NCBI GenBank assembly: GCA_022827625.1
Contig: JAJEIE010000033.1
Coordinates: forward strand, 186,001 to 250,000
Reading direction: 5' to 3'
Length of the DNA: 64,000 bases
From: Candidatus Poribacteria bacterium
GTDB lineage: Bacteria > Poribacteria > WGA-4E > WGA-3G
Position numbers and translations under genes: made by a program. This document shows positions 1 to 64,000 of the stretch, in pieces; position 1 is the stretch's first letter, and each line of letters begins with the position of its first letter. The notes below the pieces were generated by a model. It searched no databases, was not told the DNA's origin, and worked only from the letters and a program-made list of their open reading frames with translations.

Positions 1-1089
1 ATTTTCCAGATCATGAAGCCGTTCATTGAGCAATTCCCGTGCGATTTCTGCCAGCATCTGTTGTCCGATAGGCCAAAATAGTAAATGATCTGTTTCATCT
101 TCAGTTTCCCTATTGAGGAGATTGTGGACACGCATCTTAGTTGGTTCATTCCGAAGAACTGGGAGCTCAGTCAGTAGGGCTTCCCAATATATGACTAATT
201 CATCATAGAGGCTATCAATGTATTCTTCGGATGGTCGGAACTTTTTGAAAGTTGCCAAATCCGTACTTTCTTCTCTGATTGGTCCCCAACCGTTAGAAAT
301 TCTCTGTAATGAACTTAACAATTCAATGTTCATCTCATACAATGTTTCGATGCTCGTAAAGTATGGATCTCTGACTGTAAGGTTTTTGCCCTTCTTAGTC
401 TTAATTCGATTCGATTCTCTTTGTTTACCGGCGAACTGAAAAAAAGTGTTTTCAGTAATTAGCCTTCGTGTAATAATTGCAAACGTATCGTCCTCATCCA
501 TAATGATGTTGGTTGCCTGATCCATTGGTTTGGCATAACGGTTTAAGTTAGAGAAAAGCCTGCGGTACTTTTGCATGAAGGTTTCATTAGAATCTTCTCG
601 ATTTGGCACGATAACAATGACAGAGAATTCATCCTCTTCAAAATCCTTGGGAGTACCATCTGATGTCGGATCGTTTCGAGCCAGAAGGGTTTTGATCGCC
701 GATAGACGGTGCTGGCCATCTAAGGCATAGTATTTCTGTGTCCCATCAAACTTTAAGACTCCGAAAGCTTCATTAAGCCTGCGATCATCGTGGAAAAGTT
801 CAAAACGTGGATCGTCTGTAACCTCGACTGGGTAAAACACCGGATCTCCTTCAAGTGCTGCAACAACTATTGAGGAGAAAAAGCGATGAGGTTGACGTTT
901 TAAATACTCCACAATATCTTTTTTTACTCTACTCTCATCTAGAATCCGCTGAATTGCTTCGTCAAGGGTTCGATCTTCATGGACTTGGGAAGCATACATT
1001 ACATTCTGACTTAGTTCACGAGCACTCATTTTGACTACATAATAATTCCATGTGCCCATGCGCGAACATAAAGCTGGGTAAATATTCAT
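1..1089 (-). CDS. DGQHR-domain protein, DndB-like (partial, 3' end off window)
   Basis: This open frame runs uninterrupted from an ATG at 1089 to the left edge (363 codons, no stop), so the C-terminus is missing. Around residues 124-128 it carries the motif DGQHR inside ALDGQHRLSAIK, the signature of the DGQHR family. That family includes DndB, the regulator of DNA phosphorothioation in Dnd systems. It is the last visible gene of a co-directional run that starts with sspB-like at 8501, and 36 bases separate it from the GIY-YIG gene. I infer a regulatory or PT-sensing role from the family and the neighbours. It could equally be an effector-type ParB/DGQHR protein, because only the motif and context support the assignment. 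The ATG was chosen as the first one in frame; alternative starts at residues 11 and 21 are possible. Confidence 0.8.
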   Translation of the reverse strand, partial: MNIYPALCSRMGTWNYYVVKMSARELSQNVMYASQVHEDRTLDEAIQRILDESRVKKDIVEYLKRQPHRFFSSIVVAALEGDPVFYPVEVTDDPRFELFHDDRRLNEAFGVLKFDGTQKYYALDGQHRLSAIKTLLARNDPTSDGTPKDFEEDEFSVIVIVPNREDSNETFMQKYRRLFSNLNRYAKPMDQATNIIMDEDDTFAIITRRLITENTFFQFAGKQRESNRIKTKKGKNLTVRDPYFTSIETLYEMNIELLSSLQRISNGWGPIREESTDLATFKKFRPSEEYIDSLYDELVIYWEALLTELPVLRNEPTKMRVHNLLNRETEDETDHLLFWPIGQQMLAEIARELLNERLHDLEN

Positions 1090-1125
1090 AAGCGTTATCC
1101 TTCATTAGATCTAATAGTTTTACTA

Positions 1126-1581
1126 TCAAGCATGTCGTGGACTTCCTACTTTCGCCGGGATATGTCCACGTATACGGTTTGCTGGTGGCCCGAAACAGTC
1201 GATGAGACGTGCTTCAAGTTCCGCAATTCGCTCCGGATTTACTTCGGCAAACCAATATTCAAGGTTATCGCCGAAGCACTGTTTTGCCATTACAATTTCT
1301 TGTTTTGGGTTATTGCAGTGATAAAGGAATCGGTCATAAAGGGTTCCTCTGTCTGCCTTTCCAACATAAATAACATTATATAGCGATTTAAACAACCGCT
1401 GATTGAAACGGGGTATTTTGACGCAGATAACGTATACCCCCGGTCTTCTGGGGACGCTGTCCCTATAAAGTTGTCCTAACTTCGTTTTTGACCAGCGCGT
1501 TCCTTCTACTACTTGTGGTAAGAGATCCCATTCTTGCTTTTTAAGGGTCCAACCGTGTTGCATAAATATATCCTGATTCAA
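1126..1581 (-). CDS. GIY-YIG endonuclease-like protein
   Basis: The 151-residue protein has the GIY-YIG signature: GVYVI near residue 48, then NVIYVGKADRGTLYDRF with the expected Tyr, Gly and Arg spacing, and a downstream acidic helix (ERIAELEARLID). The fold is known from homing endonucleases, UvrC and some restriction enzymes. The gene sits 17 bases after the DUF262-HNH gene and 36 bases before the DGQHR gene, all in the same direction, so it is very probably part of the phosphorothioate operon. I infer a nuclease effector or accessory role. I do not recall GIY-YIG as a standard Ssp component. An alternative start is the second Met at residue 7. Confidence 0.8.
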   Translation of the reverse strand: MNQDIFMQHGWTLKKQEWDLLPQVVEGTRWSKTKLGQLYRDSVPRRPGVYVICVKIPRFNQRLFKSLYNVIYVGKADRGTLYDRFLYHCNNPKQEIVMAKQCFGDNLEYWFAEVNPERIAELEARLIDCFGPPANRIRGHIPAKVGSPRHA

Positions 1582-1598
1582 TTAACTGTGTCACTATA

Positions 1599-2849
1599 TC
1601 AACTTGCTCCTTTATGCACGTTGCATTGTTGACAAAGTGCTTGGCCATTATCAATAGTTGTTTCTCCACCTTGACTGTGTGGAATGATGTGGTCAGCGTG
1701 CATTTGATCAATATTAATTTCTTTATTGCAATTACTATTCTGACACCGTCCACCGCTGCGGTACCAAATGATATATCGTTCATCATCAGTGAATGCGCGT
1801 CGCGAATCCTTAGGTATCAGATTTTGAGTATCTCTAAGAAATTGCTTTTTGTACACTTCATGCCGCTTTTGAATACTTTCCTCTGCCCCTCCTTGATTTT
1901 TAAACGCTTGAATATAATCGTACAAATCCGTCTTCCAGAGATTTTCACCAGAAGAAAGCAAATCTCTTGGATCAGATACCTCCCTTCTTTCTCTTTCAAA
2001 TTTAATGTAGAAATTTACGAAATCCTTTTCCCGCCCGCTAATGACATAGGACTCATCCATTTTTGAAATCAGTAGATACAGATCCACAAAACCCCACTTA
2101 ATATTCATTGCAAGTCGCCTATGTTCGAGAACTCGTTTCATGTAGTTCAAATTACGTTTAACTTTTTTCGCAATAGCTCCTTGTTTATTGAAATCACGTT
2201 TTTCCTGGTACATAGCTGTGAGACTGGCAGATTTGACATCTGTCGGTTTTCCGGCTATCTCTAGACATGTTACTATTGCTGCTAAGTCGCGCCATTTGAA
2301 TCTCGCATCAGAAAGACGAGTTGATTTGAACACATTGTGTGTGCTCAACTCTACTATAAAGTCTCGCATATTACTGAGTATAGCGTTTCGTTTCTCTGCA
2401 GGATTAAGGCTAACTCCTTCCTGTAATCTTGAAAAAAGTTGGCGTATTTCTGAGTCTGATGCTTCCTCTATCAACACTACACTGAGTTTGAAATTTCCAA
2501 TACGATCTTGTTGAGTACTTGATAATTCTGACCACGTCTTACCTGACAAGTTACCAAAATCAGGTATATTGATTGATTCTTTGCCCAATGAATACTTGTT
2601 GTTCAGGAATTCCCAAATTGCTTGAAGTCTTTGCTGACCATCAACAACTTCGTGTTCGTATTCACCATCGGATAAACGTAGGTAAAATTTAGGTAAATCG
2701 TACCCGCGAAGTATAGAGTCAATAAGTAGTTGTCTTTTTCTATTATTCCAAACTGGTGTACGCTGATATTGTGGTTGTGGATCTATTCTGTCTTGTCTTC
2801 TGGCAACCGAATCAATTGACCAATCATCTTGTGGAACTTGGATTCGCAT
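1599..2849 (-). CDS. DUF262-HNH nuclease, SspE-like
   Basis: The 416-residue protein has an N-terminal DUF262 domain with the motif DGQQR at residues 70-74 (VVDGQQRLQAI) and a C-terminal HNH domain: CQNSNCN, then ADHIIPHSQGG, then LCQQC near the end. SspE, the PT-sensing effector of the Ssp defence system, also joins DUF262 with a DGQQR loop to an HNH-type nuclease. Canonical SspE is longer and ends in DUF1524, whereas this one ends in a compact zinc-type HNH. It follows the sspD-like gene by 48 bases. I infer that it nicks or cuts invading DNA and is tuned by host phosphorothioation. Generic GmrSD-like restriction is the alternative; the context favours SspE. Confidence 0.8.
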   Translation of the reverse strand: MRIQVPQDDWSIDSVARRQDRIDPQPQYQRTPVWNNRKRQLLIDSILRGYDLPKFYLRLSDGEYEHEVVDGQQRLQAIWEFLNNKYSLGKESINIPDFGNLSGKTWSELSSTQQDRIGNFKLSVVLIEEASDSEIRQLFSRLQEGVSLNPAEKRNAILSNMRDFIVELSTHNVFKSTRLSDARFKWRDLAAIVTCLEIAGKPTDVKSASLTAMYQEKRDFNKQGAIAKKVKRNLNYMKRVLEHRRLAMNIKWGFVDLYLLISKMDESYVISGREKDFVNFYIKFERERREVSDPRDLLSSGENLWKTDLYDYIQAFKNQGGAEESIQKRHEVYKKQFLRDTQNLIPKDSRRAFTDDERYIIWYRSGGRCQNSNCNKEINIDQMHADHIIPHSQGGETTIDNGQALCQQCNVHKGAS

Positions 2850-2897
2850 AGATTATATACCTTTGACTGTAACGGTTGTCCTTGCACGATAGAGTGG

Positions 2898-3743
2898 TTA
2901 CTTATGACAAATCAAACACGGTTCCTCATCATCTTCGTCGTCGAGAACGTCCGTGAAGATTTCTACCAGACGGAGATTGGGTTTATCTTCTTTTTTGAAT
3001 GCCAGTGCCTTTTCGGTGTTTGCTTTGATTTCCGCGATACGCTCTGGCTGTGAGAGTTCGGCTAAGCTTTCGCCTTGACACCATGTGAACTGTTCATCTG
3101 TCTTTGCGTTTTTGTTCGGAGTCTCTTCGTACGCCTTGGCGAGTTCAAAGAGGTCTGGATGCTTCTCTAATAGCCCAACCCACTCCGATTTGCGTTGGAA
3201 GAAACAGAAATAACACCCCGAACGCGTCCGCCATTCATAGTACTTGGGGAGACCTATCCCGTTTTCCTCAAGAATACGATAGACATCCGCTTTCGTGATG
3301 CCGTCCTCTTTGAACGGATATTTCGGTTGAATGTTCGGAAGAGAGGAGATTTTCGGAGGCTTGTAACCCACGCGGTCTTCGTCTGCGCGGATGGCGATAT
3401 AGTGATACGCCCTGTCTTCACCGATGTACTCCTCGAAAGGTCTGATTTTGAGGTTGACTGTGCACCACCGTACCTGGGACGATGGCAGCAAACCTTTGTA
3501 AACATCCAGCCAATGATCGAAATCGCGGTTCCTATTGGAATCAGAGTCCATGTTAAGACGGACGATGGGTTTGCCGAGGAACGCTTCTAATTTATCCAGA
3601 TATTCATAGGTTTCGGGCAACTCTTTGCCGGTATCAGAGAAGAAGTATTCCATCTCTGGTACTCTGTCTCGCATATAGACGGCGAGCGCAGAACTGTCTT
3701 TACCCCCGGAAAGCCCCAGTACGTGGCGGATTTTTTGTTGCAT
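2898..3743 (-). CDS. sspD: SspD/DndC-like PP-loop sulfurtransferase
   Basis: The 281-residue PAPS-reductase/ATP-pyrophosphatase family protein has the PP-loop SGGKDS at residues 12-17, followed by FFSDTGKELPET. Cysteines at 94 (VRWCTVNLKI), 177 and 180 (GCYFC) and 222 (FTWCQG) match the number and arrangement expected for the iron-sulfur cluster ligands of DndC-type enzymes. These proteins activate the DNA backbone with ATP and help swap a non-bridging oxygen for sulfur. At this length it resembles SspD rather than the longer DndC. It is the third gene of the SspB-SspC-SspD order. No cysteine desulfurase (SspA/DndA) is in the window, so sulfur would come from one encoded elsewhere. Three 68-bp repeats separate it from sspC. 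Confidence 0.85.
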   Translation of the reverse strand: MQQKIRHVLGLSGGKDSSALAVYMRDRVPEMEYFFSDTGKELPETYEYLDKLEAFLGKPIVRLNMDSDSNRNRDFDHWLDVYKGLLPSSQVRWCTVNLKIRPFEEYIGEDRAYHYIAIRADEDRVGYKPPKISSLPNIQPKYPFKEDGITKADVYRILEENGIGLPKYYEWRTRSGCYFCFFQRKSEWVGLLEKHPDLFELAKAYEETPNKNAKTDEQFTWCQGESLAELSQPERIAEIKANTEKALAFKKEDKPNLRLVEIFTDVLDDEDDEEPCLICHK

Positions 3744-3752
3744 CTATTTTCA

Positions 3753-3956
3753 ACCTCTTTGTTTATGAGGATATTCGTTGATTAGCAGTCGGGAATCGGA
3801 GTTCCCTCCTACACTATTCGTCCTCTTTGTTTATGAGGATATTCGCTGGTTAGCAGTCGGGAATCGGAGTTCCCTCCTACATTATTCGTCCTCTTTGTTT
3901 ATGAGGATATTCGTTGATTAGCAGTCGGGAATCGGAGTTCCCTCCTACACTATTCG
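3753..3956. repeat. Three tandem 68-bp repeats at the 3' end of sspC
   Basis: Units at about 3753-3820, 3821-3888 and 3889-3956 are nearly identical, differing at a few bases. Each contains the palindrome GGGAATCGGAGTTCCC followed by TCCTAC, plus the segment CTATTCGTC. The last unit overlaps the sspC stop codon, so the final codons GAC GAA TAG of sspC are part of the repeat. The run separates sspC from sspD. Confidence 0.95.
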
Positions 3957-6900
3957 TCAAGTTGTTGTATCCAGTGTTGTGAAATTTTCGCCAGAATTGC
4001 GATGCGGAGTTCGGGGTTATCCTCTACGTTGAGATCTTGAAAAACCTGTTTAATGGCACCCTCTATTTCAAGGGTCTGTTCATCCGCAGTCGGGGTCAAA
4101 GTGACAACGCGTTCCTGTTCATCTTGGTTGGGTCCGGTGATACCGATCCGAATAGGTTCCCCGGCTGCTGACTCGGTATACTTCAATTTTTCATAAGACA
4201 CGGCTTCAAAGTGCCGGAACTTCCGGACGACTTCGGAAAAATTTGACTGGAATATATCCGTATCTCTGTCGAACCAAGATCTTGGGGGTTTACCTGCCAG
4301 CGTCGCGCCGATCGCTTCAAGCCAGTTGGAGAAATCAAGTTGCTCGTCGCATATCCGAATCAGAAATTGTTTAAGTTGTGGATCACTTACTATCTCTCGT
4401 AAGGGTTCCGCTCTATGAACCAACGTCTTTCGGAAGTTATCCCGATTCCCGGTTAAAACAAACGCATCCTTCATCTGTTTCTCGATAGCATTCAGTAAAT
4501 TTTCATAGGCGCGTCCGAGTTCGGACAACGTGTCCTGCAAGGTACTGGAAAACTTTAGGGCTGCGTTTGAATCTGTTGTTTCTGAACTATGGTGGATTTC
4601 AGAATTGATTAAACGCTCAGCACCGGTGCGGTTAGAAACCGCACCTACCGGGTTGGGGTAAAATGTCTGTTTATTTTTCAGGTTTACCATAAAAACCGGA
4701 AATCCGAGTGCCTCTGGTAATTCTTTAAAGATGAGTTCGTCAGGTTCACGAGCGTTCAGGACGGCTGCACGGAGATTTCTGGCGTTATCGCTCAAGGTGT
4801 CGGTGTTTAAGGTGTATTTTGGAAGCCTTGCGATAAAGGGCATGAGTGCTTTGATGACGGTCAATAGATTCGGGTTTTCGGTTTCTGTCGGTTGGTTAAG
4901 CGCATTTAAATATTGACGCAGTAATTCTGCACGCGCCGCTATCATCCGAAAGCGTTTGATCTCAAATTTTTCTGACACTTTAAGGAATCGTTCAAAGACC
5001 GGCATTGACCAGTTGGGTATAAAGGATCCGTCTTGATAGAGCGCGACTTCTGTTTTATAGCGGAGCATCGCCGCGCACAATAGAATCGGCAACGGGCCTT
5101 CCCGCACACCGAGCGGTGGTGCCATCAGATGCCCGTAGAGTTTCACAACAGATTGTCGCGCACCCTCACACGTTTCAAGAAAATCCTCAATGGTTTCCCA
5201 TGTGTGTTTTATGTCGTTTTTGTCATCTGGTTTGGGTGGGTGGAAGCCCCACACGCCGTCTATTTCGCGGTGTATACCTGTCTCTAATAGGAGAGAACGG
5301 TAGATGCTCATTTCAGCCGGGTAACCGGTGATGCCGAGGTTTTCTTGATCGCCATTTTCAAGCATCGCCTGAATTAGTTTCTTTCGCGCAGTTGTTACAG
5401 CACCAGAGATTTTCCGTCGATTAATCAGTTCGTTCCGAATAATAGGGGTCTTGTGGTAAACTTCATCGCAGATTTTTGACAAGTGTTCGTTTCTGTCCCG
5501 TTGAGAGTTGATGGGTACGGGTTGCCCCTTGTGGAACCATTTGCAAGGTGCCTCATCGTCACCGCTAAAGATAGATACTAACTGATTGGAGATGTCTCGT
5601 TCTGCTTCGAGCTGTCGAATTGAAAGTTCGCGTTTTGCGACGGCATCGCCTTCTAATTCGGGCGTGTTTTCCGAAATCCAGTGTAAACAGGCGAGTTCGG
5701 TGACAGCATCACGCAGAAAGCGGGTGGAGGACGGAATGGCAATTAGCACCTCTTTACGAGCTGCCTCATCTGCTCCATACGTTTTTTCAACCAACTGATG
5801 ACCTTCATGTTCACCCGCTGGCAGTGTGTAAAGAACAAGTCCGTCAGCGTCATCAAAGGGTTCGTTCAGGTCTGTGTCAAAATTCTCAAGGTCGGTGTAC
5901 CGGACGGTGAAGTAGCGGAGCGTGCCTTTCTCAAAGAGATGTCGTCGAGCAATGAGCGGGCGCGGCGGGACGAGTTCTGAAAGGTAGGTTATGAGTCTTT
6001 CATTTGGGTCGAGGTTTCCTTCCGCTTGGTGGAACATTGCTTCAATATCAATGTCGCTGCCTTCCCATAGGGCATAAGCATCGTTGTAGCGACGATAGAT
6101 AACAATGGAACGTTTTTCTAATGTTTCCAGTGCTGTCTCAAATTCCTTTGTGAACGTTGGCGTATAATCATCTAAGGCGTAACGGAGGATTTCCTTTGAG
6201 GCTTTCAGGTTGGTACTCACTTCTCCAACGATACTCAGCAATCCTATCGTCTTAATGAGTTTAACCGTCGTTGGTGAAGGGTCTGTTAATCTGTTAATAG
6301 CCATCTCAATTTCCACCCACTTATCACCGTCGCGTGAGGCGGACAACCGATTTCCTATAGTGGTGTTGAGGTAATCGTATAGGTCAGCGATTGACAGCAT
6401 CGGCAGTATATTTCCATTGTAACGTTGGTTTGAAAGAAAATCTTGGAGTCCATAAGGCTCACTGGAACTTAGGAAAGCAAAGAGAGAACGTTCATTCTGT
6501 GCGAATCGTCGGAAAATTGAACCTATAACAAGTGCTACAGTCGGATGTAAGGGGAGGCAGTCAGCCATGAGCCCACGAAATTCGTCGTCGTTAAGTTGGC
6601 TGGGTTTGAGCTCGGAGGCAGGCGGAAAAGATAAATTTTGTGCTTCACCTTCTGAGGTTTTTTCGATAGCAGATCCGATCAGACGTAGGACCTGGTCGGC
6701 AGGCTCTACGAAGGCTATATCTTCAAACCGCCCTTGGACCTTTGCCCATTCCTCGCGTTGTGATTTTGCGGCTCGGTGTGCGTATTGTTCAAAAGCCTGA
6801 TGAAGAATCGTGATTAAGAAGAGTGGGGTTTGGTCGCTTCGGGTAGCAAACTCAGCAAGGGTTTGTAAAACAAATACATCACTGTGTGCTGGATGTTGGG

Positions 6901-7534
6901 CAGCATATTCAAGGAACTTGCCGAGTTCATCTATTATTAGTAACAGCCCCTGTCCACCGTTTTTCCTGATGGCGCGCGTTGCGGATTCAAAAAGAGCCGT
7001 GATTTCAGATGCCTGTGGGGGTGTGTCGTTTGCTGCTATTTTCAATAGTTTTCTGATATTCGGACGAGGGGCACTGGCGGACGGAATTCCAAAAGTCTTG
7101 AGTCCTTGTTCTAAACCGCGCAGAAGGGCACTTGAAAGTTGCGCGCGTTCGCCAGAGATAAGCACCGGACAAAAATCGGACAGAAATTGCCCATTACCGT
7201 TTGTGTTGATAAACTGCTCATATAACGAATCATCTCCACGCTTTAGGAGTTCTAAAGCCTGTTGTGTTGCAGGTAGATTAGAATTTCCAAGTAACTTTGC
7301 GGCGAAGAGTGCGAAGGCTGATTTTCCAGAGCCGTAGGGACCGGTAAGGGACCAGGCTTTCGATGTTGCGCCGTTTCCTTGTGCTGTGATAAGACGCGTG
7401 AGGGTTTCCCGGGCTTTGACGGTCACAACGTATCCGTCTAAGGCGTTTTGCGTGTAAAAATCGCGCTCCAGATGTACAGAACGCTGGAAACGGTTTGTAA
7501 TGTGAAAAAGGTCTGATAAGCGGTCGTTACCCAT
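3950..7534 (-). CDS. sspC: SspC-like P-loop ATPase
   Basis: This 1194-residue ATPase has Walker A GPYGSGKS at residues 65-72 and Walker B LLLIIDELGKF near residues 197-207. No transmembrane segments are evident. Its size and its place between a DUF4007 gene (overlap of 8 bases at 7527-7534, implying coupled translation) and a DndC-like sulfurtransferase match SspC, the ATPase of the SspBCD phosphorothioation complex. I infer that it powers or gates the nicking and sulfur-insertion steps. The C-terminal residues QQLDE end inside a 68-bp tandem repeat. A GTAG-type palindromic repeat also lies in frame at 4621-4651 and encodes part of the segment NPVGAVSNRTG. BREX-type or other large defence ATPases are the alternative by domain alone; the neighbours decide. 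Confidence 0.8.
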   Translation of the reverse strand: MGNDRLSDLFHITNRFQRSVHLERDFYTQNALDGYVVTVKARETLTRLITAQGNGATSKAWSLTGPYGSGKSAFALFAAKLLGNSNLPATQQALELLKRGDDSLYEQFINTNGNGQFLSDFCPVLISGERAQLSSALLRGLEQGLKTFGIPSASAPRPNIRKLLKIAANDTPPQASEITALFESATRAIRKNGGQGLLLIIDELGKFLEYAAQHPAHSDVFVLQTLAEFATRSDQTPLFLITILHQAFEQYAHRAAKSQREEWAKVQGRFEDIAFVEPADQVLRLIGSAIEKTSEGEAQNLSFPPASELKPSQLNDDEFRGLMADCLPLHPTVALVIGSIFRRFAQNERSLFAFLSSSEPYGLQDFLSNQRYNGNILPMLSIADLYDYLNTTIGNRLSASRDGDKWVEIEMAINRLTDPSPTTVKLIKTIGLLSIVGEVSTNLKASKEILRYALDDYTPTFTKEFETALETLEKRSIVIYRRYNDAYALWEGSDIDIEAMFHQAEGNLDPNERLITYLSELVPPRPLIARRHLFEKGTLRYFTVRYTDLENFDTDLNEPFDDADGLVLYTLPAGEHEGHQLVEKTYGADEAARKEVLIAIPSSTRFLRDAVTELACLHWISENTPELEGDAVAKRELSIRQLEAERDISNQLVSIFSGDDEAPCKWFHKGQPVPINSQRDRNEHLSKICDEVYHKTPIIRNELINRRKISGAVTTARKKLIQAMLENGDQENLGITGYPAEMSIYRSLLLETGIHREIDGVWGFHPPKPDDKNDIKHTWETIEDFLETCEGARQSVVKLYGHLMAPPLGVREGPLPILLCAAMLRYKTEVALYQDGSFIPNWSMPVFERFLKVSEKFEIKRFRMIAARAELLRQYLNALNQPTETENPNLLTVIKALMPFIARLPKYTLNTDTLSDNARNLRAAVLNAREPDELIFKELPEALGFPVFMVNLKNKQTFYPNPVGAVSNRTGAERLINSEIHHSSETTDSNAALKFSSTLQDTLSELGRAYENLLNAIEKQMKDAFVLTGNRDNFRKTLVHRAEPLREIVSDPQLKQFLIRICDEQLDFSNWLEAIGATLAGKPPRSWFDRDTDIFQSNFSEVVRKFRHFEAVSYEKLKYTESAAGEPIRIGITGPNQDEQERVVTLTPTADEQTLEIEGAIKQVFQDLNVEDNPELRIAILAKISQHWIQQLDE
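4621..4651. repeat. REP-like palindrome inside sspC
   Basis: The hairpin GGTGCGGTT-AGA-AACCGCACC at 4625-4645 is followed by TAC. On the minus strand it reads GTAG leading into the stem, as in the other intergenic palindromes of this window. A related half-copy (AAAACCGCACCTACC) lies near 61570. The hairpin is translated in frame within sspC. Confidence 0.7.
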
Positions 7535-8501
7535 AATACCTCTTTAAAAGTTCCTTTTGATTCAAATCTTTGTGTCGGTAGACCTGTTTCAAACCTGCTG
7601 TTTCGTCATATTCCAACGCGCCATTTGTAAGTTGCTCAAAGCCTTCAAGATATGTTGTCAATGTATCTTCGTCTAGTCTAAAAACTCGTCCTGGACTCGA
7701 TGGTGCATACATCAAATCTGAGAATGAGAGTGAGTTTCTCCGAGAGAAGTAGTTTTTCCAAAACGTATCTAATGCCCAAGCGACGACTTCAAGGGGGAGC
7801 GTCTCTTTGGCACCTCGCTGGAACTCATATCTGTCACTATCTTGCAATTCGGCAATTAAGTCGAGTTCAGCGAGCGGACAGTCAAAGGTTTCTTCTGTTA
7901 CGGCAGCGTTGGGGTTTTGGCGTGACTGACAATAGGTTCGGATGAAGCAGTTGACGTCTCGCCGCAGTGTATTTTCAGAGATAGGTCGCATGGATTTTTT
8001 CTGCTGCTGTGCCCACTTGGACACTTCTTTTGCGAATGCCTGCGGCGTGAAATGGTTGCCCCTTAGAACGTTGAATGCCCAATACCACGATGTTGCCTGA
8101 TCGGTGTTGGTGGCAATTTGATAGTGGATCAGCCACAAGGTAGCCGGATCGTCGAGGTATGGATCAAAGCCATCTTTGCCAAAAATGTCTTCACCGAAGT
8201 CAGTACGAACGAATTGTCCGCGTCGATGAGATATTCTTTTTTCACCAACAGGCATAACGAGTTGCTCCTGATGACTTCTGTCCTCTTTTATAAGCCCGGA
8301 TACCCTACACCAATGCCGAATCGAGTCCACCATATTTTTTCCGACACCTAAAGTTACAGAAGCGTCTTCCGATGAAAAGACAGTCGGATCTGACACAGCA
8401 TCCACTCCCTTTTTCAGCCATGTATACCGGAACGGAAAGGTCTGGTGGCCTGAGAAAGATGGCGTAATGGTCTGCAAGAAGGTTGTCTGGACGTTACTCA
8501 A
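7527..8501 (-). CDS. sspB: DUF4007 protein, SspB-like
   Basis: The motif FSGHQTFPFRYTWLKKG near the N-terminus is diagnostic of DUF4007. From memory, this is the family of SspB, the DNA-nicking component that opens one strand for sulfur insertion. The start is uncertain. The first ATG in frame is at 8600 but has no Shine-Dalgarno sequence and adds unlike residues. A TTG at 8501 has GGAGGG about 9 bases upstream and places FSGHQTF about 14 residues in, so I chose it (324 residues). The gene overlaps the sspC start by 8 bases. It is probably the first gene of the operon, transcribed from the region that contains the 17-nt homopolymer. Confidence 0.8.
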   Translation of the reverse strand: MSNVQTTFLQTITPSFSGHQTFPFRYTWLKKGVDAVSDPTVFSSEDASVTLGVGKNMVDSIRHWCRVSGLIKEDRSHQEQLVMPVGEKRISHRRGQFVRTDFGEDIFGKDGFDPYLDDPATLWLIHYQIATNTDQATSWYWAFNVLRGNHFTPQAFAKEVSKWAQQQKKSMRPISENTLRRDVNCFIRTYCQSRQNPNAAVTEETFDCPLAELDLIAELQDSDRYEFQRGAKETLPLEVVAWALDTFWKNYFSRRNSLSFSDLMYAPSSPGRVFRLDEDTLTTYLEGFEQLTNGALEYDETAGLKQVYRHKDLNQKELLKRYYG

Positions 8502-8680
8502 ATTCCATCCCTCCAGACATGTAGCAGCGCGTCGTGTGAGCAGCGACGTGGGTAAAAAATTAAGAGTAACAGGAGAAAATGCAACAAAAACTGCCCGCAT
8601 CGGGTAGCGAGCGGGCGCGGGGACGGTATATTCTCAGATACCGCGAATATTTTGTTAGAACTGCTTATTTTATATAAAGT

Positions 8681-8697
8681 GGGGGGGGGGGGGGGGG
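8681..8697. repeat. 17-nt G/C homopolymer upstream of the ssp operon
   Basis: Seventeen consecutive G on the plus strand, so C on the coding strand of the ssp genes, are followed directly on that minus strand by ACTTTATATAAAATAAG, an AT-rich -10-like block at about 8667-8680. The stretch 8502-8945 has no convincing gene. A homopolymer this long should slip during replication. I infer possible phase variation of a promoter; an assembly or polymerase error in tract length is also possible. Confidence 0.85.
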
Positions 8698-8945
8698 TAA
8701 GACTGCTTGTTAAAAGCCAATTTTTGAGCGAGTCCTGTGGGCATTAAAGAACACCAGGCAAAATAATTGCTATCAAGGAGGTATTGTGTTTTGGCTGTGG
8801 TATTTAGATGTAGATTTTTCATATCTTGCTTGTACGTATTGTATCTTAAACCGGAGATCACATCAAATAATTTTTTAGCGAGGATTGAAATACTCCAATT
8901 TACCCTATTGCCTCTCTAAATTTTAGCACAGATTTGTGTTGAATG

Positions 8946-9839
8946 TCAAACTTTTTCGCGATAATTCCCTTGAAACACTTGTCTAACATGCCAACTGATG
9001 AATTCTGTTTCAGGATAATAGGACTGCCTTTGTGGGAAGTTGATTTTTTCTCCATGAAAATCCATAAGCCATTCCTGAAAGCCTTTTGTTCCGTGTGCAT
9101 CATCGGATATGAGAATCTGTAGTTGTTTAGACAACGTAAAAGCCCCACGGTCAAATAACTTATGGTGCATTACACAGAGCGCCAACCCATTCACTGTTTC
9201 GCTGGGTCCCCCGTGTGATTCCCATTTAATATGAGAAGCCTCAAGTGCAATAGGCAATATCCCTAATTTCACATCAAAACCACAGACAGCACATTTATAT
9301 TCGTAGGCTCTAAGGATGTTTGCTCGGAAATTAGGTGTCCGTGTTCTTGTATCAAAGGCTTGGAGAGGAAGTTGGATGTCAACGGCTTGTAAGATATCTT
9401 CGTGAAGTGAAGGTGGAAAGTGAGCATCTAACAAACTATGGACTATTTCAAATGTCAGTTCGGAATCATTCTGAAGTTGATCGGAAATAGTTTTATTGAA
9501 GCCACCAGCGACATCGTAATATCTCAAGTCAGTTATGTGTGGGTCTCCACTGGGCGTTTGCCCAATTTTGTCGGCATCCGATACCTCCCAAATGCCGTCA
9601 TTTTGCAATCGCCAAAATGGGTATTGTGGGTTATAACGATCACGTCTTGGTCCAAACTCTCGCAGTAGATTTTTGAGATTTTCCTCTATATCATCAGCGT
9701 AGGAGATAAGCCTATCCTCACCGCGCAGCAATTTTCCGATTGCATATAAAGCCAATAACGGTTTGTGTGGTGCTCTTTCCCCACCACTTGCACACTGTCG
9801 CAGCGTTTCAAATCTTTGAAGAATTTGGTCCCTGTTCAT
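8946..9839 (-). CDS. PT-dependent restriction endonuclease, SBD-HNH type
   Basis: The 297-residue protein has an N-terminal sulfur-binding-type domain (ERAPHKPLLALYAIGKL at residues 21-37, then NPQYPFWRLQNDGIW near 70-84) and a C-terminal HNH nuclease. The nuclease has CxxC at 183-186, SHIKWESHGG at 202-211 and LCVMHHKLFDRG at 221-232. The two blocks match phosphorothioate-dependent McrA-type enzymes (ScoMcrA, SprMcrA). His25 and Tyr73-Pro74 have the same spacing as the sulfur-pocket His and Tyr-Pro I recall for ScoMcrA. Such enzymes cut PT-modified DNA. Its place just upstream of, and in the same direction as, a PT-writing operon is unexpected, since the enzyme could attack the host's own marks unless the sequence contexts differ. 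Confidence 0.85.
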   Translation of the reverse strand: MNRDQILQRFETLRQCASGGERAPHKPLLALYAIGKLLRGEDRLISYADDIEENLKNLLREFGPRRDRYNPQYPFWRLQNDGIWEVSDADKIGQTPSGDPHITDLRYYDVAGGFNKTISDQLQNDSELTFEIVHSLLDAHFPPSLHEDILQAVDIQLPLQAFDTRTRTPNFRANILRAYEYKCAVCGFDVKLGILPIALEASHIKWESHGGPSETVNGLALCVMHHKLFDRGAFTLSKQLQILISDDAHGTKGFQEWLMDFHGEKINFPQRQSYYPETEFISWHVRQVFQGNYREKV

Positions 9840-9890
9840 TGGTTACTTCTCTACACAATCGTTTTTGATGGCTATCCTCCGTGTTAGCCA

Positions 9891-10289
9891 CTATGGGTCA
9901 TGCTGGGTGGTACTTGCTATACTGTTTTCTTTTGTAGTTTGAATTAGGAATCGCAGTGCCTCGTTAACGGATACAGCATCTGGAAATGCAGCAGCAACGT
10001 CAGACTCTAACTTAACAATAGAAGTATCACACTGCTTAGAGACTGGGTCTAAACCCTTCATTGGTAAACGGTAAGAATGTGTATTTCTGTTTGCTTTGGA
10101 GTCTTCTATCAGACCTCGCAGTGCCTCGTTAACAATAGCAGCATCTGGAAACACCGCAGCGACATCAGGTTCTAACTTGACAAAGTTACCGAACTGCTTA
10201 CGCGCAGGGCCGAATTTACGCACTCGCAACTTTCTCAAATCATACTCTGGACGGAGTTCATCGTGTATTGTGGTTTTATCCTTCTTCAT
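9891..10289 (-). CDS. BrnT-partner antitoxin with duplicated C-terminal unit
   Basis: The 132-residue protein is encoded directly after brnT and overlaps its end. A GTG at 10304 is in frame, but the ATG at 10289 has GAGAGA upstream and is preferred. The N-terminal stretch ELRPEYDLRK and the block FVKLEPDVAAVFPDAAIVNE (residues 36-55) are typical of antitoxins paired with BrnT in cyanobacteria and related groups. The block recurs as IVKLESDVAAAFPDAVSVNE (residues 91-110), so the DNA-binding half is present twice in one chain. I infer a two-headed repressor/antitoxin. Its length is roughly one and a half times the usual. Confidence 0.75.
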   Translation of the reverse strand: MKKDKTTIHDELRPEYDLRKLRVRKFGPARKQFGNFVKLEPDVAAVFPDAAIVNEALRGLIEDSKANRNTHSYRLPMKGLDPVSKQCDTSIVKLESDVAAAFPDAVSVNEALRFLIQTTKENSIASTTQHDP

Positions 10290-10548
10290 ATAGTTCTCTC
10301 TCACTTGGGGTGGCTCTTCTCGCGCTAATTAGACGAACTGCGTTCCCTCGTTCCGTATACGATATAAATAATAAACGATCCTCTGCTGATTGCCCAATGG
10401 CGACCCACCGATCTTCCTCAAAAGAGTGGTCTGGATCGTCGAAAACAATATAGAAGGGATCTTGGAAAACGGTTTTTGCTTCATCAAATGATATGCTGTG
10501 TCTTAGCAGATTTACTGCGGCTTTGTTTGTATCCCATTCAAATTCCAT
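10276..10548 (-). CDS. brnT: BrnT family toxin
   Basis: The 90-residue protein begins MEFEWDTNKAAVNLLRHSIS, continues FDEAKTVFQDPF and has RWVAIGQSAEDRLLFISYTE followed by VRLISARRAT. These are the conserved blocks of BrnT, a RelE-fold ribonuclease that inhibits translation. It overlaps the following antitoxin gene by 14 bases, the usual toxin-first order of brnTA modules. It is complete, with the C-terminal RLISAR block intact, so I expect an active toxin held by its partner. Confidence 0.9.
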   Translation of the reverse strand: MEFEWDTNKAAVNLLRHSISFDEAKTVFQDPFYIVFDDPDHSFEEDRWVAIGQSAEDRLLFISYTERGNAVRLISARRATPSERELYEEG

Positions 10549-10618
10549 TAAGGCTAACCGAACACCAAATGTATCAGATTGTTTGTTTAAAGTTTTAACC
10601 TATACAGATAAATCCATT

Positions 10619-10738
10619 TTATTCTACTCCATATACGAAAAAATGCCAATGCATTATATTATGAGGGACGCGTCTTTGAATATCTGACGGGAGTTTCGCG
10701 CAAGATGCCCAGAAATCATCGTCCAGGATATGTTCCAT
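10619..10738 (-). pseudogene. Truncated RelE-like toxin remnant
   Basis: Just after the stop of the upstream antitoxin (10740) an ATG opens a 39-codon frame beginning MEHILDDDFWASCAKLPSDI. This resembles the N-terminus of small RelE/ParE-like toxins (FW..., KLP...IQRR). The frame then ends at TAA at 10619-10621 with none of the usual middle or C-terminal residues, and the next 70 bases lead straight to brnT. I read it as a toxin that lost its 3' part by deletion. Confidence 0.5.
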
Positions 10739-10739
10739 A

Positions 10740-11063
10740 CTATAACAGTTTCCGAAGTTCCGCTATGCTACGATATTTGCCTTCTTGATAGTTCTGTGAG
10801 GCTTTCTCAGCAAGGGGGTCCAATCGTCCGGCTTTCACATCTTCCTCAAACTGTTTCTCCCATGCTTCTTCTTCGGCTTCCAAGGATTCATGAAGTTTGG
10901 TTTCAAGGGTTTTCAGGAGTGCTTTTTCAGTAAGTTCCTCGCATTTAACTTCTGGGACCTCTGGAATCCACCCAAGCCAATTGGTGCCGTTTTTTTGGAT
11001 GTGGGCGGTATAGGTCTCTTCAAAAACCGGATCATGGATTTTGACAGTTTTGGGGTGTACCAT
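10740..11063 (-). CDS. HicB-like/type II antitoxin-like protein
   Basis: The 107-residue protein starts at the ATG at 11063, which has AAGGAG six bases upstream; an ATG further upstream at 11081 lacks a site. Residues about 10-50 (YTAHIQKNGTNWLGWIPEVP, then CEELTEKALLKTL) look like a HicB-type partial RNase-H-fold antitoxin. The rest is acidic and helical (EAEEEAWEKQFEEDVKAGRL), as in antitoxins that wrap a RelE-type partner. The toxin that should follow is only a 39-codon remnant, so this antitoxin appears orphaned. Confidence 0.6.
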   Translation of the reverse strand: MVHPKTVKIHDPVFEETYTAHIQKNGTNWLGWIPEVPEVKCEELTEKALLKTLETKLHESLEAEEEAWEKQFEEDVKAGRLDPLAEKASQNYQEGKYRSIAELRKLL

Positions 11064-11158
11064 GGTGTTCTCCTTGAACAAGGACTGCTTTTCTAAAATA
11101 GGTTCAAACTGTTTAAAAGAATAGCGTACAGTGGGTTAAAAAGTCAAGTTATATGTTA

Positions 11159-11280
11159 AACGAGCGCGCGAAGATCGCGAGCAGCGGGGAAACACCCAAG
11201 CAAAAACACTCGCTCCTACAGCAAAGAGCCTTCAGGCAAAAGATCGAAGTTATTGGAGAATTGAATGCCTCTGAATTCTT
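11159..11280. repeat. Dispersed repeat family A
   Basis: The segment starts ACGAGCGCGCGAAGATCGCG, holds TCGCTCCTACAGCAAAGAGC and ends near TTGGAGAATTGAATGCCTC. The same module recurs at about 23545, 35150 and 56515. In the simplest copies it contains the hairpin GCGAGC-ACA-GCTCGC followed by TCCTACAG. Confidence 0.85.
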
Positions 11281-11292
11281 AAGGGTTGAGGA

Positions 11293-11321
11293 TTGCAATG
11301 GAGGTAAAGATGTGTTATACT
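11293..11321 (+). promoter_or_regulatory. Sigma70-like promoter
   Basis: TTGCAA at 11293-11298 and TATACT at 11316-11321 are spaced by 17 bases, in the right direction for the formylglycine-enzyme-like gene at 11481. This is a pattern match only. Confidence 0.4.
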
Positions 11322-11398
11322 ATGATAGATTTTAGAATTACTTGGACATTATGGACCAGCGAGGTTAGGAAATCTCGCCTACTGGGTGGAGGTTGCAT

Positions 11399-11437
11399 CT
11401 ATAGCAGAATGTCGGGAATCGGAGTTCCCTCCTACAG
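11399..11437. repeat. REP-like palindrome, family B
   Basis: GTCGGGAATCGGAGTTCCC followed by TCCTACAG. The stem GGGAA/TTCCC differs from the GGGATTT/AAATCCC stem of other family B copies while keeping its pairing. Confidence 0.85.
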
Positions 11438-11480
11438 AAGAACTAAATATCCCTAAAATCGGAAAACCTGCGCACCTAAC

Positions 11481-12200
11481 ATGCACATCGAAACACTCAA
11501 TTACCCGCTCATCCATATCCCTGCCGGTGAATTCATCATGGGAACGATTCCCACTGGACTCCGAAAGACTGATCCTGAAGAACCGCAACGGAGCGTCCTG
11601 CTGGATGCCTACGCTATTGGCACGTATCAGGTCACAAACGCCCAATACGCCCAATTTGTAGAGGCGACGGGACACGCACACCCGTTGTTCTGGACGGAAG
11701 AACATCTCAACGCGCCCGATTGCCCAGTCGTCGGTGTGAGTTGGGACGATGCGATACGTTTCTTGGAATGGCTCAACACATTTGAAAATACGGAATATCG
11801 CTTGCCGTCGGAGGCGGAGTGGGAGAAAGCGGGGCGCGGTACGGATGCTCGCGAATATCCTTGGGGAGACGCATGGGATGCGAGGCGGGCAAATACATCG
11901 GAATCGGGGAATAGACGGTTGATGCCTGTCGGGAGTTATCCATCGGGTGCGAGTCCCTACGGGTGCTACGATATGGCGGGTAACGCTTACGATTGGTGCA
12001 GCGACTGGTTTCATATAGAGACCTATAAATACTCGCCTGCGGAGAATCCGTTGGGTGCGAGTGAAGGTCGGCGGCGGGTGATTCGTGGCGGTTCGTGGAT
12101 TGCACGGGGTGAGTTCGCGGCGCGGTGTGCGAACCGCGCGGCGTATGAACCGATACAGGCGATTCATAGCGTCGGTTTTCGGATTGCTGTGGATATTTAA
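11481..12200 (+). CDS. FGE-sulfatase (SUMF1/EgtB-type) domain protein
   Basis: The 239-residue protein is built almost entirely of the formylglycine-generating-enzyme fold: IPAGEFIMGT at residues 11-20, YQVTNAQYAQF, VVGVSWDDAIRFLEWLN, YRLPSEAEWEKAGRG, YPWGD, YDMAGNAYDWCSDWF, VIRGGSW and GFRIAVD at the end. In catalytic FGE two cysteines five residues apart bind copper near the C-terminus. Here only the second is kept (GEFAARCANR), with Glu in the first place, so true formylglycine formation is doubtful. It may be one of the many carbohydrate- or unknown-function members of the family. No signal peptide is evident. The start ATG has no clear ribosome-binding site. Confidence 0.85.
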   Translation: MHIETLNYPLIHIPAGEFIMGTIPTGLRKTDPEEPQRSVLLDAYAIGTYQVTNAQYAQFVEATGHAHPLFWTEEHLNAPDCPVVGVSWDDAIRFLEWLNTFENTEYRLPSEAEWEKAGRGTDAREYPWGDAWDARRANTSESGNRRLMPVGSYPSGASPYGCYDMAGNAYDWCSDWFHIETYKYSPAENPLGASEGRRRVIRGGSWIARGEFAARCANRAAYEPIQAIHSVGFRIAVDI

Positions 12201-12207
12201 GCTTGGT

Positions 12208-12247
12208 TTGTGCTGCGCGACGTGCGATGAATCGCACTACTACGAAC
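12208..12247. repeat. REP-like palindrome
   Basis: GTGCGAT-GA-ATCGCAC at 12222-12237 is followed by TACTAC. Stem and loop are analogous to the copy at 51078-51114 (GGCGCAAT-GA-ATTGCGCC followed by ACTAC) with a different stem sequence. The rest of 12201-12363 shows nothing else. Confidence 0.8.
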
Positions 12248-12363
12248 GAAACAACTTGTAATGGGGCTGCATTGGTTTTTACGAGAAATGCACAAGACAT
12301 AGGATACTCAAAATCCGCGCAATCTGTGTCATTCGCGAGAATCCGTGACTCAGACGAACGAAT

Positions 12364-13446
12364 ATGCAGAAAAAACCGCTCATCCAACACTCCCAAGACT
12401 TCCGAGACGCATTGTTAGATTGGTTCAGAGACTACCAACGCGAGATGCCGTGGCGGAATACGGATAATCCATACCACATCTGGGTCTCTGAGGTGATGCT
12501 CCAACAGACGCAGGTCAAGAAGGTTGTCGATTATTATGAACGGTTCATCGAACGGTTTCCTGACGTGCAGCACTTGGCAGCGGCGCCGCTACAAGATGTA
12601 CTGAAGGTCTGGGAAGGCTTGGGATATTACGCCAGGGCGCGGAACCTCCACAAAGCCGCACAGGTTATTGTGAACGCGTTGGACGGTGAGGTACCGCGGG
12701 ATTATGCGACTTTTCGGAAATTGCCGGGTGTCGGGGATTACAGTGCGGCGGCAGTGCAGAGCATCGCTTTTAATGAACCTTACGCCGCTGTGGACGGGAA
12801 TATCAAACGCGTGGTGGCACGCCTGTTCCTGATGGACGCACCGGTTAACGACGCGAAGTCGGCGAAACAGTTTCAGAAGCACGCAGAAGCACTTTTGGAT
12901 CGAGAGGCTCCCGGACTTTTCAATCAGGCGATGATGGAGTTGGGTGCAACTGTGTGTCGTCCGCAATCGCCTACCTGTCTTATCTGTCCGGTGAATGCGT
13001 TTTGTGAGGCGTTCCATACGGCACGTCAAGACGAATTCCCGAAACGGCGGGAGACCAAACCTATACCGGAACACCACATTGCTGTCGGGGTCATCTACAG
13101 AGGGGATGAGGTTCTCATCACGCAGCGGCAGCTTGACGGGCTGCTCGGTGGACTCTGGGAGTTTCCTGGGGGTAGGATCGCTGACGGAGAAACTGCCGAG
13201 ACGGCGTGCGTTCGGAATATCTCGGAGGTCGTTAATCTGTCTGTCAGGAATATAAAATACCTCACCCGTGTGAGACACGCTTTCACCCATTTTAAGATAG
13301 TCGTGGATGTCTTCGTGTGCGATTATCAATCGGGTGAGGTTGTGTTGAATGGCCCGCGGGATGCGAAGTGGATTCAGGTCGAGGCGTTAAGTGATTATCC
13401 GCTTCCGCGTGTGACACATAAGTTCAAGGATAAGCTAATTGTCTGA
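12364..13446 (+). CDS. mutY: A/G-specific adenine glycosylase
   Basis: The 360-residue MutY removes adenine mispaired with 8-oxoguanine. The N-terminal HhH-GPD domain shows PWR, WVSEVMLQQTQV with the catalytic Glu, LPGVGDYSAAAVQSIAF and AVDGNIKRVVARL with the catalytic Asp. The iron-sulfur loop follows as CRPQSPTCLICPVNAFC, with the C-x6-C-x2-C-x5-C spacing. A C-terminal NUDIX-like domain (GLWEFPGGRIADGE) recognises the oxidised base. Length is normal. It converges on the aldo-keto reductase gene, and the two coding ends overlap by 12 bases (13435-13446). Confidence 0.95.
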   Translation: MQKKPLIQHSQDFRDALLDWFRDYQREMPWRNTDNPYHIWVSEVMLQQTQVKKVVDYYERFIERFPDVQHLAAAPLQDVLKVWEGLGYYARARNLHKAAQVIVNALDGEVPRDYATFRKLPGVGDYSAAAVQSIAFNEPYAAVDGNIKRVVARLFLMDAPVNDAKSAKQFQKHAEALLDREAPGLFNQAMMELGATVCRPQSPTCLICPVNAFCEAFHTARQDEFPKRRETKPIPEHHIAVGVIYRGDEVLITQRQLDGLLGGLWEFPGGRIADGETAETACVRNISEVVNLSVRNIKYLTRVRHAFTHFKIVVDVFVCDYQSGEVVLNGPRDAKWIQVEALSDYPLPRVTHKFKDKLIV

Positions 13447-14388
13447 TCCGAAGCGTGCCTCGTACTTCTCCCATACCTCGTCAGGTAAAGGTGTACTGGC
13501 GGCGCGGACGTTTGCTTCGAGCTGCTCGACGTTCAGGCTCCCGATGTTGTTGCCCTGAATCCGCTCTTCTTTCAGACAGAACTGGAGGGCAAGTTGAAGC
13601 AAACTGATGTCTTCTTCAACGCACCATTCCCAAATTGGGTATGCTGCTGCGACGTCCCCTTCTTTTTTCCAGCGTCCCCTTGCGATTTCAGCGTCGAGAT
13701 CAACACCTGTGAGGATACCACGCAGGATTGACCAGCCGTTCATGACTCCGATGTCGTGTTCAGCGGCGTAAGGGAGGATGTCGTCAGCGGCGTTCTGTCG
13801 GACGAGGTTGTAGTCGTTGAAGCACAAGATGAGATCGACATCACCGGTTGCCATCGCTTTGAGGTGGAAGTCGTGGGGACGCATCCCGTAGCCGAGGAAC
13901 CGGACGAGTCCGCGCGCTTTACACTGGCGCAAGCCGTCGAGCGTGCCACCCTTTTCAAGCGTCGGATCGATTTCACCGGGATCGTGGATGAGCATACCAT
14001 CGAAGTAGTCTGTGCCGAGGAGTTCGAGTTGACTTTCGAGGTCGGCGATGGCGCGTTCAGCGGAATAGTCGGGTCTGCCTTCTCCATAACCACCCCACGC
14101 TGCAGCAGAATGACAACAGAGCCTTCCGGTAATGATGACATCCTCGCGCGGAATCTCCTTGAGTGCCAATCCGAGTTTCCGCATTGAATCGCCATAGCAG
14201 CGCGCACAATCGAAGTGGTTAACCCCGATAGACACCGAGTGTTTAACGAGTGCCACGGCATCTTCGTCTGAAACGAAACCGAAGTTGTTTCCGAACCCCT
14301 GTGTACCGAATGGAACGACGGGGATACTCAGTTCCGTGCGTCCCAATCGGCGTCTCGGGATCGTAGGTAAAGCTTGATTGGTGTCCAT
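13435..14388 (-). CDS. Aldo/keto reductase
   Basis: The 317-residue TIM-barrel oxidoreductase begins with RRLGRTELSIPVVPFGTQGF. It has GVNHFDCARCYGDSMRKLG with the family Asp and catalytic Tyr, DVIITGRLC, and a C-terminal cofactor segment near IQGNNIGSLNVEQLEANV. It is predicted to use NADPH on an unknown carbonyl or sugar substrate. The usual catalytic Lys position after DVIIT reads Gly-Arg, which may mark an altered activity. AAAGGA precedes the ATG. It stands alone between mutY (convergent) and the DUF1080 gene. Confidence 0.9.
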   Translation of the reverse strand: MDTNQALPTIPRRRLGRTELSIPVVPFGTQGFGNNFGFVSDEDAVALVKHSVSIGVNHFDCARCYGDSMRKLGLALKEIPREDVIITGRLCCHSAAAWGGYGEGRPDYSAERAIADLESQLELLGTDYFDGMLIHDPGEIDPTLEKGGTLDGLRQCKARGLVRFLGYGMRPHDFHLKAMATGDVDLILCFNDYNLVRQNAADDILPYAAEHDIGVMNGWSILRGILTGVDLDAEIARGRWKKEGDVAAAYPIWEWCVEEDISLLQLALQFCLKEERIQGNNIGSLNVEQLEANVRAASTPLPDEVWEKYEARFGSDN

Positions 14389-14399
14389 AAAAATCCTTT

Positions 14400-14545
14400 C
14401 GCTATTGGTGGTCAGTTGTTAGTTGTCGGTTGTCAGTTAAGAGGATTCTGGTAACAATTGAACCCAGTTGGAAGTCTTCAGGCAAAGGCGAGTTGTTACA
14501 AGCAGACCTCTTAACTTATAACTTATAACTATTAACCTACAACTT
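14400..14545. repeat. Dispersed repeat family C
   Basis: GTCAGTTGTTAGTTGTCGG and relatives, a run of GTCAGTTG/GTCGGTTG words, followed by TTCTGGTAAC and later CTTATAACTTATAACT. Similar tracts occur near 31505-31545, 40365-40400 and 43655-43735. Gene function is unlikely. Confidence 0.6.
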
Positions 14546-14546
14546 C

Positions 14547-15173
14547 TTAGTATTTATCCGAACCTTCGAGCGGGAGTGGGACTGCCCAGACGTTCCGATA
14601 CCGCACGTCGTTGCCGTGGTCCTGGAGGCGGAGCGGTCCTGGTTGAGCGAGTTCTGCGTCGATGCTTCCACCCGTTGTGCCAGCGAGCTGGGCGTTGTTG
14701 ATGATGACCAAGCCGTTTTGGACGACGGTGATGCGCGGACCTTCCGTCATCTCACCTGCGTCGTTGAAACGCGGTGCCCGGAAAGCGATATCGTAAGTCT
14801 GCCATTCAAGCGGTGGTTTACAGGCATTAACGAGCGGTGCGAATTGGTTGTAAATTGCGCCGCAGTCGCCCATCCCAGGGACCGGGATGCCGTAGGAGTC
14901 CAAGACCTGGACTTCATATCTACCTTGAAGGAAGACGCCGCTGTTGCCTTTCGCTTGACCTGTCGCTTCGGGCATATCGGGACATCTGAACTCGATATGG
15001 AGGAAGTGATCCGTGAAGGTCTCTTTACTTATGACATCGCCGGTGCGAGGGACGACAAGCATTTGCCCATCTTCTACTTTCCAAGTGGGATCGCTGCCGT
15101 CTAAGCTTGTCCAGTTGCTGAGGTCTGTGCCGTCAAAAAGGATGACTGCTGATTCTGGAGGTGTTTGTGCCAT
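14547..15173 (-). CDS. DUF1080 protein (3-keto-disaccharide hydrolase family)
   Basis: The 208-residue protein has FDGTDLSNWTSLDGSDPTWK at the start, DFFLHIEFR-type strands (HFLHIEFRCP), GNSGVFLQGRYEVQVLDSY and ending RLQDHGNDVRYRNVWA. These are the hallmarks of the DUF1080 jelly-roll family, some members of which hydrolyse 3-keto-glycosides made by Gfo/Idh-type oxidases. The ATG at 15173 has AAAGGA upstream and is preferred to the ATG at 15188. No signal peptide is visible. A Gfo/Idh/MocA oxidoreductase that could supply keto-sugars lies at 40516, but there is no direct link. Confidence 0.9.
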   Translation of the reverse strand: MAQTPPESAVILFDGTDLSNWTSLDGSDPTWKVEDGQMLVVPRTGDVISKETFTDHFLHIEFRCPDMPEATGQAKGNSGVFLQGRYEVQVLDSYGIPVPGMGDCGAIYNQFAPLVNACKPPLEWQTYDIAFRAPRFNDAGEMTEGPRITVVQNGLVIINNAQLAGTTGGSIDAELAQPGPLRLQDHGNDVRYRNVWAVPLPLEGSDKY

Positions 15174-15295
15174 GAGTGTTCCTTTCATACATTGTGCATG
15201 TGCAAATCAATGCTGTGTGAATGAGATTTTTCACTATTTTAACGAATATCGCTTTTTTGTCAAGGGATTAGGAACGGGAGTCGGGAAAAAACCTT

Positions 15296-15323
15296 TTGAA
15301 AAAAGAAAACGCTGTGTTATAAT
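15296..15323 (+). promoter_or_regulatory. Sigma70-like promoter for hisC
   Basis: TTGAAA at 15296-15301 and TATAAT at 15318-15323 with a 16-base spacer lie 60 bases before the chosen hisC start. This is a pattern match only. Confidence 0.5.
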
Positions 15324-15386
15324 AAGAGTGTATTTGGACACGTTTAATGGATGTACACGCTTACACAGAGAAAAATAAAAGTCGTT

Positions 15387-16469
15387 ATGCTCAAACCGAA
15401 ACCCAGTATTGAGACAATTCAACCCTATCAGGGCGGCAAACCGATCGAAGAGGTCCAGCGCGAGTTGGGCATCACCGATATTATCAAACTTGCATCCAAC
15501 GAAAACTCGCTGGGTCCGTCACCGTTGGCACTACAAGCGATTGCTGAGCGCGCCGGGCAGGTGCATCTCTATCCCGACGGCAACGCCTTCTATCTCAAAA
15601 ACGATCTGGCGGCGCATCTGGGGATTTCCGCTGAGCATCTGATTTTAGGGAACGGTTCAAACGACGTGTTACAACTCATCGCTGAGGCGTACGTCGCACC
15701 CGATGATGAGGTTATCTACGCAGCCGGAGCGTTCGTCGTCTATAGCCTCGTAACGAAGTTGTGTAGTGCAACAGCCGTTGTCGTACCGATGCAGCACGAT
15801 ACACACGACCTCTCCGCCATGACGGCAGCAATCACGGATAAGACAAAGGTCATCTTCGTGGCGAATCCGAACAACCCTACCGGCACGATGGTCACTGCCG
15901 ACGAGACAGCAGCGTTTATGGAACAGGTACCAGACGATGTGCTCGTCGTTTTCGACGAGGCGTACTATGAATATGTCCTGCGTTCGGACTATCCGCAGAC
16001 GCTGCCCTATGTCTTAGCGGGACGGAATTTTATCATTACTCGGACGTTTTCCAAAATCTACGGACTCGCTGGACTCCGTATCGGTTATGGGATCGCACCA
16101 CCTGCGTTGATTGAGACGTTGAATCGGGTGCGGCAGCCCTTTAATTGTAGTCTGGTGGGACAGGCAGCGGCGCGTGCGGCACTCAAGGATACTGCGCATG
16201 TTAAAAAGAGCCAAACGAGCAACATAGCCGGGAAAGCCTTCCTCTATGAAGCGTTTGACGATATGGGATTCCGTTACACCGAAACTGAAGGCAATTTCAT
16301 CATGTTGCACTTGGCGCAGTTAGGAACAGACATCGCCGACGGACTCCTGCAAAAGGGGATTATCGTCCGACCCATCGGAGGATACGGCTATCCGAATGCG
16401 ATACGCGTAACCATCGGCACACAACAGGAAAACGAAAGATTTGTTAGGGCTTTACGGGGTAATTTGTAA
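15387..16469 (+). CDS. hisC: Histidinol-phosphate aminotransferase
   Basis: The 360-residue PLP-dependent class II aminotransferase of histidine biosynthesis converts imidazole-acetol phosphate and glutamate to histidinol phosphate. It shows IKLASNENSLGPS, LGNGSNDVLQLIAEA, FVANPNNPTGT, VVFDEAYYEY, the PLP lysine in TFSKIYGLAGLRIGYG, and RVTIGTQQENERF. The frame extends upstream to an ATG at 15351, but homologues begin MLKPKPSIETI, so the ATG at 15387 is preferred; neither has a clear ribosome site. hisD lies separately at 37434, so his genes are scattered here. Confidence 0.93.
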   Translation: MLKPKPSIETIQPYQGGKPIEEVQRELGITDIIKLASNENSLGPSPLALQAIAERAGQVHLYPDGNAFYLKNDLAAHLGISAEHLILGNGSNDVLQLIAEAYVAPDDEVIYAAGAFVVYSLVTKLCSATAVVVPMQHDTHDLSAMTAAITDKTKVIFVANPNNPTGTMVTADETAAFMEQVPDDVLVVFDEAYYEYVLRSDYPQTLPYVLAGRNFIITRTFSKIYGLAGLRIGYGIAPPALIETLNRVRQPFNCSLVGQAAARAALKDTAHVKKSQTSNIAGKAFLYEAFDDMGFRYTETEGNFIMLHLAQLGTDIADGLLQKGIIVRPIGGYGYPNAIRVTIGTQQENERFVRALRGNL

Positions 16470-16548
16470 ACCGATATAAAAGACGCGAGCTGAAAAATAA
16501 AAAGGGAAATTATAGTAGAATCTACAATAAAAATTTTAGCGATGAAGC

Positions 16549-16588
16549 GGACGCAGAGGCACAGACTAACAGTCTATGCTACAAAAAT
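16549..16588. repeat. REP-like palindrome, family D
   Basis: CAGACTAACAGTCTATGCTAC, here with stem AGACT-AAC-AGTCT followed by GCTACAAAA. Other family D copies (27181, 31390, 43764, 59540) change both stem arms together. Confidence 0.85.
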
Positions 16589-16610
16589 CTGATAGCCGAT
16601 AGCGAAAAAT

Positions 16611-17735
16611 ATGAAACAACTAATACAACTCAATAACAGACGACCTACCCGAAAGATTATGGTAGGCAATATCCCGATCGGTGATGGGAACCCCGTCTCT
16701 ATCCAGACGATGACAACAACGCTGACCCACGATGTAGATGCGACATTGGCACAGGTAGAGCGGTGTGCGGAAGCAGGCGCACAGATTGTCCGCGTCGCTG
16801 TCCCTGAAGAACCCGACGCGAAGGCACTCGCTACGATTGTCCGGCGCGCACCGGTTCCGATCGTCTCAGACATCCATTTCAATTACCGATACGCCCTCGC
16901 TGCAGTCGATGCAGGCGTGGCAAAAGTGCGTATCAACCCGGGTAACATCGGTAGCGAAGAACGGATTTCAGAGGTCCTATCTGCAGCGAAAGGGGCGAAT
17001 ATCCCGATACGCATCGGCGTGAATGAGGGATCCCTCGAAAAGGATCTGTTAGAAAAATATCCGTCTCCAACAGCCGAAGCATTGGTAGAGAGTGCGATGC
17101 GGCATGTCAACATCTGTGAGGATCACGACTTCAGAGACATCGCCATCTCTGTTAAGTCGAGCGACCCGCTGCGGATGATAGCGGCGAACCGTCAACTTTC
17201 AGCGAAAGTCCCGTATCCATTACATCTCGGTGTAACAGAAGCCGGAACCCCGCGACGTGCGCACGTCAAATCGACCCTCGGTATCGGCACGCTCCTGCAA
17301 GCGGGCATCGGGGATACCATTCGTATCTCAATTACGGGTGACCCCGTTGAAGAGGTCTTGACTGCGAAAGAGCTCCTGCGGGCACTTGGAATGGCATCGG
17401 ATATGCTGGATGTCGTCTCTTGTCCATTCTGCGGTCGTGGCGATCCGAGCGCCGATTATGAGAATATCGTCGCTGTTGCTGAGGAACTTCTGGAGAAGCA
17501 CGGTATAAAGATTCCGGTCGCCGTGATGGGATGTGAGGTTAACGGACCGGGTGAAACGCGCAACGCTGAAGTGGGTATCCATTTAGGCGGCAGAGAGCTT
17601 GCTGTCTTAAAAGTCCGTGGCGAGCGAGTCCGCACGTTCCGCGGCAGAGATGAAGTTAACCCTGAATTTTTAGCAAACGCATTGTTAGCGGCTGCACAGC
17701 AGTTGCAGGCAACTCAGAGCGAAACCGTCTCATAA
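16611..17735 (+). CDS. ispG: 4-hydroxy-3-methylbut-2-enyl-diphosphate synthase
   Basis: The 374-residue IspG/GcpE of the MEP isoprenoid pathway reduces the cyclic diphosphate MEcPP with a 4Fe-4S cluster. It shows VQSMTTT-like SIQTMTTTLTHDVDATLAQ, IVSDIHFNYRYAL, RINPGNIG, and the cluster-binding CPFCGRG and MGCEVNGPGE blocks. It is the short bacterial form without the plant/Chlamydia insert. A repeat lies just upstream. The membrane glycosyltransferase gene starts five bases after its stop, suggesting shared transcription. Confidence 0.95.
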   Translation: MKQLIQLNNRRPTRKIMVGNIPIGDGNPVSIQTMTTTLTHDVDATLAQVERCAEAGAQIVRVAVPEEPDAKALATIVRRAPVPIVSDIHFNYRYALAAVDAGVAKVRINPGNIGSEERISEVLSAAKGANIPIRIGVNEGSLEKDLLEKYPSPTAEALVESAMRHVNICEDHDFRDIAISVKSSDPLRMIAANRQLSAKVPYPLHLGVTEAGTPRRAHVKSTLGIGTLLQAGIGDTIRISITGDPVEEVLTAKELLRALGMASDMLDVVSCPFCGRGDPSADYENIVAVAEELLEKHGIKIPVAVMGCEVNGPGETRNAEVGIHLGGRELAVLKVRGERVRTFRGRDEVNPEFLANALLAAAQQLQATQSETVS

Positions 17736-17739
17736 AAAA

Positions 17740-19257
17740 ATGAATAATCTTTGGCAGTCTACTCAAAAAGCAGTTCGATTAATTCCTGTCCAGATTGGAT
17801 TACTCACGCTATTTTTCTGTGTCTACCACCTATTCCTGTTTTACTGCATGCGTGAGACAGCCGTCAATCTCGGTGCGGTACGGTATAGAACGCACATTGT
17901 CCCGCTTTACGCTGAACCGAGTTTCGACTTGAGTTTATGGGTATTGCCGGCTCTCGTGGTGTGTGTCGCTTTTCTGTATCTCTGCCACAAATATCTGCTT
18001 TCCGGTGTGTCTGTACGACGTTTAATCTGGGTAGCGATCATCTGTTTCATTGCGATTAACGTTAGCGTTGCCTTAATTGATGGCTACCGCGAGATTGAAC
18101 AAGAAGGCGAAACGACCCGGATCTTAGGGCTCTTGGAGCCGTATACGCGAACTTCGTTGGAGTATTACGGCGATGTGCCGCGGGTTGATGAACTCGGATT
18201 CCGTACGTTTCTACAAGATTATAGCAAACCGGAATTATTCGAGACACTTTCAGGACACACGCGCACGCATCCACCGGGGGGTGTGCTTTTCTTATGGCTC
18301 TTTAGCAAGATTTTCGGTTACAATCTTGTATCGGCATCGCTGATTTCAATCATCTTCACTGCGCTTGCGGTGATCCCGATCTATTACCTCGGCGAACGGC
18401 TCTACGATAAAAAGGTCGCCCGTTACGCCCTGCTCCTTTTCTTGATTACCCCGAACTTCGTGATGTTCACCGGTACGTCGATGGACGGTCCGTTCAGTGT
18501 TTTCCCGATTCTCAGCGTCTACCTCTTTTATGAAGCGCGAGCGCGGGAAACCTTATCCGCCCAAACGTGGCACGAATTTCGTCCCTATAGTTTATTGACA
18601 GGACTGGCACTGGCACTCGGCATGTTCATGACCTATTCAACGGTCGTCGTGGGTGTTTTTCTCTGTGTTGTCGCGCTACTGGAACGGAGACGGTTTTTAC
18701 AGTATCTGAAGGTTTTACTCTTTGCGGCTTTGGGGTTTATCGGATTTTATCTGATACTTTTCGTGCTGACCGGATTTCGTCCAATTGAAGCACTCTGGGC
18801 AGCGATCAAAAAAGATGAGATGGGGATGGGGACGGGGTATGAAAGCCTTTCACGCTATCTCCACCTGAGTTTTGCGAACCTATTCGCTTTCCTCATCGGT
18901 GTCGGATTGCCGATAACGACAGTCTGGCTCCGGCAGGTCGTATCGGCAATAGCGGAATGGCGACGGGACGCACTTTCATTGGTACAGGAGCATTATGACC
19001 GGCGTATTCCTTGGATACTTCGTCACGAAAAATCAGACAATTTCGTCATCGGTTTCCTGATAACACTCCTCTTTTTCACATTCTCTACCCTATTCACGAT
19101 GGAGGTTGAGCGTATCTGGATCTTCATGGTCCCGTTTTTCGTGATACCTGTCGCCAAATATCTCGTGGATCGCTCGACATCCGATCTCTATTGGGTTGGC
19201 GGTCTACTCGCAGCGCAACTCATCGTTGCAGAAGTTTTGCTTTATACGTATTGGTAG
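17740..19257 (+). CDS. GT39/ArnT-like membrane glycosyltransferase
   Basis: The 505-residue polytopic membrane protein has about ten hydrophobic segments. After the second hydrophobic block it has the loop TRTHPPGGVLFLWLFSKIFG, the acidic/His-Pro-Pro-Gly pattern of GT39 and related PMT/ArnT-type enzymes that use polyprenyl-phosphate sugars. It continues with PIYYLGERLYDKKVARYA and FTGTSMDGPF. It probably transfers a lipid-linked sugar at the outer face of the membrane. The substrate cannot be told. It begins a five-gene envelope cluster ending at 22622. Confidence 0.75.
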   Translation: MNNLWQSTQKAVRLIPVQIGLLTLFFCVYHLFLFYCMRETAVNLGAVRYRTHIVPLYAEPSFDLSLWVLPALVVCVAFLYLCHKYLLSGVSVRRLIWVAIICFIAINVSVALIDGYREIEQEGETTRILGLLEPYTRTSLEYYGDVPRVDELGFRTFLQDYSKPELFETLSGHTRTHPPGGVLFLWLFSKIFGYNLVSASLISIIFTALAVIPIYYLGERLYDKKVARYALLLFLITPNFVMFTGTSMDGPFSVFPILSVYLFYEARARETLSAQTWHEFRPYSLLTGLALALGMFMTYSTVVVGVFLCVVALLERRRFLQYLKVLLFAALGFIGFYLILFVLTGFRPIEALWAAIKKDEMGMGTGYESLSRYLHLSFANLFAFLIGVGLPITTVWLRQVVSAIAEWRRDALSLVQEHYDRRIPWILRHEKSDNFVIGFLITLLFFTFSTLFTMEVERIWIFMVPFFVIPVAKYLVDRSTSDLYWVGGLLAAQLIVAEVLLYTYW

Positions 19258-19410
19258 TAGCGGTCAGCGGTCAGGGCGTTCCGCTACGCTCCACTCTCAG
19301 CAATCGGTTAAATCTTCTGGTAGGAACAGCGGTTTTCACAACTTTCAACCCACTCTTGCTGACCGCTGAGAGGGTTGCGGAGCAACCCGCCCTGATCGCT
19401 AATTGCTAAA
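19258..19410. repeat. Long imperfect inverted repeat
   Basis: AGCGGTCAGGGCG at the left is answered by CGCCCTGATCGCT at the right, and CACTCTCAGCAATCGG by TTGCTGACCGCTGAGAG, giving a palindrome of about 130 bases between two genes. Related words appear at 24523-24640, 41572-41733 and inside uppP (23132-23268). The shape is MITE-like, with no coding capacity. Confidence 0.7.
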
Positions 19411-19414
19411 AAAC

Positions 19415-20512
19415 ATGCGAATTCTTTACGTCATCGACTCTATGACAAAAGACGGTGCCGAATCGCAATTACTTAAAACCTTGGACCGGTTGCCAGTAGA
19501 GCAGTATGAGGCGTATGTCGTACTGACCCGTGCTGAAGGGGAACGTGTGTCCGAGCTCCTTGAAATGTCCTGTGTTCGGGATGTCGCTACGCTGATGGGT
19601 GAAAATAGACCGAAGCGATTGCTGGAAAAGGCGTTTGCGCTCGGGGGTATTGTCAACGCAGTCAGACCGGACATTGTTCACAGTTGGTTGTGGTATTCCA
19701 ATTTCCTCTCTGGACTCTCGCGGAGATGTGGTCTTTGGCGTAAGGTGCCGTTCATCGCCTCACAGCGCGGTGATTACCACGCGAGGTACGGCAAATTCCG
19801 GCTCTGGTTAACAGAAAAACTTATCTACAATCCCGCCGATATTCTCCTAACGAATTCCGAACAAATTGAACGGCATCTCCATCAACTATACCCTGACAAA
19901 CAGATTTTTAGCATCCGGAATCTATTGGAATTGCCCGCCGAAGCGTGGTCTCCACAGCACCGAGACAATACCGGCGAGAAGTTAATCGTAAGTGTCGGAC
20001 GCTTCGCACCTGAAAAGGGACATCGGTATCTGATTGAGGCGTTGTGTCTGCTTGATCCGCAAGAGACTCCGTGGCGATGCACGTTCCTCGGTGACGGGGA
20101 ATTAGAGACCGAACTCCGTGCCCTCGTAGAAAAACGTGGACTCTCGGAGCGGGTGGATTTTCTGGGTTTCTGTGAAGATGTCTTCCCTGTGCTTTTGACG
20201 GCGGATGTCTTTGTGCTTCCGTCGCTGCATGAGAGTTCCCCGAACGCCTTAATCGAAGCGATGGGGGTCGGAATGCCGTGCATAGCGTCAGATGTCGGTG
20301 GGATTGCGGACTTAATTGAGAATGGGGAGAACGGTGTTCGAGTTCCACCACAAAATTCAGAGGAGTTGGCAGCGGCGCTGTATTGGGTGTTGACGCAACC
20401 CGATGTTGCGAGAGCGTTGGGCAGAAACGCACGCGCAACGATTCAGCAAAGGTTTGATAGCACGGAATCTATGCGGAAATTAGAAGATATTTATCGGCAG
20501 TTATCTGGCTAA
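19415..20512 (+). CDS. Glycosyltransferase family 4
   Basis: The 365-residue GT-B enzyme begins MRILYVIDSMTKDGAESQ and has IVHSWLWYSNFL, then the C-terminal nucleotide-sugar domain: VSVGRFAPEKGHRYLIEAL, FLGDGELETEL, RVDFLGFCEDVFP, FVLPSLHESSPNALIEAMGV and GIADLIENGENG. The E-x7-E retaining motif is present (HESSPNALIEA). It probably builds a surface polysaccharide or lipid-linked glycan. The ATG at 19415 is chosen over an in-frame TTG four codons upstream. It has no strong ribosome site because the gene follows the inverted repeat directly. Confidence 0.92.
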   Translation: MRILYVIDSMTKDGAESQLLKTLDRLPVEQYEAYVVLTRAEGERVSELLEMSCVRDVATLMGENRPKRLLEKAFALGGIVNAVRPDIVHSWLWYSNFLSGLSRRCGLWRKVPFIASQRGDYHARYGKFRLWLTEKLIYNPADILLTNSEQIERHLHQLYPDKQIFSIRNLLELPAEAWSPQHRDNTGEKLIVSVGRFAPEKGHRYLIEALCLLDPQETPWRCTFLGDGELETELRALVEKRGLSERVDFLGFCEDVFPVLLTADVFVLPSLHESSPNALIEAMGVGMPCIASDVGGIADLIENGENGVRVPPQNSEELAAALYWVLTQPDVARALGRNARATIQQRFDSTESMRKLEDIYRQLSG

Positions 20513-20576
20513 ATTACGCTTTTTGGTTGACATCCACGCATGAATATGATGTACTATCTACAAAAGGAGAAACACC

Positions 20577-21005
20577 ATGAAAACTATTCTCACGCTCTTA
20601 ATACTCTTTTCTGCTATCGCGTTGCCAGCTCTTGGCGAGTTGACCGTCCAGGATCTTGATAAAATTCGTTCAATCATCAAAGAATCCGAACAGGAACTTA
20701 AGGCAATGATCAAAGAATCTGAACAGGAACTCAAAGCAGAGATAGCCGCTTCCGAAAAGCGAACCAAAGAATACGTTTCTCAAGAAATAAGAACCGTCAA
20801 TGTCAAAATAGCAGAAACAGACAAGCGATTGAGCCAGATTTTTTGGTGGGTGATTGCTTTGATGGGGCTGATAGCCCTGGCTATCGCAGCACCACAAGCC
20901 CTTATCGCATGGCAAAACAGAAAAGATCGCTCCCTTGAAAGACAAGTTGAAACACTCACACAAGAAATCGAAACACTCAAGCAACAACACGCCTTCCGTC
21001 CTTGA
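20577..21005 (+). CDS. Secreted/anchored coiled-coil small membrane protein
   Basis: The 142-residue protein has a signal-like N-terminus (MKTILTLLILFSAIALPALG), a charged heptad-rich stretch in which ESEQELKA occurs twice in tandem (residues about 39-55), one transmembrane helix near residues 86-106 (WWVIALMGLIALAIAAPQA) and a second coiled coil to the end. AAAGGAG precedes the ATG. I know no function. It sits among glycan genes but may be unrelated to them. Confidence 0.7.
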   Translation: MKTILTLLILFSAIALPALGELTVQDLDKIRSIIKESEQELKAMIKESEQELKAEIAASEKRTKEYVSQEIRTVNVKIAETDKRLSQIFWWVIALMGLIALAIAAPQALIAWQNRKDRSLERQVETLTQEIETLKQQHAFRP

Positions 21006-21042
21006 AAACACGTTGTTGTGTTCTTGTGGGATGATGTAGCAA

Positions 21043-21930
21043 ATGCGTAGTTTTCTTAAAAACATAGTCGCCACTGCCATCTGCCTATCGGGTGCATCAT
21101 TTCTTATTCGGGAGTGGATGCGTCGAAATCAGGTTGCTATTCTCCTCTATCACGACCCAAAACCCGCTGTTTTCGAGAAACATATCGCCTACCTCTCTCG
21201 CTGCTACACGTTCATCTCGCTGGATACCCTGGTGGCAGCTATCCATCGAAACGATTTTTCAGAGATTCCCCCGAAAAGCGTTGTGATTACGATTGACGAC
21301 GGACATGTCGGTAATTTTGAACTCTTGCCGATTTTCAAACGGTATCAGATACGTCCGACCATCTACGTCTGCACGCAGATTATTAACACATACCGGCACT
21401 TCTGGTTCAAGATAGATGAACAATCTAAAGCGGAGAAAGAGATGCTGAAACGAGTGTCGAACGCGGAACGGTTGGCTCACCTCAAAAGCATTGCCGACTT
21501 TGCCTCTGAAAAAGTATATGAAAATAGACAAGCACTCGATATATCGGAAATGAAGGAGATGGCAGCGTACGTTGACTTTCAACCGCATACCCAATTCCAT
21601 CCGATCCTACCGCACTGCACGGAAACAGAGTGTCAGCAAGAGATTCTTGGAAGCAAAGCGGATTTGGAAGGACTTTTGGATGTTGCGTGTTCGCATTTTA
21701 GTTATCCGAATGGCGACTATACCGAACGCGAAATCGAGATTGTGAAAGCGGGTGGGTTCCGTTCGGCTCGGACAACTGAGATTGGATGGAACACGTTAGA
21801 CACATCGGTGTATCGACTGAAAGCCATTCCGATGACCGATACTGCTGGACTCACGCGCTTCCGTGCGGAACTAACGACGATTCCCCAACGGCTTAGCAAA
21901 TGGGTGACCTCTCTATTACGGCGTAGATGA
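21043..21930 (+). CDS. Polysaccharide deacetylase family protein
   Basis: The 295-residue NodB-type deacetylase has an N-terminal hydrophobic segment (residues 7-21), VVITIDDGHVGNFELLPIFK with the metal-site Asp-Asp, FQPHTQFHPILPHC with HTxxH-type metal ligands, and FSYPNGDYTEREIEIVKAGG. It is predicted to remove N- or O-acetyl groups from a cell-surface glycan outside the cytoplasmic membrane. Its stop overlaps the next start (ATGA at 21927), so it is coupled to the methyltransferase. Confidence 0.9.
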   Translation: MRSFLKNIVATAICLSGASFLIREWMRRNQVAILLYHDPKPAVFEKHIAYLSRCYTFISLDTLVAAIHRNDFSEIPPKSVVITIDDGHVGNFELLPIFKRYQIRPTIYVCTQIINTYRHFWFKIDEQSKAEKEMLKRVSNAERLAHLKSIADFASEKVYENRQALDISEMKEMAAYVDFQPHTQFHPILPHCTETECQQEILGSKADLEGLLDVACSHFSYPNGDYTEREIEIVKAGGFRSARTTEIGWNTLDTSVYRLKAIPMTDTAGLTRFRAELTTIPQRLSKWVTSLLRRR

Positions 21931-22622
21931 AAAACGAATTGACAAAATGGCACACTGCTTACATTCAGAACGCTTATCGCGAGTTGGAACGTGGTACAAC
22001 ACGAAGACGACTCGAGGCGTTAGATATTGACGCGACCGGCAAACGCGTATTGGATGTCGGTTGCGGACCCGGGAACCTTCTTGTCGCACTCTCTGCTGAT
22101 GCCCCGGAACTCCTTATTGGTGTTGATGTTGACCCGCGCTTCTTGGTGTGTGGACATTCTCACATCGAGCAGTTAAATCTGCAGCCTTCCCAAACACCGC
22201 ACCTAATTTGTGGTGCGCTCCCGACTTTGCCCTTTGCAGACGAGACTTTCGATCTCGTAACCTGTTTCCTCGTTATGCCACATGTACCAGATGACAGCGT
22301 CGCTTTAACCGAGCTCGCACGCGTGCTAAGACCGGGTGGCACACTGGCTATTTCTGGGCACGGTTTCGGGTTCCCACTCCGCTATCTCAAACGCTTCAGG
22401 CTGAAGCCGTTACAGATGTATTTGGCGAGTCTCATCTATAGGTGCACTGGGAAGAAGTGGATACGAAACACGTTGCAAAATGACCAGAAAATGTGCGACA
22501 TTTTAAGCAGTGTCGGTGTAATCCCAGAGATTCGGCACTATAATAAGCGGGTGCTTGGATGTGTCGCAACTTACTGGATTAAGGCGATGAAGAGGGAGAT
22601 TAATCCTAAGCCGATGCAGTAG
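21927..22622 (+). CDS. Class I SAM-dependent methyltransferase
   Basis: The 231-residue methyltransferase_11-type protein has motif I RVLDVGCGPGNLLVAL near residues 37-52, the acidic ribose-binding end GVDVDP, LPFADETFDLVTCFLVMPHV, and ARVLRPGGTLAISGHG. The first codons overlap the deacetylase gene by four bases. The 3' end overlaps the convergent uppP gene by about 50 bases. The substrate is unknown; the neighbours suggest a sugar or a lipid intermediate. Confidence 0.88.
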   Translation: MKNELTKWHTAYIQNAYRELERGTTRRRLEALDIDATGKRVLDVGCGPGNLLVALSADAPELLIGVDVDPRFLVCGHSHIEQLNLQPSQTPHLICGALPTLPFADETFDLVTCFLVMPHVPDDSVALTELARVLRPGGTLAISGHGFGFPLRYLKRFRLKPLQMYLASLIYRCTGKKWIRNTLQNDQKMCDILSSVGVIPEIRHYNKRVLGCVATYWIKAMKREINPKPMQ

Positions 22623-23482
22623 TACGAAAAAAGCGAAAACTTGCCTCTGTTCAGCACGACGAGTAGAAGCCGCAAGGCAACATAACCGACGATAAATGCA
22701 GCGAGCATGCCGCCACCGACAATGTGGATCGCTATCGTTGTGTCTTCAAGGTCTCGGATCTTCAGGGCAACTGCACCGAGGATGGCAGGAATCGAGAGTA
22801 GGAAAGAGTATTCCGCCGCTGTTTTTGCGGGTATTCCTAAAAACAGTGCCAATGAGATGGTCGTTCCAGAGCGGGAGATACCGGGTGTAATCGCGCACCC
22901 TTGTGCGATGCCGATGAGCGGTGCGTGCCACGCTTTCAGTTGTCTGACCGAAGCGTCAGGCGTCTCTGGGTCTTTTCTGTGGAGGCGCGGCAGTTGGAGA
23001 ATCGCACCGGTGAGAATTAGCATAACACTCACAATAAGGACTTCCTCGAAAAAGGATTCTAACTGCGTCTTGAATACCACTGCGATGACACCTGTTGGGA
23101 TCGAACCGAGCAGTATTAACCAGATAAACTTAGTAGCAGCCAGCGGTCGGCAGTCAGCGGTCGGTAGATCGTTCTGAGGGTTACAATCGTTTTCAACCGC
23201 CACAGACTGCGCTGATTTCCCAAGGTTTCTGAAAGCCGAGAGCCGAGAGCCGAGCGCTATTCCCTCCGAAAGCCCGCCGATCACCAATTGCTTTATTGTA
23301 TCACGATATACGACGAGGACAGCGGCTAATGTGCCGACGTGAAGCATCACATCAAAAAAGACGAGGGGTTCCTTGAGTCCGAGAAATTGTTGGGCTAAGA
23401 CGAGATGTCCCGAACTGCTAACGGGTAAGAATTCGGTTAGACCTTGTAGGATACCAAGGAGGATTGCTTCAAGAAACGTCAT
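22571..23482 (-). CDS. uppP: Undecaprenyl-diphosphatase with an in-frame repeat insertion
   Basis: UppP/BacA recycles undecaprenyl diphosphate for cell-wall synthesis and is an integral membrane protein. The signature LLGILQGLTEFLPVSSSGHL lies at residues 8-27, and the second conserved block GCAITPGISRSGTTISLALF further on. At 303 residues it is about 30 longer than usual. The excess is the stretch from about residue 73 to 116 (RLSAFRNLGKSAQSVAVEN and following), which replaces a short cytoplasmic loop. Its DNA (23132-23268) matches the dispersed GGTCGGCAGTCAGCGGTC repeat family. The frame is kept and both catalytic blocks are intact, so the enzyme is probably active. Confidence 0.93.
   Translation of the reverse strand: MTFLEAILLGILQGLTEFLPVSSSGHLVLAQQFLGLKEPLVFFDVMLHVGTLAAVLVVYRDTIKQLVIGGLSEGIALGSRLSAFRNLGKSAQSVAVENDCNPQNDLPTADCRPLAATKFIWLILLGSIPTGVIAVVFKTQLESFFEEVLIVSVMLILTGAILQLPRLHRKDPETPDASVRQLKAWHAPLIGIAQGCAITPGISRSGTTISLALFLGIPAKTAAEYSFLLSIPAILGAVALKIRDLEDTTIAIHIVGGGMLAAFIVGYVALRLLLVVLNRGKFSLFSYYCIGLGLISLFIALIQ
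23132..23268. repeat. Repeat-derived insertion inside uppP
   Basis: AGCGGTCGGCAGTCAGCGGT and GAGAGCCGAGAGCCGAG words belong to the same AGCGGTCAG-type repeat seen between genes at 19258 and 24523. It is translated in frame as a hydrophilic loop of about 44 residues in uppP. Confidence 0.7.
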
Positions 23483-23544
23483 AGTGTCATTGTAGCACTT
23501 AATGTATTAACTCGCAACAGCAATTGTCGGTCTCTTATGCATTA

Positions 23545-23635
23545 GCGCGCGAAGATCGCGAGCACAGCTCGCTCCTACAGCAAAAAGCCTTCAGGCAAAA
23601 GATCGAAGGTATTGGAGAATTGAATGCTTCTGGGC
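23545..23635. repeat. Dispersed repeat family A, short copy
   Basis: GCGAAGATCGCGAGCACAGC followed by TCGCTCCTACAGC and the AGCCTTCAGGCAAAAGATCG tail. Hairpin GCGAGC-ACA-GCTCGC precedes TCCTACAG. The tail again ends in TTGGAGAATTGAATGC. Confidence 0.85.
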
Positions 23636-23651
23636 TGACAGCCATTTGTTA

Positions 23652-23680
23652 TTGATATAATTCGTAAACTGTTGTATAAT
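23652..23680 (+). promoter_or_regulatory. Sigma70-like promoter
   Basis: TTGATA at 23652-23657 and TATAAT at 23675-23680 with a 17-base spacer lie 62 bases before the LamG gene. This is the closest match to consensus noticed in the window. Confidence 0.6.
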
Positions 23681-23741
23681 GCATTAGCAAGATTTAAACT
23701 CGTGTGAAAATTAATGCGTTTGTGTTTGAGGAGGTAGAAGA

Positions 23742-24521
23742 ATGCGTAGAAATTTATTCCTGTTTGGACTTTCAGTGATCTGCTGTATATTCGCTGTGAG
23801 TCTCTCGGACGCGATTGAGGAAGAAGACATCCTCGTCTATTACTCTTTTGATAAACTCAGTGGTAATAAAGTTACGGATGACTCCGGGAACGGCAATGAT
23901 GCGGAATTGGTTGGAAAAGGTGCGCTCGTTGACGGGGCATTCAATAAAGCGATACATCTGAATGGCGGTGTTGTCCAGATGGAGCAGAACGACTTCATCG
24001 TTCCGATCGGTGAGAAAACGGAAATCACAATGGAAGCGTGGTTTTATCTCAATGAACACGCCTCGTACGACGGGATAATCTCGATTGAAGCCGCTGCTGC
24101 TGGCTGTTGTGAGTTCCGAACGATGGTGAACCCGGGTTTCAACCCGTTCTGGGATGCCGGACATCACGCCGACAAAAGCCTCGCGAATTATCAATTTGAG
24201 TTAGATGAGTGGTATCACTACGTTTTGGTTGCTGATGGTGTCGATGGCAAGATCTATGTCAACGGCGACTTTATCGGTGAACAGAAGGAAAATTTCAAGT
24301 GGCCCAAGTTCAAAGAGGCGGCGATCTACATCGGAGCGGGTGAGAATCCAGGGCTCCATAAAGTGGAAGATGCCATCATTGATGAAGTCGTCATATACGC
24401 CAAAGCGTTGACTGAGGACGAGGTGAAAGCATCAATGGAACTGAGCGTGCCGGTTGTCCTTTCTGTTGAGGCACACGACAAATTGGCAGTGACCTGGGGT
24501 GAACTGAAAACTGATTTCTAA
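23742..24521 (+). CDS. Secreted LamG/concanavalin-A-like lectin protein
   Basis: The 259-residue protein starts with a signal peptide (residues 1-24, LFLFGLSVICCIFAVSLSDA). One LamG jelly-roll domain follows: LVYYSFDKLSGNKVTDDSGN, ITMEAWFYL, EWYHYVLVADGVDGKIYVNG and AIIDEVVIYAKALTEDEV. Such domains bind carbohydrate or protein ligands outside the cell. GGAGG precedes the ATG and a good promoter lies upstream, so it is probably transcribed alone. The last 25 residues are hydrophilic without a recognisable sorting signal. Confidence 0.9.
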   Translation: MRRNLFLFGLSVICCIFAVSLSDAIEEEDILVYYSFDKLSGNKVTDDSGNGNDAELVGKGALVDGAFNKAIHLNGGVVQMEQNDFIVPIGEKTEITMEAWFYLNEHASYDGIISIEAAAAGCCEFRTMVNPGFNPFWDAGHHADKSLANYQFELDEWYHYVLVADGVDGKIYVNGDFIGEQKENFKWPKFKEAAIYIGAGENPGLHKVEDAIIDEVVIYAKALTEDEVKASMELSVPVVLSVEAHDKLAVTWGELKTDF

Positions 24522-24522
24522 T

Positions 24523-24640
24523 TGGCTGTCAGTGGTCAGGGCGGTTTACTTCGTAAACCTTTCAGCAGTCAGTAACTTCGTTCCAGTACATTTTTTGTAA
24601 CGTCGGACAACTGACAGCTATGCCTCTGACCGCTAAAGAA
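24523..24640. repeat. Imperfect inverted repeat
   Basis: GGCTGTCAGTGGTCAGGGC at the left faces CTGACAGCTATGCCTCTGACC at the right, with an inner hairpin GGTTTAC-TTC-GTAAACC. Related to the repeats at 19258 and 41572. Confidence 0.7.
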
Positions 24641-24651
24641 AAGGAGATTTT

Positions 24652-25044
24652 ATGAAATTAGGATTTTTATCAAAGATTTTTGAAGGTGCATTGAGCATCG
24701 AAAAAACATATAACCAGTGCGATGCAGCACTGAGTCAACTCAAAGCGTATAACGAAAACCGTCAACAACCGGAGTTTCAGATCTCTGTTGAAGAAAAAGC
24801 CGCATTGGATGAAGCCGTCGATGCTGCGATTACGAACGCAACGCGTATTGTTGATAAGGAAGGGGATCGGAATTGGCCGGGTGTGTTTCGGGAGATGCAC
24901 AAGAATTTGGCGGACCTCTATTTGGAACTCGACGAACACGACAAGGTACGGGCAGCGTGTGAACGTATGCAAGATTACGGCGAAGTTGGCAGACAAGAAG
25001 CCGATGAAATACTGGAAAGCCTAAAGGAAAAAGAAGCTCTTTAA
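24652..25044 (+). CDS. Hypothetical helical protein
   Basis: The 130-residue protein is rich in charged helices (SVEEKAALDEAVDAAITNA, FREMHKNLADLYLELDEHDK) with no signal peptide or membrane segment. The pattern near residues 85-125 resembles a single TPR-like helical pair, but I do not recognise a family. AAAGGAG lies eight bases before the ATG, and codon use is like its neighbours, so I take it as a real gene. It is followed by a family G repeat and then the VWA-protein gene. Confidence 0.7.
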   Translation: MKLGFLSKIFEGALSIEKTYNQCDAALSQLKAYNENRQQPEFQISVEEKAALDEAVDAAITNATRIVDKEGDRNWPGVFREMHKNLADLYLELDEHDKVRAACERMQDYGEVGRQEADEILESLKEKEAL

Positions 25045-25047
25045 CAA

Positions 25048-25128
25048 TTGAATCTGGTCGCCGTTCCATTTCATTACACGGCGGTTTTCAGTTAATTCTA
25101 ACAGCCTGCTTTAGGTTATGAATGGTCT
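25048..25128. repeat. REP-like repeat, family G
   Basis: AATCTGGTCGCCGTTCCATT and GGCGGTTTTCAGTTAATTC and CTTTAGGTTATGAATG. Stem CGCCGT/ACGGCG. The copy at 56160-56240 has stem CACCGC/GCGGTG, so paired bases changed together. Confidence 0.75.
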
Positions 25129-25190
25129 TTTAACGACTCAAAAACTGCAAACGACAGTAGAGCGCAGTGCCCAGGAGCAATCGTTAAAAA

Positions 25191-27179
25191 ATGCAATTTC
25201 TGAATCCTGCCGCGTTTTATCTGTTAGGTGCAATTCCGATTGTCGTGTTCTTGCACTTCTTGAAGTTGCGCCGTTATACCTACCTTGTACCGAGTATCAT
25301 GCATTGGCTATCCACCGACGAGGATCGGAGAGCGAATGTCCCGTTCCAACGGCTTCGGCATCTACTTCTCCCGCTTCTACAAGTGCTTTTTTTGCTGCTC
25401 CTTACGTGCAGCGTGGCGCGTCCTATATTGCGTAGACCTGGATTCATACCGAGAAAGGCGATTCTCATTGTCGATAATTCTGCGAGTATGTTGTCCGCGG
25501 AACTGGGGCACTCTCGTCTCACACTCGCAAAGGCGGCGGCCTCGGAGCAGGTGGCGCAAATCTCTGCGGGTGGCGGGATCATGCTCATGACGACGCAAGA
25601 GCCTGGCAGTTATATCCAGCAAGCCTTCACGACTGATATCGCGCAACTCCAACACGCTATAGAAAATATCACGCCAACCCACGCACCCCGCAATCTCCGT
25701 CCGGTTTTTGACGCTGTAACCCGCTACAGCGACTCACCACAAGACCAAGTCTTTTTTATCAGCGATACCTTTGAGAATTTACCAGACCTCCCGCTGCCAC
25801 TCCATAAAATCGCTGTCGGCACCGATGCCGCAAATATCGGTATTGTTCTCTTCAGCGTTGCCCGCGTCCAAGATCAATACGAAGTTCTGGTTGGCATCCA
25901 AAATTTCACACAGACACCCAGAGAATTCAACGTTCAATTGGTAGTGGAAAACTCGCCTCTTGATGACAGGACAGTCGCTATTCCGCCACGGACGACCCAA
26001 TCAGTGCTTTTTTTTGGGGATCCAAGGGGTTTAGCGGGAAAAGTTATCAGTGTCCACCTCGGAATAGAAGACGATTTTTCGCTCGATAACAGTGTCTCCG
26101 CAATCCTATCGGATGTATCACCTTTGAAAATTTTACTCGTCAGTGACAATCAGCAATCTCTGCTGCCTGAGCTACTGCGTGCGTACGGGAACCGTGTCGA
26201 TTTAGACGTAGTGCTCCCCACAGATTATCACGGGACGGGTGATGCCGATATAGCGGTTTTTGATGGTAGCACGCCTGCGGGGCGTGAAGCATTCGGTAAT
26301 TTTTCTGAGATCCTTCCCAGAACGGGGATGATTTTTATCAATCCAGGCAGCGACCTACCTTTCATTTCTGCAAGCGGAAAAGCAGAGAAGCCCAACACAC
26401 CAGAACTTGTTAGAATTAACCCTAAACCGCTGTGGAACGAAGTGGAACAGCGACCAGATTTAATAGTTAAAAAAAGTGGACCTACACGCGTTATCAGAAC
26501 AGATGTGGCGCATCCACTCATGGCGGATGTCTCATTACAAGGGTTACAAGTGCGGGAATCTATGTATCGAGACCTACCCATCTGGGGACATTCGCTTGTT
26601 GAGACAGAGAGGGGTTCGCTGATCTGGCTCGGAAACCCCGAAGTCGACACGCAATTGCTCGTTTTCGAGTTTGATGCCTTCAATCCAGAAATATCCACGT
26701 TCGCGGTGTCTATACCGGGACCGCTGTTTGTCTATCAGTGCTTAGCGTGGTTTGAGGCAGGGGCTGCCCCGCTTCAGCCCCTTGGGTCTCAGGCGGGGAG
26801 GACTCGGCACGCATTCAGAACCGGAGAAGAGGTTATCATCGCCTTGGAAAACAGGGATATGCCGTTTCGCGTCCAAAAACCGGATGAAACGATGGTCGCG
26901 TTAAACAATGCAGTATTCACAGAGACTGATCTCGTGGGTGTCTACAGGCTTTTCGCCGCTGACGGAAGGGAATTGGAGCGGTTCACAGTCAATCTGCTGG
27001 ATACTGCAACGTCCACGCTCTCTCATGCGACAACAATAGAAACGGAAACGGAAGACGTTTCAGCATCCCTTGAAACCGATTTGCAACCGATGGCGCAGGA
27101 GATGTGGCGTTTCCCGGCACTGCTTGCGTTGATTGTTTTGCTTGTGGAGTGGTGGTTTTATCATCGGGAGCGGCTGTGA
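25191..27179 (+). CDS. BatA/VWA-domain membrane protein
   Basis: The 662-residue protein has the N-terminal BatA domain: a first helix MQFLNPAAFYLLGAIPIVVF, LKLRRYTYLVPSIMHWL and a second helix near residues 57-75. A von Willebrand A-like domain follows with the metal-site start LIVDNSASML near residues 95-104 and FISDTFENLPDL. A last transmembrane helix lies near residues 640-658. This architecture is common in Bacteroidetes, Planctomycetes and Poribacteria next to MoxR ATPases, though no MoxR gene is here. The role is unknown, perhaps in envelope stress or complex assembly. The central part is probably periplasmic. The start ATG has a weak ribosome site. Confidence 0.85.
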   Translation: MQFLNPAAFYLLGAIPIVVFLHFLKLRRYTYLVPSIMHWLSTDEDRRANVPFQRLRHLLLPLLQVLFLLLLTCSVARPILRRPGFIPRKAILIVDNSASMLSAELGHSRLTLAKAAASEQVAQISAGGGIMLMTTQEPGSYIQQAFTTDIAQLQHAIENITPTHAPRNLRPVFDAVTRYSDSPQDQVFFISDTFENLPDLPLPLHKIAVGTDAANIGIVLFSVARVQDQYEVLVGIQNFTQTPREFNVQLVVENSPLDDRTVAIPPRTTQSVLFFGDPRGLAGKVISVHLGIEDDFSLDNSVSAILSDVSPLKILLVSDNQQSLLPELLRAYGNRVDLDVVLPTDYHGTGDADIAVFDGSTPAGREAFGNFSEILPRTGMIFINPGSDLPFISASGKAEKPNTPELVRINPKPLWNEVEQRPDLIVKKSGPTRVIRTDVAHPLMADVSLQGLQVRESMYRDLPIWGHSLVETERGSLIWLGNPEVDTQLLVFEFDAFNPEISTFAVSIPGPLFVYQCLAWFEAGAAPLQPLGSQAGRTRHAFRTGEEVIIALENRDMPFRVQKPDETMVALNNAVFTETDLVGVYRLFAADGRELERFTVNLLDTATSTLSHATTIETETEDVSASLETDLQPMAQEMWRFPALLALIVLLVEWWFYHRERL

Positions 27180-27246
27180 GAGACGCAGGCTGACAGCCTA
27201 CGCTACAAAGACTAAGAACGCAGGCTGACAGCCTACGCTACAAAGA
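27180..27246. repeat. Two tandem family D palindromes
   Basis: ACGCAGGCTGACAGCCTACG followed by CTACAAAG, twice in a row (27183-27213 and 27216-27246). Stem AGGCT-GAC-AGCCT. Confidence 0.9.
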
Positions 27247-27254
27247 TGCTAATA

Positions 27255-27280
27255 AAAAAGGGCGGATACGCAATCCGCCC
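27255..27280 (-). terminator. Rho-independent terminator of the dockerin-thioredoxin operon
   Basis: Stem GGGCGGAT/ATCCGCCC with loop ACGCA. On the minus strand it is followed by a run of T (plus-strand AAAAAA at 27254-27259). It lies 29 bases past the stop of the minus-strand gene ending at 27309. Confidence 0.8.
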
Positions 27281-27308
27281 TATAGTCTTGATAGGTTCCT
27301 GTTTTTCC

Positions 27309-28916
27309 TTATTTGTTTACAGCATTGAGAATATTCTGCAGAAGCTGACCTTTCGTCATCACTCCCGCAAAACGTTCGACATCCTTTCCATCTTTGAACA
27401 CAATATAAGTCGGATGTCCCCTGACGAGATATTTTCGATGTGTTTGCGGACCCTCGGCAATACTCACTTTCGCAACGGCAAATGTATTCCGATTCTCTGA
27501 AGCAATTTGGGCGACAACTGGCGCCATCCTTTGGCAGAAGGGTCACCCATCCTTCCAGAATTCAAGCACGACAGGCACCTCTGATCCGAGCACGAGAGTA
27601 GCGAAGTTGGCATCGTTGACTGCAAATGGGATGCCAGAGGTTCTACTTTCAGTCGTAAAGGTGATGTTGAGATCGGTTTCGTTGCCTGCAGCGTCGCTAA
27701 CTTTCCCTGCGATAACGTAGGTGGTCCCGCTGTCAAGTTCTTTGCCCTTGACGAGTTCGAGAATTCCTTTTTTACCGTCAACTTCGCCGAGCCAACCGAC
27801 ATCAACGCCTGCTGGCGTTTGCAGTGCGATGTTCCCAGTTACCTCTTCATCAAAATCAATTTCAATCCGTGCCCGAGTGTTAACCACATCAGACTTAATG
27901 TCCTTGTCACCATCACTGACGGTCCCGCCTGTAATTCGAGGTGCGTCGGTATCGGGTGTACGGATGACATAAGTCAGCGTTTGGGATCCATCCGACCAAG
28001 TGATTGTCAAAGCGAGGGGACCCGGATCAAACGGACCCGTGATTTCCACAAACCTTCCAGTGGTTTCTGCAACACCTGTAGAGACCGTAACGTCCTCTGG
28101 TCTTCTGTCGAAAGTGAGCGCAATCGTATCGTCACCATCAAGCGTCGCGCCGGCTGCCGGTCTTGCCCTGACAAACGCGACAGGCGATCTGACAGTATAG
28201 GTAAGCGTTTGGGTGCCATCCAACCACGTGACCGTCAAGGCGAGCTCCCCCGGATCAAAGGGACCTGTAATTGTCACGGCTTTGTCGGTGATTGTGGCAG
28301 TGCCTATGTTGACCGTAACGTTCTCGGGTGCGTTATCGAAAGTAAGCGTGATGGTGTCGTCCATATCAAGGTTCGCACCGTCTACCGGTCTCGACCTGAC
28401 GAACGTCGCAGGTTGTCTAACCGTATACGTGAGTGTTTGGCTTCCGTCCTTCCACGTGATAGTCAAGGTAAGATCACCTGGATCAAAGGGACCTGCAATT
28501 GCCACGGTTTCATCAGCGATTGTGGCGACCCCTGTGCTTACTTCAACGTCCTCTGGGGCGTTATCAAAGGTAAGCGTAATGGTCCCCTCAACCTCAAGCT
28601 GCGACTCAGCCACTGGGTTTGCACTGACAAACGCCACAGGCGGACGCACGGTTTTTCCCATCTGTCCGGCAACGAGGACCAAGTCGAGGATATTGACAAT
28701 ACCGTCTCCGGTGACATCTGGATTCGGCAGCTGATCTGCTGCGACTGCCTTGCCAAAATGTGAGGCGATAAACGTGATATCCAAAATGTCTATCGTTCCA
28801 TCGGCATTAATATCAGCGGCTCTCAAGGTATCAAGATTCGTCTCTTGGGCGTGACCTGTGGTCAGGCAGAGCAGGGTTAAACCGAGTATGAGGAACGGGT
28901 AAATTATTTTTTTCAT
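27309..28916 (-). CDS. Secreted dockerin-thioredoxin selenoprotein candidate (UGA recoded)
   Basis: Read through one in-frame TGA (27543-27545) the gene encodes 535 residues. These comprise a signal peptide (residues 1-23), a dockerin pair (ADINADGTIDILDITFIASH and DVTGDGIVNILDLVLVAGQM), three Ig-like repeats of about 73 residues each (DTITLTFDNAPENVTV-type strands, TITGPFDPG), a Big_5-like domain and a thioredoxin domain. The TGA is codon 458, in VLEFWKDG-U-PFCQRMAPVV, the first position of the redox motif UPFC; the cis-proline motif RGHPTYIVF follows. The frame is otherwise intact on both sides, and the downstream gene has the same UGA at the same place. Selenocysteine is the best reading. 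A plain stop would leave the protein ending just before its active site. Confidence 0.8.
27522..27545 (-). promoter_or_regulatory. Possible bacterial SECIS hairpin after UGA-458
   Basis: Directly 3' of the UGA the mRNA can form TGCCA-AAGGA-TGGCG (27522-27536), a 5-bp stem with one G-U pair and a loop containing GG. Loop guanines are usual in bacterial SECIS elements, but the distance of 11 bases from UGA to loop is shorter than in E. coli fdhF, so the assignment is tentative. Confidence 0.4.
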
Positions 28917-28942
28917 TTTTAAAACTCCAAGAAAATTCTGGC

Positions 28943-29551
28943 TTATTCGGTTTCTTCAATCTCTAAAATGCCGAGAATGCGTTGTACCAATTCAGCCTTG
29001 GGCATTGCGCCAGCAAAGCCTCCTATAAGCTCACCCCCCTCAAATAGAATATAAGTCGGCGTTCCCCGAATTTGGTATTCCCTTGTTTTTTCCGGTTGCG
29101 TATTTACATCCAATTTGACGAAACTGAAGGTATCACGGTATTCCAATGCGACTTCTGCGACCACCGGTCGCATGAGTATGCAAAACGGTCAGGTATCGTC
29201 TTTAAATTCTACCACAATAGGCAGCTCAGAACCCAAAACAATCTCGTCAAAAGTTGCGTCCGTGACTTCAAAAGGGATACCCGATTTTTTACCGAAATGG
29301 CTTGCGACTAATGTTAAGTCGAGAATATCGACAGTTCCATCTCTATTAACATCGGCGGCAGAAGGTTGATTTCCGATCAGCGTCTCACCGAAGTGGGTAG
29401 CAATGAGGGTTAGATCGAGGATGTTTACAGTGCCGTCGGCATTGACATCAGAAGCGCTCAAAGGGTCGAAGTCGACATCTTGGGCGTAGCTCAAGGTCAC
29501 ACCAATCAACATGAGGCTTGCTGTTAGCAAAAAACAGACGAATTGTCTCAT
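28943..29551 (-). CDS. Secreted dockerin-thioredoxin selenoprotein candidate, short paralogue
   Basis: Read through TGA at 29189-29191 this encodes 202 residues: a signal peptide (MRQFVCFLLTASLMLIGVTL), a dockerin pair (DVNADGTVNILDLTLIATHF and DVNRDGTVDILDLTLVASHF) and a thioredoxin domain. The TGA is codon 121, in VVEFKDDT-U-PFCILMRPVV, aligning exactly with codon 458 of the next gene; the cis-proline block RGTPTYILF follows. The start at 29551 has GGAG five bases upstream, and an ATG directly before it is possible. The upstream neighbour is a UroD/MtaA-like gene 20 bases away, so the three genes probably form one operon. The protein is expected to be exported, perhaps bound to a cohesin-bearing surface, and to carry out thiol or selenol redox chemistry. 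Confidence 0.8.
29164..29191 (-). promoter_or_regulatory. Possible bacterial SECIS hairpin after UGA-121
   Basis: Immediately 3' of UGA the mRNA reads CCG-TT-TTGCAT-ACTC-ATGCGA-C-CGG (29164-29188), a two-part stem of 3 and 6 pairs (one G-U) with a small internal loop. The apical loop ACTC lacks the G expected for SelB binding, so this is only suggestive. Confidence 0.4.
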
Positions 29552-29571
29552 CATTTCTCCGTATGTATAGT

Positions 29572-30612
29572 TTATGCGTGTGGGCGGTGCCATTCTTGGA
29601 CCGCTTCTGGGATGGCTTGAAGGTTTTCGATAGTTGTTTGTAATGGAATCGCGCACTCCGGTCCAATGAGTGGAACACCTGCTTCAAGATTTTTCAGGAC
29701 CTCTGCCTTAACGTCTCCCGGTTCTTTCGCAAACAACGTTTCAGGATTGTTGATATTGCCAACGAGGGCGATACGCTCTTGCACAATCTCCATCGATTCC
29801 TGTGGCTCATTTTTAGAGTCATAGTGGAACGCTGCCATCCCGGTCTGTGCGATGTACTCCATTCGATCAACTGTACGTCCACAGATATGCAAGATTAAGG
29901 GAATCGGGATCCGTTCAACGAATTCAATATGGAGGTCTCGGAGGTAGCGATGGTAGTATTCTCCACTGACGAGATCACCAGTAGCGTGGTCCGGAAGGGT
30001 GAGAGCGTCGGCACCTGCCTCGATTTGTGCGATCCCGAATTGGACAGTCGCTTCCTTCATCCGATCGAGTGCGAGTTTTGTCTTACCAGGATCGTCAAGA
30101 GACAACAGGAGAAACGGCTCAACACCGAAGCAGTGGTAACCGAGTGACCAAGGTCCCATCGTCTTTCCGATGACAGCGACTTCGTCTCCATATTCTTTTT
30201 TCAGGATTTTAATCGCTTCAAGGACACACTGGGTATCTGGATGCGTCAAGAAATCGTTAGGAATTGTGATGTCATCAACATCCTCCCAGATGGGTTCACG
30301 CATCTTAACAGTGGGCCAGTTGTCCTTCTGCTCCCACTGGATTTTGCACCCCAACGCACTCGATTCCTGGATGATTGAGAAGACCGGCATGATAGAGTCG
30401 AATCCGAGTTCGGTGTATCCTGTCGCAGCGAGGCGCGCCATGCGTTCGGGTTCCCGATTTGCTTGTGGGAAAGGGGCATCGACGAGATCCATGAGCTCAA
30501 CGGTCGCGACAGATGTAGGATTGCAAACCGGTGTACGATCGGTGGGTTCATTGCGTAGGGCGGCGAGGACACGTTCACGACCCGTCATGGATTTGATAGT
30601 TTGATTTTGCAC
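29572..30612 (-). CDS. Uroporphyrinogen decarboxylase/MtaA-like methyltransferase
   Basis: The 346-residue TIM-barrel protein of the UroD superfamily begins MTGRERVLAALRNEPTDRTP at its second Met. It has zinc-ligand blocks LILHICGRTVDRM (His-x-Cys) and LIGPECAIPLQT, which mark the MtaA/cobamide methyltransferase branch rather than true HemE. It also has GNINNPETLF. I infer transfer of a methyl group from a corrinoid or another one-carbon step. No corrinoid protein lies beside it. It is the first gene of an apparent operon with the two dockerin-thioredoxin genes. Confidence 0.85.
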   Translation of the reverse strand: MQNQTIKSMTGRERVLAALRNEPTDRTPVCNPTSVATVELMDLVDAPFPQANREPERMARLAATGYTELGFDSIMPVFSIIQESSALGCKIQWEQKDNWPTVKMREPIWEDVDDITIPNDFLTHPDTQCVLEAIKILKKEYGDEVAVIGKTMGPWSLGYHCFGVEPFLLLSLDDPGKTKLALDRMKEATVQFGIAQIEAGADALTLPDHATGDLVSGEYYHRYLRDLHIEFVERIPIPLILHICGRTVDRMEYIAQTGMAAFHYDSKNEPQESMEIVQERIALVGNINNPETLFAKEPGDVKAEVLKNLEAGVPLIGPECAIPLQTTIENLQAIPEAVQEWHRPHA

Positions 30613-30751
30613 TTTTTGCCTCTGTTTTCTTAGGGTTAATTATCGAAGAAAGACACCCATCACCTTTTCACCGTTGGCGAGATTTTCCAATCTATTATAC
30701 TTTGAAAACGGTTTTTGTGCAAGGCTTTCTGGTGAGTGATTAGGCTATGAC

Positions 30752-30790
30752 GAAGTCGGGATTCGGAAATCCCTCCTACAGAAGAACTAA
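30752..30790. repeat. REP-like palindrome, family B
   Basis: GTCGGGATTCGGAAATCCC followed by TCCTACAGAAG. The intergenic stretch 30613-30804 holds nothing else recognisable. Confidence 0.85.
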
Positions 30791-30804
30791 ATGATTTTGG
30801 CAAG

Positions 30805-31320
30805 TTATTTATTTTCTAAAGATGGGGTGTTTCTACGTAGGAGTGCTGCGATCGCACATCCTAAAGCATCTGCGGCATGGCTGGGTGTGACAGGCTTCTT
30901 CATACCCAAGAGTTTTTGGGTCATTCGCATGACCTGTGTTTTCGAGGCATTAGAGATACCGGTAACAGCAGATTTGACGGATTGCGGAGAGAGCATCAGG
31001 ACTTCAACATCGTTCTGGACAGCAGCGAGTTGCAAAACCCCAATCACCTCTGCAGTCGGTAAACAACTGGTTTGGTTTCGGTTCCAATAAACAGATTCTA
31101 TGCTAATTTTGGAGGGATTCCATTCGGCTATCAATTCCGTGGTGTGTTCATAGATTTTCAAAAGTCTATCCGGTCGCGGGGCATCTGACTTGGTTCGGAT
31201 GTTGCCGTGTGCTAAGCAGACGAACCCACTACCGCCGCGGGCGACAACGCCGTATCCGCAATTCGCCAATCCTGAATCAAAACCGATTGCGATTTTCATT
31301 TTGCCAGATTGCGCTTTCAT
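30805..31320 (-). CDS. ruvC: Crossover junction endodeoxyribonuclease RuvC-like
   Basis: The 171-residue RNase-H-fold protein has the first catalytic Asp in IAIGFDSGLANCGYGVV (usual form G-x-D-P-G; here Ser replaces Pro), a Glu in KISIESVYWNRN, and the terminal acidic site in SHAADALGCAIAALL. RuvC resolves Holliday junctions. Length is normal. ruvA and ruvB are not in the window. The start at 31320 has AGGG about eight bases upstream; the Met at residue 8 (MKIAIGF) is an alternative. Because the N-terminal motif is unusual, a RuvC-like nuclease of other function remains possible. Confidence 0.8.
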   Translation of the reverse strand: MKAQSGKMKIAIGFDSGLANCGYGVVARGGSGFVCLAHGNIRTKSDAPRPDRLLKIYEHTTELIAEWNPSKISIESVYWNRNQTSCLPTAEVIGVLQLAAVQNDVEVLMLSPQSVKSAVTGISNASKTQVMRMTQKLLGMKKPVTPSHAADALGCAIAALLRRNTPSLENK

Positions 31321-31384
31321 GAGTGTAACCCTATTTTTTTTATGCGTTTGATTTAGCGGTTGAAATCGCTTGAACGGCTATCCA

Positions 31385-31485
31385 AATGGAACACAAACTA
31401 ACAGTTTGTGCTACAAAAGCGGCGTTTTTTGGGTCAGCGGTTATCCATACTGGACACAAACTAACAGTTTGTGCTACAAAAGAAG
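31385..31485. repeat. Two family D palindromes
   Basis: GACACAAACTAACAGTTTGT followed by GCTACAAAAG, at 31390 and again at 31450, each with a TTTTTTGGGTCA or TTTTTGGGTCAAC tail. Stem CAAACT-AAC-AGTTTG. Confidence 0.9.
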
Positions 31486-31549
31486 GCACTTTTTGGGTCA
31501 ACGAGTTCATGCTTAACTTATAACTTACAACTTATAACTTATAACTATT

Positions 31550-32206
31550 TCACATCTGTTGGCTTGGGGCGGAGAGGACACCGCGTGAGGTGCTCATCTC
31601 CTCTTCACGTAAAGCGATTCTGACGTTTGGGGCACGGGTGAGTAGGAGTCCAACGAGTGCGTCGTGGGCATGTCCGCAATCGAAAGCGACAGTATCCTTA
31701 TTATCGGCTCCGGTGTCTTTCATCTCTCCTAATTTCGCTAACCCACCTGCGATCGCAGCGATGCGTCGTGCTGCGCCTCTACCCTCGCTATCTGCTGTGA
31801 CAGCATATATCCCGTCTCCAACGGAATTAACCGTGACGGTGAGTTGTGATTTCTTGTCAAGCGTCCATAGCGGACGCCGTTCAACGCGGGTTCCTGGTGT
31901 GAGTTTGCAGGCTTCTAAAAAGACGCGACGACAGGCGGCTTGATGTGCACTGCCACACGGGAAATAGAGGAGCCCTTCCGCTGTTTTCAGCATTCCGCCA
32001 AGCACTTGCATCGTTTGCCGAACCTCTTCAATCCTGTCGGCAACACCGGCAACACGGCTGTAGGTATGGACGAGAAAGAAAGGGGTCTCTTTTCCTGTGG
32101 TCGTATCGACCGATTGCTGTTGATAGAGTCCGATAGTGATGTCGTAGAAATGCGGATCGATTGGTACGAGTTCGATACGTCTGCCGATGTCAACGATACG
32201 TTGCAT
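31550..32206 (-). CDS. Hypothetical protein
   Basis: The 218-residue protein starts at the ATG at 32206 (MQRIVDIGRRIELVPIDPHF); an upstream TTG is less likely. It is soluble, with mixed alpha/beta pattern and a Cys-containing block FPCGSAHQAACRRVFLEACK, then LTVTVNSVGDGIYAVTADSE and DTVAFDCGHAHDALVGLLL. I do not recognise the family. The dense conserved-looking Cys/His blocks suggest a metal site or active site. It lies alone between ruvC and the serine hydrolase, both on the same strand. Confidence 0.65.
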   Translation of the reverse strand: MQRIVDIGRRIELVPIDPHFYDITIGLYQQQSVDTTTGKETPFFLVHTYSRVAGVADRIEEVRQTMQVLGGMLKTAEGLLYFPCGSAHQAACRRVFLEACKLTPGTRVERRPLWTLDKKSQLTVTVNSVGDGIYAVTADSEGRGAARRIAAIAGGLAKLGEMKDTGADNKDTVAFDCGHAHDALVGLLLTRAPNVRIALREEEMSTSRGVLSAPSQQM

Positions 32207-32252
32207 AGAGATACCCAAATGGCAACAATTAACGGCGTGCTAAGTTACCACC

Positions 32253-33164
32253 CTAATGCTTTTCATAGATGTACTTATAAGCCTGTTCGGAGAGTCGTCG
32301 CAAGATATTGGCGCGCCGATTTTTCCATGTCGTAAAGGATTGCCACCGATTTCTCCGACTCGTCTTCGTCCTATCCTCAACCATTCCGATAAAGACGTAA
32401 GGTCTCGGTTTGCCACTTGAATCCCCCAGCACCAATACCCCACCATCTCCGACCAATCCATAGACGGTTCCGGTTTTATTGTAAACCTCCACCGATGCAG
32501 GGATGTAGGTATTTTTAAAGATATAATCCCCATTTTTAAGTTTCATGTAGTACTTCATCTTCTCGGCATAAGGGAGTCGCCCTTTCCAGAGCTGTAAACA
32601 AAACAGACTTAGGTCGCGCGCCGAGGTCATATTCCTATAAGTGCGTCCGCTTCGGGGTATATATTCAACGATCCGAGTCTGCTTAAAATAGGGATAGTTG
32701 GCTTGGAGTATCCGATTCACGCGTGCGGGTCCCCCCAAGAGTCGGATAAAATAGTTTGTTGATGGGTTCGAGCTCCGTTGAATCATCGCGCGAAGGTTTC
32801 CCTTATTTGCGGCGGTGTGTGTTTGCCGTCCATATCTGACTTCATGGAAATAAGCGAGCATAACGAAGTTCTTAATGAGCGATGCTGCCATCGTTTGCCG
32901 ATTCTCGTTAATCGACACCAACTTTCGGTTTTTTGTAATATCATAGACAACAAAACTTGTTCGATCCGTTGTAGCCAAGATTTTTCGACTTCGCTGGCGT
33001 TTGATATACCGTTCAAAATGGGCTTCAAGCGGTGAATCAATTGTCTCCTGAAGACTCCTGGGAATGTTCTTATACGTCGCCGCGGAGAGCGTAAATATCG
33101 GGAGTAAGACTCCGATGCTACAACAGAGAAATAATATATTTAACTTACGTATGCGTCCGAACAT
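32253..33164 (-). CDS. Serine hydrolase, class A beta-lactamase-like
   Basis: The 303-residue exported protein has a signal segment (LNILFLCCSIGVLLPIFTLS, near residues 7-26). It has the penicillin-recognising motifs in order: SLIK (S-x-x-K), STN in SSNPSTNYFIRLLGG, and KTG in YNKTGTVYGLVGDGGVL. The family includes class A beta-lactamases and PBP4-like D-Ala-D-Ala carboxypeptidases. No omega-loop Glu motif is obvious, so cell-wall processing is more likely than resistance. AAAGGA precedes the ATG at 33164, which is preferred to the upstream ATG at 33188. Confidence 0.85.
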   Translation of the reverse strand: MFGRIRKLNILFLCCSIGVLLPIFTLSAATYKNIPRSLQETIDSPLEAHFERYIKRQRSRKILATTDRTSFVVYDITKNRKLVSINENRQTMAASLIKNFVMLAYFHEVRYGRQTHTAANKGNLRAMIQRSSNPSTNYFIRLLGGPARVNRILQANYPYFKQTRIVEYIPRSGRTYRNMTSARDLSLFCLQLWKGRLPYAEKMKYYMKLKNGDYIFKNTYIPASVEVYNKTGTVYGLVGDGGVLVLGDSSGKPRPYVFIGMVEDRTKTSRRNRWQSFTTWKNRRANILRRLSEQAYKYIYEKH

Positions 33165-33251
33165 GGTGTTGTCCTTTTCCGTTCTCACTTTCCATCCTCA
33201 CCGGATACGAGCATAAACTGAAGCCGAAGTGCGGATGTAGTGAGCCTCGCT

Positions 33252-34784
33252 TCATTCTGGATGGGTATCTCTAATTGCCAATTCATAGCACGCTGCTTCT
33301 CGGTCATTCCTTACAAGTAGGTAGGAACCGGCGAGTGCAGGTGTATTCCATGTTTTACCTTCGAGTGCGGTGAAACGTGCGTGCTCTCTATGATTTTCAG
33401 GGTCAGGTTCTACAAGGACGGCTTCACCGGATTCGGTGAGGACGAGTAGAACATCTGAAATTAAGAGCGTTTGTCCGTGACCATATCTACCCCGTTTCCA
33501 TTGACGCGTACCGTCAACTGGATTTATGCAGGCAAAGATGCCGTCGTCAAGTCCATAGAGGTAATTTTGATAAAAAATAATATTCGTAAATTTGGCTTTG
33601 AGGTATATAGACTCCCATATAGTAGCAACGTTGAATTCGCTTGCGTTGTTACGGGAAATTTGAAATAGTTTAGCACCGGCACCGTAGCCTGTCGAAACAA
33701 GGAGTTGGTTATCTGGAAGCGGCACAGGCTGCGCGACACATTCTGCATAGGTTTTCACCCACGGCTGCTGCCACAAAAGTTCACCCGTTCGCGGTTCATG
33801 CGCTGTGATTAACCCTTGATTGAAGATAACGACTTGTTCAACGCCTGCTAAAGTTGTCAGCATCGGTGAGCTATAGCCGCTCTGTGTCCGGTGTCCCGTC
33901 CAAGCGATTTCCCCGGTTTCTTTGTGGTAAGCCACTGCGCCACCGGCACTGACGATAACAAGGTCATTAAGGACGAGTGGAGAGATACTGATGCCCCAAG
34001 GCGGGGGTTCTGCGCTGTTTTCTTCAAAGGTATTCGCTGTCCAGAGTCGTTCACCTGTTTCAAAATCCAAACAGTTGAGAATGCCGGTTGAACCGACAGT
34101 ATAGACCCTGTTACCCGAAATTGTTGGTGTTGCGCGCGGCCCGAGCCCTGCCGCTGGTGTGTAGTAGCGCGCCTGATCTTGATGGCTCCAGAGAACCTCA
34201 CTCGTGCGTAAGTCGTAGGCGACGACTTTTTCCCAGTCGCCTTCTTGTTCCTGCGTGATGGCAGTATTCTCAACGACTGCAAAGCCTGACCACCCCGCTC
34301 CCACGGGTCTTCGCCATATCAATTTCGGTGGATGTCTTTCCCAATCAAGATTTAACTTGATACTGGTAACGACCCCGTTCCGATGCGGTCCGAGGAATTG
34401 TGGGTAGTTTGTTGTTTGCCTTTGGGTATCAGATATACTACTGGCGTCGGTTTGGAAGGTTGAGGGGTTCTCTTGCCACCGCCATTCAAATATCGGAGCG
34501 AGGTCCCCGCTGAACCCTTTGAACTGGAATAGATTTATAAGGAGAAAAAGACCTGAAACGGCTACGGCAGAAGAGATTAACTTAACCCGCCATCTCAATC
34601 GAGAAAAGCATAACAACCACAAAAATCCCAAAAAGACAGCGAGAATGACTATTGCGGCTGTTAGCATGATCTTGTCTTGACGCTGACCAGCGTCAAGAAT
34701 CCATGTTACCGCAATTCCTAAAACGGCAAGAGAGAGAATAATGAAAAGGGGCCACCAACGGATAGATTTTTGGGGTCGTTCCAA
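33252..34784 (-). CDS. PQQ-like beta-propeller membrane protein
   Basis: The 510-residue protein has three N-terminal transmembrane helices (about residues 10-28, 39-60 and 68-86). A beta-propeller of PQQ-binding-like repeats follows: VAYDLRTSEVLWSHQDQARY, LNCLDFETGERLWTANTF, VAYHKETGEIAWTGHRTQ, ITAHEPRTGELLWQQPWV and CINPVDGTRQWKRGRYGH. This is the outer-membrane-assembly/quinoprotein-like fold common in Planctomycetes and Poribacteria (NYPQFLGPHRNGV motif). The catalytic residues of PQQ dehydrogenases are not evident. It is probably a periplasmic scaffold or sensor anchored in the inner membrane. Confidence 0.88.
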   Translation of the reverse strand: MERPQKSIRWWPLFIILSLAVLGIAVTWILDAGQRQDKIMLTAAIVILAVFLGFLWLLCFSRLRWRVKLISSAVAVSGLFLLINLFQFKGFSGDLAPIFEWRWQENPSTFQTDASSISDTQRQTTNYPQFLGPHRNGVVTSIKLNLDWERHPPKLIWRRPVGAGWSGFAVVENTAITQEQEGDWEKVVAYDLRTSEVLWSHQDQARYYTPAAGLGPRATPTISGNRVYTVGSTGILNCLDFETGERLWTANTFEENSAEPPPWGISISPLVLNDLVIVSAGGAVAYHKETGEIAWTGHRTQSGYSSPMLTTLAGVEQVVIFNQGLITAHEPRTGELLWQQPWVKTYAECVAQPVPLPDNQLLVSTGYGAGAKLFQISRNNASEFNVATIWESIYLKAKFTNIIFYQNYLYGLDDGIFACINPVDGTRQWKRGRYGHGQTLLISDVLLVLTESGEAVLVEPDPENHREHARFTALEGKTWNTPALAGSYLLVRNDREAACYELAIRDTHPE

Positions 34785-34907
34785 TATAAGAATCCCTTTC
34801 TTCTTTACGAAACGTGAAGTTATACTTGATTTTGAGGGATGACGCTGTGTTATATATTATAATAAATTTTTCTACTACTATTTGTCAACTAAAAATTTAT
34901 AGATACA

Positions 34908-35149
34908 TTTAGTGGTCAGTAAAAGTCGGGATTGGGAAATCCCTCCCACAAGCACGTAAAAGTCGGGATTTGGAAATCCCTCCTACAAGAAGTGTTATCA
35001 ATCACAGCGCCATTCAATTGTCGGTCCCTTTAGTGGTCAGTAAAAGTCGGGATTGGGAAATCCCTCCTACAAGCACGTAAAAGTCGGGATTTGGAAATCC
35101 CTCCTACAAGAAGTGTTATCAATCACAGCGCCATTCAATTGTCGGTCCC
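34908..35149. repeat. 121-bp tandem duplication with REP-like hairpins
   Basis: Units 34908-35028 and 35029-35149 are almost identical (one difference, CCCAC against CCTAC). Each holds two hairpins, GGGATT-GGG-AATCCC-type and GGGATTT-GG-AAATCCC, followed by TCCTAC, and ends in GCCATTCAATTGTCGGTCCC. No gene in 34785-35437. Confidence 0.95.
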
Positions 35150-35335
35150 TTATGCAGTAGCGAGCGAAGATCGCGAGCAGCGGGGAAACACCCCGCTGAA
35201 TGCCATACGGGGAATGCCTTATGGCATTCATACCGTTGATTTGCATTCAGCGTTGATTCGCAAAAACACTCGCTCCTACAGCAAAGAGCCTTCAGGCAAA
35301 AGATCGAAGGTATTGGAGAATTGAATGCTTCTGTT
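35150..35335. repeat. Dispersed repeat family A, long composite copy
   Basis: GCGAGCGAAGATCGCGAGCA opens the copy, GAATGCCTTATGGCATTC (a family E palindrome) is embedded in it, and CACTCGCTCCTACAGC closes it with the usual TTGGAGAATTGAATGCTTC tail. One repeat appears to have landed inside another. Confidence 0.85.
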
Positions 35336-35352
35336 ATCAATCAAATGAAACC

Positions 35353-35382
35353 TTGCAAAATGAGAAGTCGTTATGATAAAAT
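35353..35382 (+). promoter_or_regulatory. Sigma70-like promoter
   Basis: TTGCAA at 35353-35358 and TAAAAT at 35377-35382, spacer 18, lie 56 bases before the SDR gene. Weak pattern match. Confidence 0.35.
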
Positions 35383-35437
35383 AGACTCTCGCAAATAAGC
35401 AGAAAATTAAAGAAAAATAGATAGAGGGAACCTTAAA

Positions 35438-36211
35438 ATGCGTTTTGAAAATCGGGTAGCATTTGTGACGGGTGGTGGCGGTCCATTGGGGATCGGAAGG
35501 GCTGCGTGTTTAGCGTTTGCGCGTGAAGGCGCAGCTGTGGTCGTCGCTGGTGGTAGAAGTGCTGATGCTGTTGCAGCGGAAGTGCGCGCCGGAGGTGGAA
35601 AGGCTATCGCCGTGCCTCTGGACGTTACCGTGCCTGAGCAGGTTCAACACGCTGTAGATACAGCCGTAGAGACCTTTAAACGCATCGATATCTTGTTCAA
35701 TAACGCAGGAATCCTCGGGAGACAACCGCTGTTTGAGGTCACGCCAGCGCAATTTGATAAGGTGATGGCGGTTAATGTAAAAGGGTGCTTGTTATGTGCA
35801 CAGGCGGTCGCTCAAGTGATGATAGCAGATGGGATACGCGGTCGTATTATTAACAACTCGTCTATTTATGCCGAGGAGTCACATGTTGGCGTTCTCAGTT
35901 ATTGTGTAAGTAAAGCCGCCCTGAATCGACTCACTCGGAGTTTAGCGTTAGAACTTCGTCCACACGGCATCACTGTAAACGCAATCGCACCCGGTGGTGG
36001 TGCCCCAACAGGTATGAATGCTTCACAAAACCTTCCGGACGATGACACCCTACCGGATTTACCGGAGGCTTCCGCAGACATGCCGCCACTGGAACGAGGC
36101 GCAACGGTATGGGATTATATTGGGGCGGTGTTATTCCTCGCTTCCGACGCAGCTGCCTATATTAGTGGTGATATTATGACAATTGACGGTGGTGCTGTTT
36201 CGCGTCGGTGA
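35438..36211 (+). CDS. Short-chain dehydrogenase/reductase
   Basis: The 257-residue Rossmann-fold oxidoreductase has the cofactor motif VTGGGGPLGIGRAACLAFA at residues 10-28 (T-G-x3-G-x-G variant), ILFNNAGILG, the catalytic Ser in NNSSIYAEES, and the catalytic Tyr-Lys in SYCVSKAALNRL. It ends YISGDIMTIDGGAVSRR, typical of FabG-like SDRs. The substrate is unknown. AGAGGG precedes the ATG. Its stop overlaps the GTG start of the following membrane-protein gene. Confidence 0.92.
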   Translation: MRFENRVAFVTGGGGPLGIGRAACLAFAREGAAVVVAGGRSADAVAAEVRAGGGKAIAVPLDVTVPEQVQHAVDTAVETFKRIDILFNNAGILGRQPLFEVTPAQFDKVMAVNVKGCLLCAQAVAQVMIADGIRGRIINNSSIYAEESHVGVLSYCVSKAALNRLTRSLALELRPHGITVNAIAPGGGAPTGMNASQNLPDDDTLPDLPEASADMPPLERGATVWDYIGAVLFLASDAAAYISGDIMTIDGGAVSRR

Positions 36212-36666
36212 TACACTGGGGGACTTTCTTGTCGTTTATTGACCTTGAAGTTTATTGGTATATGCTTAGCAATTGGTTTATGGCGCACTGGGTTTTGCTC
36301 GCTATTTTCTCTGTGATAAGTTTCATCGCAAGTATTGTAGGTTCTACAATGTTACTCATGTCCTTGCCTGCAGATTATTTCAAGACGAACAAGCGAGTTC
36401 GACGTATCAAGAACCCCATTTTTCGTGTCTGTTTCTCTTCTTTGAAGAACATATTCGGAGGGATGCTTGTTATTGTCGGTATCCTTCTGTCTCTGCCTGG
36501 CATACCGGGCCAAGGTATTTTGACAATTTTGACGGGGCTGATTATCAGCGATTTCCCGGGTAAGCGGCGATTAGAACGTCGTCTGGTTCGCGTGCCGGTT
36601 GTCCTATCAGCAGCCAACCAAATTCGAACCCGTTTTAAACGCCCACCGCTCATGTTAGATGAGTGA
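36208..36666 (+). CDS. Small membrane protein, PGPGW-like
   Basis: The 152-residue protein has two or three hydrophobic segments: residues about 29-53 (WVLLAIFSVISFIASIVGS) and 84-113 (GGMLVIVGILLSLPGIPGQG into ILTILTGLIISDFPG). The block LPGIPGQG, then a hydrophobic helix and FPGKRRLERRLVR, resembles PGPGW-family putative membrane proteins. The GTG start at 36208 overlaps the SDR stop; an ATG at 36262 is an alternative. Function is unknown. Confidence 0.65.
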   Translation: MIHWGTFLSFIDLEVYWYMLSNWFMAHWVLLAIFSVISFIASIVGSTMLLMSLPADYFKTNKRVRRIKNPIFRVCFSSLKNIFGGMLVIVGILLSLPGIPGQGILTILTGLIISDFPGKRRLERRLVRVPVVLSAANQIRTRFKRPPLMLDE

Positions 36667-36689
36667 TACACATTCCGCTAACACTATTC

Positions 36690-37400
36690 CTATCGAGGCA
36701 CGAATTGCTTGTGAATTTCTAATAATCGCTGGAGTTCTTCAATCGGCTTCTCGGCGTCGTCCACGCGCAGATCGATGTACCGATCGTTGAAGCCTCCATA
36801 GCCGCTGTGCTCTTGAACGACGAGCAAGGCGGCTGATTGTTGTCCACGCGTATCGCCGCCTGCCGCTTGCCCTGCGAAAAGGGCTGCCATTAGCTTATCT
36901 GCCAGTTCACCTTCCGTTTCTTCAAAGGCACTGCCCATCGCTTTAACGACTTCTTCACCAGCGAGGATGTTACCTTGTGCGGTATAGTGTTTACCTGAGA
37001 CGGCACCTGCCCACTCGTTGCATTCATCGCCCGTATAGTTAGCGACATTCCCTTTCGCATCGACAATACCGACCTGTCGCGTTGCATGTTCGGCATCATC
37101 CGCAATGAGGCGTTCCAAGGTCTGTTCCGCCGAAAGTCCGCTTTTGAGGTGTTTTAAGCCGTTAGGTCCGTACGTCGTATTTGCCCAAGATTGCGTGGCA
37201 ATCGCGCCGACCCCTGCTTCTGCCCACGGGACAACCGAGCCGACGGCGAAAAATTTGGATTGCACAGCGATGCCAAGCGCCCCGGTTTCTGGGTCGTATC
37301 CGACGATTGAGAACGTCGCGACAGGGGGCTGTGTCGGTTTTTCACTGGATATATTGGGTTCGGAGAGGTGGAACAGTAGGCTGAGTGGAATGAAAAGCAT
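36690..37400 (-). CDS. DUF1028 protein, Ntn-hydrolase-like
   Basis: The 236-residue protein shows ATFSIVGYDPETGALGIAVQ, GVGAIATQSWANTTYGPNGL, ATRQVGIVDAKGN, YTAQGNILAGEEVV, and SAALLVVQEHSGYGGFNDRY with IDLRVDDAEKPIEELQRLL. All of these are the DUF1028 pattern. The N-terminal 24 residues may be a short signal peptide (LLFIPLSLLFHL). The family is thought to be related to N-terminal-nucleophile hydrolases; its substrate is unknown. It is separated from hisD by 33 bases, on the same strand. Confidence 0.9.
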   Translation of the reverse strand: MLFIPLSLLFHLSEPNISSEKPTQPPVATFSIVGYDPETGALGIAVQSKFFAVGSVVPWAEAGVGAIATQSWANTTYGPNGLKHLKSGLSAEQTLERLIADDAEHATRQVGIVDAKGNVANYTGDECNEWAGAVSGKHYTAQGNILAGEEVVKAMGSAFEETEGELADKLMAALFAGQAAGGDTRGQQSAALLVVQEHSGYGGFNDRYIDLRVDDAEKPIEELQRLLEIHKQFVPR

Positions 37401-37433
37401 CTTCTATATTCCCAACTGGTCGTAGGTGCAAAT

Positions 37434-38732
37434 TTAGTCTTCTTCAAAACGGATTTTCATGGCGGCGGCATGTCCTTCAAGCCCTTCAATTTCAGCCAAC
37501 TTAACCACAGCCGGTGTGACTTCCTCTAAAGCCGCCTTGGTATATGAGATGAGACTCGTCTTCTTTAGGAAATCGTCAACGCTGAGTGGAGAGGCATAGC
37601 GTGCGGCATTTCCTGTTGGCAAAACATGATTCGGTCCCGCGATGTAGTCGCCAACGGCTTCTGGCGAATAAGGACCGATGAGGATTGCTCCAGCGTTGCG
37701 GACATCTCCAAGCCACTCAAATGGGTTTTCAATGTGGAGTTCGAGGTGTTCGGGGGCAATTTCGTTGGCGAGAATGAACGCCTCTGTTAGGTCTGAGGTG
37801 ATAAATGCAACACCCCAGTTTTCAAAAGACTGTGTAAGTTCGTCGTAGCGAGGTAAGGATTCACCTTGAACCTCAATTGCTGTTTTGACCTGTTCTGCAA
37901 ACCCAAGTGAAGGGGTGAGGAGGATCGCAGCGGAGTCAGCTTTGTGTTCTGCTTGTGAAATCATATCTGCGGCGACATAATCTGGGTCAGCGGTGCTGTC
38001 AGCAATGACAAGGATTTCGCTTGGACCCGCTAATTTGTCTATATCAACGTGTCCGTAGACCTCTTTCTTGGCAAATTGGACGTAGAGGTTCCCGGGTCCA
38101 ACGATCTTATCAACAGGTGGGATGGTATCGGTGCCATACGCCATCGCTGCAACGGCTTGCGCGCCGCCGCATTTGTAGATTTCGTGGATACCACATTCCG
38201 AGGCAGTAACCAGCATGTAAGGGTTAATCTCACGATTACGCATCGGCGGGATGCAGGCGGCGATCTCTTCAACGCCAGCAACAGTAGCGGGAATAACGCT
38301 CATCAACAATGAGGAGACGAGAAGTTGGCTGATCGCTGGCACATGGACACCGACACGCCTTAGCGGACGAATCAAATGTCCAAGCAGGACACCATTGGGT
38401 TCTGTTGACATCCATGAAGTCCGTAGCTGCTTCTGGTGGAATTTTTCGATGTTTGTTTTGGCGTGTGTGATTGCATCTATGAATTCAGATGGCACCTCGG
38501 CGTATGCTGTCGCAAATTCGTCTGGTGAGACTTTCAGTTCTTTGACTGAGATACGCGGGGCATCGAGCTTACGGGTATATCGAATAACGGCTTTATCGCC
38601 TTCATCTTGCACATCGCGCAAAGTGCGCTGTACTGTTTTTAAGATGCTTTCATCCGATAACTGACCCCGTGCGTTCAACTTCGAGAGGAAAGCGTCAGCC
38701 TCTGCGGTATGGGTTTTAACAATTCGCAACAT
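37434..38732 (-). CDS. hisD: Histidinol dehydrogenase
   Basis: The 432-residue zinc enzyme performs the last two steps of histidine synthesis, oxidising histidinol to histidine with NAD. It shows LRRVGVHVPA, YKCGGAQAVAAMAYGTDTIP, DKIVGPGNLYVQFAKKEVYG, DKLAGPSEILVIAD, ISQAEHKADSAAILLT, APEHLELHIENP and GPNHVLPTGNAARYASPLSV, all typical of HisD with the zinc-ligand His and Asp residues. Length is normal. Five tandem 35-bp repeats lie just upstream and separate it from murA. Confidence 0.95.
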   Translation of the reverse strand: MLRIVKTHTAEADAFLSKLNARGQLSDESILKTVQRTLRDVQDEGDKAVIRYTRKLDAPRISVKELKVSPDEFATAYAEVPSEFIDAITHAKTNIEKFHQKQLRTSWMSTEPNGVLLGHLIRPLRRVGVHVPAISQLLVSSLLMSVIPATVAGVEEIAACIPPMRNREINPYMLVTASECGIHEIYKCGGAQAVAAMAYGTDTIPPVDKIVGPGNLYVQFAKKEVYGHVDIDKLAGPSEILVIADSTADPDYVAADMISQAEHKADSAAILLTPSLGFAEQVKTAIEVQGESLPRYDELTQSFENWGVAFITSDLTEAFILANEIAPEHLELHIENPFEWLGDVRNAGAILIGPYSPEAVGDYIAGPNHVLPTGNAARYASPLSVDDFLKKTSLISYTKAALEEVTPAVVKLAEIEGLEGHAAAMKIRFEED

Positions 38733-38751
38733 TTCTGAATAGCTATTCCTT

Positions 38752-38925
38752 TAATGGAAAGTCGGGATTTGGAAATCCCTCCTACGTAATGGAAAGTCAG
38801 GATTTGGAAATCTCTCCTACGTAATGGAAAGTCGGGATTTGGAAATCTCTCCTACGTAATGGAAAGTCGGGATTTGGAAATCCCTCCTACGTAATGGAAA
38901 GTCGGGATTTGGAAATCCCTCCTAC
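38752..38925. repeat. Five tandem 35-bp REP-containing units
   Basis: The unit GTAATGGAAAGTCGGGATTT continues GGAAATCCCTCCTAC, repeated five times with a few changes (CAGGATTT in unit 2, AAATCTC in units 2 and 3). Each unit contains the GGGATTT/AAATCCC hairpin followed by TCCTAC. It lies between murA and hisD, in the likely promoter region of hisD. Confidence 0.95.
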
Positions 38926-38938
38926 GAGTTCCCGAATT

Positions 38939-40204
38939 TTAATCACTGACTCTTGTAATGTTCGCCCCGATGTCGTTTAGTTTCTGCTCAATAGATTCGT
39001 ATCCGCGATCGATATGATACACACGAGATACAACGGTTTCACCAACGGCTGCCATACCGGCTGCGACGAGGACTGCACCGGCGCGCAGGTCGGAAGCCAT
39101 CACGGGTGCACCACTGAGGCTGCGGACACCATTAATCACGGCTTTACTGCCATCAAGCATGATATCAGCCCCCATTCGGTTCAGTTCCGCTGCGTGGATG
39201 AACCGGTCTGTATGAACATTTTCAGAGATAACGCTGGTTCCAGCTGCGAGGCAGAGCATTCCCATAATTTGCGCCTGCATATCTGTCGGAAAGCCGGGGA
39301 AAGGTGCCGTTGTGACATCAATGCCTCTTATCTCACGCGGGGTTGTGACGCGGACACCATTGGCATCCCAATCCAACGCAACGCCTGCCTCAACGAGTTT
39401 TTCAGAAACCGCGGGAAGTTGTTGTTCGATGATGCCTTGAACGTAGACATCGCCTCTCGTAATAGCACCAGCAACCATGAAAGTGCCTGCTTCGATATCG
39501 TCCGAGATAACGGTGTGTTCAGTCCCATGGAGATGCTTGACCCCATGAATCGTCAAGACAGAGGTGCCGATCCCTTCTATATCCGCACCCATTGCGTTCA
39601 GAAAATGGGCGAGGTCGGAGACATGGGGTTCACGCGCAGCTCCACGGATAACGGTCGTCCCTTCCGCTAAAGTAGCCGCCATCATGATGTTTGCTGTTGC
39701 GCCGACACTCGGTCCGTATTGCCCCATGAGATACATCTCTGTACCGGTTAAACGTTCCGCTTGGGCGTAGATGTAGCCGCGTTGCACTGTTACTTCGGCA
39801 CCTAAGTGCTCCAAGCCACGAATGTGCAAGTCAATAGGTCGCGGTCCGATAGCGCAACCGCCTGGAAAAGATACTTTCGCTTTACCCAATTTCGCGACAA
39901 GCGGACCCAAGACGTAAATGGAGGCGCGCATTTTCCGCACGAGTTCGTAAGGTGCCTCGTACTCCAAGTGGTTTATGGGTTCAATATAGAGCGTTGAATT
40001 TTTTAGTTTTGTTGTTGCCCCAAGTCCTTCCAATACAGCACGGAGGGTGTTGACATCTGTTAGGTTCGGGACATTATGGAGTACGCTGACCCCGTCGCCG
40101 AGAATGGCAGCGGCAACCGCAATCGGAAGCACAGCGTTTTTACAACCGCTGATTGGAATCGTCCCTTCGAGGCGGGTTCCACCTTTGACAATTAATTTTT
40201 CCAT
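38939..40204 (-). CDS. murA: UDP-N-acetylglucosamine 1-carboxyvinyltransferase
   Basis: The 421-residue MurA catalyses the first committed step of peptidoglycan synthesis, adding enolpyruvate to UDP-GlcNAc. It has ISGCKNAVLPIAVAAAI near the start and the catalytic cysteine loop FPGGCAIGPRPIDLH, where the Cys (the fosfomycin target) is kept. It also has GPSVGATANIMMAA, AGAITRGDVYVQG and FPTDMQAQIMG. GGAG in AAGGAGAAGG precedes the ATG at 40204, which is preferred to the upstream extension to 40249. The stretch 40205-40515 between this and the next gene holds a family C tract near 40365-40400 and a promoter for the next gene. Confidence 0.95.
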   Translation of the reverse strand: MEKLIVKGGTRLEGTIPISGCKNAVLPIAVAAAILGDGVSVLHNVPNLTDVNTLRAVLEGLGATTKLKNSTLYIEPINHLEYEAPYELVRKMRASIYVLGPLVAKLGKAKVSFPGGCAIGPRPIDLHIRGLEHLGAEVTVQRGYIYAQAERLTGTEMYLMGQYGPSVGATANIMMAATLAEGTTVIRGAAREPHVSDLAHFLNAMGADIEGIGTSVLTIHGVKHLHGTEHTVISDDIEAGTFMVAGAITRGDVYVQGIIEQQLPAVSEKLVEAGVALDWDANGVRVTTPREIRGIDVTTAPFPGFPTDMQAQIMGMLCLAAGTSVISENVHTDRFIHAAELNRMGADIMLDGSKAVINGVRSLSGAPVMASDLRAGAVLVAAGMAAVGETVVSRVYHIDRGYESIEQKLNDIGANITRVSD

Positions 40205-40447
40205 TACCTTCTCCTTACTCCTTACACAAATCTGCGTCCTGGAATGCAAGGGTTTTATTATCTCTATAGCATAAACGATGCCAATTGCGTATTTGTTACA
40301 AACTGTAGTAAATACAAGGGTTCTCTATCAAAGGCGTTGTGTCAAAAAAAACACATGTTTTTTTGGTTGTTGGTTATCAGTTATCGGTTGTCAGTAGACA
40401 TGCTCTATCCGAAAACCAAATACCTCTAAAGGATATGCTATATTCAC

Positions 40448-40481
40448 TTGCGTTGATACACAACTTTTGCTAAAATATGAC
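40448..40481 (+). promoter_or_regulatory. Sigma70-like promoter(s)
   Basis: Two overlapping matches: TTGCGT (40448-40453) with TAAAAT (40471-40476), and TTGATA (40453-40458) with TATGAC (40476-40481), each with a 17-base spacer, about 40 bases before the Gfo/Idh gene. Confidence 0.4.
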
Positions 40482-40515
40482 CTCGTAATCTATTTATAAG
40501 GATAAGGTAGAAGAG

Positions 40516-41568
40516 ATGGCAGATAAAACATATCGTATTGGAGTTATTGGATGTGGTGGTATGGGACGTTCCCATGCGAATAATTGGGCGAGTACAGGAC
40601 GTGCGGAAGTTGTTACGGCTTCGGACATCAGCGCGGATTCAGCAGCGAAGTTTGCTGAGGAATTTGCACTCCCAACCCACTATACCGATTTCGGTGAAAT
40701 GTGCGACAAAGAAGATTTAGACATCGTTAGCATCACGACTTGGCAGAGCGTGCGTGCTGAACCGACGATCGCTGCTGCTGAGAGTGGCGTGCTCGGCGTT
40801 ATTACCGAAAAACCGATGGCGGCTTCTGTCGGTGATGCACAAGACATGATGGATGCTTGTGCCAAACACGATGTGAAGTTGGTCGTTGGACACCAACGCC
40901 GTTTCAGTCCTCAGAACTGTGAAGCGCGTCGGCTTATCCAAGAAGGCGCGATCGGACAACCGCAAGCGATGCTCCGCCGCGATGGACACGGACTCCTGAA
41001 TCGCGGCACGCACGAAGTTGACGAAATGCGCTACATTCTCGGTGATCCAGACCCGTTATGGCTCATTGGGCAGGTCGCACGGCGCACTGATCGCTGGGAA
41101 CGCCGGGTTCGGACGGAGGACCTCTGTATGGCGGAAATCTGTTTTGAAGGCGGTATCCGTGGGGTCTACGAAAGCGATTTACCGGAACCCGTGCTTCGAG
41201 GCGATGTCGTCTATGGAGACGATGGACAACTCCGTCGCGGCGATAACGGCACAATCGAGCTGCTCAACAGCAAAGCCGCAGGTTGGCAGACCATCGAACC
41301 GCGTCAGAGCGAACCGAATCAATATAACGAGATGCTGGCTTGGATTGAAGGTGATGTTGAAGAACACCGCAATGCTGGCAGACACGGACTTTGCACGATA
41401 GAAATCTTGATGGCGATTTATGAATCGCTGCGCATTCAGAACGTGGTAACCTTCCCCTTAACAACGCGTCCGAACCCGCTTGACCTGTTGGTTGAAGGTG
41501 GGAAGTTACCGGTATTTGAAGAGGGACGTTACGATATCCGTGCACCGTTCCCTGAGCAAGCGAAATAG
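40516..41568 (+). CDS. Gfo/Idh/MocA family oxidoreductase
   Basis: The 350-residue protein has an N-terminal NAD(P)-binding Rossmann motif YRIGVIGCGGMGRSHANNW and the family lysine block GVITEKPMAASVGDAQDM. VVGHQRRFSPQNCEARRLI follows, with the C-terminal alpha/beta substrate domain after it. GTHEVDEMRYILGD supplies the His used as a catalytic residue in many members. It probably oxidises a sugar or inositol. Poribacteria-type genomes carry many such genes. GGATAAGG and AGAAGAG precede the ATG. Confidence 0.92.
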   Translation: MADKTYRIGVIGCGGMGRSHANNWASTGRAEVVTASDISADSAAKFAEEFALPTHYTDFGEMCDKEDLDIVSITTWQSVRAEPTIAAAESGVLGVITEKPMAASVGDAQDMMDACAKHDVKLVVGHQRRFSPQNCEARRLIQEGAIGQPQAMLRRDGHGLLNRGTHEVDEMRYILGDPDPLWLIGQVARRTDRWERRVRTEDLCMAEICFEGGIRGVYESDLPEPVLRGDVVYGDDGQLRRGDNGTIELLNSKAAGWQTIEPRQSEPNQYNEMLAWIEGDVEEHRNAGRHGLCTIEILMAIYESLRIQNVVTFPLTTRPNPLDLLVEGGKLPVFEEGRYDIRAPFPEQAK

Positions 41569-41571
41569 CGG

Positions 41572-41733
41572 GATGGCTATCAGCCGTCAGGGCAGCAAAG
41601 TTTGCAAGTTCAAAGTTTGCAAATCTGTAAAGTTGTAAGAGTTTTTGAGTTCATCGGACACCTCTTAACAACTTTCAACTTTAGTTCACTTTAGAACACT
41701 TGCAAACTTTTGACCCTTGATTGCCGTCAGCTG
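41572..41733. repeat. Imperfect inverted repeat
   Basis: GGCTATCAGCCGTCAGGGC at the left is answered by TTGCCGTCAGCTGTTAAC at the right, with AAAGTTTGCAAGTTCAAAG direct words between. It fills the space between two convergent genes. Confidence 0.65.
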
Positions 41734-42597
41734 TTAACAATCTACATCTTTCCCTTCACTGCCGTAGACAGCCATGCGATCTTGGGTCGTGATTTCGCCA
41801 GCACTTGCTGGTTTGTAGTGGAACTGTAGCGCACGCCGCCCTTGATCGGATTGATTGACGGGACTTCCGTGATGCGTCAGTCCGTGCCAGAAGAGGCAGC
41901 CTCCCGGTTTAAGCGGCACCATCGTATCTCGCGCTACTGGCACATCTGTATCGCAGATCTGCCAATCCCGTCGTTTGAAATGGATCATCGGTCCTTCAAT
42001 ATGCGACCCGGGTATAATGTGCAAGCACCCGTTTTCGGGTGTGGCTTCATCTAAAGCGACCCATACACCGACGACCGTCGTCCCTTCAGGTAGGTTGAAG
42101 TAGGCACAATCCTGATGCCACGGTTTTTCCGAGCCATAGCGCGGGGGTTTGAGGAGCGCCATATCTTGGAACAATTCGGGTGTGTCATCCACAATTTGTT
42201 CAAGGACACTAAGAAGTCCTGAATGGGTTGCCATTGCGTTTAGGCGCGGTTCGTGGTCTACGAAGTTGAAAATTTTTCGGATGGCGTTACGGCGTTCCTG
42301 ACCTTCCAGTTCGCCCTTCTGTTTGACGAGTTTTGGTTCAAATTGGATTGCCCGAAAATCAGGACACTTTCCGTCCATGAGATGCGTCATACCCGCTAAC
42401 GCTGCCTCGACTTCAGTAGGACTAAAGGCATCGTTGATGACGAGATAACCGTGCCGATGGAAGTATTCGATGTCTGCCTCGGTTACAGCTGGGAATCCAC
42501 CAGAAATTCCCTTAGCAGCTGTATCAAAGTGATAGAGGTCGGGTGAATACGGGATTTGAATAACGTCTGTTCCTTCGCTTGCCGTTGCGGTATTCAT
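41734..42597 (-). CDS. Phytanoyl-CoA dioxygenase (PhyH) family protein
   Basis: The 287-residue Fe(II)/2-oxoglutarate-dependent oxygenase begins its domain with FHRHGYLVINDAFSPTEVEA. The iron ligands are in KPWHQDCAYFNL (H-x-D), with WVALDEATPENGCLHIIPGS, LFWHGLTHHGSP supplying the distal His, and an Arg in QGRRALQFHY binding the co-substrate. It probably hydroxylates a small molecule. The family is strongly expanded in Poribacteria. GAAGGAGCC precedes the ATG. It is co-directional with the HD-domain gene. Confidence 0.92.
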   Translation of the reverse strand: MNTATASEGTDVIQIPYSPDLYHFDTAAKGISGGFPAVTEADIEYFHRHGYLVINDAFSPTEVEAALAGMTHLMDGKCPDFRAIQFEPKLVKQKGELEGQERRNAIRKIFNFVDHEPRLNAMATHSGLLSVLEQIVDDTPELFQDMALLKPPRYGSEKPWHQDCAYFNLPEGTTVVGVWVALDEATPENGCLHIIPGSHIEGPMIHFKRRDWQICDTDVPVARDTMVPLKPGGCLFWHGLTHHGSPVNQSDQGRRALQFHYKPASAGEITTQDRMAVYGSEGKDVDC

Positions 42598-42626
42598 GAT
42601 AAGGCTCCTTCTTAGTAAGCGATGCT

Positions 42627-43640
42627 TTAAATTTCTCCCTTGCTTTCGCGGGTCAATAGTGTTAGGAAATCGTCGACCCGATCAATTGCGACTTGGGCGC
42701 GGTCGCGTGCGGATGCGCCATTCTCTCCTTCAGCCAGCCATTGCCGACGTTGCGGAAGCCATTCGCTTTGTAGGTAGTCAAGTTGGTTCAGGAAGTGCGG
42801 ATCTTCGGTTACACTGACGAAGTACTCAATCACACCCAACAATCCGTATTTACGGTTTATCTCCATATCGTCTAATTCATCTACCATTTGCAAGAAAAGA
42901 TGTTGATTCCGATCCTGTCGCGCTTGGGCGACTTCGCGGGAGGATTCGGTCAAGAGTTTGTCAACGAATTCTTGCTTGGAGTTAATCCAGCGCGGTAGGT
43001 TCCGCACGTAGTCTTCCAAATCAAAGCTGCCACGTTGGAGTGCGAAATACGAATGTATATGAATATTTCGGAAGAAAGCGGTGTAACCGACATTCGGATC
43101 CATGGTATCCGCATCGTAAAGGACCTGATTTTCGATCCGGTTGTAGAGCAGTTTAAAGTCCTCCGCTGTGAGATTCATCGGCTTTAGGTGTGCGAGGACG
43201 ACAGCCGTTGCGGCTTGTACGAAATCGGGTTCAAAGTCGTACATCCCCAATATGTTCTCTGTAATGACTGCCCCAGATTCATGATGGACTGTGCCGTGGA
43301 GGTCGTGCTTATCGTAGAGTTCTGTAACGATGTTCTGACCGGCAGGCGTGAGGGTTTCGTTTAACCAGAACCCATTATGGTCGAGAATACGCTGCCCGTT
43401 GTCATCTGTCAAGATAACACCATCGTACCGTTTGGTGATGTCATGTAGCGTGCCGGCAACTTCAAGCAGTTTCACATCACCCCCTTCACGCGCACCGAGT
43501 TCCATACTCAGCGCACGGACACGCATGGTATGGTTCCATGTGTAATGTCGCCACTGAAAACCGACGCGATTGTGTTCCCAAAGTGCGAAGGTTTCGTTGA
43601 CCAAAGTTTCCAATTCATTCAAGACTTGGGCGTAGTTCAT
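42627..43640 (-). CDS. HD-domain metal-dependent phosphohydrolase-like protein
   Basis: The 337-residue protein has the HD pattern within residues about 30-150: YTWNHTMRVRALSMELGA, LLEVAGTLHDITKRYDG with the His-Asp pair, and HGTVHHESGAVIT. ATAVVLAHLKPMN, then ADTMDPNVGYTAFFRNI follow. The C-terminal half is helical without known signature. HD proteins usually hydrolyse phosphate esters or nucleotides. AAAAGGAG precedes the ATG. The gene is 29 bases upstream of the PhyH gene and on the same strand, suggesting co-transcription. Confidence 0.85.
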   Translation of the reverse strand: MNYAQVLNELETLVNETFALWEHNRVGFQWRHYTWNHTMRVRALSMELGAREGGDVKLLEVAGTLHDITKRYDGVILTDDNGQRILDHNGFWLNETLTPAGQNIVTELYDKHDLHGTVHHESGAVITENILGMYDFEPDFVQAATAVVLAHLKPMNLTAEDFKLLYNRIENQVLYDADTMDPNVGYTAFFRNIHIHSYFALQRGSFDLEDYVRNLPRWINSKQEFVDKLLTESSREVAQARQDRNQHLFLQMVDELDDMEINRKYGLLGVIEYFVSVTEDPHFLNQLDYLQSEWLPQRRQWLAEGENGASARDRAQVAIDRVDDFLTLLTRESKGEI

Positions 43641-43654
43641 GGAGAACTCCTTTT

Positions 43655-43778
43655 GAGTGGTTGTCGGTTGTCAGTTGGAATCAACGGTATGAATGCCTTA
43701 ATGGCATTCACCGGGTTATCGGTTAAGAGGGTTTTTTGTAACCCATAGTGTTTGCTGGAGCATGCACAGCCTAACAGG
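43655..43778. repeat. Composite of repeat families C, E and D
   Basis: GTTGTCGGTTGTCAGTTGG, then an AATGCCTTAATGGCATT palindrome, then CACAGCCTAACAGGCTATGC followed by TACAAAG (family D, stem AGCCT-AAC-AGGCT). Confidence 0.8.
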
Positions 43779-44537
43779 CTATGCTACAAAGACGGTTTTA
43801 GCGTTATATTTAACTTCAATAAGGGATAGTCCGTGTGCAGGGACTGATGTTCCTGCCGCGGCTCTATCTTTGGCTTCCAAAATGCGGTGCAGCCCGGTTT
43901 CAGCATCGTCTTTTCTCATACACTTTAGGAGCGTGCCGACGATGGCGCGGACCATCCCTCGCAGAAACGCATCGGCTTCAATTTCAAAATAGACATACTC
44001 GCCTTTCCTCGAGCAGGATACCTCGTAAACTTCACAGATAGGGTTTATCCGATCGCTTCCGGTCTTTTGAAAGGAGGAAAAATCGCGTTTGCCAACCAAC
44101 ACTTGACAGAGGACGTTTGCTCGTGGCGCGTCAATTGCGGTCGGAAAGAAGTAACTCGTCTGTCGCGAAAGTGCGGTTGGGTATTCCCGATTCAAAATTG
44201 TGTATCGGTATCGCCGACGGGTCGCACTGAAACGGGAATGAAACTCTGGAGGCACCTCTATCGCGGAACAGACAACGATATCCCGTGGCAAAATGGCATT
44301 AAGCCCCTTCTGGAATGCGACAACGGGTATCTGTGCGTCCGTCTGGAAGTTAGCGACCTGACCCTCCGCATGGACACCGGTATCTGTTCTCCCTGCTCCG
44401 ATGATTTGTATCGGGGTTTTGGTTAACTTTGCCAGCGTGTCCTCAATTGTGCCTTGAACTGTTGGCAAGTTCGGTTGCGTCTGCCATCCGTGGTAGTTGG
44501 TGCCGTCGTATTCAAGCACGAGTTTAATGTTTCGCAT
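43779..44537 (-). CDS. truA: tRNA pseudouridine(38-40) synthase
   Basis: The 252-residue TruA modifies uridines in the anticodon stem-loop of tRNA. It begins NIKLVLEYDGTNYHGWQTQP, has IQIIGAGRTDTGVHAEGQVA with the catalytic Asp, RRYRYTILNREYPTALSR, FSSFQKTGSD and DAFLRGMVRAIVGTLL. The ATG at 44537 matches the family start. An ATG at 44570 reads into GTTCGCAATTCG repeat DNA and is rejected. The gene marks the left border of the second defence island. Confidence 0.94.
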   Translation of the reverse strand: MRNIKLVLEYDGTNYHGWQTQPNLPTVQGTIEDTLAKLTKTPIQIIGAGRTDTGVHAEGQVANFQTDAQIPVVAFQKGLNAILPRDIVVCSAIEVPPEFHSRFSATRRRYRYTILNREYPTALSRQTSYFFPTAIDAPRANVLCQVLVGKRDFSSFQKTGSDRINPICEVYEVSCSRKGEYVYFEIEADAFLRGMVRAIVGTLLKCMRKDDAETGLHRILEAKDRAAAGTSVPAHGLSLIEVKYNAKTVFVA

Positions 44538-44759
44538 ATTGGCTGTTCGTTCGCAATTCGCTGTTCGCAATTCGTTGTTCGCTATCCGCTATGCATAGGT
44601 TACCATATTTTGTTATCAAGCGTCAAAATAATTTTTTATGGGGATTCAGTCCTAAAAAAATATCCGCTTCACATTTGTGAGAAATACCCGGTGAAGGATG
44701 CTCGAACTTGTTCGGGACCGTATATTGTATTCCCAATACGTTGGACCTCCAGATGTGCG

Positions 44760-44788
44760 TTGAATGTTCTCATCAGATATGCTATAAT
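44760..44788 (+). promoter_or_regulatory. Sigma70-like promoter
   Basis: TTGAAT at 44760-44765 and TATAAT at 44783-44788 with a 17-base spacer, directed towards 45142. Confidence 0.45.
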
Positions 44789-44934
44789 TTTAAGAAGTGG
44801 AAGCAACAGGATCGAAACCGCAACGCCTATTTTTAGGACAAGGAATGAAGTGTCCCTTCACGGTAAAGCGTTTTTGCTGCCATCGCCGTGGCAGCCGCAG
44901 CTCGCAAGATCCCTGATTGATCTACACTTTGCAC

Positions 44935-44964
44935 TTGTGAAAAATAGTGTCAATGCGTTATAAT
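44935..44964 (+). promoter_or_regulatory. Sigma70-like promoter
   Basis: TTGTGA at 44935-44940 and TATAAT at 44959-44964 with an 18-base spacer, the nearest candidate to the ATPase gene. The implied leader is about 170 bases. Confidence 0.4.
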
Positions 44965-45141
44965 TGTTGATAACTACCACCCGGACCCTTACCGGGCAGT
45001 TTATCCCCTTAAGATCGGTCGATTTCACTGTTTTAAAAAGAAATCAAAGCGCGGAATACGTAAGATGGGGTTGGCACAGGTACACCGCTCACCCGAGCAG
45101 GATAAATTGCAGTTGTCAGTTCTGTCTATAGGAGCCGACTC

Positions 45142-46641
45142 ATGCCCAGAAATACAAACGCAGCAGAGATACCCAAACATACCGATGTCGAAATCTCTGT
45201 TAGAAATTTCGGACCCATTCCTGAAGCCACAATTGACCTGCGCCCCTTGACCGTGTTTGTCGGTCCGAGCAATACCGGTAAAACCTATTTCTCCATGTTA
45301 ATTCATGCGTTGCACGGCATTTACGCAGGATTCTCACGATTTCCTTGGTCCCCTTATACATTGTGGTCCTTCCTCCGTCTCGACACACAGCAGAACGTTT
45401 CAGAGGATGTTGCCCAAGCAGACGACGAAATCCTCAAAGCACTCGATGCCCTTAACACACCTAATCGGCCGTTCACGTTCTCAGATGTGCCACTGAAAAT
45501 AAGCAAGCAGCTTCAGAGACAGCTCGATAACCCTAAAGGTTTGACAGAAGGGCTTGAACACTATTTCGACCTGGATGCTGTGTCGGACCTGATTCGAGAC
45601 ATGCAGCGCGCCCCGGATCCGTCAGAAACAGAGAAAACCCTCAACCCAATGGAAGTTTTATTGAAGGTGAACTCGGAAAATCAGAATCTCTGGAGCATCA
45701 ACTTGGAGGCATTCCACAGCAATATCAACATTCGTGGACATATCAATGAAGACATGGTGCTTCATTCTGCATCTGAGCAAGCAGCAGAGGAGATACTCGG
45801 ATTTGAAGAACTTTTAGAACTCTTACGGACGCCACTAGGACTGTCCGAACGGTATTATCTACCCGCCGCGAGGAGTGGTATTATGCAGAGTCACAGTGTG
45901 ATTGCCAGTTCGCTTGTCGCGCGTTCCACCCGGGCAGGTATCCAACGCTTTCCAGAGCTGCAGACATTTTCAGGAAGCATCGCAGATTTTCTGCAAGAGC
46001 TCATACACCCACAGAGAAGGCGACTCCCGCCGAACAGCGACATCCAGGCGATCGCCGATGCCCTCGAAGCCGACGTGCTTTCAGGAAAAATAGAAGTCAG
46101 AAAACCCACCCCTCAGGGATATCCAGAATTCCTCTACCGGGCAGAAGACATGGAAACAGAAATTCGTCTGACTCGTGCTTCATCCATGGTATCAGAACTC
46201 GCAGCCTTCGTGTTGTTTCTACGAAGCGTCGTCAGGCCAAACGATACACTCATTATCGAAGAACCCGAATCACACCTGCATCCCGGGGCGCAATCTACCA
46301 TGGCGGTCGCCTTAGCACGCTTGGTTCACGCCGGCGTGCGCGTCATCGTCACAACACATAGCGACTGGTTCCTTGAAGAACTCGGAAACCTCCTTCGAGA
46401 AGGCGAACTCAACGAACTGGGTGAACAAGTGAACGACTCCCCCATTTTTCTCCGCAAAGCGCAGATAGGGGTCTGGCACTTTGAAAAGAACCAGCCCGTG
46501 AAGGAAATCGCGTACAACCGTTTCGCAGGCGTAGAACCCCAAGCATACGGAGATATCGCTGAGACCCTTTACAACCGTTCCGCGAACCTCCAGAACCAGT
46601 TGGAGGTCGCAACAGGAGGAAGCGAACCAGACGATGAATAA
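45142..46641 (+). CDS. AAA/ABC-type ATPase of a two-gene defence-like module
   Basis: The 499-residue RecF/SMC-like ATPase has SVRNFGPIPEATIDLRPLTV at residues 19-38 and Walker A GPSNTGKT at 41-48. Far downstream are the Walker B and D-loop block LIIEEPESHLHPGAQ and the switch His in VRVIVTTHSDWFLEELG. This split arrangement is that of AAA_15/AAA_21 ATPases such as OLD, AriA and Septu PtuA, which drive anti-phage systems with a partner nuclease. AGGAG lies eight bases upstream. It overlaps the next gene by eight bases, so the two are probably a unit. No nuclease domain is seen in the ATPase itself. Confidence 0.85.
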   Translation: MPRNTNAAEIPKHTDVEISVRNFGPIPEATIDLRPLTVFVGPSNTGKTYFSMLIHALHGIYAGFSRFPWSPYTLWSFLRLDTQQNVSEDVAQADDEILKALDALNTPNRPFTFSDVPLKISKQLQRQLDNPKGLTEGLEHYFDLDAVSDLIRDMQRAPDPSETEKTLNPMEVLLKVNSENQNLWSINLEAFHSNINIRGHINEDMVLHSASEQAAEEILGFEELLELLRTPLGLSERYYLPAARSGIMQSHSVIASSLVARSTRAGIQRFPELQTFSGSIADFLQELIHPQRRRLPPNSDIQAIADALEADVLSGKIEVRKPTPQGYPEFLYRAEDMETEIRLTRASSMVSELAAFVLFLRSVVRPNDTLIIEEPESHLHPGAQSTMAVALARLVHAGVRVIVTTHSDWFLEELGNLLREGELNELGEQVNDSPIFLRKAQIGVWHFEKNQPVKEIAYNRFAGVEPQAYGDIAETLYNRSANLQNQLEVATGGSEPDDE

Positions 46642-47125
46642 AGTCCTCCAAAACATTGAAACACAAATCGGTGCGGCACATATTATCATCAATAAGAACA
46701 CCCTCGTCAGAGATAATTGTAGTGCAGACCTGACGGGTATTCCTACCCAGAGAGTTGTCGTAGATATGGATTCCGTGTTGCCGAGCGGTCAGCACGGACG
46801 AAAACACTGCGATTATGTTATCTTCTTCCTGAATACCTCCGAAAATACCTTGTTCGCAGTGCCTATAGAACTCAAGACGGGTACTATCAAAGGAAGCGCG
46901 CAACAGCTCCAACAGGGCGCTGACTTCGCTGCCCACCACGCCCCAAGCACTCCTAAAAACACCTGCGTGCCGGTCCTCTGCCATAAAGGGATACCCAAAT
47001 TAGCACGCAGAGCCCTCCAAAAAAGCAAGGTGCGTTTCCGGGGTTTGAAAATAACCGTGGAGACAACACGCTGCGGGGTAAGGAGGAATATAGCCACCGC
47101 TCTGTCCAAATCTAGCTTCCCATAG
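46634..47125 (+). CDS. Small PD-(D/E)XK-like partner of the ATPase
   Basis: The 163-residue protein overlaps the end of the ATPase gene by eight bases. Around residues 58-81 it has HCDYVIFFLN, then FAVPIELKTG. An Asp (60) followed 19 residues later by Glu-x-Lys (79-81) is the core pattern of PD-(D/E)XK nucleases. The C-terminal third has an Arg/Lys-rich region (RRALQKSKVRFRG). I infer a nuclease effector controlled by the ATPase. I do not recognise a named family, and the fold assignment rests on this motif and secondary-structure pattern alone. Confidence 0.65.
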   Translation: MNKVLQNIETQIGAAHIIINKNTLVRDNCSADLTGIPTQRVVVDMDSVLPSGQHGRKHCDYVIFFLNTSENTLFAVPIELKTGTIKGSAQQLQQGADFAAHHAPSTPKNTCVPVLCHKGIPKLARRALQKSKVRFRGLKITVETTRCGVRRNIATALSKSSFP

Positions 47126-47148
47126 CATCTTTCGGCAGTTCACTGATT

Positions 47149-47451
47149 GTGATGCAGACCCTATTCAATTTTGTAAAAAGCCAATTGATTTTCGTTATGT
47201 TCCACTTCGCTCCGGATCTGACAAGAGAGACTTACCGCACGAGTTTAGCACGTATTGGTATTGCTTTAGACTGGATGCTTTCTCAATTTGGAAGTGAAGA
47301 GAATCGTAGTAAACTAATTATTGTGAATATGTCTTTGGGATTTAGACCTGAATATCTCTCTAAAGAGGTTTACAGAAAATGGGAACAAAAAGACATAGAA
47401 CTGTACCTGTTCACTCGGTTCCACCCTCGAACATGCTTCAATTTATGGTGA
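47149..47451 (+). CDS. Short ORF with subtilase-like fragment, possibly decayed
   Basis: The 100-residue frame contains ARIGIALDWMLSQFGSEENR then KLIIVNMSLGF, which resembles the strand and turn around VINMSLG in S8 subtilases. The catalytic His and Ser blocks are absent, so if it is a subtilase it is only a fragment. No good ribosome site is visible. Its stop overlaps the next ATG. Low confidence; it may be a relic or chance likeness. Confidence 0.35.
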   Translation: MMQTLFNFVKSQLIFVMFHFAPDLTRETYRTSLARIGIALDWMLSQFGSEENRSKLIIVNMSLGFRPEYLSKEVYRKWEQKDIELYLFTRFHPRTCFNLW

Positions 47452-47729
47452 GGGTAAATAGGCCATCTTCCAAAGAATTGGCAGGAATTGATCGGGCAGA
47501 AAAGTATAAATTGTTAAAAGCAAATTCTGTCAAACGCAAGGATGAAATTAAAGCATGGATTAGGGCACATGAATTGGATGCCGAGGTTTTTAAAATTGAG
47601 GAACCTACAGCCTTCAATATGTTGTTTATCACCTGTACACCTAAGGTGGCAGAGCAGCTTGAGCACGCTGATGGTGTGGTCAGCGTTTCACGGAGTCCAG
47701 AGTTTTCTGTCGGGTTAACCAAGCCATAA
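47445..47729 (+). CDS. Peptidase-inhibitor-I9-like small protein
   Basis: The 94-residue protein starts at the ATG at 47445, overlapping the stop of the preceding frame (ATGGTGA). The C-terminal half, KDEIKAWIRAHELDAEVF, then NMLFITCTPKVAEQLEHADG and VVSVSRSPEF, has the pattern of subtilisin propeptide/I9 domains: a hydrophobic strand, a helix, then GV..V. Together with the subtilase-like fragment before it, this suggests the remains or a variant of a protease plus inhibitor pair. I infer a chaperone or inhibitor role, with modest support. Confidence 0.5.
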   Translation: MVRVNRPSSKELAGIDRAEKYKLLKANSVKRKDEIKAWIRAHELDAEVFKIEEPTAFNMLFITCTPKVAEQLEHADGVVSVSRSPEFSVGLTKP

Positions 47730-47805
47730 GTGCAGCAGCTTTCTGGTAGGATTGAAGTTCCCATCTTTTAATCATTTTAAAGCATAGATAAAGCTCTATT
47801 TCCGG

Positions 47806-50800
47806 CTACAATGTAGGCAAACTTTTGACAATCTCCACTGTCTTCAGGCTGACGGTGATGACGCGGGCGATGAGGTCTATGATATACTGTGGTTCTGTCT
47901 CACGGTTCGGGTCGTTGACTATGCCGCTTCGTTTGTCGGTTTTGACGCGATACTGATCCACGACCCACTCCAAAGCGGAACGGTTGCCTAACCGATAGCC
48001 ATATACCTCTGCAGGGATGCCGTCCAGCGTTAGGAAATCGTTGTATTTCAGCTGCGTCTTGTCTTTCGAGAGTTTCATCTTCTCAACCCGCCAATCCACC
48101 TTCATCCCCGGCGTTTCGATGGACTTCAGTCCATCATATTTTGGAACGGATTCGTAATTAACGTGGAGGTCTGCTAATGCTGCACCGGCGTTGGCGAATC
48201 CCCAGAAGTCGTCGGTGAACGGGATATGTGGGAGGTCGCGCTTGAGGTTCTTCTCGTATTTCTCACGATAGACTGGATGATGCAAAAGCGCATAGTTATA
48301 ATGGAAGATGTCCCACTTGGTGATGGTGTCGTCGCTGTAGTGGGTTTGAAATTCTGCCAATGCCCAATCGGTGATGTTTTCCTGTCGATTTGAACCGTCC
48401 TCGTTGTAGGTGTAGAAGGGAAAACACTGAAAACTATCGCTCGCCGCGAGTGTGTGAAGGTCTGGAATCAGATTTGTCATCAGTGTATTAAAACCTGATC
48501 GGAAACCGTGATCACTGACGATAATCACCCGATTTTCGGATGCTGTCTCTGGTGTAGGGAAAATTCGATGTTGCTGATAACGCCTTTCATTCCAGAAATG
48601 ATCGAAGTAGAAATATTGCTGACAAAATGGACGATATAAGGCTGTGCGGAAGTGTGTATCCTGATAGATACTTGATTCCAGTTTTTTTAATGATTGCTTA
48701 ACCCGATGGCTCCACTTAATACGTGGATCGTTCGTGTCAATGAAACTTTCGACCGGCGCTTTAGGATTGTGTCTTCTTTTCCGATCAACTGCGGTGTTAT
48801 ATAACTCAATAAATGTGCGAACGCGCGACTGCAGCGGCGGGAGATCAAACGAGTACACCAAATTATCTCTGCTGGTAACAACACCAGAAGAGTAGAGACT
48901 AAAAATCGTTTCTCCATTCTTCCCTTTCGCGCTCTTCGCCTTCTTACTTCCCATCGGAATAAAGGTTTCAAATTCGGGATCAAGTCCTTCAGTCAACCAC
49001 GTATGTCTGGCATCTGGTCGAACCGTCTGCCACTTAACAATCCCAATGTGCTGACACTTATTGAGGAAATCAAATTTCTGCTTTTTGTTCCAGAAATCAT
49101 CAGTGCGATAGTAGAAGATATGGGGTGTTTCTGATGAATCCTGCTTGGTCTTGACAAATAGATTGATACTCACTCCTACCCGAATGCCGAATACATTTGC
49201 ATCAGAAACTTTTAATCCCTTTCGTGCGTTCCCACCTAAATCAAGAACATAAATCGCGTCGAAATCGTCTGCGAGTTGTTTTCGCATCCCATCAAACGCT
49301 ATACCTTCGAGAAATCCGTTGTTCGTTATAAACGCGACAACCCCTTCTTCGCCAATCCGATCCGAAGCCCATCGAATCGCTTTGACGTAGGGATCGTAGA
49401 GTTTATTTCGGAGCGTCGCTGTGGAGTCTTGGACATACGTTTCCGCAATCCGTTTGTCCATTATCTCATACTTCCGGTTTTTATTGTTGTCGTTCTCATT
49501 CACTTGTCCCATATTATAGGGAGGGTTGCCGATGACGACGAACATATCCGCTGCTTTCTGTCTCTCTACCCGTTCCGTGTTTTCCTGCGTGAAGAATTCC
49601 GTTTGTTGTTGCTCAAGCAACTCAAACGTATCCGCAAGCGCGATGCCTTCAAACGGCAGATACGTCCCTGTGCGTTGGAAGAATTCCTGCTCAATATTCA
49701 GGCTGGCGATGTAGTAGGGTAGAAGCATCATCTCGTTGCAGTGTAACTCGTGGCGGTATTTGTTTTCTAACGCTGTGCCTTGGATGTCTTGCATGAGGCG
49801 GACGATGAAGTTACCCGTCCCAACGAAAGGGTCGATGATATGCACGCCGGTATCCGACAACGACCGACCGAACTCGGTTTCGAGGATATGCCCAACGCTG
49901 TTCACCATGAAATCGACAATCGGTTGGGGTGTGTAGACGATGCCGTGTGTATCTGCGACATCTTCAGAGAAGCCTTGAAAGAATTTCTCGTAGAACGTGT
50001 TGAGGAAGTGCTGTTTCTGGGTGAAGTCTCGGCAGAGCAGCGCGGCTTGCTCAATCGCTACGTAGAACCGGTCTAACGGTTTGAGGAATTCCTCGCGACT
50101 GAACGCCTGTCGGATGAGCGCATCAACGACGTTTTCAATCTCGCGTGCGATAATGTTTCGGCGGGTGAAGGCAGAGTTGTTAAAGACAGTCCTGAAGATG
50201 CGTTCGGTGAGGATGTGTTGGATGAGCATCTCCTCAACCGCCTCCTGTGAGAGTTCGGGATTGATAGAGGTACGGCAGGTTTCGTAGAAATCGAAAAACG
50301 CTTTCTTGAAGGTTGGATCGGTTTCGTGACGTTGTTCGATGAGCTCCTTCAGTTTGCTGGCGAGGTCTGGTACGTGTTCTCTGAAGTCGGAGACGGCTGT
50401 GTGCCAATTATTCAGTGCGGGTGGGACGTAAGAGAACAAGTATTGGAGTGCGGCAATCAGGTTGGCGGGTTCAGTGATGTCTACGTCTAATGCTACCTGC
50501 CCATTTTGGTAAAGGATGACACGCTGCGGTGTTTGAAAGAGGGTATTGTCAAGTGGGTAGCCTGCGTCCTGTTTCTGCTGTACGGACTTTGAGAGGTTGT
50601 CATCTATATCTTTTGCTTCCCAGTAGGCGAGCGGGAGTCCGTATTCGTCGAGGATTGCGCCGTCAATGACGATACGATTTCCTTTTGGGGTGTGCATCGG
50701 GTATTGTGGAACAAGGGTGGCATTCACCTGTTTTGCACAGACTTGCAGGAGCGTATCAAAAGGGGAACTGACTGCGCCTTCGTGTGTGATGTGGTGTTGT

Positions 50801-50871
50801 TGATACTGCTGCAGCGTGGCGTAGTAGTCGCGGATTGCTTTATGATTGGGTTTGAGGTTGAGTGTCGGCAT
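47806..50871 (-). CDS. Single-chain restriction-modification enzyme, Type ISP/IIG-like
   Basis: The 1021-residue protein is one chain. The N-terminal nuclease-like part has IVIDGAILDEYGLPLAYWEA, followed by KD, a D...E-x-K pattern. N6-adenine methyltransferase motif I is IIDPFVGTGNFIVRLMQD, and motif IV is VVIGNPPYNMGQ. The C-terminal recognition region ends with LGNRSALEWVVDQYRVKTDK and resembles the end of Type ISP enzymes. No helicase motifs were seen between nuclease and methylase, so it is shorter than LlaGI-type proteins and closer to Type IIG. The ATG at 50871 (MPTLNLKPNHKAIRDYY) matches the family start, and the extension to 50925 is rejected. It methylates and probably cuts at its own site. 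Confidence 0.88.
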   Translation of the reverse strand: MPTLNLKPNHKAIRDYYATLQQYQQHHITHEGAVSSPFDTLLQVCAKQVNATLVPQYPMHTPKGNRIVIDGAILDEYGLPLAYWEAKDIDDNLSKSVQQKQDAGYPLDNTLFQTPQRVILYQNGQVALDVDITEPANLIAALQYLFSYVPPALNNWHTAVSDFREHVPDLASKLKELIEQRHETDPTFKKAFFDFYETCRTSINPELSQEAVEEMLIQHILTERIFRTVFNNSAFTRRNIIAREIENVVDALIRQAFSREEFLKPLDRFYVAIEQAALLCRDFTQKQHFLNTFYEKFFQGFSEDVADTHGIVYTPQPIVDFMVNSVGHILETEFGRSLSDTGVHIIDPFVGTGNFIVRLMQDIQGTALENKYRHELHCNEMMLLPYYIASLNIEQEFFQRTGTYLPFEGIALADTFELLEQQQTEFFTQENTERVERQKAADMFVVIGNPPYNMGQVNENDNNKNRKYEIMDKRIAETYVQDSTATLRNKLYDPYVKAIRWASDRIGEEGVVAFITNNGFLEGIAFDGMRKQLADDFDAIYVLDLGGNARKGLKVSDANVFGIRVGVSINLFVKTKQDSSETPHIFYYRTDDFWNKKQKFDFLNKCQHIGIVKWQTVRPDARHTWLTEGLDPEFETFIPMGSKKAKSAKGKNGETIFSLYSSGVVTSRDNLVYSFDLPPLQSRVRTFIELYNTAVDRKRRHNPKAPVESFIDTNDPRIKWSHRVKQSLKKLESSIYQDTHFRTALYRPFCQQYFYFDHFWNERRYQQHRIFPTPETASENRVIIVSDHGFRSGFNTLMTNLIPDLHTLAASDSFQCFPFYTYNEDGSNRQENITDWALAEFQTHYSDDTITKWDIFHYNYALLHHPVYREKYEKNLKRDLPHIPFTDDFWGFANAGAALADLHVNYESVPKYDGLKSIETPGMKVDWRVEKMKLSKDKTQLKYNDFLTLDGIPAEVYGYRLGNRSALEWVVDQYRVKTDKRSGIVNDPNRETEPQYIIDLIARVITVSLKTVEIVKSLPTL

Positions 50872-51077
50872 GGGGGTATGATAACAGGTTTTGCAAGATA
50901 CGTCAAGTAACAGTTGCTGGTACAACTTGGGGTACTTTGTATAGTTGTATTTAAGCGAGATTAGTTAGCGTGCGGAGTTCTATATGAACTTCTGAGAAGA
51001 GAAAATAATTTGGGAGGTCCTTCCATTTTAGAGTATAGACTGTCCATCTTATAAGTTGTGAGACGATTTATCGCCCC

Positions 51078-51114
51078 TATCAAGGCGCAATGAATTGCGC
51101 CACTACAAACAAAT
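51078..51114. repeat. REP-like palindrome
   Basis: GGCGCAAT-GA-ATTGCGCC followed by ACTACAAAC. It lies between the restriction-modification and NACHT genes. Confidence 0.85.
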
Positions 51115-51159
51115 CCTAATTTTAGCCTGAACAAACCACTAAGATTATCCAAATATGGT

Positions 51160-53517
51160 CTACTTGGGCGGTAGTAGTGCTCTAAAAACTCTGGGTGATC
51201 TCTTTTTTATTTTTTCTAACTGCCTATTTATGACTTTCCTCATTTCTTTGTCATCTTCTATAATAGTCATTAGTAATAATATTCTTGCTTGTTCTGCATC
51301 GGAAAAACTGGCTAATCCATCAAGAATCGCGTCCATATTTTGTCTCATCTCGTCTGGTTTCAGGAAACGACGGATTGACCAAAGCAAGGCAACTGCCATA
51401 TAGATATCATCATTAGATTTTGAATTAGTCAATTGCCCCAGATAATTCTTTATCTGCTGTTCCAAAAAACCACTGTTGAAGGAGAGATCGGTTAAAGCAA
51501 ACACTATAAAGTCCCCGGCAATGCTAGGGATGTTAGGATCTAGAGAAGTTATTCGTTCACGAACTCTCGGGGCGTAACTAATAGCCCTTTGAATACCGTA
51601 GGTACGTTGTTGAATTGGCGAGTGCCATCCGGCTTGCAATAGTCGACCACTAAGAAGTTTAAAAGAATCCCCTATTGGCATATTGTTTTCATATGAGTAA
51701 ATGCTTTCTAATAGATCTTGGCCGATTTGTCGCAGCAGACCGATATAGAAAAATGCTACTTCGCTCCAGCGACTGTCAAAATATGTATTCACGATTAAAT
51801 CATTTAGATTATCAAGTTCTCCTCTGTTTTCATAAAGATAGAATGCCGCAAAGTAATCCAAAAAAGCTCTGTGCTTGAAGGTCACTACTTCTCGCTGGTC
51901 TAGGATACCGGCTCTTTTTATTTCTTGTACAAAATTTTTGAGATCTCTTGTAGTAAATCCATATCGTTCTGCATAGAAATCAAGAAATCGTTCAAAGTCC
52001 TCGCTAGATATCTCTAACCTGTTTTTCACCCGAAATTCACTATAAGCAAGGGCACCAAGAAAACTTTTTTTGATGTGGTACTCGAATAAAACTTCAACCC
52101 CTTTTTCTTTGTCCCATCTACCAAGAAGCAAATCGAAAAACCTATCATATAATTCAGTTACCGAGGCAGGAATTTCTTTATGTTCCTCAATCAACTCAAT
52201 AAGCAACATTAGAGAAAGTGGGACCAGAAGAATTTGAGCTTGTATTTTCTCCAGAGTTTCTTTCATAGTATCCAAAATTTTACTGTCGCTTATCAAATTA
52301 GAGAAAAGTTGGAATGCTTGCTTGAATTCAAAGGGCTTTAGTTCGTATTTCTTATATTTTTCTGGCAGTGTATTGATGATATCAATTTGCCTGCTTGCAA
52401 GGATATAAGAACAACTAAGTTCTTCTGAAAGTTCATCTAATTTATCAATAACAGAGCGTTGATTCGTGGATTCAATCTCATCTAATCCATCAATCATGAG
52501 GACATCTATTTTAAAACGGTCTTTGGTTTCTTTCGATTTAAAGTATTCTGTCAGAAAACTTTCTGTTGATTCTGATTCTAGCAAACTCCTTGCTGAAACA
52601 AAAACAGGAACAGATATCTTTCCTTCAAACCCTTCGGATTTCATCAATAACTGACTATGTGCCTTTTGGTACATTTCAATGGTTAATTTAGCCATTGCTC
52701 CCGTTTTACCTGTCCCCGGATCTCCCAATAAGACCAACTTTTTCACCTTTTTACAAAGTTCCACGAGTTCTGAGAAAGGCAGTTTTTTTCGCTTTCTCAG
52801 AACGATTCGGTTTTTGTTCAATCGTAAGGGGTTACTAAAGGGTCGAATTAAAGGATTGACAAAGTACTCGGACAAATTCTTACCTGAATTTATCAATCGA
52901 TGATTTATCTCTAATTCTTGGGTTTTCCTTTCCAGGAAATCAATAACTCTTCCTTCAAAAAAAATCTGAGGATAAAATTCGGTGAAGTTATCAATAAGCC
53001 AATTTATATCAAAGATCTTAATTTCCGTAGTGAGTTCCTTGGTCAATCTGGATCGTGCCTGTTTGCTAAATTCTCCTGCTAGCACAACAAAGACTTTGGA
53101 GATTGGTAGACTTTCAAGGATTAATTTCATTTCAGCAGGATGGGCTATAGTTTGTTGGATTTGGCTATCTATTTCGCGTAGTTTTCTTTCAGTTGACTTA
53201 GGTATAACTTCATCGACCCGTTCCTTTAAACCATCAACATCTCCAACTGTTGTGCCTCTTATATTCCCACATTTAACTATAACTCCGATAACCTCTTGGG
53301 TAAACTTATCAGATTTAACAATAACAAGATCTTTACCAAGCTCATATGGTCCATGGGTTATTTCGACCATGTAATCCGGTTCCATGGATAGGAACAATCT
53401 TTTTAAAAAATAATGTAAATCAGTTTCCCGATAATCCATGATGATTTGACGACGTAAGTCTTTCGATAGAGATTTTGCGTGATGTTTCAAATCCATTTTA
53501 GAGTCCTTTATTTGCAC
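51160..53517 (-). CDS. NACHT STAND NTPase with N-terminal Mrr-like domain
   Basis: The 785-residue protein has an N-terminal domain (residues about 30-190) with the Mrr/PD-(D/E)XK pattern ITHGPYELGKDLVIVKSD and VIGVIVKCGNIRGTTVGD. The Q/E-x-K position reads Ile-Val-Lys (80-82), so the nuclease site may be altered. The NACHT domain follows: Walker A GDPGTGKT at 264-271 and Walker B LMIDGLDEIES near 339-349. The C-terminal 400 residues are helical, possibly HEAT-like sensor repeats (EQARILLLMTII). The architecture matches bacterial NACHT/Avs-type antiviral STAND proteins, in which phage-protein sensing triggers an effector. Codon use is AT-richer than the neighbours, which suggests transfer. 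Confidence 0.85.
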   Translation of the reverse strand: MQIKDSKMDLKHHAKSLSKDLRRQIIMDYRETDLHYFLKRLFLSMEPDYMVEITHGPYELGKDLVIVKSDKFTQEVIGVIVKCGNIRGTTVGDVDGLKERVDEVIPKSTERKLREIDSQIQQTIAHPAEMKLILESLPISKVFVVLAGEFSKQARSRLTKELTTEIKIFDINWLIDNFTEFYPQIFFEGRVIDFLERKTQELEINHRLINSGKNLSEYFVNPLIRPFSNPLRLNKNRIVLRKRKKLPFSELVELCKKVKKLVLLGDPGTGKTGAMAKLTIEMYQKAHSQLLMKSEGFEGKISVPVFVSARSLLESESTESFLTEYFKSKETKDRFKIDVLMIDGLDEIESTNQRSVIDKLDELSEELSCSYILASRQIDIINTLPEKYKKYELKPFEFKQAFQLFSNLISDSKILDTMKETLEKIQAQILLVPLSLMLLIELIEEHKEIPASVTELYDRFFDLLLGRWDKEKGVEVLFEYHIKKSFLGALAYSEFRVKNRLEISSEDFERFLDFYAERYGFTTRDLKNFVQEIKRAGILDQREVVTFKHRAFLDYFAAFYLYENRGELDNLNDLIVNTYFDSRWSEVAFFYIGLLRQIGQDLLESIYSYENNMPIGDSFKLLSGRLLQAGWHSPIQQRTYGIQRAISYAPRVRERITSLDPNIPSIAGDFIVFALTDLSFNSGFLEQQIKNYLGQLTNSKSNDDIYMAVALLWSIRRFLKPDEMRQNMDAILDGLASFSDAEQARILLLMTIIEDDKEMRKVINRQLEKIKKRSPRVFRALLPPK

Positions 53518-53924
53518 GATATCTTATTTTTATATTTATATCATACTGTCTAAAACTTGAGAAGTCAAACAGAATTACCGCTTTCTGGTACATTTCACTC
53601 TTTTATGATGCCTATTGGTTTTTTCAGAACTGCCATGCAGTGTGATATTGCATTGTGATTGAGTTTTAGTATAGAGATATGATAGCAGATTCTGAAAGAT
53701 ACGTCAATGGAAATTTGCCAGATGTTGCCCCTCAAAACTGGGGACATAACAATACAACGAACTATGAAAAATTCGCGTAATCCGTGTAATCTAATAAATT
53801 CTCGATTTAGACAAACATCGGTGTGATTACAAAACCGAACCTACTATATCTGCGGGTGCGCTTCGGGGCAGTTTGGAACCTTGCTCGTTTTCAAAGCCTC
53901 ATAAGGGCGGCACTTATGGAGAAA
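53518..53924. other. Gene-free stretch between the defence island and hemW
   Basis: No open frame with a plausible start and family likeness is visible. There is a short palindrome CATAAG-GGCGGCA-CTTATG near 53900. The word ATGATAGCAGATTCTG... ATACGTCAATGG here is echoed by GATAACAGGTTTTGCAAGATACGTCAA at about 50880-50907. Confidence 0.5.
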
Positions 53925-55061
53925 TTACATCAATTCGACAAAGATCTCGTTTGCCAAAAGAAGTCCGCGATCGGTGAGCCGGAGATGTGTATCGGTCTGT
54001 TCTAACAGGTGTAGATCGATCCATTTGCTGAGAGTTTTCGCGAAAGTATCGTCAATTCCTTCACCAAAACGGTGCTGATAGGTCTCAAGAGAAATGCCTT
54101 CTCGCTTGCGGAGTGCAAGCATAAGCGTTTCTGCCTTTTCAGCATGTCCTGTTAGGTTTTCGGTACCGGCGATCGGTTTGTTGCGTTTGGAGAGTGTTTT
54201 GATGTAAGGGGCGATGCCTCGGATGTTGGTATAACGTACGCCGTTGATATATCCGCATGCGCCTGCACCGAGTCCGATACATGGCTGGTTATTCCAATAG
54301 ACGAGATTGTGTTTGGCAAAGTGGTTGGGTTTGGCGAAGTTACAGATTTCGTAGTGCGTGTATCCGTGGGCGGTCAATGTATCTATCGTGTATTGAAACA
54401 TATCGGCTTCGGTGTCCTCGGAGGGCAGATTGAGTTTACCGGTTTGCCACTGCTCATAAAATGGGGTTTCCTCTTCCATCACGAGGTTATAGGCTGAAAT
54501 ATGTTCGGGTTTGAGTGAGATGACTTCGTTTAAAGTGTGATGCCACGCTTCTATTTCTTGGTCGGGGAGCGCGAAGATGAGGTCGATGTTGATGTTCTTG
54601 AAACCGTGTTCACGTGCGACTTGATAACTTTCCAGAAACTCTGAGACGGTGTGAATTCTACCCAACTGCTGCAATGTCTCGTCTTGCATTGCTTGTAGAC
54701 CGAAGCTGAGTCGATTGACCCCGTTTTCGCGCATGACGTTCAATTTTTCAGCATCAACGGTTCCGGGGTTACACTCAACAGTGATTTCAGCGTTGGGGGT
54801 TATGCTGAAATTCTGGTGTATATCGGCGAATAGTTGTGCCAAAGTGTTTGCAGAGAGAATAGAGGGTGTGCCGCCACCGATGAAAATCGTTTGTAGCGCG
54901 TCGGCTTCTGGTGCGTAGAGTTCCATCTCTGTGCGGAGTGCTTGTAGATATGCTTTCGCCTGTTCCTTATGGAAAGTATATGTATTGAAGGCGCAGTAAT
55001 AGCACTTCGTGGCGCAAAATGGGATGTGGATGTAGATGGAAGATGCGGCTTTATTCTTCAA
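53925..55061 (-). CDS. hemW: Radical SAM protein HemW (coproporphyrinogen III oxidase-like)
   Basis: The 378-residue protein starts SSIYIHIPFCATKCYYCAFN with the radical-SAM CxxxCxxC cluster site. It has IFIGGGTPSIL, ITVECNPGTVD, NRLSFGLQAMQDETLQQLGR, ISAYNLVMEEETPFY and YEICNFAKPNHFAKHNLVYW. HemW is now regarded as a heme chaperone rather than an oxygen-independent HemN, and the extra HemN N-terminal residues are absent here. The C-terminal winged-helix-like part is present. Its start overlaps the stop of the upstream dehydrogenase gene by eleven bases. Confidence 0.92.
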   Translation of the reverse strand: MKNKAASSIYIHIPFCATKCYYCAFNTYTFHKEQAKAYLQALRTEMELYAPEADALQTIFIGGGTPSILSANTLAQLFADIHQNFSITPNAEITVECNPGTVDAEKLNVMRENGVNRLSFGLQAMQDETLQQLGRIHTVSEFLESYQVAREHGFKNINIDLIFALPDQEIEAWHHTLNEVISLKPEHISAYNLVMEEETPFYEQWQTGKLNLPSEDTEADMFQYTIDTLTAHGYTHYEICNFAKPNHFAKHNLVYWNNQPCIGLGAGACGYINGVRYTNIRGIAPYIKTLSKRNKPIAGTENLTGHAEKAETLMLALRKREGISLETYQHRFGEGIDDTFAKTLSKWIDLHLLEQTDTHLRLTDRGLLLANEIFVELM

Positions 55062-56154
55062 ATTCTAATCCGACTCGGATCGCTTCCCCACTGTCCGCGT
55101 AAGAAAACGCTTCGTTGATGTCACTAAACGGGAAGGTATCGGAGATGATTTTGTGGAACGGATACCTGTCGCGTGTACGGCAGAGGAAGTCGAGAGCACG
55201 CGGGATAACCCACGGTTCATAGACAATCACGCCACGAATCGCTTTACTACAGCGGACGATGTTGCCCGGGTCAATCTCTGTCGGGAATCCGAGATTAATA
55301 TTGCCGATCCAGAGGTAGCGTCCACCCCATCGTAGCATATCTATCCCTTCAGCGAGCACACGCGGGGATCCTACGAACTCTGCGACTAAATCTGCGCCAA
55401 TACCACCCGTCTGGTCAAGGACGAACTCGACGCGTGATTTCATATCAATCTCATCAACATTGAGTGTTTCGTCGGCACCAAACTCCCGTGCGAGTGCGAG
55501 GCGTGCGGGTAGACGGTCGAGAACGATAATCTTCCCAGCACCCATCTCTTTTGCGACAGCAGTGGCGTAAAGTCCGAGTCCACCGGCACCTTGGATGACG
55601 ACAGTATCGCCAAGCGTGATGCCAATCTGATTGAGACCGTAAATAACCTCAGACAAGGCACAGTTGATTGGGGACACGAGTGCGTCTGAGAGTTCATCGG
55701 GGACTTTGAAAACCCAATGCCCGCGTTTCATATAGTAGTATTCGCCATAAGCACCGTGGAAATGCGGGGGTTGTTCGCTGGAGACACCGAGCCAATCTCT
55801 ATAGCGGTCTGGACATCCGGGTTTCCCGTTGAGACACATCCAGCAGCGTTGGCACGGCTTGTAATAGGAGTAAGCGATGCGGTCGCCTTCGGTTAAGGGT
55901 TGTCCGATGCTATCCGTTGTGATGTTGCGTCCCATGGCTTCAATCGTGCCAATCATCTCGTGGCCGAGGACTTGCGGGATACCGCTCTCAATTTTGGGTC
56001 CGTGTCCGCGCCAAAAGTGTAGGTCGGAACCACAAATATTCGCCATACGGATTCGGACGAGCATATCGTCCGCCGTGACGGATGGAATCGGATATTCACG
56101 AAACTCCATGGGTGTTTGCGCTTGTGTAAAAACAGCAACTTTTCCAGTTTTCAT
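55051..56154 (-). CDS. Zinc-dependent medium-chain dehydrogenase
   Basis: The 367-residue MDR-family protein shows ANICGSDLHFWRGHGP with the catalytic-zinc Cys and VLGHEMIGTIEAMG with the His-Glu. The structural-zinc loop is CQRCWMCLNGKPGC with the four-cysteine pattern, and the Rossmann motif is VIQGAGGLGLYATAVAKEMG. DRLPARLALAREFGADETL follows. The enzyme oxidises an alcohol or polyol, as threonine or sorbitol dehydrogenases do; the substrate is unknown. The gene overlaps hemW by eleven bases. A family G repeat lies directly upstream. Confidence 0.92.
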   Translation of the reverse strand: MKTGKVAVFTQAQTPMEFREYPIPSVTADDMLVRIRMANICGSDLHFWRGHGPKIESGIPQVLGHEMIGTIEAMGRNITTDSIGQPLTEGDRIAYSYYKPCQRCWMCLNGKPGCPDRYRDWLGVSSEQPPHFHGAYGEYYYMKRGHWVFKVPDELSDALVSPINCALSEVIYGLNQIGITLGDTVVIQGAGGLGLYATAVAKEMGAGKIIVLDRLPARLALAREFGADETLNVDEIDMKSRVEFVLDQTGGIGADLVAEFVGSPRVLAEGIDMLRWGGRYLWIGNINLGFPTEIDPGNIVRCSKAIRGVIVYEPWVIPRALDFLCRTRDRYPFHKIISDTFPFSDINEAFSYADSGEAIRVGLEFEE

Positions 56155-56159
56155 ATTTT

Positions 56160-56240
56160 TAATTATTAAATCTGGTCACCGCTCCACTTCGTTTCGCGGT
56201 GGTTTCTGGTTAATGTTGGCCGTCTCTGGGTTATGAACAT
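56160..56240. repeat. REP-like repeat, family G
   Basis: AAATCTGGTCACCGCTCCAC and TTTCGCGGTGGTTTCTGGTT, ending in CTCTGGGTTATGAAC. Partner of the copy at 25048. Confidence 0.75.
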
Positions 56241-56499
56241 TTTTTTATGTCTCTAAATAGCAAAATATTTGATAATTTCGTTAAAAACCTCACCAGCGAA
56301 ATTCAGCAGGGACGGCAAAAATTGTTCAACTCATCGTGTGAAGTTTTTCCGCTATAACTAAACAGCAACGACCCGTTGTTGCCCCTCTCTATCTTCTGAA
56401 GGAATGATGCGAATCTCAACATCCCGGTTCAGTCTCTCATGATCCATGATATATCATAGCCAAATAAATGTGATCTGTCAAGAATCTCGGTGCCAGAGC

Positions 56500-56612
56500 C
56501 ATTCAATTGTCGGTGTTTGAACATTTTCGCTGCGGAAACATCGCGAGCACAGCTCGCTCCTACAAAAGAGAGTCGGGATTTGGAAATCCCTCCTACAGAA
56601 GAATTGAATGTC
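56500..56612. repeat. Repeat families A and B side by side
   Basis: CCATTCAATTGTCGGTGTTTG, then ATCGCGAGCACAGCTCGCTC followed by CTAC, then GTCGGGATTTGGAAATCCC followed by TCCTACAGAAG. No gene in 56155-56659. Confidence 0.9.
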
Positions 56613-56659
56613 TCTGATCTCGGTGCCTACAAGGCTCAATCATAATTAACGCCGACTCC

Positions 56660-57058
56660 TTAATACTCATCAAAGTTGACGACTTTCCATTGTCCATTAA
56701 TCTCTTCAGTGTTAATAACAATGTTTCGCGTGTGCGTTGTTGTTCCGCCTCGGCTTTTGATGGTCAGTCTATAGTTGAATAACGCGGTCGTTGCTTCTTC
56801 TTCTTTACCCATGAGTTTATATTCCATCTTTGGCATTTCGTCGACCTGTTCCCCGGGTTCCCGGACTTCGCGCACGCGTGCGATTTCGGCTTCCAGTTTT
56901 TCCGCAGCAAGCCCGTGGCTGAGTTTCAGTGCGGCTTCTTGATTGGCGTGCTGGTAATAGTTGTAGATGAAATCTTCGCTGACAGCACGCGGGTTATTTC
57001 TCGTTGAACACGCCAATATTAGCAACATGGGTACGAGAAGATATGATCGGGGTATCAT
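56660..57058 (-). CDS. Small lipoprotein, DUF4878-like
   Basis: The 132-residue protein has a lipoprotein signal (MIPRSYLLVPMLLILACSTR) with the lipobox Leu-Ile-Leu-Ala-Cys, so it is anchored to a membrane outside the cytoplasm. The rest, SEDFIYNYYQHANQEAALKL and FNYRLTIKSRG ending NGQWKVVNFDEY, resembles the cystatin/NTF2-like DUF4878 or similar small domain. Its ATG overlaps the stop of the upstream glycosidase gene (ATGA), making a three-gene coupled operon with threonine synthase first. Confidence 0.75.
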   Translation of the reverse strand: MIPRSYLLVPMLLILACSTRNNPRAVSEDFIYNYYQHANQEAALKLSHGLAAEKLEAEIARVREVREPGEQVDEMPKMEYKLMGKEEEATTALFNYRLTIKSRGGTTTHTRNIVINTEEINGQWKVVNFDEY

Positions 57059-58383
57059 CGTGATTGTTTGTCTCTGGAACGAATCATCGCAATATTGAAG
57101 ATACGGCGTTCATAGCCGTGCGCGGGGCTGTTCGCGACGCGTCCTAATGCCCATAGTGTTGAGGAGCTTCCACCGTCGAAATTGATGGCGTGTTTGATGC
57201 CGAGTTCACTGAAGAACGTTCCCATTTCGTAGAGCGTCATCCCCATGCTGTAGCCGGGCTGTCTACCATCAACGGTGATAAGGAAAAGTTTTTCGTCGTT
57301 AAACCCTAATGCGCTGCGTGGGTGTCGGGAGGCACCGTTACGATGCCGATAGGCAGTCCCACCTCTTGACTTCCCAAACGCGATGAGTTCAGGTTCAACC
57401 TTACCGTTTCGGACAAGCCGTAGGTTTCCACCGACTCCCTGCTGAACGCTTTGCCATTTTTTGGGGGTAAGGGCAATTTCCAGTGTACCTGCCGTAGATT
57501 TTCTGATTTGGTCTTCCCAGTCGCGCCCTAAATGGGGTTCAATCGCAAGAACGACACCATCAGCCGGAATGGTGCTATTGCCGCGCCGATTCACAGCGGT
57601 GACCACGAATCTGCTTTTATATTTTCCAGTAAGCGGAAGTTTAATTTGTCTGAGCGTGAACTCGTAGCAGCGACGCGTCAAAGTTCTTTTCCCAAAGCGT
57701 GGTGTAAAAAGTACGACAGGGCACACCGAATCGCAAATCTGATTAACCGCATTAATTTGGAGTGTATCGGCGGTTCCATTCTCCATACGAAGTTTACCGT
57801 TTAACTGCACTCTATCCAAAAGAAATTCGCCATCCGGCGTTACACCGAAACTCGTTTCACCCCATGGAGATGGGGGCGAATACCCCCATCTATCAAGAGC
57901 AATCGGAATGCTGACGAGTTCACCGTTTTGGATATGCAGATTAAAGATCATACCGCCACGTCCGCGGTTGTCCTCTCGGATACCGAAACTCCCGTTGACC
58001 CCCGCTAAAGGAGTTACGTCTCTCCTGATGAGTCGTCTTGTGGCACTGCTAATCGTTTCGCGTTCTAAGATTTGGTCGTTAGCGAGTTCAATATCGAATT
58101 GTAGATTTTCGGCACTGCGATCCATCTCTGCAACGTAGACCGCTGCGCCCCCTGTCCACCAGTAACGCAGCAGTCGAAAACCTTCGTGCCACCGATCACT
58201 TTGGAGTTCATCGCGCCGTTTAACGGTGTCAGGGAGTGTTTCTTGATTTATACTCTTGGTAGCACCAATCCGAAAGAACGGTTGTTCGCGTGCGCGTAAC
58301 GCCCCAATCACTAAGATAAAAACAAGTATAAGGGCGCACACCGTAATTAGCCGGATGAAGTCAGGTCTGTTTTCTCTCATCAT
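57055..58383 (-). CDS. Phosphodiester glycosidase (NAGPA-domain) protein
   Basis: The 442-residue protein has one N-terminal transmembrane or signal segment (FIRLITVCALILVFILVIGA). A phosphodiester glycosidase/NAGPA domain follows: PLAGVNGSFGI, GETSFGVTPDGEFLLDRVQL, LFLITVDGRQPGYSMGMTLY, LGIKHAINFDGGSSSTLWAL and ERRIFNIAMI. The family includes the mammalian uncovering enzyme and bacterial exopolysaccharide proteins (EpsI/YoaH-like). I infer removal of sugar phosphodiesters at the cell surface. It overlaps threonine synthase (58380-58383) and the lipoprotein (57055-57058) by four bases each. Confidence 0.88.
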   Translation of the reverse strand: MMRENRPDFIRLITVCALILVFILVIGALRAREQPFFRIGATKSINQETLPDTVKRRDELQSDRWHEGFRLLRYWWTGGAAVYVAEMDRSAENLQFDIELANDQILERETISSATRRLIRRDVTPLAGVNGSFGIREDNRGRGGMIFNLHIQNGELVSIPIALDRWGYSPPSPWGETSFGVTPDGEFLLDRVQLNGKLRMENGTADTLQINAVNQICDSVCPVVLFTPRFGKRTLTRRCYEFTLRQIKLPLTGKYKSRFVVTAVNRRGNSTIPADGVVLAIEPHLGRDWEDQIRKSTAGTLEIALTPKKWQSVQQGVGGNLRLVRNGKVEPELIAFGKSRGGTAYRHRNGASRHPRSALGFNDEKLFLITVDGRQPGYSMGMTLYEMGTFFSELGIKHAINFDGGSSSTLWALGRVANSPAHGYERRIFNIAMIRSRDKQSR

Positions 58384-59483
58384 TTGCTTGCCTTTAAGCC
58401 AATACCCGTAAGAATTGAGACTGTCAAATCGCCTGTTTGAATGATATTTGCCTGTTGGAACTTTTTATAAGCTTTGACAACGACAGCCGACGTGGGTTCG
58501 ACATAAATCCCTTTGGTAGCCAGTGTTTTTATTCCCGACTTGACATCTGAGTCGTCAACTGTCGTAAACGCTCCGTTTGTCGAGCGGAGTGCCTCCAAGA
58601 GGATATCGCCTCGGATAGGGAGTTCAGCGGTGATACCTTCAGCGAGTGTTTTTTCGGTTTGTATTGTCCTTGAAACAGACGCTGCATTTTCAACATAAGC
58701 GTTATAAATCGGGCAGCAGACATCGGGCTGAACACCGAGGAGTCGCGGGACGCTATCAATGATCCCTTGTGCCTGCAATTCACGGAATCCGATGTAGAGT
58801 CCGAGATAGATACTTCCGAATCCGACAGGACAGATAACATGTGTCGGTGGGTGCCCCCCAAGTTGTTCAACGATTTCATACGCGAGCGTCTTCGTGCCTT
58901 CTAAGAAAAACGGATGCCAATTGTGAGAGGCATAGCATGTCGTCTCCGCAGCAAGTTTCACGGCTTCCGTTGTTGCCATGCGGTTTCCTTCCACGAGTTT
59001 CAACTCGGCACCGTAAGCAGCAATCTGTCTTAATTTGCCTTTTGAAGTCGATGCTGGGCAGTAGATGGTGCATCGGATGCCTGCTCTTGCGCTGTATGCG
59101 GCGATCGCCGCACCCGCATTACCTGATGAATCCTCAACCACCGCCTCGACGCCGAGTGCCTTGAGATGCGTGAGTAGGACAGAGGCACCCCGATCTTTAT
59201 AGGAACCCGTCGGACAAAGATAGTCGAGTTTGAAGAGATGTTCAGGGGCATCCGTATCAAGCGGAACGAGGGGGGTCATACCTTCACCGAGCGTAACAAT
59301 CTCTGTCGCTGCATCAATCGGGAGTGCCTCGCGATACCGCCAAAGCGACATCGCCGTGGACTCGCGTGGGTTTGAGCAGGCATAAGCATCCGAAACTAAA
59401 TTGAGAGCATTTCCGCAGTCGCATTTATAGCGCAACGGTGAAATTTGATATGTGTTGTTGCACTTGCTACATTGATATTGCAT
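58380..59483 (-). CDS. thrC: Threonine synthase
   Basis: The 367-residue PLP enzyme has an N-terminal zinc-ribbon-like start (QCSKCNNTYQISPLRYKCDC), EGMTPLVPLD, the PLP lysine in CPTGSYKDRGASVLL, and DSSGNAGAAIAAYSARAGI. APASTSKGKL-like CPASTSKGKLRQIAAYGAEL, CPVGFGSIYLGLYIGF and GIYVEPTSAVVVKAY follow. It converts O-phosphohomoserine to threonine. It is the class with the Cys-rich N-terminal extension found in many deep-branching bacteria and archaea. Threonine-synthase-like or cysteate-synthase-like enzymes cannot be excluded. Confidence 0.88.
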   Translation of the reverse strand: MQYQCSKCNNTYQISPLRYKCDCGNALNLVSDAYACSNPRESTAMSLWRYREALPIDAATEIVTLGEGMTPLVPLDTDAPEHLFKLDYLCPTGSYKDRGASVLLTHLKALGVEAVVEDSSGNAGAAIAAYSARAGIRCTIYCPASTSKGKLRQIAAYGAELKLVEGNRMATTEAVKLAAETTCYASHNWHPFFLEGTKTLAYEIVEQLGGHPPTHVICPVGFGSIYLGLYIGFRELQAQGIIDSVPRLLGVQPDVCCPIYNAYVENAASVSRTIQTEKTLAEGITAELPIRGDILLEALRSTNGAFTTVDDSDVKSGIKTLATKGIYVEPTSAVVVKAYKKFQQANIIQTGDLTVSILTGIGLKASK

Positions 59484-59535
59484 TGTTTAATTGAGGATGG
59501 TCCATAAATCACTCGATTTGTTAGATAACCTGCAC

Positions 59536-59575
59536 GGGTCCGCAAACTAACAGTTTGCGGTACAAGAATGCCGCA
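59536..59575. repeat. REP-like palindrome, family D
   Basis: CCGCAAACTAACAGTTTGCGG followed by TACAAGAATG. Stem GCAAACT-AAC-AGTTTGC. Confidence 0.85.
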
Positions 59576-59587
59576 ATGTTGTCAATT

Positions 59588-61432
59588 CTACTTCAAAATA
59601 AGCATCCGCCGTGTCTGCTGGAAAGATGGTGTTACCAATTGATAGAAGTAGACACCGCTTGCCACGGGTTCACCCAACGCATTGCGTCCGTCCCAATAGG
59701 CGGCGCGACCTTGATTCTGGTAAAAGCCTGCCGACTGATAACCGAGTGATAGTGTTCGGATAAGCGTGCCCTTTGCGTCATAGATGGATAGCGAGACCGG
59801 ACCCGCTTCTGAAAGGCGATACGGAATCCACGTCTCCGGGTTAAACGGGTTCGGATAGTTCTGGAGGAGTAAAGTCTGTTTCGGTGTGCCGATGCTGTCA
59901 AGTGACACGTTTAAAACGGCGTTTGCCAGGTTGGCAGGGTTCACAGTGAAGTTGAATTTCTCTGAGACAATATTGCCGTGTGCGTCAGTCACGGTCAACG
60001 CCAATGTATCACCGAGTTCAACGACACTCCGATAGTTGAGATTAACAGTGGCAGCAGCGAAATAATTGTCCCTCACTTGCGCTTTCATGGATGTGTTGGT
60101 CCGGAGATTTTGAATCCTGACGTAATAATCGTTATGATAATGCCCGCCTTTTAGATACCCGCTCATAACGAATGCCCACGCTTTTTGGGCAACCCCCCTG
60201 TCCCCCCTTATCAAGGGGGTAATGGCAAATGGTGCTGCAGCGCTGCGGTTCTGATCCGTCCACCCCGTGCCTGTAAAGACAACGGCGCGCGCTTCTGGTA
60301 GGTTGGCGATATATCCTTTTGCCCCTTCGATTGGAAATCCGTCGTCAGGAGCATTTGGTGTCCATGCCACAAACTGCTGTGTTGCAGGATCAAGCGTGAT
60401 GACAGTTGTCGCGCCTGTTTTTAGTGCGAGGGCGCGCGCTGTCATGTGGACAGTCGGTTTCAACGGTACGGAGAACATGTTCAAACCTTTAGAGAGGTGC
60501 ATAGAGAAAGTACTGCCGAAATCTTCTCCATCGGGGTTTGGTGTCGGTCTACCGATAAAGCCGGACCTGCGTCCGTCTGCCAAGTCATAATAACCGATAA
60601 TACTTCCATCCTGATTAACATTTCGGACGACGGTGGTAACACTGCCGGGGAGCCGTACTTCATAGAGAGTGCCATCTGGCAGGAGGATATAGGACCGTAG
60701 AATATCATTGGCAGCTTTGGCTCTGAAGCCGATAACACCGAGATCGGTGATGGTATTCACAAATAGGAATTCAAGATTCGACATTTTTGGAAGGTCAATC
60801 GTGGTAAAGCTACCGTCGGGGTGACGCATGAACCCATGGAACATTCCATCGGCATCCACGTAGCTGCCGACAACAGCTCCTGCAGCGTTGACGAAGTCCC
60901 CATAAGTGTTGACTGCACCAGGGAATGTAATTATCAGCTCCCCTGAGAAGGCGTGGGTGACCCCTGCCTCATCAACGATATTGCCGCTCAATGCCCCTGT
61001 TTCATCACTAAGACCGTAGATATGGGTTTCGGCTGCACCGGGAAAATCGTATTGCGTGAGTTCCCCATCTTCCATGATGACCCCGTGATACAGGTTATCA
61101 GGACCTTTATAGTGTCCGGCTGCTTTTCCAGCGTTGTCGAATGCATAGAAATAGGTATTCAGGGAATCTGGAAAATCATACGTCGTGAAAACACCGTCTA
61201 TCAATGTGAAGCCGAGGGTTTTCTTGCCATCAGGGCTCCGGGTGTTCCCTGCATAATCCCCGAAGTCGTTACTGGCAGCGACTTCCAGAAAATCGACACC
61301 CGGGACTTCAATCGTCTCAAAGGTGTAATCTGCAATCGGTATTTCGGGACTTACTTGGGCAACGGCATCTCCTGTGAAATAGATGATTAGAGATATAAAT
61401 AAGAAAAATTGCGTTTTTATATGAGTCAGCAT
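59588..61432 (-). CDS. Secreted HAF-repeat protein with FlgD/T9SS-like C-terminus
   Basis: The 614-residue protein has a signal peptide (residues 1-25, FFLFISLIIYFTGDAVA). A run of HAF-type extracellular repeats follows (FETIEVPGVDFLEVAASNDF, GVFTTYDFPDSLNTYFYAFD, AAGHYKGPDNLYHGVIMEDG). A middle region with LSKGLNMFSVPLKPTVHM comes next. The C-terminus is NYPNPFNPETWIPYRLS through ASGVYFYQLVTPSFQQTRR, a FlgD-Ig/Type IX-sorting-like end common in Poribacteria and relatives. It is predicted to be exported or surface-bound; the ligand is unknown. A palindromic repeat is translated within it (60193-60230). It is a paralogue of the next upstream gene. Confidence 0.82.
   Translation of the reverse strand: MLTHIKTQFFLFISLIIYFTGDAVAQVSPEIPIADYTFETIEVPGVDFLEVAASNDFGDYAGNTRSPDGKKTLGFTLIDGVFTTYDFPDSLNTYFYAFDNAGKAAGHYKGPDNLYHGVIMEDGELTQYDFPGAAETHIYGLSDETGALSGNIVDEAGVTHAFSGELIITFPGAVNTYGDFVNAAGAVVGSYVDADGMFHGFMRHPDGSFTTIDLPKMSNLEFLFVNTITDLGVIGFRAKAANDILRSYILLPDGTLYEVRLPGSVTTVVRNVNQDGSIIGYYDLADGRRSGFIGRPTPNPDGEDFGSTFSMHLSKGLNMFSVPLKPTVHMTARALALKTGATTVITLDPATQQFVAWTPNAPDDGFPIEGAKGYIANLPEARAVVFTGTGWTDQNRSAAAPFAITPLIRGDRGVAQKAWAFVMSGYLKGGHYHNDYYVRIQNLRTNTSMKAQVRDNYFAAATVNLNYRSVVELGDTLALTVTDAHGNIVSEKFNFTVNPANLANAVLNVSLDSIGTPKQTLLLQNYPNPFNPETWIPYRLSEAGPVSLSIYDAKGTLIRTLSLGYQSAGFYQNQGRAAYWDGRNALGEPVASGVYFYQLVTPSFQQTRRMLILK
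60193..60230. repeat. In-frame palindromic repeat, CCCCCTTGATAAGGGGG type
   Basis: CCCCCTGTCCCCCCTTATCA followed by AGGGGGTAATGG is translated on the minus strand as ITPLIRGDRGVA. An almost identical copy lies in the paralogous gene at 62222-62256. Confidence 0.85.
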
Positions 61433-61494
61433 GGCTATCCTTCTGTTCTTAAGTGATAGGTGCGGTTAGGAATGCACGTCGCATGAATCAGAAT

Positions 61495-61590
61495 CAACGG
61501 TATTCATGCCTTATGGGCATGAACCGGGTATGAATGCCTTATGGCATTCCCCGGGGCGAGTACGCCGCAAAACCGCACCTACCAGGGCAG
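61495..61590. repeat. Repeat family E palindromes
   Basis: TATTCATGCCTTATGGGCATGA and TATGAATGCCTTATGGCATTC follow each other, then CCGCAAAACCGCACCTACC. Similar GAATGCC-TTAT-GGCATTC words occur at 35205 and 43690. Confidence 0.8.
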
Positions 61591-61615
61591 TGCGTAAGTT
61601 CTGTACGGATTGACG

Positions 61616-64000
61616 CTACTTTACAATGACGAGTCGCCGTGTCTGCTGGAAAGACGGTGTTGTCAACTGGTAGAAATAGATCCCGCTGGCAACGCGTTCA
61701 CCGAGTTCATTACGTCCATCCCAATATGCAGCACGACTCCGACTGTTGTAAAAACCTGCGGATTGGAAACCGAGCGAAAGCGTGCGAACCAACTTGCCCG
61801 TTGTATCGTAAATGGAGATCGATACAGGGGTATCTTCCGAAAGTTGATACGGAATCCACGTCTCAGGGTTGAACGGGTTCGGATAGTTCTGCAACAGGAG
61901 ATTCTGCGTCGGTCTACCGATGTCATCAAGTCTGAGGGACAAAACGGCGTTTGCGAGGTGTTCAGGAGTCACTGTAAAACTGAGGGTTTGTGATTCAAGG
62001 TTGCCATCGGGACCGATGACGCGCAATTCAACCACGTCTCCGACTTGAACGACGCTCCGCCGCGTTAAATCGGCAGTTGCTGCAGCGAAGTAATTCCCTT
62101 GCACCGAGGCGGTCATCCTACCGTTTGTTCTCAGGTTCCGGACGCTTACTGTGTAGCCATCAAACGCCGGTTTGCCTTCCAAGTGTCCACTGACGACGAA
62201 CGCCCATGCTTCTTGGGAAACCCCCCTGTCCCCCCTTATCAAGGGGGTAATGGCAGGTGATGCTGGAATAGCCGCTTCGGTTGGATCCGTCCAGGGTGCG
62301 CCGACGAAGGCGAAGTTGCGGGTTTGTGGGACATTGACGATATAGCCTTGTCCGCCTTCAATTGGAAAACCGTCGTCGGGCGCGCCGGGTGTCCAGGCGA
62401 TGAAATGCTGGTTTGCTGCATCAAGCGTGATGATGGTCGTCGCCCCTGTCATGGCAACAAGGTTCTTGGCAGTCATCGGTGTTGTTGGTGCCAACGGCAG
62501 AGAAATCATATTCAGACCTTTAGACAGCGTGGTGGTGTAGGTGTTACTATAACTTTCCGCTTCCACTTGTGAGGCAGGTCTGGCGACGAACCCGTGTCTG
62601 CGTCCATCAGGAGAGTCGTAGTGTCCGACGATAGAGCCGTCCTGATTAATATTCCAACCTTCCGTGCTAACGCTGCCCGGAACCTTTAATTCTTTCAGGT
62701 TGAGGGGGTTGCCGAAATAGGTGCGCGGGACATCCCCGATTGCTTTCGCTCTGCCAACGACACTTCTTGATTCGTTGAGCCCGTGAAGAAAAAAGTATTC
62801 CAGATTTAGTGCTGCTGGCAGATCGATATATAAAAACCTACCCGTTGCGCCACGCATGTAGGCATGATATATGCCTGCAGCATCGGCGTAGCTGCCCACG
62901 ATATGGCCCGTCCAACTCACAAAATCGGAATAAGTTGCCGCTGCTCCGGGAACCTCAACGATTGTATCGCCTGAGAACCCGCGGCGCACACCATCAGCCC
63001 CAATAAAATGACCTGTCAGTGCGCCGGTCGCATCACTGATACCGTATATCTCCGTTTGGACAGAACCCGGAAAATCGTATTGCCGCAGTTCGCCATTTTC
63101 TAAGATGACCCCATGGTACAGCCCCTCGCTGTCTTGGTAGTGCCCGGCAGCTCGTCCATCATTACCGAGCCCATAGAAATAAGTGGCTTGCGAGCCGGGG
63201 AAATCGTAGGTGTTAAAAACGCCATCAATCAGCGTAAAGGCGACCATTTTTTCACCATCAGCACTCGGCGTGTTGCCAGCGTAATCGTCAAAGTCGGAAC
63301 TCGCTGTCAACGCTAAAAATTCTACACCCGGAACATCAATACTCTCAAATATATAGCCGGTGGGTGCGCCAATGCGTCTATTGCTGGTTCTTGGATCAGT
63401 GCTCTCTATGGGTCTGGCGATAAATCCGTGTCTGCGTCCATCTGCTGTGTCATAGTGTCCAACGACAGAGCCGTCCTGATTGATATTCCAACCCTCTGTG
63501 CCAACGCTATCTGGAACCCGCAATTCTTGTAGGTTGAGGGGGTTGCCGACATAAGTGCGCGGAACACCCTCCACGGGTTTGGCGCGGCCAACGGCAATCA
63601 GCCCATCGTTGAGACCGTGGAGAAAAAAGTAGTCCAACTCCTCTTTGAGTGGAAGGTCGAGCGTTGCAAAGCTACCTCCCGGACCACGCAAGTATGCATG
63701 ATATGTGCCCGCAGCACTCACGTAACTGCCCACAATATTGCCTAACCCGCTCACAAAATCGGCATAAGTTTCCGGTGCTCCGGGATACTCAACGATTGTG
63801 TCCCCAGAGAACCCGCGGCGCACGCCGGAAGCATCTATAAAACTACCTGTCAATGCGCCTGTTGAATCGCTATACCCGTATATCTCCGTTTCGACGGCAC
63901 CCGGAAAATCGTATTGTCGCAGTTCGCCATTTTCTAAGATGATACCGTGGTGCAGACCGTCGCTATCTTCGTAGTGTCCTGCGGCTTCCCCATTGTTACC
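61616..64000 (-). CDS. Secreted HAF-repeat protein, larger paralogue (partial, 5' end off window)
   Basis: The frame is open to the right edge, so the N-terminus is missing (794 codons visible plus stop). It holds two near-identical copies of the HAF module: one from the right edge to about 63380, and a second beginning IFESIDVPGVEFLALTASSD at about 63355. Each contains YDFPG...TEIYG, ALTG.F..A.GVRRGFSGDT and IVE.PGA blocks. A middle domain (LSKGLNMISLPLAPTTPMTA) and the C-terminal NYPNPFNPETWIPYQLSE to FQQTRRLVIVK match the downstream paralogue. An internal duplication plus gene duplication explains the array. It is probably surface-exposed; the ligand is unknown. Confidence 0.82.
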   Translation of the reverse strand, partial: GNNGEAAGHYEDSDGLHHGIILENGELRQYDFPGAVETEIYGYSDSTGALTGSFIDASGVRRGFSGDTIVEYPGAPETYADFVSGLGNIVGSYVSAAGTYHAYLRGPGGSFATLDLPLKEELDYFFLHGLNDGLIAVGRAKPVEGVPRTYVGNPLNLQELRVPDSVGTEGWNINQDGSVVGHYDTADGRRHGFIARPIESTDPRTSNRRIGAPTGYIFESIDVPGVEFLALTASSDFDDYAGNTPSADGEKMVAFTLIDGVFNTYDFPGSQATYFYGLGNDGRAAGHYQDSEGLYHGVILENGELRQYDFPGSVQTEIYGISDATGALTGHFIGADGVRRGFSGDTIVEVPGAAATYSDFVSWTGHIVGSYADAAGIYHAYMRGATGRFLYIDLPAALNLEYFFLHGLNESRSVVGRAKAIGDVPRTYFGNPLNLKELKVPGSVSTEGWNINQDGSIVGHYDSPDGRRHGFVARPASQVEAESYSNTYTTTLSKGLNMISLPLAPTTPMTAKNLVAMTGATTIITLDAANQHFIAWTPGAPDDGFPIEGGQGYIVNVPQTRNFAFVGAPWTDPTEAAIPASPAITPLIRGDRGVSQEAWAFVVSGHLEGKPAFDGYTVSVRNLRTNGRMTASVQGNYFAAATADLTRRSVVQVGDVVELRVIGPDGNLESQTLSFTVTPEHLANAVLSLRLDDIGRPTQNLLLQNYPNPFNPETWIPYQLSEDTPVSISIYDTTGKLVRTLSLGFQSAGFYNSRSRAAYWDGRNELGERVASGIYFYQLTTPSFQQTRRLVIVK
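62222..62256. repeat. In-frame palindromic repeat, second copy
   Basis: CCCCCCTGTCCCCCCTTATC followed by AAGGGGGTAATGG, translated as ITPLIRGDRGVS at the same place as in the paralogue at 60193. Confidence 0.85.

Follow-up and report, generated by a model that had tools for sequence, protein, structure and literature searches.

Two adjacent genes in the window (the whole stretch of DNA that was analysed, 64 kb) very probably encode selenoproteins. Each reading frame is interrupted by a TGA codon at the place of the attacking cysteine of a thioredoxin domain (UPFC). The selenoprotein reading of the original prediction is supported by the selenocysteine (Sec) machinery of the genome, by hairpins following the codons, by homologues with cysteine at this position and by conservation of the UGA itself. 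The catalytic domain is of a known kind, and the exported, dockerin-linked pair appears, provisionally, to be uncatalogued. The two genes and their putative Sec codons are:

28943–29551, reverse strand: gene 1, encoding a predicted signal peptide (MRQFVCFLLTASLMLIGVTLSYAQ), a type I dockerin and a selenocysteine thioredoxin, 202 aa (translation, Pfam)
27309–28916, reverse strand: gene 2, encoding a predicted signal peptide (MKKIIYPFLILGLTLLCLTTGHAQ), a type I dockerin, Ig-like domains (Big_5) and a selenocysteine thioredoxin, 535 aa (translation, Pfam)
29189–29191, reverse strand: predicted Sec-UGA codon of gene 1 (U121, UPFC), shared by the sampled intact orthologues of the same genus and replaced by TGC or TGT in syntenic sister-genus orthologues
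27543–27545, reverse strand: predicted Sec-UGA codon of gene 2 (U458, UPFC) (translation, orthologue comparison)

The genes are separated by 26 nt. Translation with TGA as Sec gave one TGA per frame, with the rest of both frames open, and the codon is embedded in the motifs EFKDDT-U-PFC (gene 1) and EFWKDG-U-PFC (gene 2). Re-translation thus placed both TGA codons at the first cysteine of a CPFC motif, where they had been predicted. The cis-proline blocks and full thioredoxin C-termini claimed to follow were also found, as TPTY in gene 1 and HPTY in gene 2, with complete frames. The claim that the frame resumes five codons later was wrong; a single codon, the TGA, interrupts it. When both strands of the window were scanned in six frames for TGA codons preceded by at least 100 open codons and followed by at least 70, genes 1 and 2 were the sole interrupted frames.

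The original prediction called for a search for selA, selB, selC and selD, and all four were detected in the window's own genome. The tRNA-Sec, with anticodon TCA, scored 78 bits (cut-off 47), a full SelB gene directly upstream of it scored 348 bits (cut-off 242), and SelA and SelD scored 520 and 362 bits. SelD itself contains an in-frame TGA:

1399–2442 of L012 (G000:C40), strand not given: SelD with an in-frame TGA in VKCAGUASK, probably a selenoprotein itself

The U of the CAGU motif is at the usual Sec position of SelD. Across the phylum, 72 of 85 genomes had a tRNA-Sec match above the cut-off. None was detected in four metagenome-assembled genomes (MAGs) of the same genus and three more of the same family. 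These absences are probably assembly gaps, because four of the seven MAGs keep a SelB over the cut-off and the remaining three are the least complete (73–83%).

With this machinery, SelB and tRNA-Sec would insert selenocysteine at the UGA under the direction of a hairpin that lies within the coding sequence a short way past this codon. Published rules for bacterial SECIS elements specify a loop of 3–9 nt with G in the first two loop positions, a stem of 4–16 bp, a distance of 16–37 nt from the UGA and a minimum free energy of at most −7.5 kcal/mol (PMC13188914). Hairpins compatible with these rules were found after both codons, clearly for gene 1 and marginally for gene 2, as the proposed SECIS check was meant to establish:

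29147–29182, reverse strand: bacterial-SECIS-like hairpin of gene 1, inner stem GCGACC/GGUCGC, apical loop GGU 23 nt after the UGA
27510–27525, reverse strand: core of the gene-2 hairpin resembling a SECIS, GGCG(C)C-AGUU-G(U)CGCC, whose loop starts 23 nt past the UGA

The full 36-nt hairpin of gene 1 has a predicted energy of −15.6 kcal/mol. Among 21 distinct gene-1-type sequences, 94% of the pair cells were standard, compared with 20–79% for slid pairings and 47% in Cys homologues, and compensatory changes (C-G to A-U, G-C to A-U) were present. A shifted hairpin, CUGU-GGUC-ACAG, is possible in a gene-1-type subgroup, where it is 97% paired. The longer hairpin of gene 2 reaches −7.6 kcal/mol in the window copy, with one mismatch. 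Pairing in the gene-2 group was 85%, the C-U mismatch being replaced by A-U in four sequences, and the energies (mean −6.3, mean z −0.23) were hardly better than those of synonymous shuffles. Tested against such shuffles, energy was positive for the gene-1 group and not for the gene-2 group or the Cys controls. The putative SECIS element of gene 2 is thus weak by energy, and the case for it rests on synonymous constraint: diversity in the gene-2 group was 0.07 at codons +5 to +13 against 0.38 elsewhere, the lowest value of the whole domain. The corresponding dip in the gene-1 group was slight (0.38 vs 0.41) and confined to codons +9 to +11. In that group synonymous diversity was lowest, below that of the SECIS stretch, at the codons immediately preceding the UGA (EFKDDT; window 29192–29215). 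An Rfam search of the 64-kb window returned nothing at gathering scores.

The domain assignment of the original prediction, a dockerin joined to a thioredoxin, was borne out in both genes. Gene 1 scored 51.1 bits for Dockerin_1 and 68.0 bits for Thioredoxin, and gene 2 scored 33.0 bits for Dockerin_1, 53.2 for Big_5 and 66.5 for Thioredoxin (Pfam cut-offs 22.9 bits for dockerin type I, PF00404, and 23.5 bits for Thioredoxin, PF00085). The dockerin has two Ca-binding repeats, with DxNxDG in most relatives. No NCBIfam model was over its cut-off for either protein; the thioredoxin equivalog TIGR01068 (cut-off 96.8) gave 62.7 and 68.0 bits for the pair. In the predicted structure of gene 1, the thioredoxin half has pLDDT values mostly of 80–92 and superimposes on E. 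coli thioredoxin with a TM score of 0.89 by target and an rmsd of 1.2, and the dockerin half is less certain. The model of gene 2 consists of a low-confidence start, beta domains at about 96–422 and a thioredoxin fold at 431–534. Judged by eye and with a simple pattern, both N-termini have a basic start, a hydrophobic core and an A-x-A-like end (...SYAQ/DV and ...GHAQ/ET). Signal-peptide-like N-termini and dockerin repeats were nearly always found in relatives whose fetched stretch includes the 5' end. We infer from these features that both proteins are exported.

After export and removal of the signal peptide, the product would be a Ca-binding dockerin module with a thioredoxin domain carrying a U-P-F-C site. 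The selenothioredoxin may act as a fast reductant of disulfides or in a peroxide pathway, fed across the membrane by DsbD, and would probably serve exported peroxiredoxin-like proteins that carry Sec. We give this reductant role about an even chance. DsbD is the usual electron supplier outside the cytoplasm, and the genome encodes one, with a C-terminal thioredoxin-like domain. The same selenoproteins might instead catalyse oxidative or isomerase-like disulfide exchange, as DsbA and DsbC do. The exported location would suit such a role, and so would the varied middle residues of the U-x-x-C motif in relatives (UPFC, UIYC, UGFC, URFC and others), since the middle residues of CxxC-type motifs tune the redox potential in the thioredoxin fold. 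The best family and fold matches of the pair are reductive thioredoxins, however, not DsbA, and together with the presence of DsbD this makes an oxidative or isomerase function unlikely, though it is the alternative that we take most seriously.

Candidate clients of a reductant are encoded in the same genome. At least five AhpC-TSA/TlpA-type genes have in-frame TGA codons at redox positions, and four of them have export or lipoprotein signals by eye. Counting SelD and the window pair, the genome has at least eight Sec genes. A dockerin ORF with one TGA at C21:156293 was considered as a further Sec gene and rejected; its TGA is the normal gene end. The most economical story would be an exported, selenium-based system of thiol peroxidase and disulfide reductase. 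Among the genes concerned is a signal-peptide-bearing double-peroxiredoxin fusion (L146/L147, G000:C33:194389-195207) with a TGA at each peroxidatic position (TGGU, GTGU), probably an exported selenoprotein with two Sec residues. Four others (L148, L150, L151, L156) are of the AhpC-TSA/TlpA type with one in-frame TGA each (GTU-ANC, TWU-PNS, WU-PFC, WU-GC), and three of them look exported or lipoprotein.

The dockerin might bind a cohesin encoded by the genome itself, which would locate the enzyme in the envelope or extracellularly, or it might serve only as a Ca-binding module. Seven cohesin matches were found in the genome, six of them in ORFs that also have an adjacent dockerin match. True cohesin docking by the dockerin seems doubtful to us. 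A more elaborate proposal, which we regard as a long shot, is an extracytoplasmic selenium redox complex in which selenothioredoxins, tethered by their dockerins to envelope proteins that bear cohesins, keep exported selenoperoxiredoxins in the reduced state. If true, this would be a use of the dockerin–cohesin interaction new to us, and it would explain the frequent Sec genes of sponge symbionts. Dockerin-type matches number about 45 genome-wide.

The UGA could also work as a selenium-dependent switch: at low selenium, translation would end at the UGA and yield for export a dockerin alone (gene 1) or a dockerin with Ig-like domains (gene 2); when selenium is available the thioredoxin would be completed, and both products would matter. 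Termination competes with Sec insertion in general, and the UGA follows shortly after a complete N-terminal module, within the catalytic domain. The truncated form would, however, end in a partial thioredoxin domain, there is no sign of selection on such a product, and orthologues with Cys at this locus yield the complete protein in every case. We consider a switch quite improbable and prefer the simple reading of the pair as selenoproteins.

That reading agrees with the distribution of the codon among relatives, the named ones being MAGs of Candidatus Poribacteria, bacteria of a type associated with sponges. In a search of 85 poribacterial genomes, one TGA was present in nearly every same-genus orthologue of gene 1 and in the majority of those from elsewhere in the family. 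A short gene of the gene-1 type next to a long one of the gene-2 type is a recurrent arrangement among relatives, and conservation of the pair extends over a whole bacterial family. From the fetched loci, covering dozens of genomes, 76 distinct usable domains were extracted; the codon was TGA in 65 and TGC or TGT in 11, so that only U or C occurs there. None of the 65 Sec domains contained a second TGA. The motif is U/C-x-x-C, with variable middle residues (UPFC 30, UIYC 14, UGFC 5, UPSC 5, URFC among others). Cysteine at the UGA position, which the original prediction had proposed to look for, was found in homologues that include same-locus orthologues: in genus g2 between the methyltransferase and a BatA-like gene (L124, L125), and in some g4 members beside the BatA-like gene (L129, L130). 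The g2 and g4 genomes with Cys orthologues retain SelB and tRNA-Sec. The tree, built from a short alignment and with many open forks, requires at least four Sec/Cys switches.

Judged by codon comparison, the frame 3' of the TGA is under purifying selection. The median dN/dS after the TGA was about 0.12 in gene-1-type and about 0.45 in gene-2-type sequences, the latter probably an overestimate, since synonymous sites in that stretch are under constraint too. A reading of the pair as pseudogenes or sequencing errors, with the TGAs as real or artefactual nonsense changes of TGC/TGT, could appeal to the single base that separates these codons, to the large share of MAGs in the data and to one relative (L131, G048) whose gene 1 looks disrupted upstream of the site, but it has next to no probability, given that the same TGA recurs in both paralogue groups and in dozens of assemblies made independently, that selection 3' of it is purifying and that the Sec domains lack any further stop. 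The UGA is retained in independent assemblies of many species. In the L131 copy (G048:C79) the thioredoxin half is kept, with unrelated sequence just upstream of the second cysteine and the UGA lost; this copy looks rearranged or mis-assembled.

If TGA were generally reassigned, for instance to Trp or Cys, or leakily suppressed, the full frames would likewise be read, yet this is hardly credible: many normal genes here end in TGA, the interrupted long frames of the window are so only at redox Cys positions, the genome has dedicated Sec machinery, and wherever homologues have another residue it is Cys. Among 39 non-overlapping ORFs of at least 180 codons in the window, 11 end at TGA, one being the Sec codon of gene 2 and ten ordinary ends, in line with the earlier judgement that reassignment is unlikely.

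Selenoproteins of the UxxC thioredoxin type form an accepted family (PMC9312934, PMC13188914). The known Sec thioredoxin (PF00085, UxxC; WP_010956703.1; PMC9312934, PMC13188914) shares with the pair the fold, Sec for the first Cys of CxxC and a SECIS directly downstream, whereas the poribacterial proteins add a putative signal peptide, an N-terminal dockerin (with Ig-like domains in gene 2), the arrangement as an adjacent pair and sub-cut-off NCBIfam thioredoxin scores. UGC-containing TlpA-type/redoxin selenoproteins (PMC13188914) also have a thioredoxin fold, and relatives of them occur in the same genome, but they belong to the AhpC-TSA/redoxin Pfam family, have another motif and lack a dockerin. 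Cellulosomal dockerin proteins (PF00404) share the duplicated Ca-binding DxNxDG repeat, and cohesin domains are present in the poribacterial genome; the poribacterial dockerin differs in being N-terminal and beside a redox enzyme rather than a glycoside hydrolase.

Dockerin is absent from a selenoprotein review (PMC13188914). In a literature search with thin coverage of subscription journals, we found no paper joining selenoprotein, dockerin and thioredoxin, and none linking Poribacteria with a selenoprotein. This is consistent, within the same partial coverage, with the original remark that the combination is not known from described families. No relative of the pair was found in viral contigs, and a plasmid search gave only matches below 60% identity, ordinary thioredoxins where named.

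The pair would add to the list of selenoproteins a family-wide architecture, an exported UxxC thioredoxin linked to a dockerin and encoded at one conserved locus, and it suggests an extracytoplasmic redox system based on selenium. Sec and Cys have been exchanged naturally at this locus in genomes that all retain the Sec machinery, which provides clean comparisons for studying the advantage of Sec. Slaby et al. (PMC5649159) noted SelA and SelB together in most bins of sponge symbionts and their absence from most related references; the pair and the exported Sec-peroxiredoxin-like proteins are concrete candidates for their purpose. Automatic annotation will split or truncate both genes.

Two further features flank the pair:

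29572–30612, reverse strand: MtaA/CmuA-type methyltransferase (NF004889 261.9 bits, TIGR01463 246.1 bits, both over cut-off)
27259–27281, reverse strand: intrinsic-terminator-like hairpin, 9-bp stem and T tail, 28 nt after the true stop of gene 2

The methyltransferase gene, 20 nt from gene 1, is probably the first gene of the transcription unit of genes 1 and 2. It adjoins the pair in nearly all named relatives, with 92–98% identity. Despite this conservation it was rejected as a functional partner, with no signal or redox link seen. Terminator-like matches in the region overall are at chance level.

A third clade of Sec thioredoxins (UGFC/UGAC/UGVC; L122, L133, L135, L136, L137) carries a lipobox-like N-terminus and lacks a dockerin. 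A Cys (CPFC) paralogue lies 5–9 kb from the third-clade gene in four of the five fetched loci (L122, L133, L136, L137). Directly 3' of the operon terminator, at window 27175–27245, are repeated TAGCGTAGGCTGTCAGCCTGCGT units.
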